From Ruminococcus sp. (lineage in GTDB: Bacteria > Bacillota_I > Bacilli_A > RF39 > UBA660), in contig JAMPHW010000009.1 in the NCBI GenBank assembly GCA_023663235.1, positions 1 to 35,719 on the forward strand: a stretch of 35,719 nucleotides of DNA, given 5' to 3'. The notes below the pieces were generated by a model. That model was not told where the DNA came from. It made no database searches and was given only the letters and a program-made list of their open reading frames with translations. The stretch's first letter is position 1. The number at the start of each line of letters is the position of its first letter. Shown here one piece after another: positions 1-35,719 of the stretch. The translations under genes were made by a program, and so were the position numbers.

Positions 1-341
1 TATTTATTAAAAATTGGCCTAAAGATATCAAAGCCTTTTATATGAAACTAAATCCTGATGGTAAAACTGTTGCCGCTGTCGATTTAGAAGTTCCAGGTGC
101 AGGTGAGCTTATGGGTGGCTCTCAAAGAGAAGAAAACTACGATAAATTAGTAGCCAGAATGAAAGAAATGAATATGGATAGTACCAGTATGGATTGGTAT
201 TTAAACTTGAGAAAATATGGTGGCTGTGAACATTCTGGTTTCGGTATGGGTTTTGAAAGATTACTTATATATTTAACAGGCGTTGATAATATTCGTGATG
301 TCATTCCATATCCTAGAACTCCAGGTAACTGTGAATATTAG
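1..341 (+). CDS. asnS: Asparaginyl-tRNA synthetase, C-terminal part (5' truncated by window edge)
   Basis: Class II aminoacyl-tRNA synthetase that charges tRNA(Asn) with asparagine in the cytoplasm. The reading frame is open from base 3, so the gene begins outside the window and only about 112 C-terminal residues are seen. Visible family signatures are PKDIKAFYM, the GGSQRE motif, the LRKYG segment and class II motif 3 in GFGMGFERL, followed by the typical C-terminus [13 protein letters not shown]. AsnRS and LysRS/AspRS share motif 3, but GGSQREE plus the PRTPGN ending favours AsnRS. gatC starts 9 bases after the stop, so asnS is probably in one operon with gatCAB. With AsnRS present, GatCAB in this organism most likely serves Gln-tRNA(Gln) formation (inference). 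Confidence 0.93.
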
Positions 342-349
342 AGGTTATA

Positions 350-646
350 ATGAAAAGTTTTACAAAAGAAATGGTTGATGACTACGCAAATAAATTATTA
401 ATTGGCTTAACTCCTGAAGAAAACCAAATGGTTTTAGACGAATTTGAAGTGATTGATAAAACTATAAATATGATAAACCAAATAGAAGGAATAGAAAAAA
501 TAGAACCAATGACCCATTGTTTAGATGATTTAGAAGTCACTTTAAGAGAGGATATAGCTGAACCATCCATTCCTGTAGAAGAAGCCTTAAAAAATGCTGG
601 GGCTAAAGAAGGAAGAGAAATTGAAGTACCAAAGGTGGTGGATTAG
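350..646 (+). CDS. gatC: Asp/Glu-tRNA amidotransferase subunit C
   Basis: Small subunit of the GatCAB amidotransferase, which converts Glu-tRNA(Gln) (or Asp-tRNA(Asn)) to the amide form. At 98 residues it has the usual size. The N-terminal helix pair with LTPEE, then the MINQIEGI and THCLDDLEVTLRED segments, match the GatC pattern in which the extended C-terminal half wraps around the GatA-GatB interface. It is preceded by GAGGTT 4 bases before the ATG. Its stop codon is immediately followed by the gatA start without a gap, a sign of translational coupling. The gene order gatC-gatA-gatB supports the call independently of the sequence. Confidence 0.92.
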   Translation: MKSFTKEMVDDYANKLLIGLTPEENQMVLDEFEVIDKTINMINQIEGIEKIEPMTHCLDDLEVTLREDIAEPSIPVEEALKNAGAKEGREIEVPKVVD

Positions 647-2095
647 ATGAATAAAAGTATTTTAGAACTTCATGAACTATTAAAAGAAAATAAAATAACT
701 AGTGAAGAGTTATTACAAGAATGTTTAGAAAAATCACATGAAATACAAGAAAAATATAATGCCTTTGTAACAATTATTGATGATGCCAAAAGTTCTTTAG
801 TTAACGACAATCTATTATCAGGAATACCTTTTGGAGCTAAAGATAATTTATCAACCAAAGATATTTTAACTACAGGTTCATCTAATACTTTAAAAAATTA
901 CATTCCAATATATAATGCTACAGCAATTCAAAAACTGTTAGATGTCGGAGCAGTTCTTACTAATAAAACGGTTCTAGATGAATTTGGCTTAGGTGGTACA
1001 GGAACAACAGGCCATACAGGAGTGGTTAAAAACCCTTGGGATAAAACAAGAATGTGTGCTGGTTCTAGCGCTGGCTCTGCTTGCGCCGTAGCTGCAGGAG
1101 TTTATCCATATGCTCTTGGTAGTGATTCGGGAGATTCTATTAGGAAACCTGCCGCTTATTGTGGTATCGTAGGGTATAAGCCTACTTATGGCTTAATTTC
1201 CAGACATGGATTATTTGCTTATGCAAGTTCTTTAGATCATGTTGGTGTTTTTACAAGAAGCGTTTTAGATGCTGCCATTGTAACAGATGTAATGAAAGGC
1301 CAAGATCCTAAAGATATGACTACTTGGGATTCTAGTAATCTAAATTTACAAAAAGCTTTAACGGGTAATGTTAAAAACAAAAAATTATTTTATATAAAAG
1401 AATTATGTGACATTAATAATTATAAAAATCCTAGTGAAACCTTAAAAAAACACTTAGAAAATTTTGAACATACTTTAAAAATATGTAGAGACTTAGGAAT
1501 AGAGATTAAAGAAGAAAGCGTTGATCAAAGAATACTAGATGCTGTTGATTCTGTTTATCTTGTAATCGCCTGTGCTGAAGCAACAAGTAATCTTTCTAAT
1601 TTAACTAGTATTATTTATGGTCCAAGAAATGATGCTAAAAATATAAATGAAATGATGATGAAACATAGAACTGAAGGTTTCTCACCTTTAATTAAAAGAC
1701 GTTTAGTAATTGGTTCATATGTTTTACAAAAAGAAAATCAGGAAAGATATTTTAAAAATGCTCAAAAGCTTAGACGATTAATTGTTGATACTATGAAGAA
1801 CTTTTTTAAAGAATATGATGGATTAATACTTCCAGTAGGAACTGGTCCAGCTAAGCATTTAGACGGTTCTTTAGATAAAGTATCTAGTGATACTATCGCT
1901 TTAGATGAACATTTACAAATTGGTAACTTTGGTGGTTTTCCCTCAATTACCATTCCGAACGGTTTTATTGATAATTTACCAGTTGGGGTTAATATAACTG
2001 GCAATTGCTACGATGATGAAAATGTTTTAAATATAGCTTATGCTTTAGAAACCAAAATGCCTTATAAAGGTCAAATTGCTAAGGAGGTGGAATGA
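647..2095 (+). CDS. gatA: Asp/Glu-tRNA amidotransferase subunit A
   Basis: Amidase-signature subunit that hydrolyses glutamine and supplies ammonia to GatB. The Ser-cisSer-Lys triad can be placed as Lys65 (PFGAKDN), Ser140 (CAGSSAGS) and Ser164 (SGDSIRKP). The spacings of 75 and 24 residues equal those of Staphylococcus aureus GatA (79/154/178). One oddity is GDSIR where most GatA have GGSIR, so an acidic residue sits next to the nucleophile. At 482 residues it is full length. The start follows the gatC stop directly, and an internal AAGGAGGTGG near its 3' end serves as the ribosome binding site of gatB, whose ATG overlaps this gene's stop as ATGA. Confidence 0.96.
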   Translation: MNKSILELHELLKENKITSEELLQECLEKSHEIQEKYNAFVTIIDDAKSSLVNDNLLSGIPFGAKDNLSTKDILTTGSSNTLKNYIPIYNATAIQKLLDVGAVLTNKTVLDEFGLGGTGTTGHTGVVKNPWDKTRMCAGSSAGSACAVAAGVYPYALGSDSGDSIRKPAAYCGIVGYKPTYGLISRHGLFAYASSLDHVGVFTRSVLDAAIVTDVMKGQDPKDMTTWDSSNLNLQKALTGNVKNKKLFYIKELCDINNYKNPSETLKKHLENFEHTLKICRDLGIEIKEESVDQRILDAVDSVYLVIACAEATSNLSNLTSIIYGPRNDAKNINEMMMKHRTEGFSPLIKRRLVIGSYVLQKENQERYFKNAQKLRRLIVDTMKNFFKEYDGLILPVGTGPAKHLDGSLDKVSSDTIALDEHLQIGNFGGFPSITIPNGFIDNLPVGVNITGNCYDDENVLNIAYALETKMPYKGQIAKEVE

Positions 2096-3525
2096 TTTTG
2101 AAAAAACAAATCGCTGTAATTGGACTTGAAATGCACTGTGAAATGAAAAGCAATTCAAAAGTGTTTTCTAGTTCTCTAAATTCTTATAATGAAACACCTA
2201 ATAGTAATATTTCACTTTTAGATATGGCTTTTCCTGGAACTCTTCCTGTAGTAAATAAAAAATGTGTTAAGGATGCTTTAAAAGTAAGCTTAGCACTTAA
2301 TTGTACCCAACCAGAATATATGTATTTTGATCGTAAAAATTATTATTATCCTGATTTACCTAAGGGTTATCAAATTACCCAAATGGAAAGTCCTGTAGGA
2401 ATAAATGGTAAAATTGAAATAGAAGTAAACAATAAATTAATTCCGGTTTTAATTCACGATGTCCATTTAGAAGAAGATACTGCTAGTCTAGATCACTATT
2501 TTGATACATCAACTATCGATTATAATAGATGTGGTGTACCTTTACTTGAACTTGTAACAGAACCCTGTTTTCATTCATCTTTAGAAGCAGTATCTTTTAT
2601 GGAACATATGATAGAAATTTATCGTTATATGGGTATAAGTGATGCTGATACTAAAAGAGGAGAGATTAGATGTGATGTTAATGTTTCAATAATGGATGAA
2701 GATGCTACAGAATATGGAACAAGAGTCGAAGTAAAAAATGTTAATTCTATAAGTGGCGTTCATGATACAATAGAATATGAAATAAAAAGACAAACAGAAT
2801 TAAAAGAACTTGGCAGATATAATGAAGTTGATCAAGAGACTAGAAGATGGGATGAAGAAAGCGGAACAACTATTAGAATGCGAAGCAAAGTAGATGCTAT
2901 TGATTATAAGTATTTTGTAGAGCCTAACATTCCTAAATATAGAATTACTAAGGAGTGGTTAAACGAAATAAAAAATGAAATTCCAATACTTCATTTAGAA
3001 AGAAAATATGACTATATAAATAATTATGGCTTAAATAACTATGATGCGACTGTTTTAGTTAAAGAAAAAGGCATTTCTGATTACTTTGAAGAGTGCTTAA
3101 AAGAAAAGATTGATGCTAAAACCGCTGCTAATTGGATTACTACCCAAATTTTAGGCTACATTAATAAAAACAATCTCTCAATTAATGATATTTTTATAAC
3201 TCCAAAACGTCTAAAAGAACTAGTAACAGAAATAGATAAAGGTACAATTAGTTCTAAACAAGCTAAAGAAATTTTTGTTAAAGCCTTAGAAGAACATCAA
3301 GAAATTAAGAGTTATATTAGCAAAGACAACGCTCAAATTAGTGATGATGAAAAATTAACTAAGATTATTGATGAGATAATATCTCGCAGTGAAGAACAAG
3401 TTACTGCTTACAAAAATGGTAAAACGAATCTTTTTGATTATTTTGTAGGTCAAGTTATGAAAGAAACAAAAGGAAAAGCGAATCCTACTTTAACTAAAGA
3501 AATATTAAATTCTAAGTTAAACTAA
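2092..3525 (+). CDS. gatB: Asp/Glu-tRNA amidotransferase subunit B
   Basis: Kinase/amidotransferase subunit that phosphorylates the misacylated Glu (or Asp) on tRNA and accepts ammonia channelled from GatA. The N-terminal catalytic part shows IGLEMHCEMK, FPGTLPVVN and YYYPDLPKGYQITQ, all GatB hallmarks. The central EVKNVNS and RRWDEESGTT segments follow. The last ~150 residues form the helical plus YqeY-like tRNA-binding tail, ending KGKANPTLTKEIL. At 477 residues it is complete. It overlaps gatA by 4 bases and is the last gene of the operon: a good intrinsic terminator begins 10 bases after the stop. Confidence 0.96.
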   Translation: MILKKQIAVIGLEMHCEMKSNSKVFSSSLNSYNETPNSNISLLDMAFPGTLPVVNKKCVKDALKVSLALNCTQPEYMYFDRKNYYYPDLPKGYQITQMESPVGINGKIEIEVNNKLIPVLIHDVHLEEDTASLDHYFDTSTIDYNRCGVPLLELVTEPCFHSSLEAVSFMEHMIEIYRYMGISDADTKRGEIRCDVNVSIMDEDATEYGTRVEVKNVNSISGVHDTIEYEIKRQTELKELGRYNEVDQETRRWDEESGTTIRMRSKVDAIDYKYFVEPNIPKYRITKEWLNEIKNEIPILHLERKYDYINNYGLNNYDATVLVKEKGISDYFEECLKEKIDAKTAANWITTQILGYINKNNLSINDIFITPKRLKELVTEIDKGTISSKQAKEIFVKALEEHQEIKSYISKDNAQISDDEKLTKIIDEIISRSEEQVTAYKNGKTNLFDYFVGQVMKETKGKANPTLTKEILNSKLN

Positions 3526-3535
3526 ATTAGAATCC

Positions 3536-3562
3536 AAGATTAGATTTATTTCTAGTCTTTTT
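3536..3562 (+). terminator. Intrinsic terminator of the gatCAB operon
   Basis: A 9-bp stem AAGATTAGA / TCTAGTCTT (one G-U pair) with loop TTTATT runs into a T-tract. It sits just after gatB and before the promoter of the next gene. Confidence 0.75.
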
Positions 3563-3573
3563 AATTGTTTAGA

Positions 3574-3602
3574 TTGACAAATAAATGTTCGCGTGATATA
3601 AT
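3574..3602 (+). promoter_or_regulatory. SigA promoter for the following secreted protein
   Basis: Consensus TTGACA, a 17-base spacer and TATAAT, with TG one base before the -10 (TGATATAAT). This is one of the strongest promoters in the window. Predicted transcription start is near 3609, giving a leader of about 70 bases in which I see no known riboswitch. Confidence 0.8.
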
Positions 3603-3679
3603 TTTTTTATCAGTAAGAGGAGAATTCTAAATTATCATAAGAAAAATATTACGAATATATAATAAAAAGGAGGTTTAAA

Positions 3680-4660
3680 ATGTCTAATAAAGCTAAAAAT
3701 ATTTTAATTGGCGGTTTAATTGTTCTTTTAGTTATTGCTGGAATAATTATTTTTGTTTTAATAACTAATAGTAATAGTAAAGAATTAAATATTACAGGTG
3801 AAGTTCTTATTAGCGATAGTAATTATATTATCTTAAAAAGCGGAACTAATGATTATTTAATAAATAACATTAAAGGTACTTATAATATTGGTGATAAAAT
3901 AAAGGTTAGTTATAAAGAAAAAGATTTAGACAAAAAAGGTAGTCCATATAATTTGCAAATATCTGATGAAGAATTAGTAGAAGCTGCTAAAGAAAACAAT
4001 AGTGATGATTCAATTGATAATAACACTAACTTAAACGATGATAACGATGGCTTACTAAATAATAGTATTACTAATACCAATAACAATTTTAATACAACTA
4101 ATAAAGATAATATTATCTCTAATGAAAATAATAGTAGTAATAAAATACCTACAAATAATTTTAATAATAATGAGTCGCTTAATGGTGATACAGAGATAAT
4201 AAATTATTTTAATGATTTAGATACTGAATTTAAATCTGGCAATATTAAAGAAAGTTTAAAATCGGGATTTGTAACAGTTGTTGACTTTCTTTTCTATAAT
4301 GGCACAATAAAAGGCCATACATTTAATGAATTATCAAATAATGCTAAATTAAAAGTTTTATCACTTGCTTTATATTTTGATAGTAAAATTGATACATATT
4401 TTCCTGGTTATAAAGAGAGTATTAGTAACAGTGTTAATAAAGTTTATACAAACGTTAAAGAAAAAATTGTAACCACTTATCTTACCATTACAACTAATAT
4501 ATGTAGTAGTAATCCTACTTTATGCGAAGAAGCTAAAAATAATTTTGCTAGCTTAAAAACTAATTTTGGTTTAACGTGGAGTTTAATAAAAGACATTGCT
4601 GGTGATGGTATAAATAATTTAAAGAATTGGTATGAAATCTGGGCTAGTAGATTTATATAA
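3680..4660 (+). CDS. Membrane-anchored extracytoplasmic protein of unknown function
   Basis: I do not recognise a named family over the full 326 residues. Visible parts in order: a short basic N-terminus and one membrane segment (about 9-29); a compact beta-rich stretch (36-96) reading TGEVLISDSNYIILKSG through IGDKIKVSYKE, which resembles an OB-type fold like DUF3221/YobA; an Asn/Asp/Ser-rich low-complexity linker (105-168); and a mostly helical C-terminal domain (170-326) with two cysteines (275, 282) that could form a disulfide. The lack of a lipobox suggests an uncleaved anchor. Ribosome binding site AAGGAGG lies 8 bases before the ATG. It has its own strong promoter and lies next to another Asn-rich exported protein, so both likely act at the cell surface. 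Confidence 0.7.
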   Translation: MSNKAKNILIGGLIVLLVIAGIIIFVLITNSNSKELNITGEVLISDSNYIILKSGTNDYLINNIKGTYNIGDKIKVSYKEKDLDKKGSPYNLQISDEELVEAAKENNSDDSIDNNTNLNDDNDGLLNNSITNTNNNFNTTNKDNIISNENNSSNKIPTNNFNNNESLNGDTEIINYFNDLDTEFKSGNIKESLKSGFVTVVDFLFYNGTIKGHTFNELSNNAKLKVLSLALYFDSKIDTYFPGYKESISNSVNKVYTNVKEKIVTTYLTITTNICSSNPTLCEEAKNNFASLKTNFGLTWSLIKDIAGDGINNLKNWYEIWASRFI

Positions 4661-4672
4661 ACATAATATAAA

Positions 4673-4701
4673 TTGACATTTAAGGGCTATAAAGTTATAC
4701 T
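4673..4701 (+). promoter_or_regulatory. SigA promoter for the CAP-domain protein
   Basis: TTGACA, a 17-base spacer and TATACT. The leader to the ATG is short (about 15 bases) and contains ATAGGAG as ribosome binding site. Confidence 0.75.
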
Positions 4702-4722
4702 AACTAATAGATAGGAGTTTAT

Positions 4723-5874
4723 ATGAAGAAAAAAGTCATCATAATAATAGGGATAGTTTCAGTTGCGTTAGCCATTGGAGGAACTATATATTTTTTAAAT
4801 AGCAAGTCAAAATCTAGTGATGAAAACAAAAATAACAATAACAACGTTAATGAGACCATAATAGATGAAAATAATGATTTAGAAGTATTATCAAGTATTG
4901 AAAAAGCACTTGGAGATACTAAACCAACCCTTATTGATTTTAATGTTGATATCGATGGAGAATTAAAGATTTATTTTAATGATACTATATATGAAGAAGA
5001 CACATTAAATAAAATTGGCACTTATGAAGTTGTAATTACTGTTGATGATAAGGAATATAATTCAAAAATAGTAGTAAGTGATAAAGAAGCACCGACTTTA
5101 AAATTAAAAGATATCAAAATTAAAGAGGGTAGTTCTTATAAACTAAAAGATTTTGTTGAAAGTTGTAATGATAATAGTAAAGAAGATTGTGATTTAGCTT
5201 TTGTTAAAAGTGAAATGAGTAAATATACTAAAGCTGGAAACTATGACATTGAAATAAAAGCAACAGACAAAAGTGGAAATGAAAAAATAAAAAAAGCTAA
5301 ACTTACAATTAGCGAAAATAAAACAACTTCTGAAAACACCAATAATAACCAAAATAATAGCACAAACAATAACAGCCAAAATACGTCAACTACTAATAAT
5401 AATCAGAACAATAATGCAAATAATAACACAACGAATAATAATACAAGTAAAGACAAAATAACAGAAGCTGGAAAATTAGTTAATTCAAATTCTTCTCAAG
5501 TTAATGCAGTTATTGCAGAAACAAATAAAATCAGAGAAGAATTAGGCTTAGCACCTTTAACATATTCAGCAAGTTTAACTAAAGCTGCCATGTATCGAGC
5601 TTTAGAAATATCAGAGAGTGGTGTTTCTCACACAAGACCTGATGGTACTAAATTTTCTACAGTTTTTAAAGAATTAGGAATAAGTTATACATCAGTAGGC
5701 GAAAACCTTGCTGCAGGGCGTTCAAATGCCACAACTACAGTAAATGATTGGAAAGGATCTTCTGGACATTATGCAAATATAGTAGATACAAAATTTACTA
5801 AAATAGGTGTTGGATATGTTTACGTTCCTGGTTTACAATATAAATATTATTGGGTACAATTATTTTCTAATTAA
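4723..5874 (+). CDS. Exported CAP (SCP/PR1-like) domain protein with Ig-like module
   Basis: A 383-residue surface protein. Residues 4-25 form a signal anchor, followed by an acidic Asn-rich spacer. Residues about 68-197 look like bacterial Ig-like (DUF5011-type) sandwich material, with KIGTYEVVITVDD and KAGNYDIEIKATDKSGN, and a likely disulfide Cys148-Cys156. Residues 200-245 are an Asn/Thr low-complexity linker. Residues 256-383 are a CAP domain with the conserved cavity residues visible: His303 (SHTRPDG), Glu327 (VGENLA) and His349 (GHYANI), then KIGVGY. Bacterial CAP proteins of this YkwD-like type are secreted. Their biochemical role is generally unresolved, so only location and fold are claimed. 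Confidence 0.88.
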   Translation: MKKKVIIIIGIVSVALAIGGTIYFLNSKSKSSDENKNNNNNVNETIIDENNDLEVLSSIEKALGDTKPTLIDFNVDIDGELKIYFNDTIYEEDTLNKIGTYEVVITVDDKEYNSKIVVSDKEAPTLKLKDIKIKEGSSYKLKDFVESCNDNSKEDCDLAFVKSEMSKYTKAGNYDIEIKATDKSGNEKIKKAKLTISENKTTSENTNNNQNNSTNNNSQNTSTTNNNQNNNANNNTTNNNTSKDKITEAGKLVNSNSSQVNAVIAETNKIREELGLAPLTYSASLTKAAMYRALEISESGVSHTRPDGTKFSTVFKELGISYTSVGENLAAGRSNATTTVNDWKGSSGHYANIVDTKFTKIGVGYVYVPGLQYKYYWVQLFSN

Positions 5875-5920
5875 AAAAGTGTAAACTTAATGTTTATGTA
5901 TGTATAAAAAAATATAAATA

Positions 5921-5929
5921 TGATATAAT
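5921..5929 (+). promoter_or_regulatory. Extended -10 promoter of the 6S-like RNA
   Basis: TGATATAAT. The hexamer 17 bases upstream (TGTATA) is a poor -35 box. The predicted start at about 5936 coincides with the 5' end of the closing stem of the RNA. Confidence 0.6.
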
Positions 5930-5935
5930 ATAAAT

Positions 5936-6111
5936 ACCTAGAGAAATAGTTTATTTTACATAAAACCGACTATGAGATAATTTAGGGAGAATAATTATAC
6001 GTGGAGTTGAATGCTGGTCTTGATTTGCCAGAATCCAGAAGCGTATATGTTTCTTACCACCTGCGGGTGCGCGGGTTTTTATCGACAAATAGACTACTCT
6101 CCGGGTTTTTT
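5936..6111 (+). ncRNA. ssrS: 6S RNA candidate (RNA polymerase-binding regulatory RNA)
   Basis: No protein frame occupies this space, but its two ends pair. CCTAGAGA and TAGTTTATTT at the 5' side pair with AAATAGACTA and TCTCCGGG at the 3' side, followed by a T-tract. TAAAACC/GGGTTTTTA extends the closing stem. The apical part folds as TATACG-TGGA-CTGG with CCAG-TCCA-CGTATA. Between lies an asymmetric open region with a small hairpin CACC-TGCG-GGTG on its 3' side. Closing stem, central bubble and interrupted apical stem over about 175 nt is the 6S layout. Context agrees: in B. subtilis the 6S-1 gene bsrA lies directly upstream of yrvM (tcdA), as here. 6S RNA mimics an open promoter and sequesters the sigma-A holoenzyme. 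Not confirmed with a covariance model. Confidence 0.72.
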
Positions 6112-6114
6112 ATT

Positions 6115-6123
6115 TGTTATAAT
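6115..6123 (+). promoter_or_regulatory. Extended -10 promoter of tcdA
   Basis: TGTTATAAT directly after the T-tract of the 6S-like RNA. A start near 6130 leaves a very short leader and argues for the second in-frame ATG as the true tcdA start. Confidence 0.5.
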
Positions 6124-6139
6124 ATAAATGGTGATATAT

Positions 6140-6811
6140 ATGTATGATAGATTGATTCCCTTAATTGGCGAAGAAAATTTAAAGAAGATAAAAAAAGCAA
6201 GGGTTTTGTTAGTTGGTGTTGGAGGAGTAGGGGGATTTACACTTGAAGCTTTAGTTAGAAGTGGTTTTCAAAATATTACCATAATAGATGGTGATGTTAT
6301 TGCAGAATCTAACTTAAATAGACAGATTATAGCTACAACTAATAATATAAATGAGAAAAAAGTAGAAGTTGCTAAAAAAAGAGCTTTAGATATAAATCCA
6401 AAAATTGAAATTAATACTATAGATGTATTTTTAACTAATGATAATTTTAGCTTTTATGTAAAAGAGAAATATGACTATATAATTGATGCCTGTGATGATA
6501 TAAAAATTAAAATTTTATTGATTAAATATGCTAAAAATCATAATATAAGAATTATAAGCTGTCTTGGAACTGGTCGTAAATTAAAGCCTCGTGAAATTGA
6601 AATAACCCATTTAAATAAAACCTTTAATGATCCTTTAGCCAAAAAGCTTCGTTATGAGCTTCGTAAAGAAAATATAACTTTAGATATTCCCGTTTTGTTT
6701 AGTAAAGAAATAGCTAAAGATACCAATAATATTGTTGCATCTGCTATATTTGTTCCAAGCGTTGCTGGTATTACTATCGCACATTATATTTTTAATGATA
6801 TTATAAATTAA
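6140..6811 (+). CDS. tcdA: tRNA threonylcarbamoyladenosine dehydratase (E1-like, ThiF family)
   Basis: ATP-dependent enzyme that cyclises t6A at position 37 of ANN-decoding tRNAs to ct6A. At 223 residues it opens with DRLIPLIGEENL, typical of TcdA/YrvM. The nucleotide-binding GVGGVGG (26-32), the SNLNRQI adenylation segment, YIIDACDD, and the TcdA-specific LNKTFNDPLAKKLR follow. ThiF and MoeB share the fold but not this last segment. An ATG 12 bases upstream is in frame, but it would lie before the predicted transcription start. The chosen ATG has GGTGAT 4 bases ahead. The gene is monocistronic and follows the 6S-like RNA, the same arrangement as yrvM in B. subtilis. Confidence 0.9.
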   Translation: MYDRLIPLIGEENLKKIKKARVLLVGVGGVGGFTLEALVRSGFQNITIIDGDVIAESNLNRQIIATTNNINEKKVEVAKKRALDINPKIEINTIDVFLTNDNFSFYVKEKYDYIIDACDDIKIKILLIKYAKNHNIRIISCLGTGRKLKPREIEITHLNKTFNDPLAKKLRYELRKENITLDIPVLFSKEIAKDTNNIVASAIFVPSVAGITIAHYIFNDIIN

Positions 6812-6869
6812 TTTACTTGTCTAAATTATGTCAAATTTTTAAGTATAAGTATAATATAATAATTAATTT

Positions 6870-6878
6870 TGATATAAT
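6870..6878 (+). promoter_or_regulatory. Extended -10 promoter of ppdK
   Basis: TGATATAAT, 36 bases before the ATG. No convincing -35 box at the expected distance. Further TATAAT copies lie at 6850 and 6855 in the same A+T-rich stretch. Confidence 0.5.
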
Positions 6879-6914
6879 TACTTTATGACCATAATATTTA
6901 AAGGAGGCAAAAAT

Positions 6915-9539
6915 ATGGCAAAAAAATATGTTTATCTTTTTAGTGAAGGTAACAAAGATATGCGTGATTTACTAGGTGGTAAAGGAGCTAATCTTGCTGA
7001 AATGACTTCAATAGGTCTTCCAGTTCCAAGAGGTTTTACAGTTACTACAGAAGCATGTAACAAGTATTATGAAGATAAAGAAGTAATAGATGATTCTGTA
7101 AAAGAAGAGATATATTCTAAATTAAGTGAATTAGAAAATATTACTGGTAAAACTTTAGGAGATAAAGAAAATCCATTATTAGTAAGCGTAAGAAGTGGTG
7201 CTAGAGCTAGTATGCCTGGTATGATGGATACAGTCTTAAATCTTGGTTTAAATGATGATGTAGCAGTTGGCTTTACAGAAGCTACAAATAATAAAAGATT
7301 TGTATATGATTCATATCGTCGTTTTATTCAAATGTTTGCAGACGTTGTTAAAGGTTACCCAAAGAGTAGTTTTGAAAGACGTTTAGATGAAATTAAAGAA
7401 AATAAAGGTGCCAAATATGATACTGACTTAACAGCCGATGATATGGTAGAAGTTACAGAAGAATTTAAGAAAATTTATAAGGATATTGCTGGTGAAGATT
7501 TTCCACAAGATCCTCGTGTTCAATTAATTGAAGCTGTAACAGCTGTTTTTAGAAGTTGGAATAATGAAAGAGCGATTTATTATCGTCGTATGAATGATAT
7601 TCCAGGTTCTTGGGGAACTGCTGTCAATGTTCAAGAAATGGTTTATGGAAATCGTGGCGATAATTCTGGAACAGGAGTGGCATTCACAAGAAATCCTGCA
7701 ACAGGAGAGAATAAACTATATGGTGAATATTTAATTAATGCTCAAGGTGAAGATGTTGTTGCTGGTATTCGTACCCCAGAGCCAATTTCCAAACTAGAAA
7801 GTACTATGCCTGAAGTATATAAAGAGTTTGCTAATATTGCCAAAACATTAGAAAATCATTATAAAGATATGCAAGATATGGAATTTACTATCGAAAATGG
7901 CAAATTATTCATGCTTCAAACAAGAAATGGTAAAAGAACTGCTACAGCGGCTTTAAAAATTGCTGTTGATTTAGTAAATGAAGGCATGATTACTAAAGAA
8001 GAAGCTTTATTAAAAGTTGAACCAAAACAATTAGATAGTTTATTACATCCTATGTTTAATAGCGAAGCTTTAAAAAACGGGGAAGTAATAGCATCAGGTT
8101 TAGCTGCATCTCCAGGAGCAGGAGCTGGTAAAATCTACTTCACTGCCGAAGAAGTAACAGAACATACTAAAAGTGGTGAAAAAACAATTTTAGTAAGATT
8201 AGAAACTTCTCCTGAAGATATTGAAGGCATGAATCATGCTGAAGGAATTCTAACCATTAGAGGCGGGATGACATCTCATGCAGCAGTCGTTGCGCGTGGT
8301 ATGGGACGTTGCTGTGTTTCCGGATGTGGTGAATTAATTATTGATGAAGACGCTAAAACATTAACAACTAAAGAAGGTAAAGTATTCCATGAAGGCGATG
8401 AAATAAGTTTAGATGGTAGTACAGGTAAAGTTTATGCAGGTTTAATTAAAACTGAAGAGCCAAATATAAGCGGCGATTTTGAAACATTTATGGGTTGGGC
8501 TGATAGCGTTAGACGTTTAAAAATAAGAACTAATGCTGATACACCTAAAGATGCTATCCAAGCTCGTAAATTTGGTGCTGAAGGAATTGGTTTATGTCGT
8601 ACAGAGCATATGTTCTTTGAAGAATCAAGAATATTTAATTTCAGAAAAATGATAACTGCTGAAACTCTTGAACAAAGAGAAAAAGCTTTAGAAGATATCT
8701 TGCCATACCAAAGAGAAGATTTTGAAGGTTTATTTAAAGCCATGGCTCCTTATAGTGTTACAATCCGTTATTTAGATCCACCTTTACATGAATTTTTACC
8801 TCATACTGATGAAGAGATTAAGCCTTTAGCTGAAGCTTTAAATATTAGTTTTGAAACATTAAAAAATCGTATTAGTTCATTAAAGGAATTTAACCCAATG
8901 ATGGGACATAGAGGTTGTAGACTTGCTATAACTTATCCAGAAATAGCTAAAATGCAAACTAGAGCAGTTATAGAGGCTGCCATAAATGTTGGCAAAGAAG
9001 GTATTAAAGTTGTTCCTGAAATCATGATTCCATTAGTAGGTGATGAAAAAGAGTTAGCTTTTGTTAAAAATATAGTTACTGAAACTGCTGATAAAATAAT
9101 TAAAGAAAATAATAGTGATTTAACTTATCATGTAGGAACAATGATTGAAATTCCAAGAGCTGCTTTAACTGCTGATAAGATAGCTAAACACGCTGAATTC
9201 TTCTCATTTGGAACAAATGATTTAACTCAAATGACTTATGGTTTTTCAAGAGATGATGCAGGCAAGTTCTTAAATGATTATTATAAAAATAATATTTTTG
9301 AATCAGATCCTTTTGCTAAAGTTGATACCGAAGGTGTTGGTGAACTTGTAAGAATAGCTGCATCTAAAGGTAGAGAAACACGCCCAGACATTCACTTAGG
9401 AATTTGTGGTGAGCATGGTGGAGATCCTGCCAGTATTGAGTTCTGTGAAAGTGTGGGACTTGATTATGTTTCATGTAGTCCATTTAGAGTTCCAATAGCA
9501 CGTTTGGCTGCAGCTCAAGCATCTATCAAAAACAAATAA
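6915..9539 (+). CDS. ppdK: Pyruvate, phosphate dikinase
   Basis: Interconverts pyruvate, ATP and Pi with PEP, AMP and PPi. In fermentative Bacillota it often runs toward ATP and pyruvate. The 874-residue protein aligns position for position with the Clostridium symbiosum enzyme: the phosphorylated His falls at 455 (GGMTSHAAVVARG) and the catalytic Cys at 831 (GICGEHGGDP), the textbook numbers. Domains in order: N-terminal ATP-grasp (about 1-340, with VSVRSGARASMPGMMD), the swivelling His domain (about 390-510) and the C-terminal PEP/pyruvate TIM barrel (about 530-874). An in-frame ATG 30 bases upstream is rejected because AAAGGAGG sits 7 bases before this start. Single-gene unit. Confidence 0.97.
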   Translation: MAKKYVYLFSEGNKDMRDLLGGKGANLAEMTSIGLPVPRGFTVTTEACNKYYEDKEVIDDSVKEEIYSKLSELENITGKTLGDKENPLLVSVRSGARASMPGMMDTVLNLGLNDDVAVGFTEATNNKRFVYDSYRRFIQMFADVVKGYPKSSFERRLDEIKENKGAKYDTDLTADDMVEVTEEFKKIYKDIAGEDFPQDPRVQLIEAVTAVFRSWNNERAIYYRRMNDIPGSWGTAVNVQEMVYGNRGDNSGTGVAFTRNPATGENKLYGEYLINAQGEDVVAGIRTPEPISKLESTMPEVYKEFANIAKTLENHYKDMQDMEFTIENGKLFMLQTRNGKRTATAALKIAVDLVNEGMITKEEALLKVEPKQLDSLLHPMFNSEALKNGEVIASGLAASPGAGAGKIYFTAEEVTEHTKSGEKTILVRLETSPEDIEGMNHAEGILTIRGGMTSHAAVVARGMGRCCVSGCGELIIDEDAKTLTTKEGKVFHEGDEISLDGSTGKVYAGLIKTEEPNISGDFETFMGWADSVRRLKIRTNADTPKDAIQARKFGAEGIGLCRTEHMFFEESRIFNFRKMITAETLEQREKALEDILPYQREDFEGLFKAMAPYSVTIRYLDPPLHEFLPHTDEEIKPLAEALNISFETLKNRISSLKEFNPMMGHRGCRLAITYPEIAKMQTRAVIEAAINVGKEGIKVVPEIMIPLVGDEKELAFVKNIVTETADKIIKENNSDLTYHVGTMIEIPRAALTADKIAKHAEFFSFGTNDLTQMTYGFSRDDAGKFLNDYYKNNIFESDPFAKVDTEGVGELVRIAASKGRETRPDIHLGICGEHGGDPASIEFCESVGLDYVSCSPFRVPIARLAAAQASIKNK

Positions 9540-9605
9540 AAAAAGTCAGGAAATAGATTACATAACTATCCAAAAGAAAAAATTGAATTTAAATTATAAA
9601 ATATT

Positions 9606-9646
9606 AATGAGTGATACTTAGAAAATTTTAGAAGCTCTAAGTCATT
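9606..9646 (+). other. Interrupted stem-loop in the ppdK 3' region
   Basis: The spacer between ppdK and the next gene is about 310 bases. Here AATGA-(GTGATA)-CTTAGA pairs with TCTAAG-TCATT around a 13-base loop, immediately before the terminator hairpin. It may be part of a long ppdK 3' UTR or a small RNA. I see no open reading frame in it. Confidence 0.35.
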
Positions 9647-9650
9647 CAGG

Positions 9651-9679
9651 TACCTAGTTTTCATAACTAGGTATTTTTT
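9651..9679 (+). terminator. Intrinsic terminator downstream of ppdK
   Basis: Perfect 9-bp stem TACCTAGTT / AACTAGGTA with loop TTCAT and six T's. It lies about 110 bases after the ppdK stop. Confidence 0.85.
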
Positions 9680-9807
9680 ATGCACTAATTATTGATTATT
9701 AAATTGTTATGTTTATAATTATTTTAAAGGCAATTCTTCTTATAGTTGGTTTGATTCATTAGTGATATAATAAGTTTATAAAATATCTATAAAAATAATG
9801 GATTTTG

Positions 9808-9816
9808 TGCTATAAT
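9808..9816 (+). promoter_or_regulatory. Extended -10 promoter of the AI-2E-family permease gene
   Basis: TGCTATAAT 38 bases before the ATG. A second candidate, TGATATAAT, lies at 9763-9771. Confidence 0.5.
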
Positions 9817-9853
9817 AGCCTTGAAATTCTTTTAGTAATTAAAGGTGATTATA

Positions 9854-10957
9854 ATGGAGAAAAAAGATTTTAAAAAATGGGTTTCATTAATTGTTATTGC
9901 AGCTTTGGCTTTTTGCATAGCTAATAATTATATTATTTTGGTTAACTTTATTAATAAAGTTATTCATATTTTCTTTCCTTTTATTTTAGGAGGAGCAATA
10001 GCATTTGTTTTAAATATTCCTATGACTAAAATAGAGAATTGGTTAAAAAAGTTTACTAAAACTAATGAAAAAAAGAGTAGTCTTAGAATATTAGCAATTA
10101 TTTTATCTTTAATAATATTTATTTTAGTTATAGCTTTCATATTATTTTTATTACTACCTGAACTAGTGGAAAATATAGAATCATTAATTCAAAATATACC
10201 AGATTTATTAGATAATTTTAGAAATTTTATATTAGATTTATTAAATAAATACCCTGATGTTCAGTATAAATTAAATGAATTATTTGCTAGTAATAATATA
10301 ACGTCTATTACAACCGATATTTTAAATTATATTGCTAATAGTTTAATAGGCTTAATTAGTGGGATAGTCTCAGGTTTTATTACAATATTTACAGCTTTAA
10401 TTTTTTCTGTTTATATTCTAAGTCAAAAAGAATATTTAAAAAATGGCACAAAGAAGCTACTAAAAGCTTATTTAAAGAAAGATAAAGCTTCTAAAGTAGA
10501 AGAAATAATAAAACTTACAAGTAAAACTTTCTCTAGTTTTATTTCAGGCCAATGCTTAGAAGCTATAATTCTTGGTTTGCTTTTATTTATTTCTTTAATA
10601 ATATTTAAATTTCCTTACGCATTACTCATTTCGGTTTTAACATCTATTACAGCTTTAATACCAATCTTTGGTGCTTTAATTGCAATGCTTATAGGAGCTA
10701 TATTAATTGCTATAGAAAGTCCTTTCCAAGCTTTGATGTTTATTATAGTATTTCAAATTATTCAACAAATAGAAGGTAATTTTATCTATCCGAGGGTAGT
10801 AGGTAAATCAGTAGGATTACCACCAATGTGGACTTTACTAGCAATAAGCGTTGGAGGAAGTACATTTGGAATTATGGGTATGTTAGTTGGTCTTCCTATA
10901 GTATCTATTGTATATACTTTAATTAGAACAGATGTTAATAAAAGAGTGAAGAGATAA
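9854..10957 (+). CDS. AI-2E family (UPF0118, PerM/YdbI-like) membrane permease
   Basis: A 367-residue integral membrane protein of the family named for E. coli TqsA. Members export or exchange small solutes, and several Bacillota members act as Na+/H+ antiporters, so the substrate is not predictable. Hydrophobic segments lie near residues 10-30, 34-54, 78-102, 155-185, 225-290 and 300-360. The C-terminal signature is clear: EGNFIYPRVVGKSVGLPP, then GGSTFGIMGMLVGLPIV. A GTG 9 bases upstream is in frame, but the ATG with AAAGGTGAT 4 bases ahead is preferred. Flanked by its own promoter and terminator. Confidence 0.88.
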   Translation: MEKKDFKKWVSLIVIAALAFCIANNYIILVNFINKVIHIFFPFILGGAIAFVLNIPMTKIENWLKKFTKTNEKKSSLRILAIILSLIIFILVIAFILFLLLPELVENIESLIQNIPDLLDNFRNFILDLLNKYPDVQYKLNELFASNNITSITTDILNYIANSLIGLISGIVSGFITIFTALIFSVYILSQKEYLKNGTKKLLKAYLKKDKASKVEEIIKLTSKTFSSFISGQCLEAIILGLLLFISLIIFKFPYALLISVLTSITALIPIFGALIAMLIGAILIAIESPFQALMFIIVFQIIQQIEGNFIYPRVVGKSVGLPPMWTLLAISVGGSTFGIMGMLVGLPIVSIVYTLIRTDVNKRVKR

Positions 10958-10977
10958 ACTTTTAAGTTTATTTTTTT
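10954..10977 (+). terminator. Intrinsic terminator overlapping the permease stop codon
   Basis: ATAAACT / AGTTTAT stem with loop TTTA and a run of T's. The left arm contains the TAA stop. Confidence 0.65.
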
Positions 10978-11084
10978 ATCTGCTATTATTAGAATTGTGA
11001 TGCTGAAATATTAATATAAATTTCAAACTTAGTTGTAAGTTGTTAGCCTACTTTAATTACGCTATTTTAGTAAAATGGTTTTTG

Positions 11085-11093
11085 TGTTATAAT
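11085..11093 (+). promoter_or_regulatory. Extended -10 promoter
   Basis: TGTTATAAT 20 bases before the ATG of the next gene. The upstream TTTTAG at a 17-base spacing is a weak -35 box. Confidence 0.5.
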
Positions 11094-11113
11094 TAAGATA
11101 GGAGAGATAAAAT

Positions 11114-12214
11114 ATGACAGATGTTCAAATACTAGATATTTTTTATAATAAGATAGCACCTGAAGCTCAACAAGGAAAAATAGACTGTTACATTACAATA
11201 AATATGGTCTTTAATTTAATAATTGATAATAAAGAAATAAGTAGATGTGAAAATTTATCATACGATGGTCTTTTAATTCCAACATTAAAAATTACAAATA
11301 AAGAATTATTCGATAAGCTTCTAATAGAGTATGTGAGAAAAGCTTTGGTTTTTTATGATGCTCGCGAATTTGCTTTTTTAGATGTTCTTGATAGAGCAAA
11401 TCCTGAGTTAATTCCAATGAAAGAAGAATATTTAATCAAATACATAATTAGTACCTTATTTGCTAATGCATCGTTTAGTGATTTTGATGGTCCACTTGAA
11501 TTTCTTAGTTCAAGAATTGCTATGTTCGATAATAGAATTTTAAATTGTGAAGAAGAATTGGAGCTAGGATATATAGAAAGTATTAAAGCTAGACTTTTTG
11601 CAGTAGAAGAATCAAGTCCTATAAGATCAGAAACGCCATATAGGATTAAAAGTTATCTTCAATTCGATGATGGTTACAAGTTACTATTACCTGAAATATA
11701 TGCTGGAAATGATAATAAAAAATATAAATTATATGGTATTCAAAAGACAACTAAAACTAATGAAATTGAAGAACGCTCTTATTTAAAGCAAATAAGAAAA
11801 GGATTTATTGCAAAAATTAATGGTGCTCCAGAACACTATTTTTTAGCAGTTATGCTCTTTTTATCATTATGTAGTGATAAAGATATTGAAGTTATTTTAC
11901 TTTTAGTTGAAAGATGGAATGCTAAAAGAATAGCTATGTGTGATAGAGCTAAAAGAAATAATAATATTCCTTTAGATGATATAGAAAAAGAACAAGATAT
12001 GATTCAAAATAATATAACTAACATTTTTCTTCGGTATTTCACTAAACTAGAAGACATAACTAATGGTATCAATTTTACTTCTATTCCTTTTGAATCAAGC
12101 GATAATTTAAATATTAATATCAGTCAAAATCTTGAGAGTAGAAGTGTAGCTTTTAACGAACTTTTTAAAATAGTAAATGAATATAAAAGCCAAAATAATA
12201 GTTTAGGAAGATAA
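11114..12214 (+). CDS. Cytoplasmic protein of unknown function
   Basis: I do not recognise this 366-residue protein. It has no signal peptide or membrane segment. The composition is that of a soluble mixed alpha/beta protein with many charged residues and a long helical C-terminal third (IEKEQDMIQNNITNIFLRYF). There is one aromatic hydrophobic stretch, HYFLAVMLFLSLC, near residue 240, too short and isolated to call a membrane anchor. GGAGAG lies 8 bases before the ATG and there is a plausible promoter. Codon usage looks like that of its neighbours, so recent transfer is not suggested. It stands alone between the permease and the HD protein, and context gives no functional clue. Confidence 0.7.
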   Translation: MTDVQILDIFYNKIAPEAQQGKIDCYITINMVFNLIIDNKEISRCENLSYDGLLIPTLKITNKELFDKLLIEYVRKALVFYDAREFAFLDVLDRANPELIPMKEEYLIKYIISTLFANASFSDFDGPLEFLSSRIAMFDNRILNCEEELELGYIESIKARLFAVEESSPIRSETPYRIKSYLQFDDGYKLLLPEIYAGNDNKKYKLYGIQKTTKTNEIEERSYLKQIRKGFIAKINGAPEHYFLAVMLFLSLCSDKDIEVILLLVERWNAKRIAMCDRAKRNNNIPLDDIEKEQDMIQNNITNIFLRYFTKLEDITNGINFTSIPFESSDNLNINISQNLESRSVAFNELFKIVNEYKSQNNSLGR

Positions 12215-12232
12215 AAATTAATATTTTACATG

Positions 12233-12248
12233 TAAAATTTACGCTTTC
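12233..12248. repeat. Perfect 16-bp palindrome (possible operator)
   Basis: ATTTTACATGTAAAAT between two genes, 28 bases upstream of the -12261 promoter box. A loop-less perfect palindrome fits a dimeric regulator site better than a terminator. No regulator is assigned. Confidence 0.4.
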
Positions 12249-12260
12249 CATAATTTTCTA

Positions 12261-12289
12261 TTGGTATTTTAACCTATATGTAATATAAT
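12261..12289 (+). promoter_or_regulatory. SigA-type promoter of the HD-domain gene
   Basis: TTGGTA, a 17-base spacer and TATAAT, followed 6 bases later by the ribosome binding site AGGGAG. Confidence 0.55.
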
Positions 12290-12308
12290 TAATTAGGGAG
12301 AAGAACTC

Positions 12309-12860
12309 ATGGCAATAAGAAATAAAGAAGTTGAAAATTTAATATTTAAAAGTTATTTAGAAGAAGTAATGCAAAAAAAGAAATTTCTAAAAATGAATAG
12401 ATATATCCAACATGGTAATACAACTTGCTTATTACATAGCATTGCTGTATCTTATTATAGCTATCGTTTATGTAAATTATTAAAATTAAAAATACATGAA
12501 AAAGAATTAATAAGAGGGGCCTTATTACATGATTATTTTTTATATGATTGGCACCAAAAATATAAACCAACTAAACGAGAAGGACTTCATGGAAGAATCC
12601 ATCCGCGAATAGCTTTATATAATGCTCGTAAAGACTTTGATATAAATTATTTAGAAAAGGATATTATTGAAAAGCATATGTTTCCCTTAACTTTTCATCC
12701 CCCTAAATATCGTGAAAGTGTTATTATTTGTTTAGTAGATAAAGTTTGTAGCATTTATGAAGTATTTAGCAAAAATGCTTATTTAAAAATAACTCAAACT
12801 GTTGCAGATACTAAAAAAGAACGAAGAATTATTGAAAAAAGAGTTAATTTATATAATTAA
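12309..12860 (+). CDS. HD-domain phosphohydrolase-like protein
   Basis: A 183-residue soluble protein with the metal-binding HD pattern: His43 (LLHSIAV), His74-Asp75 (ALLHDYFLYDWH), further histidines at 94, 98 and 123 (HPRIAL, EKHMFP), and Asp144 (CLVDKVCS). HD enzymes hydrolyse phosphomonoesters, nucleotides or cyclic dinucleotides. The substrate cannot be read from the sequence. Length and spacing fit the single-domain HD proteins common in Bacillota. The start is set by AGGGAG about 9 bases upstream. It converges with the MMPL transporter gene and shares a hairpin with it. Confidence 0.78.
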   Translation: MAIRNKEVENLIFKSYLEEVMQKKKFLKMNRYIQHGNTTCLLHSIAVSYYSYRLCKLLKLKIHEKELIRGALLHDYFLYDWHQKYKPTKREGLHGRIHPRIALYNARKDFDINYLEKDIIEKHMFPLTFHPPKYRESVIICLVDKVCSIYEVFSKNAYLKITQTVADTKKERRIIEKRVNLYN

Positions 12861-12884
12861 TTCTTTTTTTATTTTAATTTAAAA

Positions 12885-12918
12885 AAGATAAAAGCCCATA
12901 TCTTTTATCTTAATTTTT
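12885..12918 (-). terminator. Terminator between convergent genes (mainly for the minus-strand transporter)
   Basis: 10-bp stem AAGATAAAAG / CTTTTATCTT with loop CCCATAT. On the minus strand it is followed by a continuous T-run, and on the plus strand by AATTTTT, so it may work in both directions. It overlaps the stop codon of the minus-strand gene. Confidence 0.7.
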
Positions 12919-15900
12919 CTTATAACTATTTCTACAAATAATTCTGTCTACAGATGCTAAAACACCAGGAAGTATTAATAATATTAATATAGCCGATGCT
13001 AAAGCTCCTTGTGAGATAGTCTCGCATATTTTAGCTGCAATAGCTGAAGCAAAATTAGCCACTATCATCGTAACTATTATTAATATAGAAGAAGAATTTA
13101 TTATTGTATGAATAGATTTATTATAAGCGTTTATTATAGCATCTTTAACATTCATGGTGAGTCTTGATTCTTTATAATAAGAAGTATATACAATTGCATA
13201 ATCAATAGTTGCTCCCATTAGTATCGCTTGAACTATTAATAATGATATAAAGTACACAGACCCACCAGAAAGTGATATGTAACTCATTGTTATATATACA
13301 GCACATTGAATTATTAAAACTAATATTAACGGAATTAATAAATCTTTAAAGGTTATAGCAACTACAACAAATATAAATATCATTGTAAGAATAGTTATTC
13401 TATTAAGTTCATCATTAAATGTTCCACTCATTTCAACTGCCATTGGAGAATTTCCAACTACATATATACCATCAATTTTACCCAAGTCATTATTTAATGT
13501 GTTTATAAAATTAAATGTTTCTTCAGATTCAAAAGAGTATTTAGTGTTTAATACAACTCTTGAATATTCATCTGATACAATTAACTTTTTAGCTTTATCA
13601 ATTGTATCTTTAGCATCTTTTATTGTATTGTGCATTTCCTCATCAATGAAATCTTCAAATCTCGTATCATTCAAAATATCTTCATTTAAATAATTAATAA
13701 ACTCTTCAACAGTAATACTCCATAAACTATCATACTCATTTATACTACTATTATATAAATAAACTAATTCTATCAAAGATTTATCTAAATTATCACTTAA
13801 TACATTTAAAGTTCCATATAACTCCAAAGAATTGTATTTTTCATTATTTAATGCTTTACTCATAATGGAGTTAATTGTTATTAGTTTTTCTCTTGTTTCT
13901 TGATTAAATTTATCAGCGTAATCTTTATCATCCATAACTTCATTAATAATAAAGTTTATATAATTATAAAAGGATACTTTCTGATTAGCTTTAATATACT
14001 TAAAGTCATATAAACTATATAATAAGCTTATTGTATCATTATCTATGTCCAGTAAATCACCTATATATGTATGTGTTAGTTTAGTATTATTTAAGCTGTT
14101 AATCATAACTTTTTTAACTAAATCTAATAGTTCTAAATCATCATTATTTATTTTATCTTTTAATAATTCATCGTTTATATTATCTAATATTAAATTTGTT
14201 AGTTCTAAAGGTGATATTAAAGTATCATAATTTAAATAATCATATAGACCATATATTTGTCTTACTTGATCTTTTTCTGTGCCTGTTATTTTGCTAACAT
14301 CTTTATAATTATATCTTGTTTTAATATTGCTTGTAACCATATAAGCAAGTTCTAAAGAATCATTATTATTGCCAAGAGAATCAGCAAGTAGAGAACTATC
14401 TTTATTTTGATAAAGGAAAGCTATTAAATCTTTAATTGATATTTTATCTATTTTATTAAGATTAGTAGCATTAGCTGTACCATAAATAAAACTAACCTTT
14501 AATTTATCTTGATTTAACATATTAGAAAGTTCACTAGCTGTATAAAAGTTATCTGCATTGCTAGTAATCGTATAAAGAAGATTTAGACCATCTTTATTAT
14601 CACCTAAACTACTAGCTATTAAAGAATTATCTTGATTATCATAAATAAATTTAATTAAATCCTTAACAGATATTTCTTCTTCTTTATTGGTCACTCCATA
14701 AATAGCACTAATAGTTAATGTATCTAGTTTATTATTTGTTATAGATTTAGGAAATTCACTTACAGAATATTCTTTATCACTCATAAGTAATAAAGCTTCA
14801 GTTAAATCTAATTTAGTAGCAAATTCTAATGGCGTTTTAAGTTCGGTTCCTAATTTTTCGTCTAAAGCATTTTTAATTGTCTCATCTGTAACATCAATAC
14901 TAAAAATATTATATAAATCATCATTATTCATTTTAACATTTTTAATTTTATTTAATTCTATTATTTTATTTAATGAAGCTTTAGTAATTTCATCAAAATA
15001 ATTACTAAAAAGAGGATTAGTACTTAATGTTAGGGCATTACTAGCAAATTCATTAACATTAAGACTAGCTTTAGAACCACCATATACTTGATATAATAAT
15101 TCAGTTGTAGCTTCATCTAAGCCAAAATCTTTAAGAAAATAAGCCATAGTTTTACTGTCTAATGCTTTTTCAATAGTTTGCTTGTCTGATAAAGTTTTTA
15201 AAGTCTTAAGGGTTTCTTTTTCAGTATCGCTAGCCGAATTTAAAGCTAAAGTCGCAAAATCATTAATTTTCATTTTAATATTTGGATTATTATATCCATC
15301 ATATAACGTATATAGCAAATTAATCTTTTCTTCATTTAATTTTAAACCAAAACTTGCTAAGTTCTTACCCATCTCTGAACTAGTTAATTCTTTTGAAACA
15401 ACACTGTCAGTAGAAAGAGTTTTTAATAGATTAAGAGAATCTATGGTATCATCATCAAACATATCTTCATATTCATTGTCATTAGCAAGTCTTAAAGCGG
15501 TTTTAGCAAACTCATTTAAAGTAATTTTGGTATTGCTATCTGATTTAATTCGATGAAATAATAATAGTTGTTCTATTAAATCTTCATCAATTTCAAACAT
15601 ATTAGAAAGTTCTTTAGCATTCATCTTTTTATTAATTGTATTATTATCTGTAAATTTCTTAAGTTGCTCTAATTTAGATATTGTATCATCATCTAAACTA
15701 CTATTATATTCAGGATCTTTAGCAACATCATTAAGCATGAAATCTACGAATGTTTTAATTGTCATTTTTGTATTTATATTTTTACTATTATAATAGATTA
15801 ATATATTTTCCGCATCTGTTTTATCCATATCTAAATCATACATTATTTCACTTATATTTCTCTTTTTGTTAATCTCACTTGATGTAGCAAAGTTAGCTAG

Positions 15901-17361
15901 TAAATCAATATTTTCACGAACTTCATCACTTAAAGAATCTTTAAAGTTTTCATTAGGATAAATCTCATTTTGTATAAAACTAATAAAATCACTCATTGTT
16001 AAAGAACTAGTTTCATCTTTATTAAAATAGTTATAATATATAATTTTAATTAAATACTCATCAACACTTGTATTTTCTCCTAAACTATCAAATTTAGGAT
16101 TTAATTCATCATAAGTTAACTTTTCGTTAATTGTATTAGAGTAGCATAAAACAGTATCAATTTTATTATCTTCTTCTAATTTTTTACAATAACTTGTTAT
16201 TAAATCTTCATATTTATTTTCATATACAATAGCTATTTGATTGGTTGCAGGAAATATTTTTCCAACTTCATCTTGTTCGGAATCGGTATATAAAATTTTA
16301 GTATTTCCTTGAAGAAAGTAAGCTAAAGCAAAAAGTATAATAACAGTAATTGTTTGGAACCATCTTGTTTTATAACTAAAAATTCCTAATTTAGTTAAAT
16401 TAAAATGAGGCATTTTCTTATGGGTTTTAGCTATTAAATTATCGCATAAAAGGAGTAGGGCAGGTAAACATAAAAAGATACATATTAAGCTTAATAAAAC
16501 CCCTTTAGATAAAACAAAGCCTAAATCACGTCCAATAGTAAAACTCATAAATACTAAAGCCAGTAATCCTACAATAGTTGTAATAGAACTACTAGATATT
16601 GACTTAAAAGATTCATATAAAGCATTTTTCATGGCTTTTACTTTATCATTAGTCTTTTCTTTTTCTTGTTTAAATCTATTAGATAACATAATTGAATAAT
16701 CCATAGATAAGGCTAGTTGTAATATTGCGGTTATAGAATCAGTTATTGATGATACGCTTGGAAAAATAATATTAGTACCTTTATTTATAAAAACCGCCAG
16801 TCCTATAGAAATTAAATATAAGAAAGGTTCCAAATAAGATTCACTTAAAATAATTAAGATAATCATAGCACAAATAATAGCAATCGCTACAATTGATATA
16901 TCTAATATTGGTTTATTTTCATCGTAAATAGAACCACTCATTCCGGCTGTATCAAAATTATCTATAATATAATTATATACTTCTGTTGCAAGGCGTGAAT
17001 CACTATAATCATTAACATTTATAACATATAAAGTATAATTATCTTTATTGTAATCATCATCATTTTCATAATCGACACTATCTACACCATCAATATTTTT
17101 TAATTTATTTAATGTATTTATTTTTTCTTCATTAGTTAAATCTTTAAACATAACATTAAGGGTCGAACTATCTTGTTTAGAAAATTCAGACTCCATAATA
17201 TCATTACCTATTTTAGTCTCTGAAGTTGCAGGTAAGTATTCCATAATATCTTCATTTATTTTAACTTTAGTCGATAAAAAAAGACTTATACCAGCAAGAA
17301 CAATAAATAGGATTAAAAAGATATTTCTTTTTTCTACTATATAATCAGTAATTTTTTTCAT
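12910..17361 (-). CDS. MMPL/RND-family transporter with a giant repeat insertion in the second extracytoplasmic loop
   Basis: A 1483-residue proton-driven exporter of the MMPL (YdfJ-like) type. TM1 is at 13-30. The first loop (31-152) carries EYLPATSE. TM2-6 lie at about 153-308, with the proton-relay Asp in LALSMDYSIML (Asp221), and TM7 is at 334-350. A loop of about 970 residues follows, then TM8-12 (1322-1470) with the second Asp motif GATIDYAIVY (Asp1387). Loop residues about 455-1240 consist of roughly ten degenerate helical repeats of 65-75 residues, each opening like TIKTFVDFML and closing like LIELVYLYN. Usual MMPL proteins have 700-1000 residues. The start is the ATG with GGAGGG 8 bases ahead; an upstream GTG is less likely. 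It diverges from a TetR regulator that probably controls it. The substrate is unknown. Confidence 0.9.
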   Translation of the reverse strand: MKKITDYIVEKRNIFLILFIVLAGISLFLSTKVKINEDIMEYLPATSETKIGNDIMESEFSKQDSSTLNVMFKDLTNEEKINTLNKLKNIDGVDSVDYENDDDYNKDNYTLYVINVNDYSDSRLATEVYNYIIDNFDTAGMSGSIYDENKPILDISIVAIAIICAMIILIILSESYLEPFLYLISIGLAVFINKGTNIIFPSVSSITDSITAILQLALSMDYSIMLSNRFKQEKEKTNDKVKAMKNALYESFKSISSSSITTIVGLLALVFMSFTIGRDLGFVLSKGVLLSLICIFLCLPALLLLCDNLIAKTHKKMPHFNLTKLGIFSYKTRWFQTITVIILFALAYFLQGNTKILYTDSEQDEVGKIFPATNQIAIVYENKYEDLITSYCKKLEEDNKIDTVLCYSNTINEKLTYDELNPKFDSLGENTSVDEYLIKIIYYNYFNKDETSSLTMSDFISFIQNEIYPNENFKDSLSDEVRENIDLLANFATSSEINKKRNISEIMYDLDMDKTDAENILIYYNSKNINTKMTIKTFVDFMLNDVAKDPEYNSSLDDDTISKLEQLKKFTDNNTINKKMNAKELSNMFEIDEDLIEQLLLFHRIKSDSNTKITLNEFAKTALRLANDNEYEDMFDDDTIDSLNLLKTLSTDSVVSKELTSSEMGKNLASFGLKLNEEKINLLYTLYDGYNNPNIKMKINDFATLALNSASDTEKETLKTLKTLSDKQTIEKALDSKTMAYFLKDFGLDEATTELLYQVYGGSKASLNVNEFASNALTLSTNPLFSNYFDEITKASLNKIIELNKIKNVKMNNDDLYNIFSIDVTDETIKNALDEKLGTELKTPLEFATKLDLTEALLLMSDKEYSVSEFPKSITNNKLDTLTISAIYGVTNKEEEISVKDLIKFIYDNQDNSLIASSLGDNKDGLNLLYTITSNADNFYTASELSNMLNQDKLKVSFIYGTANATNLNKIDKISIKDLIAFLYQNKDSSLLADSLGNNNDSLELAYMVTSNIKTRYNYKDVSKITGTEKDQVRQIYGLYDYLNYDTLISPLELTNLILDNINDELLKDKINNDDLELLDLVKKVMINSLNNTKLTHTYIGDLLDIDNDTISLLYSLYDFKYIKANQKVSFYNYINFIINEVMDDKDYADKFNQETREKLITINSIMSKALNNEKYNSLELYGTLNVLSDNLDKSLIELVYLYNSSINEYDSLWSITVEEFINYLNEDILNDTRFEDFIDEEMHNTIKDAKDTIDKAKKLIVSDEYSRVVLNTKYSFESEETFNFINTLNNDLGKIDGIYVVGNSPMAVEMSGTFNDELNRITILTMIFIFVVVAITFKDLLIPLILVLIIQCAVYITMSYISLSGGSVYFISLLIVQAILMGATIDYAIVYTSYYKESRLTMNVKDAIINAYNKSIHTIINSSSILIIVTMIVANFASAIAAKICETISQGALASAILILLILPGVLASVDRIICRNSYKKN

Positions 17362-17382
17362 AATTTTTCCCTCCAACACAAC

Positions 17383-17411
17383 ATTCTATTCAATTTTAAC
17401 TTCAATGACAA
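17383..17411 (-). promoter_or_regulatory. SigA promoter of the MMPL transporter
   Basis: On the minus strand: TTGTCA, a 17-base spacer and TAGAAT, ending 22 bases before the ATG. Confidence 0.6.
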
Positions 17412-17492
17412 CTAAAAAATTATTAATTATGTATGTTATCCAACACTTTTGCTATTATTTATGGTTATTTATCATACAAACTGTTAAATATC

Positions 17493-17521
17493 TTTACTTT
17501 TGTCGAATTAGTAACTATAAT
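17493..17521 (+). promoter_or_regulatory. SigA promoter of the TetR regulator
   Basis: TTTACT, a 17-base spacer and TATAAT. A 9-base palindrome TAGTAACTA (17509-17517) overlaps the -10 box and could be an autoregulatory operator, although so short a palindrome is not strong evidence. Confidence 0.55.
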
Positions 17522-17540
17522 TTATGGCGAGGCGAGTAAT

Positions 17541-18107
17541 ATGAGTAAAAATGAAGATTTAAGAATAACTAAAACCAAAAAAGCTTTATTTAATTCTTTA
17601 TTAGAACTAATGAAAATAAAAGCTTTTGAAGAAATAACGATATCAGATATATGTGAGGTAGCTTTAGTAAATCGCTCAACCTTTTATACCCACTTTGATG
17701 ATAAATACGAGCTATTAGTGGCCCTTTTAGATAATCAAAAAAGCATTTTATTAAATGAATTAAGAAAAAATGAAGAAGAGGTTAATACCAAAGAATATTT
17801 TATGGAGATGTTAAAAATAATTATTCTACATGCCGAAGAAAACAGAAATGTTTATTCATCAATTTTATTAAAGAATAGGAATGGTATTTTAATAGATATA
17901 TTACTAGATGTTGTAAAAAGGGATATTGATGACCGCTTAGAAAAAGACTTTAATCCAAATAATAATACAATACCAAGAAGTTTTATATCTAGATTTTATT
18001 TAGGAGCTATATTAAGTATAGGATTAGATTGGTTGAGTGAAAATAAGAAATATACAAAAGAAGAAATCCTTTTATATATAGATAAATTAATACCCGAAAA
18101 TATATAG
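17541..18107 (+). CDS. TetR/AcrR-family transcriptional regulator
   Basis: A 188-residue one-component repressor-type protein. The N-terminal helix-turn-helix is clear: ITKTKKALFNSLLELM, FEEITISDICEVALVNRSTFYTHFDDKYEL, ending near residue 60. The rest is the helical ligand/dimer domain, which is not conserved enough to name an effector. It diverges from the MMPL exporter, the classic layout for a repressor of a neighbouring efflux gene, so local control of that exporter is the leading inference. A longer reading from 17433 is rejected because the predicted promoter lies inside it. The ATG at MSKNED has a GAGGCGAG site about 6 bases upstream. Confidence 0.88.
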   Translation: MSKNEDLRITKTKKALFNSLLELMKIKAFEEITISDICEVALVNRSTFYTHFDDKYELLVALLDNQKSILLNELRKNEEEVNTKEYFMEMLKIIILHAEENRNVYSSILLKNRNGILIDILLDVVKRDIDDRLEKDFNPNNNTIPRSFISRFYLGAILSIGLDWLSENKKYTKEEILLYIDKLIPENI

Positions 18108-18137
18108 TAAGAACCTTTCTAATATGATAAAATATTT

Positions 18138-18196
18138 ATATAGAAATGAGTAAGTTGCAAAATAGCAATTAACTTATGAGTAAATAGCGTCTATAT
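18138..18196 (+). other. Structured leader upstream of the lipoprotein gene
   Basis: ATATAGA pairs with TCTATAT, enclosing an inner hairpin TAAG-TTGC-AAAATA-GCAA-(TTAA)-CTTA. The structure ends 2 bases before the TTGGAG ribosome binding site. It matches no riboswitch class I know. It could be a translational control element or the 3' end of the tetR transcript, though it has no T-tract. Confidence 0.35.
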
Positions 18197-18209
18197 TTGG
18201 AGAATAAAT

Positions 18210-18704
18210 ATGAAGAGAATTATAATATTGTTATTATTATTCATTATAACAATTACAGGTTGTAAAAAAGAAGCAGATATTAACCTCGAAGGAATAATTA
18301 ATATTTCGAAAGAGACTATGCGATATGTAATGTCATTTGAAAAATATGAAGGAGATACTGCTAAAGATACAACAATGGAAATAAAAAATGAAACCTTAAC
18401 TAATAGTTCTGCCACCATTATAATTAAAGATTTTAGTGGAAAGGATTATATTTATGACAATTCTTTTAGTATATGTAAGATAATTGATAATTATTGCATA
18501 TATTTAAAATCAAAATTTGCAGGTGGAGTTATTGATTTAATAGCATACATGGTATATGAAAATAATCCTATAGAATTAGAAATAAATTGGGAAGAGACAT
18601 ACGGAAAGCTAAAACCTGGTGAATATAAGTTAATTAAAAGCACTTCTTTAAGAGATAGCTATAAAGAAAAGATGATCTTTTCTACTGACTTTACTATTGA
18701 ATAA
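18210..18704 (+). CDS. Small lipoprotein with bacterial Ig-like (Big_14-like) domain
   Basis: A 164-residue exported protein. The signal peptide ends in the lipobox ITGC with Cys18 as lipidation site. The mature part (about 45-164) is a beta sandwich: KYEGDT, then NSSATIIIKDFSG, a partly eroded ligand-edge strand, and the characteristic ending YGKLKPGEYKLIKS and FSTDFTIE. This ending is typical of the Ig-like domain found in many Bacillota lipoproteins. The 209-residue protein at 19813 is a paralogue, sharing KYEGDTA, LT.SAT.II.D.S.KD and the GKLK.G.YKL ending. It is the first gene of a five-gene exported cluster and follows the tetR gene. The molecular role is unknown. Confidence 0.75.
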   Translation: MKRIIILLLLFIITITGCKKEADINLEGIINISKETMRYVMSFEKYEGDTAKDTTMEIKNETLTNSSATIIIKDFSGKDYIYDNSFSICKIIDNYCIYLKSKFAGGVIDLIAYMVYENNPIELEINWEETYGKLKPGEYKLIKSTSLRDSYKEKMIFSTDFTIE

Positions 18705-18742
18705 AAGTAAATATTATAAATAAATTACTAAATTATATATTT

Positions 18743-18776
18743 AATTAAAGTTATACTTTTGTATAACACTTTAATT
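18743..18776 (+). terminator. Stem-loop, probable terminator after the lipoprotein gene
   Basis: AATTAAAG-TTATAC-TTTT-GTATAA-CA-CTTTAATT, followed by ATTATTTATTTAT. The stem is long but A+T-rich and the tail is not a pure T-tract. Confidence 0.45.
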
Positions 18777-18788
18777 ATTTATTTATAT

Positions 18789-18797
18789 TGATATAAT
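18789..18797 (+). promoter_or_regulatory. Extended -10 promoter
   Basis: TGATATAAT. The predicted start at about 18804 coincides with an ATG that is therefore not usable, which supports the ATG at 18819 as the gene start. Confidence 0.5.
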
Positions 18798-18818
18798 TGT
18801 AGTATGAAAGGAAAAAGC

Positions 18819-19334
18819 ATGAATAAAGAAATTATTAAAGCGATAGTTGTTATATTTATTGTTACTTTAATAGTAATTGGAATGCCTATAGTTTATAAAT
18901 CTAAAATGGTGGTTAAAGAGGATAAATATGAAATTTTAGAAAGGAATTATGAAGATGTTATAATAAGTTTAATGCAAACTAAAAAAATTGGTATTTATCT
19001 TAAAGGCGATATAATTATGAAAAAGAATGAAACTGGAGAAGAAAAGGTTATACCAGAAGGCATAATTAATAATATTACTGATTATGAAGAAGTACAATAT
19101 TTTGTTAATTTAATTAATGATTGCCCTTTAATTACTCATGAAATTAATTCTACCTTGATGCCAACTAGCGAAAGGTTATATTTGTATGATGAAAATGATA
19201 AAGAATTAATGCGGATAGAAGTTGATGGCTCTGTTATAGATATATGGAAAGGTGACAATTATTATCATTTAGAAAATAAACATCAAGCAAAAATAAATGA
19301 ATTTTTAGAGAAATATATAAATTATGAATTTTAG
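18819..19334 (+). CDS. Membrane-anchored exported protein of unknown family (cassette copy A)
   Basis: 171 residues. The first 30 residues form a signal anchor with no lipobox. The remaining domain has YEEVQYFVNLINDCP in the middle and a C-terminal beta-rich part ending SERLYLYDENDKELMRIEVDG, IDIWKGDNYYHL, then a final helix INEFLEKYI. The same arrangement (Asn/Asp turn, DNNEEI, LEIW.YSYYYT, then IDKFI) is found in the protein at 20509, so the two are paralogues. AAAGGA 6 bases before the ATG fixes the start. I do not recognise a named family. Location at the outer face of the membrane is the only safe inference. Confidence 0.68.
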   Translation: MNKEIIKAIVVIFIVTLIVIGMPIVYKSKMVVKEDKYEILERNYEDVIISLMQTKKIGIYLKGDIIMKKNETGEEKVIPEGIINNITDYEEVQYFVNLINDCPLITHEINSTLMPTSERLYLYDENDKELMRIEVDGSVIDIWKGDNYYHLENKHQAKINEFLEKYINYEF

Positions 19335-19345
19335 GAGAATTAAAA

Positions 19346-19714
19346 ATGAAAAAGAAAAATTTAATTTTCATATTAATTTTAATACTATTGGTATTTATTT
19401 TAGCATTTAATACTTTTTATGCTCCTACTAAGAAAGAAGAAACAACAGAATTTCACCCCTTAGAGTTAGAAGGCGTTGTAAAAGAAATTTGTACCTATTG
19501 TATAGGAGATGATATTTTAGAACCATATCCTCATTATTTTTTACTAGAAAGCTATAAATTAGACAAAGATAATAATAAAATGACCTATATAATACATTAT
19601 GATAGAAAACATGAATTTAAAATTGGACAAAGAGTAAAACTTACTTATGATGGAATATTGGAAAGTCTTTCACCTCAAATATATCCTTTAACTATTGAAG
19701 TGGTAAATAACTAG
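19346..19714 (+). CDS. Small exported protein with DUF3221/YobA-like OB-type domain
   Basis: 122 residues: a signal anchor (7-26) and a short beta domain. The middle is ELEGVVKEICTYCIGDD and the end is FKIGQRVKLTYDGILESLSPQIYPLTIEVV. That last motif (G-x-V-x-(V/L)-x-Y-D-G, then S-x-P-x-x-x-P) is the hallmark of DUF3221 (YobA-like) proteins. The CTYC pair could form a disulfide or bind metal. AGGAGA lies 7 bases before the ATG and 11 bases after the stop of the preceding gene, so the two are cotranscribed. A related beta stretch occurs in the protein at 3680. Function unknown. Confidence 0.68.
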   Translation: MKKKNLIFILILILLVFILAFNTFYAPTKKEETTEFHPLELEGVVKEICTYCIGDDILEPYPHYFLLESYKLDKDNNKMTYIIHYDRKHEFKIGQRVKLTYDGILESLSPQIYPLTIEVVNN

Positions 19715-19784
19715 GAATAAGCATATGAATAAAGTGTTTTTCTATTAAACTTTTTTGTTTCATATTTTTATTTTAATACCTATT

Positions 19785-19793
19785 TGTTATAAT
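19785..19793 (+). promoter_or_regulatory. Extended -10 promoter of cassette copy B
   Basis: TGTTATAAT 20 bases before the chosen ATG. No clear -35 box. Confidence 0.5.
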
Positions 19794-19812
19794 ATTAAAG
19801 AAAGTGGTTTAT

Positions 19813-20442
19813 ATGAAAAAAGTAAAAATAATTAAAATTGGTTTGTGGTTGATGCTTATAGTTTTTCTTTTATTGATATTTTATGGTATGTATTTTAAGG
19901 AATACAAAGATAATTCTTATCTTTTATTACCCGAAGAATGCCAAAAAGCTTATGATTGTAAATGTCCTTCTAAAGAAAAAGGCGAAGCTTATTGTAACTG
20001 TAAATTTAAAAAATTTTTTGTTACAATAAAAGGGTTTTGTGCTAAAGGTCATATAAATGAAGATAAAATAATTGAAGATAGAGCAAAGTATGAAGGAGAT
20101 ACAGCAGAAAATATAATAATGTCTATTAAAGAAGGTACACTAACAGATGGCTCTGCAACAGTAATAATTGAAGATTTAAGCGATAAAGATAATATGTATG
20201 GAGAAGAATATACTTTATACGAAAAAATTGATAATGAATGGTTTAAGCTTTCTGAAATAGTTGATACTGTTGTTTGGGATGCTTTAGATTATCACGTAAA
20301 TCAAAATAGACTGTTAGAATTTGAAATAAATTGGCACTATCACTTTGGAAAATTAAAGAAAGGTAAATACAAACTCGTAAAGTGGTTAGTTCCAGAAGGT
20401 GGAAGAGAAGTCTATTCTTTTTCAGTAGATTTCACTATTTAA
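19813..20442 (+). CDS. Membrane-anchored Ig-like (Big_14-like) protein with Cys-rich segment (cassette copy B)
   Basis: 209 residues. A signal anchor (8-27) replaces the lipobox of its paralogue at 18210. Residues 43-76 hold six cysteines (43, 49, 51, 61, 63, 76) as C-x5-CxC-x9-CxC-x12-C, unusual for a low-GC Gram-positive surface protein and suggestive of disulfides or a metal site. From residue 93 the Ig-like domain runs KYEGDTAENIIMSIKEG, GSATVIIEDLS, EKIDNEWFKLSE, WHYHFGKLKKGKYKLVKW and FSVDFTI. Its edge strands fit the family pattern better than those of the upstream copy. An in-frame GTG 9 bases upstream is possible, but ATG with AAAGTGG ahead is preferred. Confidence 0.74.
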   Translation: MKKVKIIKIGLWLMLIVFLLLIFYGMYFKEYKDNSYLLLPEECQKAYDCKCPSKEKGEAYCNCKFKKFFVTIKGFCAKGHINEDKIIEDRAKYEGDTAENIIMSIKEGTLTDGSATVIIEDLSDKDNMYGEEYTLYEKIDNEWFKLSEIVDTVVWDALDYHVNQNRLLEFEINWHYHFGKLKKGKYKLVKWLVPEGGREVYSFSVDFTI

Positions 20443-20470
20443 AAGAAAGGCAGTTTTGTCTTTCTTTTAA
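20438..20470 (+). terminator. Stem-loop, probable terminator overlapping the stop codon
   Basis: TTAAAAGAAAG-GC pairs with GTCTTTCTTTTAA around a six-base loop (13-14 bp). The T-rich right arm takes the place of a separate T-tract. Confidence 0.5.
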
Positions 20471-20508
20471 GTCGTATTTATAACATAGAAAAGTAGGAAA
20501 ATTAAAGA

Positions 20509-20937
20509 ATGAAAAAAATGCTTATATCTATATTAATAATAATTTTAAGTATATTTTTAATACATACTTATAATGATAATCATTTACCAAAAGATGTAAT
20601 TAAATACTTAAAAAAGACAGAATCAGTTATGATATGTAATTATCGTGATGAGGAATTACATCAAGGATGTAAAACTGAATATATTAATAAAATAATTACT
20701 AAGAAAGATGATATAAACAGCTTTATTTCATTACTTTCATATTCTAAAATAGAAACAGAAAAAATTATAAGTACAATGCAATTTCCAGCATATTCAATTT
20801 ATTTGCTTGACAATAACGAAGAAATACTAGCTAGATTAGTTTATAAACCTTGTTTAAAACTAGAAATATGGGATTATTCATATTATTATACAAATAAAAT
20901 ATATGAAAAAATTGATAAATTCATTAATAGTAAATAG
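20509..20937 (+). CDS. Membrane-anchored exported protein of unknown family (cassette copy B)
   Basis: 142 residues, paralogue of the protein at 18819 and placed in the same position after an Ig-like protein. Residues 3-19 form a hydrophobic signal. The middle has DDINSFISLLSYSKIE and the end reads YSIYLLDNNEEILARL, LEIWDYSYYYT, IYEKIDKFI. There are three cysteines (43, 54 and 120). The ribosome binding site is weak (AGGAAA about 10 bases before the ATG), and another ATG lies 9 bases further in. A hairpin separates it from the preceding gene, so expression may depend on readthrough. Confidence 0.65.
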   Translation: MKKMLISILIIILSIFLIHTYNDNHLPKDVIKYLKKTESVMICNYRDEELHQGCKTEYINKIITKKDDINSFISLLSYSKIETEKIISTMQFPAYSIYLLDNNEEILARLVYKPCLKLEIWDYSYYYTNKIYEKIDKFINSK

Positions 20938-21163
20938 CTAATAACACATAACTAAATATTTATAGCTTTAAAATAAAAGTTTTAGTTCTCATAACTTTAG
21001 AACCTCCGCTCTATATAGATTAGAGGTAAACACCCAAATACATTAAATACTTTCTAAATAATAAATTTAAATATCGTTAAATTTTTAAGTGTAAACTCTA
21101 CATGATTCTTTCTTTTGTTCTTAAAATATGCTTAAAACATAAAATTATAATGGTGATAAGTTT
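20938..21163. other. Spacer with unexplained inverted repeats
   Basis: 226 bases without a recognisable gene. GTTCT/AGAAC (20984-21002) and CCTC/GAGG with an inner TCTATATAGA palindrome (about 21004-21028) form two adjacent hairpins. Read on the minus strand the same bases give GCGGAGG, an ATG 10 bases later and a 10-codon peptide frame, possibly fortuitous. TATAAT at 21146-21151 and GGTGAT at 21152 serve yqfC. Confidence 0.4.
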
Positions 21164-21406
21164 ATGCGTATAGTAAAAAATCTCCAAAACTTCTTGTTAG
21201 ACCAAGACTATTATATAGATCTTTTTAAAGATACTCTTCATGTATATTATTACTTAGATTTAATATCTTTAAGTAATACTTTGATAGAACTAAAATTAAA
21301 GGAGTTTAATCTAATTATCGAAGGAAATAATTTAACAATAAGTGCTATGGATAATCATGAAATATTAATTAAAGGAACAATAGATAATATGAGGTTTAAT
21401 CGATGA
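21164..21406 (+). CDS. yqfC: YqfC-family sporulation-associated protein (YabP/YqfC fold)
   Basis: 80 residues. The beta-rich pattern LKEFNLIIEGNNLTISAMDNHEILIKGTI matches the C-terminal half of YabP/YqfC proteins. In B. subtilis yqfC and yqfD are sigma-E-controlled mother-cell genes, and YqfC partners YqfD. The sequence alone would give only moderate confidence, but the following yqfD, overlapping by 4 bases (ATGA), makes the call solid. GGTGAT lies 6 bases before the ATG. Whether this organism makes spores cannot be decided here. The gene is compact but intact. Confidence 0.78.
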   Translation: MRIVKNLQNFLLDQDYYIDLFKDTLHVYYYLDLISLSNTLIELKLKEFNLIIEGNNLTISAMDNHEILIKGTIDNMRFNR

Positions 21407-22566
21407 AACACTATATTAAAATACGCATAAACACCAAGAAAAAAACTGATGCTTTAATAAAATTAAATAAAATAAAAGCTGATATAAAAAATATAATCTA
21501 TCTAAATGATGGTATATCAGTAGAAATCCTTAATACTGATTTAAAGAAAGTAAGAAAATATTTAAGTAGTTTTAAAGTCGAAATTATTGACGAAACAGGT
21601 TTTTATAAAATAAAAAGAGAATTTAAAAGAAACAGTTTATTTATTATAAGTATAATTTTAGGTATAATTCTTTTTTTAATTCTAAGTAATGTTATTGTTA
21701 AAGTGCAAGTTATACATGAAAATAAAGAAATTAGAGATCTATTATATAATGCTTTAGATGAAAGAGGGGTAAAACCTTTAACATTTAAAAAGAGCTATGA
21801 AAAGTATGAAGCTATCATTGAAGATATTAAAAATACTTATAAGGATAAATTAGAATGGTTAGAAATAGATGTTGATGGTATGGTTATTAATATTCGTGTT
21901 GAAGAGCGAATAATTAAAAGCTATGATAAAGAATATCAAAACTGTCATATAGTCGCTACTAAGTCGGGTGTTGTAAATAGTATTCGTGTTGAAAAAGGTG
22001 TTCAAGAAATCAGTCCTAACACTTTTGTTAATAAAGGTGATATTCTAATTAGTGGTATGATTAAATATAATGATGAGATTAAAAATAATGTTTGTGCGAG
22101 TGGAGAAGTTTATGCTGAAGTTTGGTATCATGTTACAACAAGTCTTCCCCTTAATTATGAAGAAGAAAATTTAACAGGCAAATGGCGTTTTAATTTTATC
22201 TTAAAAACTAATAACGATGAATACACTATCCTAAAAAGTAGAGTGAATGATAAAAAAATAAAAAAAATCTTACTATTTAAAATCTTTGGCTTAGAGTTTT
22301 ATATCACTAAAGAATATGAAGTAAGTAGAATAAATAAAAGATATACCGAAGAAGAAGCCTTAAAAAAAGCTCAAGAATTAACCTACGAAAAATTAAAAAT
22401 GAATGCTAATTTCTCTAAAATAATTACCGAAAAAGTCTTGAAAAAAAGTATAAATAATGATAACTTAGATATAGATATTTTTATCGCAATAAATGAACAA
22501 ATAGGAAAAAAGGAATTCTATGTTATAGATATGGAAAGTGATACTAATGATGAAGGTAATAATTGA
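21403..22566 (+). CDS. yqfD: YqfD-family sporulation protein
   Basis: 387 residues. The N-terminal cytoplasmic part (1-78) is basic. One membrane segment lies at about 79-103 (SLFIISIILGIILFLILSNV). A large extracytoplasmic domain follows with the family features WLEIDVDGMVINIRVEERI, CHIVATKSGVVNSIRVEKGV, VNKGDILISG and a terminal SINNDNLDIDIFIAINEQIG. The family is also called the stage IV sporulation YqfD family; B. subtilis yqfD is needed for efficient sporulation. Its 5' end overlaps yqfC and its 3' end overlaps the start of the VanZ-like gene, so translation is coupled through the block. Confidence 0.9.
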   Translation: MKHYIKIRINTKKKTDALIKLNKIKADIKNIIYLNDGISVEILNTDLKKVRKYLSSFKVEIIDETGFYKIKREFKRNSLFIISIILGIILFLILSNVIVKVQVIHENKEIRDLLYNALDERGVKPLTFKKSYEKYEAIIEDIKNTYKDKLEWLEIDVDGMVINIRVEERIIKSYDKEYQNCHIVATKSGVVNSIRVEKGVQEISPNTFVNKGDILISGMIKYNDEIKNNVCASGEVYAEVWYHVTTSLPLNYEEENLTGKWRFNFILKTNNDEYTILKSRVNDKKIKKILLFKIFGLEFYITKEYEVSRINKRYTEEEALKKAQELTYEKLKMNANFSKIITEKVLKKSINNDNLDIDIFIAINEQIGKKEFYVIDMESDTNDEGNN

Positions 22567-23173
22567 TATAATGGCAGAAGCTATTGATAATATGTGGCCG
22601 ATGCTTACTATTTTTTTAGTAATTATTGCTACTGTTAGAATAGCGGCTATTAGATCTAATAATGAAAGATTAGTTTTTTATAAAGAATTTGGTAATCTCT
22701 TATTTATTATTTATGTTTTACTTTTATATGAACTACTCACTAGAACCGAATTAAATAGTATGGCAGGTTATAATCTTGTTCCTTTTAAAGAGATGCTTAG
22801 ATATCCTATAGGTAGTAATTCTTTTTATATAAATGTTATTGGAAATATTGTCTTATTTGTCCCTTTTGGTTACTTTATTTCTACTTATATTAAACCCAAA
22901 AGAATACTACCCATATTAATTGTCAGTGTAATATCCAGTAGTACCGTTGAATTTGTTCAATTATGCATTGGTAGAAGTTTCGATGTTGATGATATTATTT
23001 TAAATGCTCTAGGAGCTATTATTGGTTTTTTAATCTATGTCTCTTTAAATGCTATTAAAAAATTTCTTCCTGGCATATTTGAAAATGAACTATTTTATAA
23101 TATAATATCTTTTATCATCTTAATTTTAATGGTTTTATACCTTTTAGGACATATGGGAGTTAATATAATATGA
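22547..23173 (+). CDS. VanZ-like family membrane protein
   Basis: 208 residues with four to five membrane segments. The VanZ-family core is visible: YNLVPFKEML, IGNIVLFVPFGYFIS, SSTVEFVQLCIGRSFDVDDIILNALGAIIGFLIY. VanZ of the Tn1546 cluster gives low-level teicoplanin resistance, but most family members have no proven role, so no resistance is claimed. Start choice: AGTGAT is followed 4 bases later by tandem ATGs, matching the GGTGAT pattern of other genes here. A later ATG (22571) has its nearest Shine-Dalgarno-like bases too far away. In B. subtilis this place is held by phoH and pgpH, so the gene is a replacement within the conserved order. Confidence 0.85.
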   Translation: MMKVIIDIMAEAIDNMWPMLTIFLVIIATVRIAAIRSNNERLVFYKEFGNLLFIIYVLLLYELLTRTELNSMAGYNLVPFKEMLRYPIGSNSFYINVIGNIVLFVPFGYFISTYIKPKRILPILIVSVISSSTVEFVQLCIGRSFDVDDIILNALGAIIGFLIYVSLNAIKKFLPGIFENELFYNIISFIILILMVLYLLGHMGVNII

Positions 23174-23610
23174 AGTATGAAATAAATGATAATTATAATG
23201 TTGATTTTAAATATAATTATTTAAAAAAAGTTATTAAAAGAACTTTAAAACATGAGAAGGTAAAAAATGCTTATTTTTCGGTAGTTTTTGTCGGAAATGA
23301 GGAGATACAGGAACTAAATAAAAGTTATAGAGGAATAGATAAAATAACAGATGTTATATCTTTTGCTTTAGAGGATAATAAAGATTTAATTAATAATGAT
23401 ACTAGAATTTTAGGTGATATTTATATTTGTATTCCAAGAGCTTTAGAACAAGCAGAAGAATACGGTCATTCCCTAAAAAGAGAATTATCTTTTTTAACAG
23501 TTCATGGATTATTACATTTATTAGGATATGATCATCAAACTAAAGAAGATGAAGAAGTTATGTTTAAGTTGCAGGAGTTGATATTAGATGAGGAAAATAT
23601 TAGAAGGTAA
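23170..23610 (+). CDS. ybeY: Endoribonuclease / 16S rRNA maturation factor YbeY
   Basis: 146 residues. The UPF0054 zinc signature HGLLHLLGYDH gives His112, His116 and His122 as ligands. ITDVISFAL and LGDIYIC are also conserved. YbeY acts in 3' maturation of 16S rRNA and in 70S ribosome quality control, and works with Era, encoded two genes downstream. It overlaps the vanZ-like gene by 4 bases (ATGA), and dgkA starts inside its 3' end. Confidence 0.95.
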   Translation: MKYEINDNYNVDFKYNYLKKVIKRTLKHEKVKNAYFSVVFVGNEEIQELNKSYRGIDKITDVISFALEDNKDLINNDTRILGDIYICIPRALEQAEEYGHSLKRELSFLTVHGLLHLLGYDHQTKEDEEVMFKLQELILDEENIRR

Positions 23611-24034
23611 AGAATTAGATAAGCAAGATATGAAAGAATTTAAAAGAGAAGCTGTTAAAGTATATGGATTTAGCAGGTTCTTTAAAAGCATTAAATATTC
23701 AATAAATGGCTTAGTTTATGCATATAAATATGAGCAAAGTCTTTGGATTCATGGTCTTGCTACCATTCTTGCTATTACAATGGGTATAATATTTAAGATT
23801 AAGTTTTCAGAATGGGCCATTATCTTTATTGCTTTAGGTTCTATTTTAGCTTTAGAACTTATTAATACCGCGATAGAAGCAGCCGTTGATTTAACTACTA
23901 CTAAAATTCATCCTTTAGCTAAAATTGCTAAAGACTGTGGTTCAGCCGCAAGTTTCGTTATGGCTATCGTATCTATTGTTATTAGTTTATTTGTTTTTGG
24001 ACCTTATCTTCAAGAATTATGTGGTCTTTTATAG
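23588..24034 (+). CDS. dgkA: Undecaprenol/diacylglycerol kinase, DgkA family
   Basis: 148 residues with three hydrophobic helices after a polar N-terminus of about 45 residues. The family signature is complete: ELINTAIEAAVDL (catalytic Glu and metal-binding Glu), then HPLAKIAKDCGSAASFV. The Gram-positive members phosphorylate undecaprenol rather than diacylglycerol and feed the lipid carrier pool for wall synthesis, so undecaprenol kinase is the likely activity. The start overlaps ybeY by 23 bases, with AGGAG 10 bases upstream. An internal ATG at 23630 would drop 14 residues that are not conserved, so the start is not certain. Confidence 0.92.
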   Translation: MRKILEGKELDKQDMKEFKREAVKVYGFSRFFKSIKYSINGLVYAYKYEQSLWIHGLATILAITMGIIFKIKFSEWAIIFIALGSILALELINTAIEAAVDLTTTKIHPLAKIAKDCGSAASFVMAIVSIVISLFVFGPYLQELCGLL

Positions 24035-24043
24035 GAGGTTTTT

Positions 24044-24925
24044 ATGCGGAGTGGTTTTGTTAGTTTAATTGGTCGTCCTAATGTAGGTAAGTCAACCTTA
24101 ATTAATACTTTAATTAATGAGAAAGTTGCTATTACATCTAAAGTAGCAGGCACAACTAGGAATATAATTCAAGGTATTTATAATGAACCAGAATATCAGA
24201 TAATTTTTATGGATACTCCAGGAATTATTAAGCCTATAAATAAATTAGGCAAAATTACCAATAAGCAAGCGATGTCTTTAACTAAAGATATTGATTGTTT
24301 GCTTTTTGTTGTTGATGCTAGTGCGGGTATTGGTAAAGGCGATAGATATATCATCGATATCTTAAAAAAGAGTGAAGCTCCTGTTATATTGGTACTAAAT
24401 AAAATAGATAAACTAAGTAAAGAGGATATATTATATTCTATAAACGAATACAAAGATTTATACCCATTTTCTGAAATAGTTCCAATATCAGCCGTAAATA
24501 ATGATAATGTTGATAGACTTCTTGACGTTATTAAAACCTATTTAAAAGATGAAATTAGATATTTTGATCCTAGCGTTAAAACAAGCAATAGTAAATATTT
24601 TATGATAAGTGAAGTTGTAAGAGAAAAACTTTTCTATACTAACTTTGAAGAAATACCTCATAGTCTTACTTGTCGTACTGTTCTTTTTGAAGAAAAAAAA
24701 GATATTATAAATATTCATGTTGATATCATTGTTGATCGTGATACCATTAAAAAAATTATTATTGGTAAAAAAGGAGAAAGGCTAAAAGCTGTTGGAACTG
24801 CTGCTCGTATTGAACTAGAAGAAACTTTGGGCAAAAAGGTATATTTAGAGCTATTTGTTAAAACAGTTAAGAATTGGAAAGATAAAGAACATTACATAAA
24901 AGAGCTAGGATTCTTTGATTTTTAA
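24044..24925 (+). CDS. era: GTPase Era
   Basis: 293-residue ribosome-assembly GTPase that binds the 3' end of 16S rRNA. G1 is GRPNVGKS (10-17), G2 lies in AGTTRN (35-40), G3 is DTPG (57-60), G4 is NKID (119-122), and G5 lies in VPISAV. The C-terminal KH domain shows IIIGKKGERLKAVGTAARIELEE. GGAGG lies 7 bases before the ATG and 9 bases after dgkA. Together with ybeY it forms a small-subunit maturation module. Confidence 0.97.
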   Translation: MRSGFVSLIGRPNVGKSTLINTLINEKVAITSKVAGTTRNIIQGIYNEPEYQIIFMDTPGIIKPINKLGKITNKQAMSLTKDIDCLLFVVDASAGIGKGDRYIIDILKKSEAPVILVLNKIDKLSKEDILYSINEYKDLYPFSEIVPISAVNNDNVDRLLDVIKTYLKDEIRYFDPSVKTSNSKYFMISEVVREKLFYTNFEEIPHSLTCRTVLFEEKKDIINIHVDIIVDRDTIKKIIIGKKGERLKAVGTAARIELEETLGKKVYLELFVKTVKNWKDKEHYIKELGFFDF

Positions 24926-24982
24926 ATTTATTGAATAAAAAACATTCATATATCTCATAATTATAATAGAAAGGTTGAGATT

Positions 24983-25078
24983 ATGAATAAAAAAGAAGCC
25001 TGGAAGAAGTTTCAAAAAAGTGGCAAAATAGAAGATTATTTAGAATATAAACGTTTAGAAAAAGAAGAAAATAGATAA
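24983..25078 (+). CDS. yqzL: YqzL-like microprotein
   Basis: A 31-residue frame following era, with AAAGG 8 bases before its ATG. The sequence carries the YqzL pattern of a Trp near the N-terminus, then F..SGKI..YL.YK.LE. In B. subtilis yqzL sits between era and recO, so position and pattern agree. The function of the family is unknown. It is followed at once by a terminator whose left arm contains the stop codon, which marks the end of the yqfC-era operon. recO does not follow here. Confidence 0.7.
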   Translation: MNKKEAWKKFQKSGKIEDYLEYKRLEKEENR

Positions 25079-25097
25079 AATAAGATTATCTATTTTT
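25068..25097 (+). terminator. Terminator of the yqfC-era-yqzL operon
   Basis: 11-bp perfect stem AAAATAGATAA / TTATCTATTTT around AATAAGA, ending in T's. Confidence 0.75.
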
Positions 25098-25107
25098 ATT
25101 TGCTTAA

Positions 25108-25136
25108 TTGACAATTATATGCTTATTTATTATAAT
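25108..25136 (+). promoter_or_regulatory. Consensus SigA promoter
   Basis: TTGACA, a 17-base spacer and TATAAT: both hexamers are perfect. Drives the unknown gene at 25160. Confidence 0.8.
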
Positions 25137-25159
25137 AGCAGGCGTTAAAAGGTGATTTT

Positions 25160-25969
25160 ATGTATACATTAAAAGATTTATCGCTTTATGGCCTTAGAAG
25201 GGCTTATTGTTTATATCCAATAATGACTATTTATCATTTAAAAACTTATGAAGATTTAAAAGAAATAATAAATAGTGGTGCTAAAGATTTTCAAGACCCA
25301 TCCTTTCGAAAATATCTTGAAGAAGCCTATAAAAGTTTAGATAAAATAATAAAAAGTGAAAAAGAATTACCTATTTATCCATCTAAAATTTATGAAAGTA
25401 GAGGTTTAAATCCCAATGTTTTAAAAAGTTTTGAAGAGAGTTTAAACGCAGAAGTTTTACCTCTAACATCACCTCTAAATGTTAGCTGGACAACTAACGA
25501 TCGTATAAATGATTATAGTATCGCTGATATTAGAAGTATGCTTGAAACTGCAACTTTAGGAGCTAAAAATGGTCTTACTATTGTTCCTAATATAGGCATT
25601 AGTAAAATATTAAGAATTTATGAAGCATTACAATTTTTTGAAGAACAAATGGTAAGACTTGCAACAACTTGTGACTATGAAAATTATGAAGGTAACTTAT
25701 TTTATAAGGATTTAGAAGCAAAAAGAAAAATAATTCTTAGTGATCTTAAAAATATTCTAATAACTTTATTTAATATGAGTAATGCCTTTGTTTGGGGTAC
25801 GCATGAAGCTGAAAGTAAAGAACAAATAATAAGTTTAACGAACAATCCTCGTTCTAAAAGAGCTGTTTTGGTAAGAGAAAAAATTGTTAGCTACTTATCA
25901 AACTATATGATACTAGAAGATTTAGAAAATAAAGACACTTTAAAAAGAGCATTAACCCGCTTTATTTAA
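25160..25969 (+). CDS. Cytoplasmic protein of unknown function
   Basis: I do not recognise this 269-residue protein. It is soluble and mostly helical: LRRAYCLYPIMTIYHLKTYEDLKEII at the start, two charged helices, a loop SPLNVSWTTNDRINDYS, then helices including ATLGAKNGLTIVPNIG and IILSDLKNILITLFNMS. There is no signal peptide, membrane segment or obvious catalytic motif. It has a perfect promoter and AAAAGGTGAT 3 bases before the ATG, so it should be well expressed. It occupies the place where recO follows era in B. subtilis, but the sequence does not look like RecO. Confidence 0.7.
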   Translation: MYTLKDLSLYGLRRAYCLYPIMTIYHLKTYEDLKEIINSGAKDFQDPSFRKYLEEAYKSLDKIIKSEKELPIYPSKIYESRGLNPNVLKSFEESLNAEVLPLTSPLNVSWTTNDRINDYSIADIRSMLETATLGAKNGLTIVPNIGISKILRIYEALQFFEEQMVRLATTCDYENYEGNLFYKDLEAKRKIILSDLKNILITLFNMSNAFVWGTHEAESKEQIISLTNNPRSKRAVLVREKIVSYLSNYMILEDLENKDTLKRALTRFI

Positions 25970-25982
25970 TAGATTTTAAATC

Positions 25983-26011
25983 TTGTAAATTACTTAAAAT
26001 TAAGATATAAT
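25983..26011 (+). promoter_or_regulatory. SigA promoter of tig
   Basis: TTGTAA, a 17-base spacer and TATAAT, with AAAGGA before the ATG. No CIRCE element is visible. Confidence 0.6.
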
Positions 26012-26036
26012 ATAAATAACTTGAAAGGAAATTAAT

Positions 26037-27284
26037 ATGAAAAATAAAAAAGAAATCGAAATTACAATTGAAGGAGAAAGTTGGACTAAAGCCTTAGATA
26101 AAGCTTATAAACATAAAAATAAAGATTTAAAAATTGAAGGTTTTAGAAAAGGTATGGCTCCTAAAGATATTTACTTGAAAAAATTTGGTATTGAAAGCCT
26201 TTATATGGATGCTGTAGATACTGTTTTAGATGAAGCTTATAAAAAAGCCTTAGAAGAAGCTAAAATAACTCCTGTCATTGAACCGAGTGTTGATGTTGCT
26301 AAAATTAGTGAAGAAGCAGTTACTTTTAAATTTACTATTTTTGCTAAACCAGAAGTTACTTTAGGAGAATATAAAAATTTAAAGATTAAGAAAGAAAAGG
26401 CTAAAGTCAGTAAAGAAGAAATTGATGAAGAAGTTGAAAATTTAAAGAGTAAACTAGCCGAAATAGTACCTAAAACCGAAGGTAAAGTTGAAAATGGCAA
26501 TACTGCTGTTATTGATTTTGAAGGTACTGTAGATGGTAAACCGCTTGATGGTGGTACTGGTAGCAATTATCCTCTAGAAATTGGTTCAAATACTTTTATT
26601 CCAGGGTTTGAAGAAGGCGTAGTAGGCATGACTATTGGTGAAACTAAAGAATTAGACTTAACATTTCCAGAAGATTATTTAGATGAACTAAAAGGCAAAG
26701 CCGTTAAATTTAAAGTTACAGTAAGAGAAATTAAAGAAAGAATTGTGCCTGAAATAAACGAAGATTTCTATAAAGATTTAGGATATGAAGACATTAAGAC
26801 TGAGGAAGAATTTAGAAAAGAAGTTGAAAACGTTATTCTAGAACGCAAAAATGCTCAAATTGAAGATGCCTTTATCGAAGATTGTTTAGAAAAAGCTAGC
26901 GAAAATATGAAAGTTGAAATAAATGAAGAAATAATCGATGATGAAGTACATCGTATGATTCATCAATTTGAAGGCCAATTAAAAATGCAAGGTATCAAAT
27001 TAGAAGATTATATGCATATCACAGGAATGACTCATGAAAAATTACATGAGCAAATGGAGCCAGAAGCTTTAAAAAGAATTAAATATCGCTACTTATTAGA
27101 CGAAATAGCAAATGTTGAAAAAATTGATTTCACTGATAAAGAAGTTGATGAAAAGGCTAAAGAAATGGCTGAAAATTATGGTATTACCGTTGATGAATTA
27201 ATAGAGTCTTATGGTTCTAAAGATATCGTAAAATACGACATGAAAATGCATCAAGCTTTAGAAATAATTAAAAATAATAATTAG
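26037..27284 (+). CDS. tig: Trigger factor (ribosome-associated chaperone and prolyl isomerase)
   Basis: 415 residues. The N-terminal ribosome-binding domain has the signature loop FRKGMAPKDIYLKKFG (G-F-R-K-G...P). The FKBP-type domain (about 150-230) shows NGNTAVIDFEGTVDGKPLDGG, SNTFIPGFEEGVVGM and LTFPEDYLDELKGKAVKFKV. The rest is the helical cradle. It assists folding of nascent chains at the exit tunnel. The overall length is a little below the usual 425-450, mainly at the C-terminus. In many Bacillota tig is followed by clpX and lon. Here lon is three genes on and clpX is absent from the window. Confidence 0.96.
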   Translation: MKNKKEIEITIEGESWTKALDKAYKHKNKDLKIEGFRKGMAPKDIYLKKFGIESLYMDAVDTVLDEAYKKALEEAKITPVIEPSVDVAKISEEAVTFKFTIFAKPEVTLGEYKNLKIKKEKAKVSKEEIDEEVENLKSKLAEIVPKTEGKVENGNTAVIDFEGTVDGKPLDGGTGSNYPLEIGSNTFIPGFEEGVVGMTIGETKELDLTFPEDYLDELKGKAVKFKVTVREIKERIVPEINEDFYKDLGYEDIKTEEEFRKEVENVILERKNAQIEDAFIEDCLEKASENMKVEINEEIIDDEVHRMIHQFEGQLKMQGIKLEDYMHITGMTHEKLHEQMEPEALKRIKYRYLLDEIANVEKIDFTDKEVDEKAKEMAENYGITVDELIESYGSKDIVKYDMKMHQALEIIKNNN

Positions 27285-27308
27285 AAAGTTTTGAAACTTT
27301 CTTTTTTT
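27283..27308 (+). terminator. Terminator of tig
   Basis: AGAAAGTT / AACTTTCT with tetraloop TTGA and a seven-T tail, starting inside the stop codon. Confidence 0.8.
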
Positions 27309-27327
27309 GCAATTTTTTAGAAAAAGA

Positions 27328-27356
27328 TTGAAATATAATTGTTCGTTTGATATACT
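27328..27356 (+). promoter_or_regulatory. SigA promoter of the DUF2207-like/ATP-grasp pair
   Basis: TTGAAA, a 17-base spacer and TATACT, with an extended -10 TG (TGATATACT). Confidence 0.6.
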
Positions 27357-27399
27357 TTAAATAGCTAATAGAGAGTATATTTAACAATGAGGTAATCTT

Positions 27400-28575
27400 A
27401 TGGAAAAGAAGAAAAGTATTAAAACTCAGAAATATCAAAATAAAATATTTATTGATTTATTAATAATTGTTATATGTTTTATTTACTTTAGTTTTATTTC
27501 ACATTTAATAGGGCTTAGTTTGAGTGTTTTTCCAACAATTATTAAAGGATTCTTTAATGTTTTGGGTCTTCTTTTTAAAAATTTAGATTCTTTGCAAAGT
27601 TTAATAAATTTGATATTAGTTCCATTGGTAATGATAATTATTGTTTTACTATTAATAATCTTGTTTACATTTCCCATTAATGTAATATGTTTAGCTTTAC
27701 GGAATGCTTATTTTCACAGGATAAAAGAAGATATCACTTATAATAACAACTTAGATATTACTTATTATCGTGATGCTTTTATAAATATAACTCCAAGTGA
27801 AATGAGTGTTATTATTGATTATCAAACCGAACATAAGAAAGATTTAACAGCCTCAATATTAAGTTTATATTTAAAAAAATATATTACTTTCGAAAATGAT
27901 AATTTAATTGTTTTAAATAATAATGGTGATACTTTAAAAAAAAGTGAGAAATACGTTTTAAAAAAATTAATAGAAACTAAAAACCACCATACTGTTTCTA
28001 ATCATGAATTACATAAATTAGGTTTAGAAGAAGCCATAGAAGATGGTTACATAGAAAATAAAAAAAGCAAAAAAAATCTCATTAAAAAGATTATTATATT
28101 ATTAATTGCGTTTTTAATGTGTATGATGATTAGTAAAATAGATATATACAATAACTCTAGTGATAAACTGGACGAAGTTATGACAAAAATAACAGCTAAA
28201 TATGGTAAAGATGTTACAGATGCTGAGCTCTTAAATGACCCCTTAGCCCCAGAATATATAGCATCTTTAAGTGAGATGACAATTTTTGCGATTGTTATTT
28301 TAGGCAAGATTATAATTCCTATTTGTGCTTTAATTTATTTAATTATGTATGCTACATCGAGTTCTAAATATAAGCGAACTAAAAAAGGTAATATCTTGTT
28401 AGAAAAAATTGCTGGTATGAAGCATTTTATTCATGATTTTAGTGCTTTATCACTTAAAGAAAAGGAAGAAATAGTTCTGTGGGAAGACTTTTTAATTTAT
28501 GCCATTGTGTTAGAAGAAAATGATAAAATTATTAACGATATTATGAAATTTAAAAAAATAGATATAAAATTATAA
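27400..28575 (+). CDS. DUF2207-like (YciQ-type) membrane protein lacking the N-terminal domain
   Basis: 391 residues. Two membrane segments lie at about 18-38 and 65-95. A cytoplasmic winged-helix-like part follows, with YYRDAFINITPSEMSVIIDY, DLTASILSLYLKKYITFE and KYVLKKLI. Two more membrane segments (about 228-245 and 294-320) come next, and the C-terminal stretch is GNILLEKIAGMKHFIHDFSALS then LWEDFLIYAIVLEEND. That C-terminal half is the DUF2207 pattern (lone Y.RD..P.E, LTA.IL.L...GY, and L..I.G.K.F...LPYA..L). DUF2207 proteins usually begin with a signal peptide and an extracytoplasmic domain, which is missing here. Function unknown. The ATP-grasp gene follows after 15 bases, so they form an operon. 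Confidence 0.68.
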   Translation: MEKKKSIKTQKYQNKIFIDLLIIVICFIYFSFISHLIGLSLSVFPTIIKGFFNVLGLLFKNLDSLQSLINLILVPLVMIIIVLLLIILFTFPINVICLALRNAYFHRIKEDITYNNNLDITYYRDAFINITPSEMSVIIDYQTEHKKDLTASILSLYLKKYITFENDNLIVLNNNGDTLKKSEKYVLKKLIETKNHHTVSNHELHKLGLEEAIEDGYIENKKSKKNLIKKIIILLIAFLMCMMISKIDIYNNSSDKLDEVMTKITAKYGKDVTDAELLNDPLAPEYIASLSEMTIFAIVILGKIIIPICALIYLIMYATSSSKYKRTKKGNILLEKIAGMKHFIHDFSALSLKEKEEIVLWEDFLIYAIVLEENDKIINDIMKFKKIDIKL

Positions 28576-28590
28576 AAAGGAGTGGTTTAT

Positions 28591-29631
28591 ATGCCAAATA
28601 TAAAATATTTAATAAATAGAATTGCTAATATGAATTATAAGAACATGTTTAATAAAATAGATAGTATTCATAAAAAAACAAAGAAAAATAAATTGCTTAT
28701 CTTTTTTGATATGAGCTATTGTGCTCTAAGGTTTGGCGCTGGATACATGGATTACGATCTATTTGAAATGTATAATTTAAAGAATAAAGAAAGAGATACT
28801 TATATTACAAGAGGGCGTAATAATTCTTTAATAAAGAAATACAATAATCCTGAATATAACTTTTATTTTAGAAATAAAGCGGTTTTTAATGAAGAATTTA
28901 AAGACTATATAAAAAGAGATTTTATCGTCGTAAATGAAAGTACTAAAGAAGAAGTCTTAAAATTTATAAAAAAACATAAAGTATTCATGGCAAAACCCGT
29001 TGAAGGCACTTGTGGCAAAGGAATAGAAAAAATTGCTATTAAAGATTATCCTTCGCAAGATGCTTTATATAAATATTTAACAAAAAAAGACATGAATATG
29101 GAGTTAGAAGAAATTATTAAACAATCTAAAGAAGTTAACTCTATATATGATGGTTCTATAAATACTGTTAGAATTGTTACAATCTTAGATGATGATAATA
29201 AACCTCATGTCATCTGTGCTTATTTTAGAATAGGTAATGGCAAATGGGTAGACAATTTTAATAGTGGGGGAATGGTTGCTCCTGTTGATGAGAAAAAGGG
29301 TATAGTTTTAGATAAAGCTATAGATAAAAAGAAAAATCTTTATGAATTTCACCCTGTAACAGGAACTCCCATAAAAGGTTTTCAGTTTCCTGATTGGAAT
29401 GAAGCCTTAAAATTAGTCAAAAAAGCTACTCACGTTGTTCCTTATATGCGTTATATCGGTTGGGATGTTGCCTTTACTACTAATGGTCCAGTGCTAGTAG
29501 AAGGAAATGAATATCCTGGTCATGATATTTATCAATTACCTGAACATACTCATAATAAAGAAGGTATATGGCCAAAATTTACCAAAGCTTTTAAAAATAA
29601 TAAAGAAATGAAAAAAAGTCGTAAAGTTTAA
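28591..29631 (+). CDS. ATP-grasp enzyme of the sugar-transferase-associated type
   Basis: 346 residues. The ATP-grasp core is visible: FMAKPVEGTCGKGIEK (phosphate-binding loop), NTVRIVTILDDDN, FRIGNGKWVDNFNSGGMVAPVD, and the metal-binding end VLVEGNEYPGHD. This is the pattern of the family often found beside sugar transferases in polysaccharide clusters. Such enzymes join a carboxylate to an amine or other nucleophile with ATP. The substrate is unknown, and no glycosyltransferase lies next to it here. The start is the ATG with AAAAAGGAG about 9 bases ahead; an in-frame GTG 9 bases upstream is less likely. Confidence 0.8.
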   Translation: MPNIKYLINRIANMNYKNMFNKIDSIHKKTKKNKLLIFFDMSYCALRFGAGYMDYDLFEMYNLKNKERDTYITRGRNNSLIKKYNNPEYNFYFRNKAVFNEEFKDYIKRDFIVVNESTKEEVLKFIKKHKVFMAKPVEGTCGKGIEKIAIKDYPSQDALYKYLTKKDMNMELEEIIKQSKEVNSIYDGSINTVRIVTILDDDNKPHVICAYFRIGNGKWVDNFNSGGMVAPVDEKKGIVLDKAIDKKKNLYEFHPVTGTPIKGFQFPDWNEALKLVKKATHVVPYMRYIGWDVAFTTNGPVLVEGNEYPGHDIYQLPEHTHNKEGIWPKFTKAFKNNKEMKKSRKV

Positions 29632-29640
29632 CCTTTTTTA

Positions 29641-29669
29641 TAGACAATTATATTTTAATTATTTATAAT
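29641..29669 (+). promoter_or_regulatory. SigA-type promoter of lon
   Basis: TAGACA, a 17-base spacer and TATAAT, 30 bases before the ATG. No heat-shock operator (CIRCE or CtsR-type) is recognised. Confidence 0.55.
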
Positions 29670-29698
29670 AGGAAGAAATTGATTGGAGGAAAACCTTG

Positions 29699-31996
29699 AT
29701 GGAAGAGACACTACCAGTAATGCTGCTTAAAGGACTTATTCTTTTACCAAATCAAGAGGTAAAAATTGAACTTAATAATGATTTAAGTAAAGATATAACA
29801 TCTCTTGCTACCCAAAAATATAATCGCCATATACTGGTAATAACTCCCAAAAATCAAGTTGAAGAAACACCAGAAGTTAATGATCTTCCCGAAGTCGCTG
29901 TTGTTGGCAAAATAAAAAGTCGTATTGAACTTCCAACAGGTAATGTTCGAATTACCATTAAAGGAATAAGTAGAGTAAAAATTCTTTCTCTAACCAATAA
30001 TGAAACTAATAATGATATTTTAGAAGCTAAAGTTACTAATATTGATTTACCTGAATTAGATGAAGTTGAAAAAAAAGCAACAATTAAAAAATTAAATGAA
30101 TTAACTAAAGAATATGTTGCTAACTCTAACCATATTTCTAATAGTATTTTAAACTCTCTTAAAGTAATAGATGATTTATCAAGACTTACTGATACTATCT
30201 GCTCTTTTATGCCTTTAACTTTTAGTAAAAAACTAGAATATGTTGAAGAAATAAATGCTTTATATCGTGCTCGTAATCTCCTAAAGGATATAAAAGTCGA
30301 ATTAGAAGTACTAAAGCTTGATGAAAAACTTGATGAAGAATTACAAAATACTTTAGAATATAGCCAAAAGGAGTTTATTTTAAAAGAAAAAATCCGTATT
30401 ATTGAACAAGAACTAGGATTAAATAAAACGGCTAGTAATAGTTATTTAGAAAAACTAGAGAGCTTAGATTTAAGTAAGAGTAGTAATGAAAAAATTAAAA
30501 ACGAAATTAAAAAACTAGAATATACGAGTGATATATCACCTGAAAATGCCATGATTAGAAACTATTTAGATTGGATTTTTAATTTACCTTGGCACAAATC
30601 TAACTTTGAGAATAACAATTTAGAAGATATTGAATCAAAACTTAATAATACTCATTATGGTTTAAATGATGTTAAAAATAGAATTCTTGAATATGTTGCT
30701 TTAAAAAGAAACAATGATAGTATAAAAAGTCCTATTATTTGTTTAGTTGGTCCTCCAGGTGTGGGTAAAACTAGTATTGCTAAGAGTATTGCAAATGCGC
30801 TTAATCGTAAGTTTTATAAAATAAGTGTAGGGGGACTTAATGATACTTCTGAACTTATCGGTCATAGACGAACTTATATGGGTTCTTGTCCTGGTAAAAT
30901 CATTCAAGCTTTAAGGAAATGTAATAGTAAAAACCCTTTATTACTTATAGACGAAATAGATAAAATTACTATAAACTATAAAGATAATCCTACATCTTGT
31001 TTATTAGATATTTTAGATAAGGAACAAAATACTGAATTTATAGATAATTATATTGAAGAACCATTTGACTTATCTAAAGTATTCTTTATCTTAACCGCTA
31101 ACAATTTAGAAGATATTCCTGAAGCTTTAAAAGATCGTTTAGAAATAATTAATTTATCTAGTTACACGATTTATGAAAAAATTGATATTGCTAAGAAATA
31201 TTTAATACCTAAAATCTTAGAAGAAAATAAAATTGATAATAAAATCATATCTATTAGTGATGAGATGCTTACTTATTTAGTAGAAGCTTACACTAACGAG
31301 GCTGGAGTTCGAGAACTATACCGTTCTTTAGAGAAAGTTATTAGAAAACTAGTTGTAATGGGTCGTCTTAATGAAAGAACTAAAATAAGTAAAATTAGAT
31401 TAAAAGAATATTTAGGTATTCCAAGATACTTAAAATTAGAAAACAAAAGACATGAGTTTGCTGGTCGTGTTAATGCTTTAGGTGTTAATAGTAGTGGTGG
31501 TATTGTAATGCCTGTAGAAACTTGTATTTTTGAAGGTAAAGGAAATTTTAATATTACAGGTATGCTTGGTAAAACAATGGAAGAATCAACTAAAGTTTCA
31601 TTAAGTTTCATTAAAGCTCATATAAATACCTTTAACTTGCAAGATTTCTTTTTTAACATAAAAGATATCCATCTACATTTCTTAGAAGGTGCTACCAAAA
31701 AAGATGGTCCCTCAGCAGGCGTTGCAATAACAACGAGCATTCTAAGTCTTTTATTAGATAAAAAGATTAATAATAATATCGCTTTTACTGGTGAAATATC
31801 TCTAAATGGTGACATTTTAAAAGTAGGAGGGATTAAAGAAAAAATAATTGGTGCTTATAACAATAATATTAAAACAATTTATATCCCAGCATCCAATGAA
31901 TATGATTTAGAAGAAATACCAAAGATAATCAAAGATAATATGACAATTAATTTAGTTAAAAACTTTTTAGAAATATATGAAGAGTTATTTAACTAA
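29699..31996 (+). CDS. lon: ATP-dependent protease Lon
   Basis: 765 residues. The N-terminal substrate-binding domain (1-200) opens with PVMLLKGLILLPNQEV. The AAA+ domain has Walker A GPPGVGKT (351-358), the loop ELIGHRRTYMGSCPGKIIQAL and Walker B LLLIDEID (414-421). The C-terminal protease domain holds the Ser-Lys dyad Ser672 (DGPSAGVA) and Lys715 (GGIKEK), spaced 43 residues as in E. coli Lon (679/722). It degrades misfolded and regulatory proteins in the cytosol. An in-frame TTG one codon upstream is not needed. GGAGG lies 9 bases before the ATG. Confidence 0.97.
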   Translation: MEETLPVMLLKGLILLPNQEVKIELNNDLSKDITSLATQKYNRHILVITPKNQVEETPEVNDLPEVAVVGKIKSRIELPTGNVRITIKGISRVKILSLTNNETNNDILEAKVTNIDLPELDEVEKKATIKKLNELTKEYVANSNHISNSILNSLKVIDDLSRLTDTICSFMPLTFSKKLEYVEEINALYRARNLLKDIKVELEVLKLDEKLDEELQNTLEYSQKEFILKEKIRIIEQELGLNKTASNSYLEKLESLDLSKSSNEKIKNEIKKLEYTSDISPENAMIRNYLDWIFNLPWHKSNFENNNLEDIESKLNNTHYGLNDVKNRILEYVALKRNNDSIKSPIICLVGPPGVGKTSIAKSIANALNRKFYKISVGGLNDTSELIGHRRTYMGSCPGKIIQALRKCNSKNPLLLIDEIDKITINYKDNPTSCLLDILDKEQNTEFIDNYIEEPFDLSKVFFILTANNLEDIPEALKDRLEIINLSSYTIYEKIDIAKKYLIPKILEENKIDNKIISISDEMLTYLVEAYTNEAGVRELYRSLEKVIRKLVVMGRLNERTKISKIRLKEYLGIPRYLKLENKRHEFAGRVNALGVNSSGGIVMPVETCIFEGKGNFNITGMLGKTMEESTKVSLSFIKAHINTFNLQDFFFNIKDIHLHFLEGATKKDGPSAGVAITTSILSLLLDKKINNNIAFTGEISLNGDILKVGGIKEKIIGAYNNNIKTIYIPASNEYDLEEIPKIIKDNMTINLVKNFLEIYEELFN

Positions 31997-32034
31997 ATTT
32001 TTTCTTTAAAAGAGTATTATAAATATTAATAAAG

Positions 32035-32043
32035 TGCTATAAT
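32035..32043 (+). promoter_or_regulatory. Extended -10 promoter of murF-ddl
   Basis: TGCTATAAT 19 bases before the murF ATG, with no clear -35 box. Confidence 0.55.
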
Positions 32044-32062
32044 TTTATAAGAGGTTTTAAAT

Positions 32063-33415
32063 ATGAAAATAAAAGATATATTAGATATTAAAGGCGTTAA
32101 ACTCCTAAATGGTGATGTTAATACAATTCTAGATAATTTAGTTTATAATACGGATAATGTTACTATAGATAGCACTTTTTTAGGCCTTAAAGGCGAAAAT
32201 ACTAATGGCAGTAAATATTATAAAGAGGCTTTTAAAAAAGGGGCTAAAACTTGTGTCTTATGTGATATTGATATTTCTGAAGAAGAATTAAATATATATA
32301 AAGATAAAAATATTATCATGACTAATGATACTCTAGCTTTTATTCTTGAAGTAACTAAAAGAAAAAGAGACATTTTAAATATTCCCATAATCGCTGTAAC
32401 TGGTAGTGTCGGTAAAACTAGTACTAAAAACATCATCGCAGATATTCTTAGTATCAAATATAAAGTTTTAAAAACAAGTGGTAATTTAAATACTAATGTA
32501 GGTCTTGCTGTAACTCTAATGGGTATTACTGATGAAAATATGATTGTCCTTGAAATGGGAATGAGTAAATTTGGTGAGATAAAAGAACTTACAAATATTG
32601 CTAAGCCCGATGTTGCCGTTATAACTAATATTGGTACTGCTCATATAGGTAACTTAGGAAGTAGAGAAAATATTTTAAAAGCCAAATTAGAGATTTTAGA
32701 TGGGTTAAAAGGACCATTAATTATTAATAATGATAATGATATGCTATATAATTGGTCTAAGAAAACAAGTATTAAAAATCCCATAATCACTTTTGGTATT
32801 GATAAAGAAAGTAACTATAAAGCAAGTAATATAACATACAATAAAAGTGGTAGTCATTTTAGATTAAGAGAAGAAACAGTAAATAATAATGTCATAGGAA
32901 AACATTTTATCTATAATTCTTTGGTAGCTTTTGCTATTGGTGATTTATATGATATTCCTCATCAAGACATTATAAATAAACTAAAAAATATTCCTTTAGA
33001 ACCTAATCGTATGGAATTAATAAATAAAAATAATATAACCATTATTAATGATACTTATAATGCTAGTTATGATTCTGTTTATTACGCTTTAGAGGTCTTA
33101 AGCTCTTTTGATGGCAGACATATAGCTGTTTTAGGCGATATCTTAGAATTAGGAGAATTTAGTGAAGAAATTCATCGCAATATTGGAAAATTAATTAAAG
33201 AAAATAAAATAGATTTCTTAATAACTGTTGGAGAAGAATCAAAATATATAAATGAAGAAGCTTTAAATAATAATTTTAATCATAATAATTCTTATCATTT
33301 TAATAGTAATAAAGAAGCCATAACATTCATAAATAATATAAAGACTATTAATGACACTATTTTAATAAAAGCTAGTAATGGCATGAACTTTATTGAAATT
33401 GTATCTAACATTTAA
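32063..33415 (+). CDS. murF: UDP-N-acetylmuramoyl-tripeptide--D-alanyl-D-alanine ligase
   Basis: 450 residues. Cytoplasmic Mur ligase that adds D-Ala-D-Ala to UDP-MurNAc-tripeptide. The N-terminal UDP-binding domain includes STFLGLKGENTNGSKYYKEAFKKGA (a MurE/MurF-type substrate loop). The ATP site is TGSVGKTST (113-121), then KTSGNLNTNVGLA and VLEMGMSKFGEI, which separate MurF from MurE. The C-terminal domain shows PNRMEL, NDTYNAS and VLGDILELGEFSEEIH, all MurF-specific. ddl, which makes its dipeptide substrate, follows 10 bases after the stop. Confidence 0.96.
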   Translation: MKIKDILDIKGVKLLNGDVNTILDNLVYNTDNVTIDSTFLGLKGENTNGSKYYKEAFKKGAKTCVLCDIDISEEELNIYKDKNIIMTNDTLAFILEVTKRKRDILNIPIIAVTGSVGKTSTKNIIADILSIKYKVLKTSGNLNTNVGLAVTLMGITDENMIVLEMGMSKFGEIKELTNIAKPDVAVITNIGTAHIGNLGSRENILKAKLEILDGLKGPLIINNDNDMLYNWSKKTSIKNPIITFGIDKESNYKASNITYNKSGSHFRLREETVNNNVIGKHFIYNSLVAFAIGDLYDIPHQDIINKLKNIPLEPNRMELINKNNITIINDTYNASYDSVYYALEVLSSFDGRHIAVLGDILELGEFSEEIHRNIGKLIKENKIDFLITVGEESKYINEEALNNNFNHNNSYHFNSNKEAITFINNIKTINDTILIKASNGMNFIEIVSNI

Positions 33416-33425
33416 GGAGGTTAAA

Positions 33426-34460
33426 ATGAAATTAGCAGTTCTTTTTGGTGGGCGCTCTAATGAACATGAAGTCTCAACCGTCTCTGCATCTTCTATACTT
33501 GAAAACTTAGATAAAGAAAAATATGATATAACTCCTATTTATTTAGATAAAGAAAATAATTTCTATAAATGGTTAGAACCAATATCTAATATAAAAACTT
33601 TAAAAATAGGAGAGTTACCCCATAATTTAGAAAAAATAAGTAATAGTTTTGAATATTTAAAAACTTTTGATTTAGTTTTTATCATGATTCACGGTAAAGA
33701 TGGTGAAGATGGCGTCTTTAGTAGTATTCTTGATTTTCTAAACATTAAATATATTGGCAATAGTCCACTATCTAGTACTCTTACAATGGATAAAATTTTA
33801 ACTAAAGAAATACTAGAAAATAATAATATTAAAACTTCTAAATATATGGCTATAACTAAATATAATAATGAATATTTATATAAAGATTTAAGTTTAAATA
33901 TTAAAGATTTGATAAATAAAATAGAAGAAACCCTAAATTATCCTTTATTTGTTAAACCATCAAGAAGTGGTTCTTCTCTTGGTATCTCTAAAGCTAATAA
34001 CAAAAAAGAACTAGAAGAAGCTATAAATATAGCTCTAAATACTGATAGTCGTCTTGTAATTGAAGAAATGATAATTGGAAAAGAATTAGAATGTGCTATT
34101 TTAGAAAAAGATAATGAAGTTATGGCTTCATGTGTTGGTGAAGTTAAAGCAGCTGATACCTTTTATAGCTTTGATGCTAAATATAAAAATACTGAAAGTT
34201 TAACTATCATACCAGCAAGCATTAGTGATGAGGACTCTTTAAGAATAAGAGAAGCTGCTAAAAAAGTTTTTAAAATTCTAAATTGTCATGGTTATAGTCG
34301 TTGTGATTTCTTTCTAACTAATAGTGGAGAAGTAATACTAAATGAAATTAATACCATCCCTGGTTTTACAGAAATAAGTATGTATCCTAAGCTTTGGGAA
34401 TCAAGTGGTATAAAATATAATGAAGTATTAGATATCTTAATAAATGAAGCCATAAAATAA
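33426..34460 (+). CDS. ddl: D-alanine--D-alanine ligase
   Basis: 344-residue ATP-grasp enzyme that makes the D-Ala-D-Ala dipeptide for MurF. The N-terminal GGRSNEHEVS motif, then HGKDGEDG, FVKPSRSGSSLGISK (ATP loop), ELECAIL, FYSFDAKY, and NEINTIPGFTEISMYPKLW are all present. The AKY tyrosine used by D-Ala-D-Ala ligases is retained, whereas VanA-type D-Ala-D-Lac ligases differ there, so a normal dipeptide product is inferred. A longer reading starting inside murF is rejected: AAGGAGG lies 5 bases before this ATG. The gene ends in a terminator that begins within its stop codon. Confidence 0.96.
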   Translation: MKLAVLFGGRSNEHEVSTVSASSILENLDKEKYDITPIYLDKENNFYKWLEPISNIKTLKIGELPHNLEKISNSFEYLKTFDLVFIMIHGKDGEDGVFSSILDFLNIKYIGNSPLSSTLTMDKILTKEILENNNIKTSKYMAITKYNNEYLYKDLSLNIKDLINKIEETLNYPLFVKPSRSGSSLGISKANNKKELEEAINIALNTDSRLVIEEMIIGKELECAILEKDNEVMASCVGEVKAADTFYSFDAKYKNTESLTIIPASISDEDSLRIREAAKKVFKILNCHGYSRCDFFLTNSGEVILNEINTIPGFTEISMYPKLWESSGIKYNEVLDILINEAIK

Positions 34461-34489
34461 ATCGTGTCGAATTTTGTCGAACGATTTTT
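34460..34489 (+). terminator. Terminator of murF-ddl
   Basis: AATCGT-(G)-TCGA / TCGA-ACGATT with loop ATTTTG and a T-tract. One bulged G. Confidence 0.78.
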
Positions 34490-34513
34490 CTTTACAAAAA
34501 TAACTTATAAGTA

Positions 34514-34598
34514 TAAAATAAAAAGCGTAGTTCTGAATGATCCCTACACTCCTACACGCCAAGATTCATGTGTCTCTTTAATTGTTCGGAACTACACT
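34514..34598 (-). terminator. Long-loop stem with T-tract at the end of the minus-strand microprotein gene
   Basis: On the minus strand AGTGTAGTTC pairs with GAACTACGCT (one G-U), GAA/TTC extends it, and CTTTTTATTTTA follows. The loop of roughly 50 bases is far longer than in an ordinary terminator and has internal complementarity (TGAAT/ATTCA), so this may be the 3' end of a structured small RNA. On the plus strand there is no T-tract. Confidence 0.5.
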
Positions 34599-34693
34599 TA
34601 ATTTATGGCATAAGCAACAATACCTGCAATAACACTAGCAACCATTGCAATAAGCATACCCCAAGCAAATATTTTTCTTGTTCTCTTTTTCAA
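34598..34693 (-). CDS. DUF4044-like single-span membrane microprotein (TTG start)
   Basis: A 31-residue frame too short for usual gene finders. A basic N-terminus (KKRTRK) is followed by one hydrophobic helix with IFAWGMLIAMVASVIAG. This is the layout and wording of DUF4044 proteins of Bacilli (poly-Lys start, then W-x-M-L-I-A-M-x-x-S). The start is a TTG with GGTGAT 4 bases ahead, the same signal used by several larger genes here. It is orientated against ddl and spoIIM-like neighbours. No clear promoter is seen upstream apart from TATGAT in the divergent spacer. Function of the family is unknown. Confidence 0.65.
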   Translation of the reverse strand: MKKRTRKIFAWGMLIAMVASVIAGIVAYAIN

Positions 34694-34774
34694 AATTATC
34701 ACCATCTCTTTTTACATACATTAATAATTTATCATATTTTAATTAATTATTCAATATAATTTAATGGTGATATT

Positions 34775-35350
34775 ATGAATAATTTAAGAATTTATTTAAA
34801 AAAGTACTCTAAAATTTTAAAACTTATTGGAATATCACTAGCCTTAGGTCTAATTATTGGCTTTTTTATTTATCATAAAATAGATAACACACTTATTTTT
34901 GAAGAATTAACCAACATAAAAGAAACTTTAAATAACCATCATCTAAATTATTTGCTCCTTCACTTTGTTGTTATATCACTTCTTATAACTAGTTCAATAA
35001 CAATCATAGGCTCTATATCCTTTGTTTTTTACTTTTTGTTTGAAGGAATATCTATCAGTTATAATCTATTAACCTTATGGCACGTTTATCGCTTTAAAGG
35101 CCTAATTTATAGCACTTTATATCTTATAATAACTAAATTAATATTTATTATCTTATTAATATTTGTTTTTATTAGAATATTAAATATTATTAGACTTATT
35201 TTAACCAAAAAAGAAATAGACATTAAAACTAGCATATATCATAATTTAAAAAAAGCTCTTATAACTATTTTTCTTATATTTTTAAATGATTTATTTATCT
35301 ATTTCTTTGCTTCAATTATCTTATCTAAACTGTTATTTATAATTAGTTAA
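34775..35350 (+). CDS. SpoIIM-like (stage II sporulation protein M / DUF95) membrane protein
   Basis: 191 residues with at least four membrane helices (about 17-34, 59-86, 107-145 and 160-189). Several features resemble SpoIIM/DUF95 proteins: N-terminal GLIIGFFIYHKID, a first long helix pair, a central GISISYNL segment, and a KGLIYSTLYLIITKLIF helix in the place of the HG-x-x-E region. The conserved HGI.E residues themselves are not present, so this is a divergent member or a look-alike. In B. subtilis SpoIIM acts in septal peptidoglycan degradation during engulfment. GGTGAT lies 3 bases before the ATG, with TATAAT at 34755-34760. Confidence 0.5.
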   Translation: MNNLRIYLKKYSKILKLIGISLALGLIIGFFIYHKIDNTLIFEELTNIKETLNNHHLNYLLLHFVVISLLITSSITIIGSISFVFYFLFEGISISYNLLTLWHVYRFKGLIYSTLYLIITKLIFIILLIFVFIRILNIIRLILTKKEIDIKTSIYHNLKKALITIFLIFLNDLFIYFFASIILSKLLFIIS

Positions 35351-35479
35351 ATACGTACTTTATTTACTTATATAAAAACAAACGATAAAATATTATTAGA
35401 GAAGTATATAACTGTTAAGTGACCTCACAATATATTATAAAGCATAAACTTTGTTAATTATTAAAAAGGGGGTATGCTT

Positions 35480-35573
35480 ATGATGGAAAGGAATAAATGG
35501 AATATTTAAGTTTCTTGTTGTTTCGCTTTACATATTAATGCAGGATAATAATTCAAAAAATCATAAGAATTAA
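35480..35573 (+). pseudogene. Putative small hydrophobic (type I) toxin, apparently frameshifted
   Basis: GGGGG lies just before tandem ATGs, an unusually strong ribosome binding site for a frame that stops after 9 codons. In another frame, the bases from 35493 to the TAA at 35571 encode a hydrophobic segment KFLVVSLYILMQ followed by a charged tail NNSKNHKN. Removing one A near 35492 would join the start to this frame and give a 28-residue single-span peptide with a charged end, the shape of holin-like type I toxins of Bacilli. The two hairpins downstream also match such loci. Decay, a sequencing indel or coincidence are all possible. Confidence 0.38.
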
Positions 35574-35580
35574 AAAAATA

Positions 35581-35611
35581 ACACTTAACTCTTCTTTGAA
35601 GCGCTAAGTGT
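35581..35611. terminator. Hairpin with a T-tract on the minus strand (possible antisense RNA terminator)
   Basis: ACACTTA / TAAGTGT outer stem with CTTC-TTT-GAAG inside. On the minus strand it is followed by TTATTTTTTT, so it could end an antisense RNA entering from the right. On the plus strand it lies in the 3' region of the toxin-like frame. Confidence 0.5.
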
Positions 35612-35624
35612 AACTAAATCATTT

Positions 35625-35664
35625 AGAGGCATTTAACGAACTAAGTTATATACCTCTCTTTTTT
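35625..35664 (+). terminator. Plus-strand terminator at the end of the toxin-like locus
   Basis: AGAGG / CCTCT outer stem with TAAC-GAACTAA-GTTA inside, then CTTTTTT. A further small hairpin ATGAGA-TTTC-TCTCAT follows at 35670-35685. I see nothing else in the last 30 bases. Confidence 0.6.
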
Positions 35665-35719
35665 ATTGTATGAGATTTCTCTCATCTATATACATAATAA
35701 CATAATAAACTAATTATTT

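Follow-up and report, generated by a model that had tools for sequence, protein, structure and literature searches.

In Staphylococcus aureus, the MMPL-type pump FarE, which has a divergent TetR regulator, provides resistance to antimicrobial fatty acids (PMC12671165). Mycobacterial MMPL proteins are known to depend, for efflux or assembly, on large inserts in their second porter domain (PMC12501195, PMC12183618). MmpL5 carries a 196-aa coiled-coil insert at this site that has been modeled as a 13-nm tube and is needed for efflux (PMC12501195), and the helical insert of MmpL10 (residues 480 to 734), which is confined to the second porter domain, drives oligomerization (PMC12183618). The locus analyzed here shares with FarE/FarR an MMPL-type RND pump, a monoderm host, and an adjacent divergent TetR gene, and carries a long repeat array besides, a feature not mentioned for FarE in the passages cited; the comparison is one of descriptions (PMC12671165). 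With the MmpS-MmpL-AcpM pumps MmpL4 and MmpL5 it has in common an RND core (Z 41 to 45) and a second porter domain enlarged by a long helical insert, but their insert is an antiparallel coiled coil of 196 aa, with MmpS as partner (PMC12501195), whereas ours is an ~840-aa array of four-helix units, variable in copy number and without a conserved partner gene. MmpL10 likewise has a helical expansion of the second porter domain only, although it is a coiled coil with no tandem homologous units. MmpL3, HpnN, and short Bacilli MMPL proteins have the same core fold and no array, the short Bacilli homologues carrying a single unit.

The exporter gene occupies positions 12913 to 17361 on the minus strand of the window (the whole 35,719-nucleotide stretch analyzed), with an ATG start and a stop codon at 12910 to 12912, and is the sole MMPL gene in the 1.5-Mb genome of an uncultured, gut-type member of the Bacilli. 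Its 1483-aa product matches the Pfam MMPL model in two stretches (E 2e-36, 126.1 bits versus a curated cut-off of 20.5). Both the whole-protein fold and the fold comparison rest on the AlphaFold model of a relative, L097, standing in for the window protein; this model has 12 TM helices, two porter domains on the extracytoplasmic side, one following TM1 and the other TM7, and an RND fold that scores Z 42 to 45 against MmpL3, MmpL4, and MmpL5. The N-terminal core (residues 1 to 411, positions 16129 to 17361) comprises TM1 to TM7, the first porter domain, and the first beta-alpha-beta element of the second, while the C-terminal core (residues 1256 to 1483, positions 12913 to 13596) supplies the second beta-alpha-beta element of that domain and TM8 to TM12. 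In MMPL proteins, the Asp-Tyr pairs of TM4 and TM10 form the proton relay, and here both pairs (D221-Y222 and D1387-Y1388) are invariant among 22 aligned proteins. An earlier note on this sequence had spoken of an MMPL transporter; the protein is a 12-TM MMPL/RND exporter.

The array lies in the loop between TM7 and TM8, inside the second porter domain, at residues ~412 to 1255 (positions 13597 to 16128). A unit HMM built on 156 units, drawn from 20 proteins that all lie outside the window's clade, matched ten stretches of the window protein at 13 to 76 bits (E 4e-6 to 1.4e-25), compared with a top score of 10.7 bits among 1000 shuffled loops. With a further degenerate unit at residues 831 to 897, these matches bear out the roughly ten tandem helical repeats that the earlier note had placed at 13600 to 16060. 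Its remark that only one of the large loops is expanded also holds, the first loop (about residues 33 to 150) being of ordinary size, but the period of 65 to 75 residues must be corrected to 63 to 87, mostly 75 to 87. Periodicity shows by profile, with ten units above the shuffles; when the loop is compared with itself without gaps, the autocorrelation is weak (z 2.6 at lag 79) because the units differ in length, so that profiles were required. No tandem repeats are detectable in the array at the DNA level.

About eleven unit-equivalents are present, the first and last halves being divided between the array ends. On the minus strand, an opening half-unit (helices C and D; residues 412 to 454, positions 16000 to 16128), delimited by AlphaFold secondary structure and retained in single-unit homologues, precedes unit 1 (455 to 533, positions 15763 to 15999, 55.3 bits with the independent HMM), unit 2 (534 to 613, 15523 to 15762, 75.7 bits), and unit 3 (614 to 697, 15271 to 15522, 48.6 bits). 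Unit 4 (698 to 767, 15061 to 15270, 26.9 bits), a lineage-specific duplicate of unit 3, falls in a region missing in most relatives. Unit 5 (768 to 830, 14872 to 15060, 13.3 bits) is followed by the degenerate unit 6 (831 to 897, 14671 to 14871), which scores -0.4 bits at best and has a segment of low model confidence nearby. Then come unit 7 (898 to 974, 14440 to 14670, 25.9 bits), a lineage-specific duplicate paired with unit 8 (975 to 1049, 14215 to 14439, 28.8 bits), unit 9 (1050 to 1129, 13975 to 14214, 45.9 bits), unit 10 (1130 to 1216, 13714 to 13974, 52.4 bits), and a closing half-unit from helix A onward (1217 to 1255, 13597 to 13713; 40.5 bits over residues 1217 to 1290). Some relatives show weak extra profile matches at ~378 and ~409, and the unit profile also matches three short non-MMPL ORFs (G017, G038, and G430; E 2e-4 to 6e-4).

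The unit is predicted to fold as four helices, given that AlphaFold models the same four in every clear unit rather than a single nonrepetitive domain, in line with the helical units described before. These helices are short (about 8 to 13 residues) and joined by bridges, unlike the antiparallel coiled coil of MmpL4 and MmpL5. A pTM of 0.51 to 0.54 limits what the model can say about unit packing and arch shape, and pLDDT drops below 50 in parts of the array middle, within model residues 510 to 564. A Pfam search with 30 units returned only scattered weak matches to curated repeat or domain models, with DUF4441 in 3 of the 30 (best E 7e-4) and others, many of them helix-turn-helix families, in one or two units each; a helix-turn-helix identity for single units was rejected on account of this scatter. 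NCBIfam matches were confined to the MMPL core, bar one weak match at E 0.59, and no structure matched the 956-residue array significantly in a fold search (best E 0.039; Z below 5 except at the porter base). The match to the "CAP repeat" of PDB 8vd6 (E 3e-9) was rejected: a paper on de novo protein design cites that structure (PMC12339374), and the E-value sums five weak helix-turn-helix-like stretches. The predicted order of elements in the unit (helix, loop, bridge, and helix, run through twice) agrees with that of EF-hand pairs, the calmodulin-like lobes, and a local motif, [ILM][ST]xxE[FL], aligns with the second half of the EF loop; a weak PDB match to GCAP3 (E 0.017) was also found, whereas the sequence profile does not agree. 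A calcium-binding EF-hand was rejected on the loop residues, none of 120 proteins having the canonical 12-residue DxDxDGxIxxxE motif in its loop regions, and on a profile comparison at 0.7% probability that used calmodulin and troponin C sequences. The unit is possibly a calcium-free EF-hand-like pair.

Units within one protein are mostly 20 to 30% identical and position specific. Units 7 and 8 are an exception (42% identity, E 8e-18, versus E > 0.1 against the other complete units), and both have as their nearest counterpart the one unit that L033, L079, and similar relatives carry at ~848, which makes them co-orthologous and therefore the product of a lineage-specific duplication. The earlier note had called this pair a recent duplication; the duplication stands, but "recent" is only relative, in view of the lack of a DNA-level repeat. 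It had overlooked a second such duplication, that of units 3 and 4, which are 39% identical and both closest to the relatives' unit at 614. Comparison of repeat number among orthologues, also proposed there, shows that it varies from 1, 2, or 3 to between 6 and 11, with the one-, two-, and three-unit homologues sharing the insertion site; the single-unit short Bacilli homologues (L167 and L170 to L172) hold their unit at the same place. Between 6 and 11 units were found in about 100 other proteins, 9 being commonest, and the window protein has 11 compared with 9 in its sister, two of its units being the lineage-specific duplicates. A tree of the core, with repeats left out, implies 29 changes in unit number, and L108 and L115, which are 97.6% identical, differ by exactly one 76-aa unit. 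A first scan of genome contigs with the single protein gave no match.

Conservation falls symmetrically from ~0.9 in the TM helices to 0.6 to 0.7 at both array ends and 0.26 to 0.44 in mid-array. In independent pairs, dN/dS is 0.085 in the core, 0.20 at the array ends, and 0.25 in mid-array, so the array is under purifying selection and evolves faster than the core; values near 1 in mid-array for pairs involving L077 probably reflect misalignment or recombination. Both array ends return to the same beta-alpha-beta second porter domain in the AlphaFold model. This shared anchorage, together with the symmetrical fall in conservation, suggests that the array arches and is not a free arm. Judged by conservation and by where copy number changes, mid-array would be its most distant part, and such an arch or hairpin should reach about half as far as a straight rod. 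Of the extracellular solenoid arm through the wall that was originally envisaged, the tandem helical, extracytoplasmic array is retained and the free wall-crossing arm is not supported as stated. The genome encodes 5 PBP transpeptidases and two Glycos_transf_4/MraY-type matches among its wall-synthesis genes.

The only conserved neighbor of the exporter gene is a TetR-family regulator (Pfam TetR_N and TetR_C_8), divergent in 70 of 109 loci. In the window it lies on the plus strand at 17541 to 18107; gene-calling tools start it at 17433, but translation more probably begins at the in-frame ATG of 17541. No other conserved partner gene was found in the 109 loci, nor is an MmpS-like gene conserved there, and the window's neighboring genes include no MmpS-type domain. 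We tentatively favor, at a probability of about 0.4, a TetR-controlled exporter of amphiphiles whose modular extracytoplasmic arch plays a role like that of the MmpL4/5 coiled-coil insert but is built from other parts. The pump would be proton driven and switched by the divergent regulator, and its cargo, taken out of the membrane, would most likely be amphiphilic or resemble lipids (fatty acids, bile-type compounds, or envelope lipids), although being under TetR control does not define the substrate. The arch may have arisen as one four-helix unit, still single copy in the short Bacilli homologues, was duplicated again and again. Its feet would stand on the porter domain with the mid-array units at the apex, where single-unit gain and loss would tune its length, and it may extend the outer face into the wall zone as a substrate-passing scaffold or a docking surface. 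Because mid-array dN/dS exceeds that of the array ends only modestly, however, the apex may simply be under loose constraint and not tuned for function.

Somewhat less probable is that the arch is a scaffold binding a protein, polymer, or lipid partner outside the membrane and that the transporter belongs to an envelope-building complex rather than to stress efflux. Helical repeat arrays commonly bind partners, the array evolves under purifying selection yet faster than the core, and this is the sole MMPL protein of a small genome; however, no conserved partner gene lies nearby in the 109 loci, the divergent, position-specific units are unlike a uniform polymer-binding array, and the acidity of the window array (pI 4.4) is not universal, with arrays ranging from 4.05 to 9.3. 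Less probable again is near-neutral expansion by unequal recombination, in which the array would have no function of its own and would be tolerated because it loops clear of the transport path. The frequent copy-number changes, the loose mid-array conservation, and the single-unit homologues, which their conservation suggests work without an array, fit this account. Against it, dN/dS of 0.20 to 0.25 indicates selection on the array sequence, its ends hold 0.6 to 0.7 identity across the clade, about 850 aa are kept in small genomes, and 6 to 11 units are retained across about 100 loci.

The least likely of these accounts has the arches of neighboring subunits oligomerizing as a tube, which would be the equivalent in Bacillota of the one modeled for the MmpL5 coiled coils. 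The insert of MmpL5 sits in the same porter domain, with its 13-nm tube model and its requirement for efflux (PMC12501195), and that of MmpL10 drives oligomerization (PMC12183618); the short, bridged helices of our units, however, form no heptad coiled coils, copy number differs between close relatives, and an MmpS-like gene is not conserved nearby.

In summary, the kind of transporter is known, and what is undescribed is an array of ~80-residue helical modules that changes one module at a time between related species. It is conceivable, though we consider it improbable as a whole, that this undescribed four-helix repeat (possibly the calcium-free EF-hand-like pair) is a length-adjustable extracytoplasmic module on monoderm RND exporters that takes substrate off the membrane and delivers it into the wall zone or across it, copy number being fitted to each lineage's envelope. 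Gut-type Bacilli have a solution other than the mycobacterial inserts, one whose length varies unit by unit. The L108/L115 pair represents a natural experiment on the length of an extracytoplasmic module, and the single-unit homologues show where it began. Should the arch carry substrate away from the membrane, this would be relevant to the way in which monoderms export lipids without an outer-membrane partner.

The exporter encoded at 12913-17361 (minus strand, 1483 aa) is the sole MMPL gene that we detected in the 1.5-Mb genome of this organism. Pfam MMPL matched two stretches of the protein (126 bits), and among solved structures it is closest in sequence to MmpL3 and MmpL4. TM4 and TM10 have the expected D-Y pairs, D221-Y222 and D1387-Y1388, both of which are invariant. 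For whole-protein folding, we chose a relative, L097, that is short enough (seven units, 1197 aa); its model showed 12 TM helices along with two porter domains, and it aligned structurally with MmpL5, MmpL4, and MmpL3 at Z 42-45.

The tandem helical repeats that an earlier note had proposed in one loop of this transporter are real. A profile seeded on the protein itself found units in every long array-bearing relative, and a second profile, built from 156 units of 20 proteins that all lie outside its clade as a guard against circularity, scored ten stretches at E values of 4e-6 to 1e-25, while the maximum among 1000 shuffled loops was 10.7 bits. Units start at residues 455, 534, 614, 698, 768, 898, 975, 1050, 1130, and 1217, with a degenerate unit at 831-897. 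The periodicity was upheld, but the spacing (mostly 75-87 residues) was somewhat longer than the 65-75 first suggested. AlphaFold of residues 355-1310 (mean pLDDT, 79.6) gave the same pattern in each clear unit: a bridge, helix A (~12 residues), a short turn, helix B (~13), a bridge, helix C (~8), and helix D (~13). Given that the array opens with helices C-D (412-454) and closes with helix A (1217 onward), its two ends together complete one unit.

No Pfam or NCBIfam family accounts for the unit. The strongest PDB match was a designed protein, which we discounted as evidence. The helix-loop-bridge-helix order resembles that of an EF-hand pair, and GCAP3 matched weakly in that register (E = 0.017); however, the calcium loop occurred in 0 of 120 proteins, and comparison of the unit with the EF-hand profile gave a probability of 0.7%. 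The literature that we searched on MMPL proteins with repeats (Firmicutes and extracellular loops; Clostridia and solenoids) described no such array.

One unit is found at the same site in short MMPL proteins of Bacilli (685-747 aa; L167 and L170-L172). In other homologues the number is about two (L168), three (L165, L166), seven (L164), or eight (L169), and ~100 further loci have 6-11. When the tree was built from the core only, unit number changed at least 29 times along it. L108 and L115 are relatives with 97.6% identity, yet one of them has exactly one 76-aa unit more than the other. Between related proteins, equivalent units typically share 45-70% identity, compared to mostly 20-30% among units within our protein, and thus the units are old and position specific. 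Units 7/8 (898/975), which the earlier note had read as an internal duplication, and 3/4 (614/698) are exceptions: in each pair, both members are nearest to one and the same unit in the relatives, which makes both pairs lineage-specific duplications; these account for the two extra units of our protein (11 units) over its sisters on the core tree, L031/L090 (9 units). A distant MAG labelled Clostridia (L146, 5005-9579) encodes a 1524-aa protein with an 11-hit array at ~30% identity, so long arrays had either an early origin or several origins.

In the model, the two ends of the array join the second porter domain between its beta-alpha-beta halves. Across the clade, mean identity drops symmetrically from ~0.9 in the TM helices through 0.6-0.7 at both array ends to 0.26-0.44 in the middle, where insertions relative to other members are also located; this distribution fits a putative arch with a mid-array apex. 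Packing between units is not reliable in the models (pTM, 0.51-0.54). In eleven independent close pairs, dN/dS was 0.085 in the core, 0.20 at the two ends of the array, and 0.25 mid-array, indicating that the array is under purifying selection, looser than that on the core. L077 and L078/L089, otherwise similar proteins, had a mid-array dN of 0.35-0.55 and dN/dS of 0.7-0.9, perhaps through shuffling of the array by recombination. At a rough 2-2.5 nm per unit, an arch of about eleven units would reach about half its contour length, roughly 11-14 nm. This is less than a typical Gram-positive wall, making it unlikely that the array reaches through the wall, a possibility that the earlier note had raised. 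The organism is presumably walled, given the five PBP transpeptidases and two MraY-type matches in its genome. Mur ligase and D-Ala-D-Ala ligase genes at 32063-34460 (plus strand), near the window end, are consistent with this.

Of 109 loci, 70 have a TetR-family gene divergent to the transporter, and across the whole set no other neighbour recurs in fixed orientation (next most frequent, 11 loci). Here it was called at 17433-18107 (plus strand) with an overextended 5' end; a start at 17541, where an ATG in the same frame follows GGCGAGG, is likelier and probably leaves a shared control region at 17362-17540. Downstream, a run of five small plus-strand ORFs (18210-20937) is possibly a small surface-protein cluster: two contain Big_14 Ig-like domains (18210-18704 and 19804-20442), and the remainder had no convincing Pfam family match. 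The HD-domain gene lying tail-to-tail with the MMPL gene (12309-12860, plus strand) is not a conserved neighbour by clustering of loci; on the corresponding side, L033 has a DUF5662 protein.

The unit was present in 20 of 395 genomes sampled from the organism's class. The relatives were found in metagenome-assembled genomes that carry the labels Bacilli, Tenericutes, Bacillales, Erysipelotrichaceae, or Clostridia, and several of these, going by their records, derive from rumen or gut samples. Among characterized monoderm systems, the nearest is FarE/FarR of S. aureus, a TetR-controlled MMPL-type pump that provides resistance to antimicrobial fatty acids (PMC12671165). By analogy, amphiphiles are the most likely export substrates of our protein. 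Mycobacterial MmpL5 has a coiled-coil insert of 196 aa in the same porter domain as our array; this insert, modelled as a 13-nm tube, is needed for efflux (PMC12501195), and the insert of MmpL10 drives oligomerization (PMC12183618). Whereas those inserts are coiled coils, the array may fulfil the same purpose in a different way: it could carry substrate off the membrane or dock into the wall zone.
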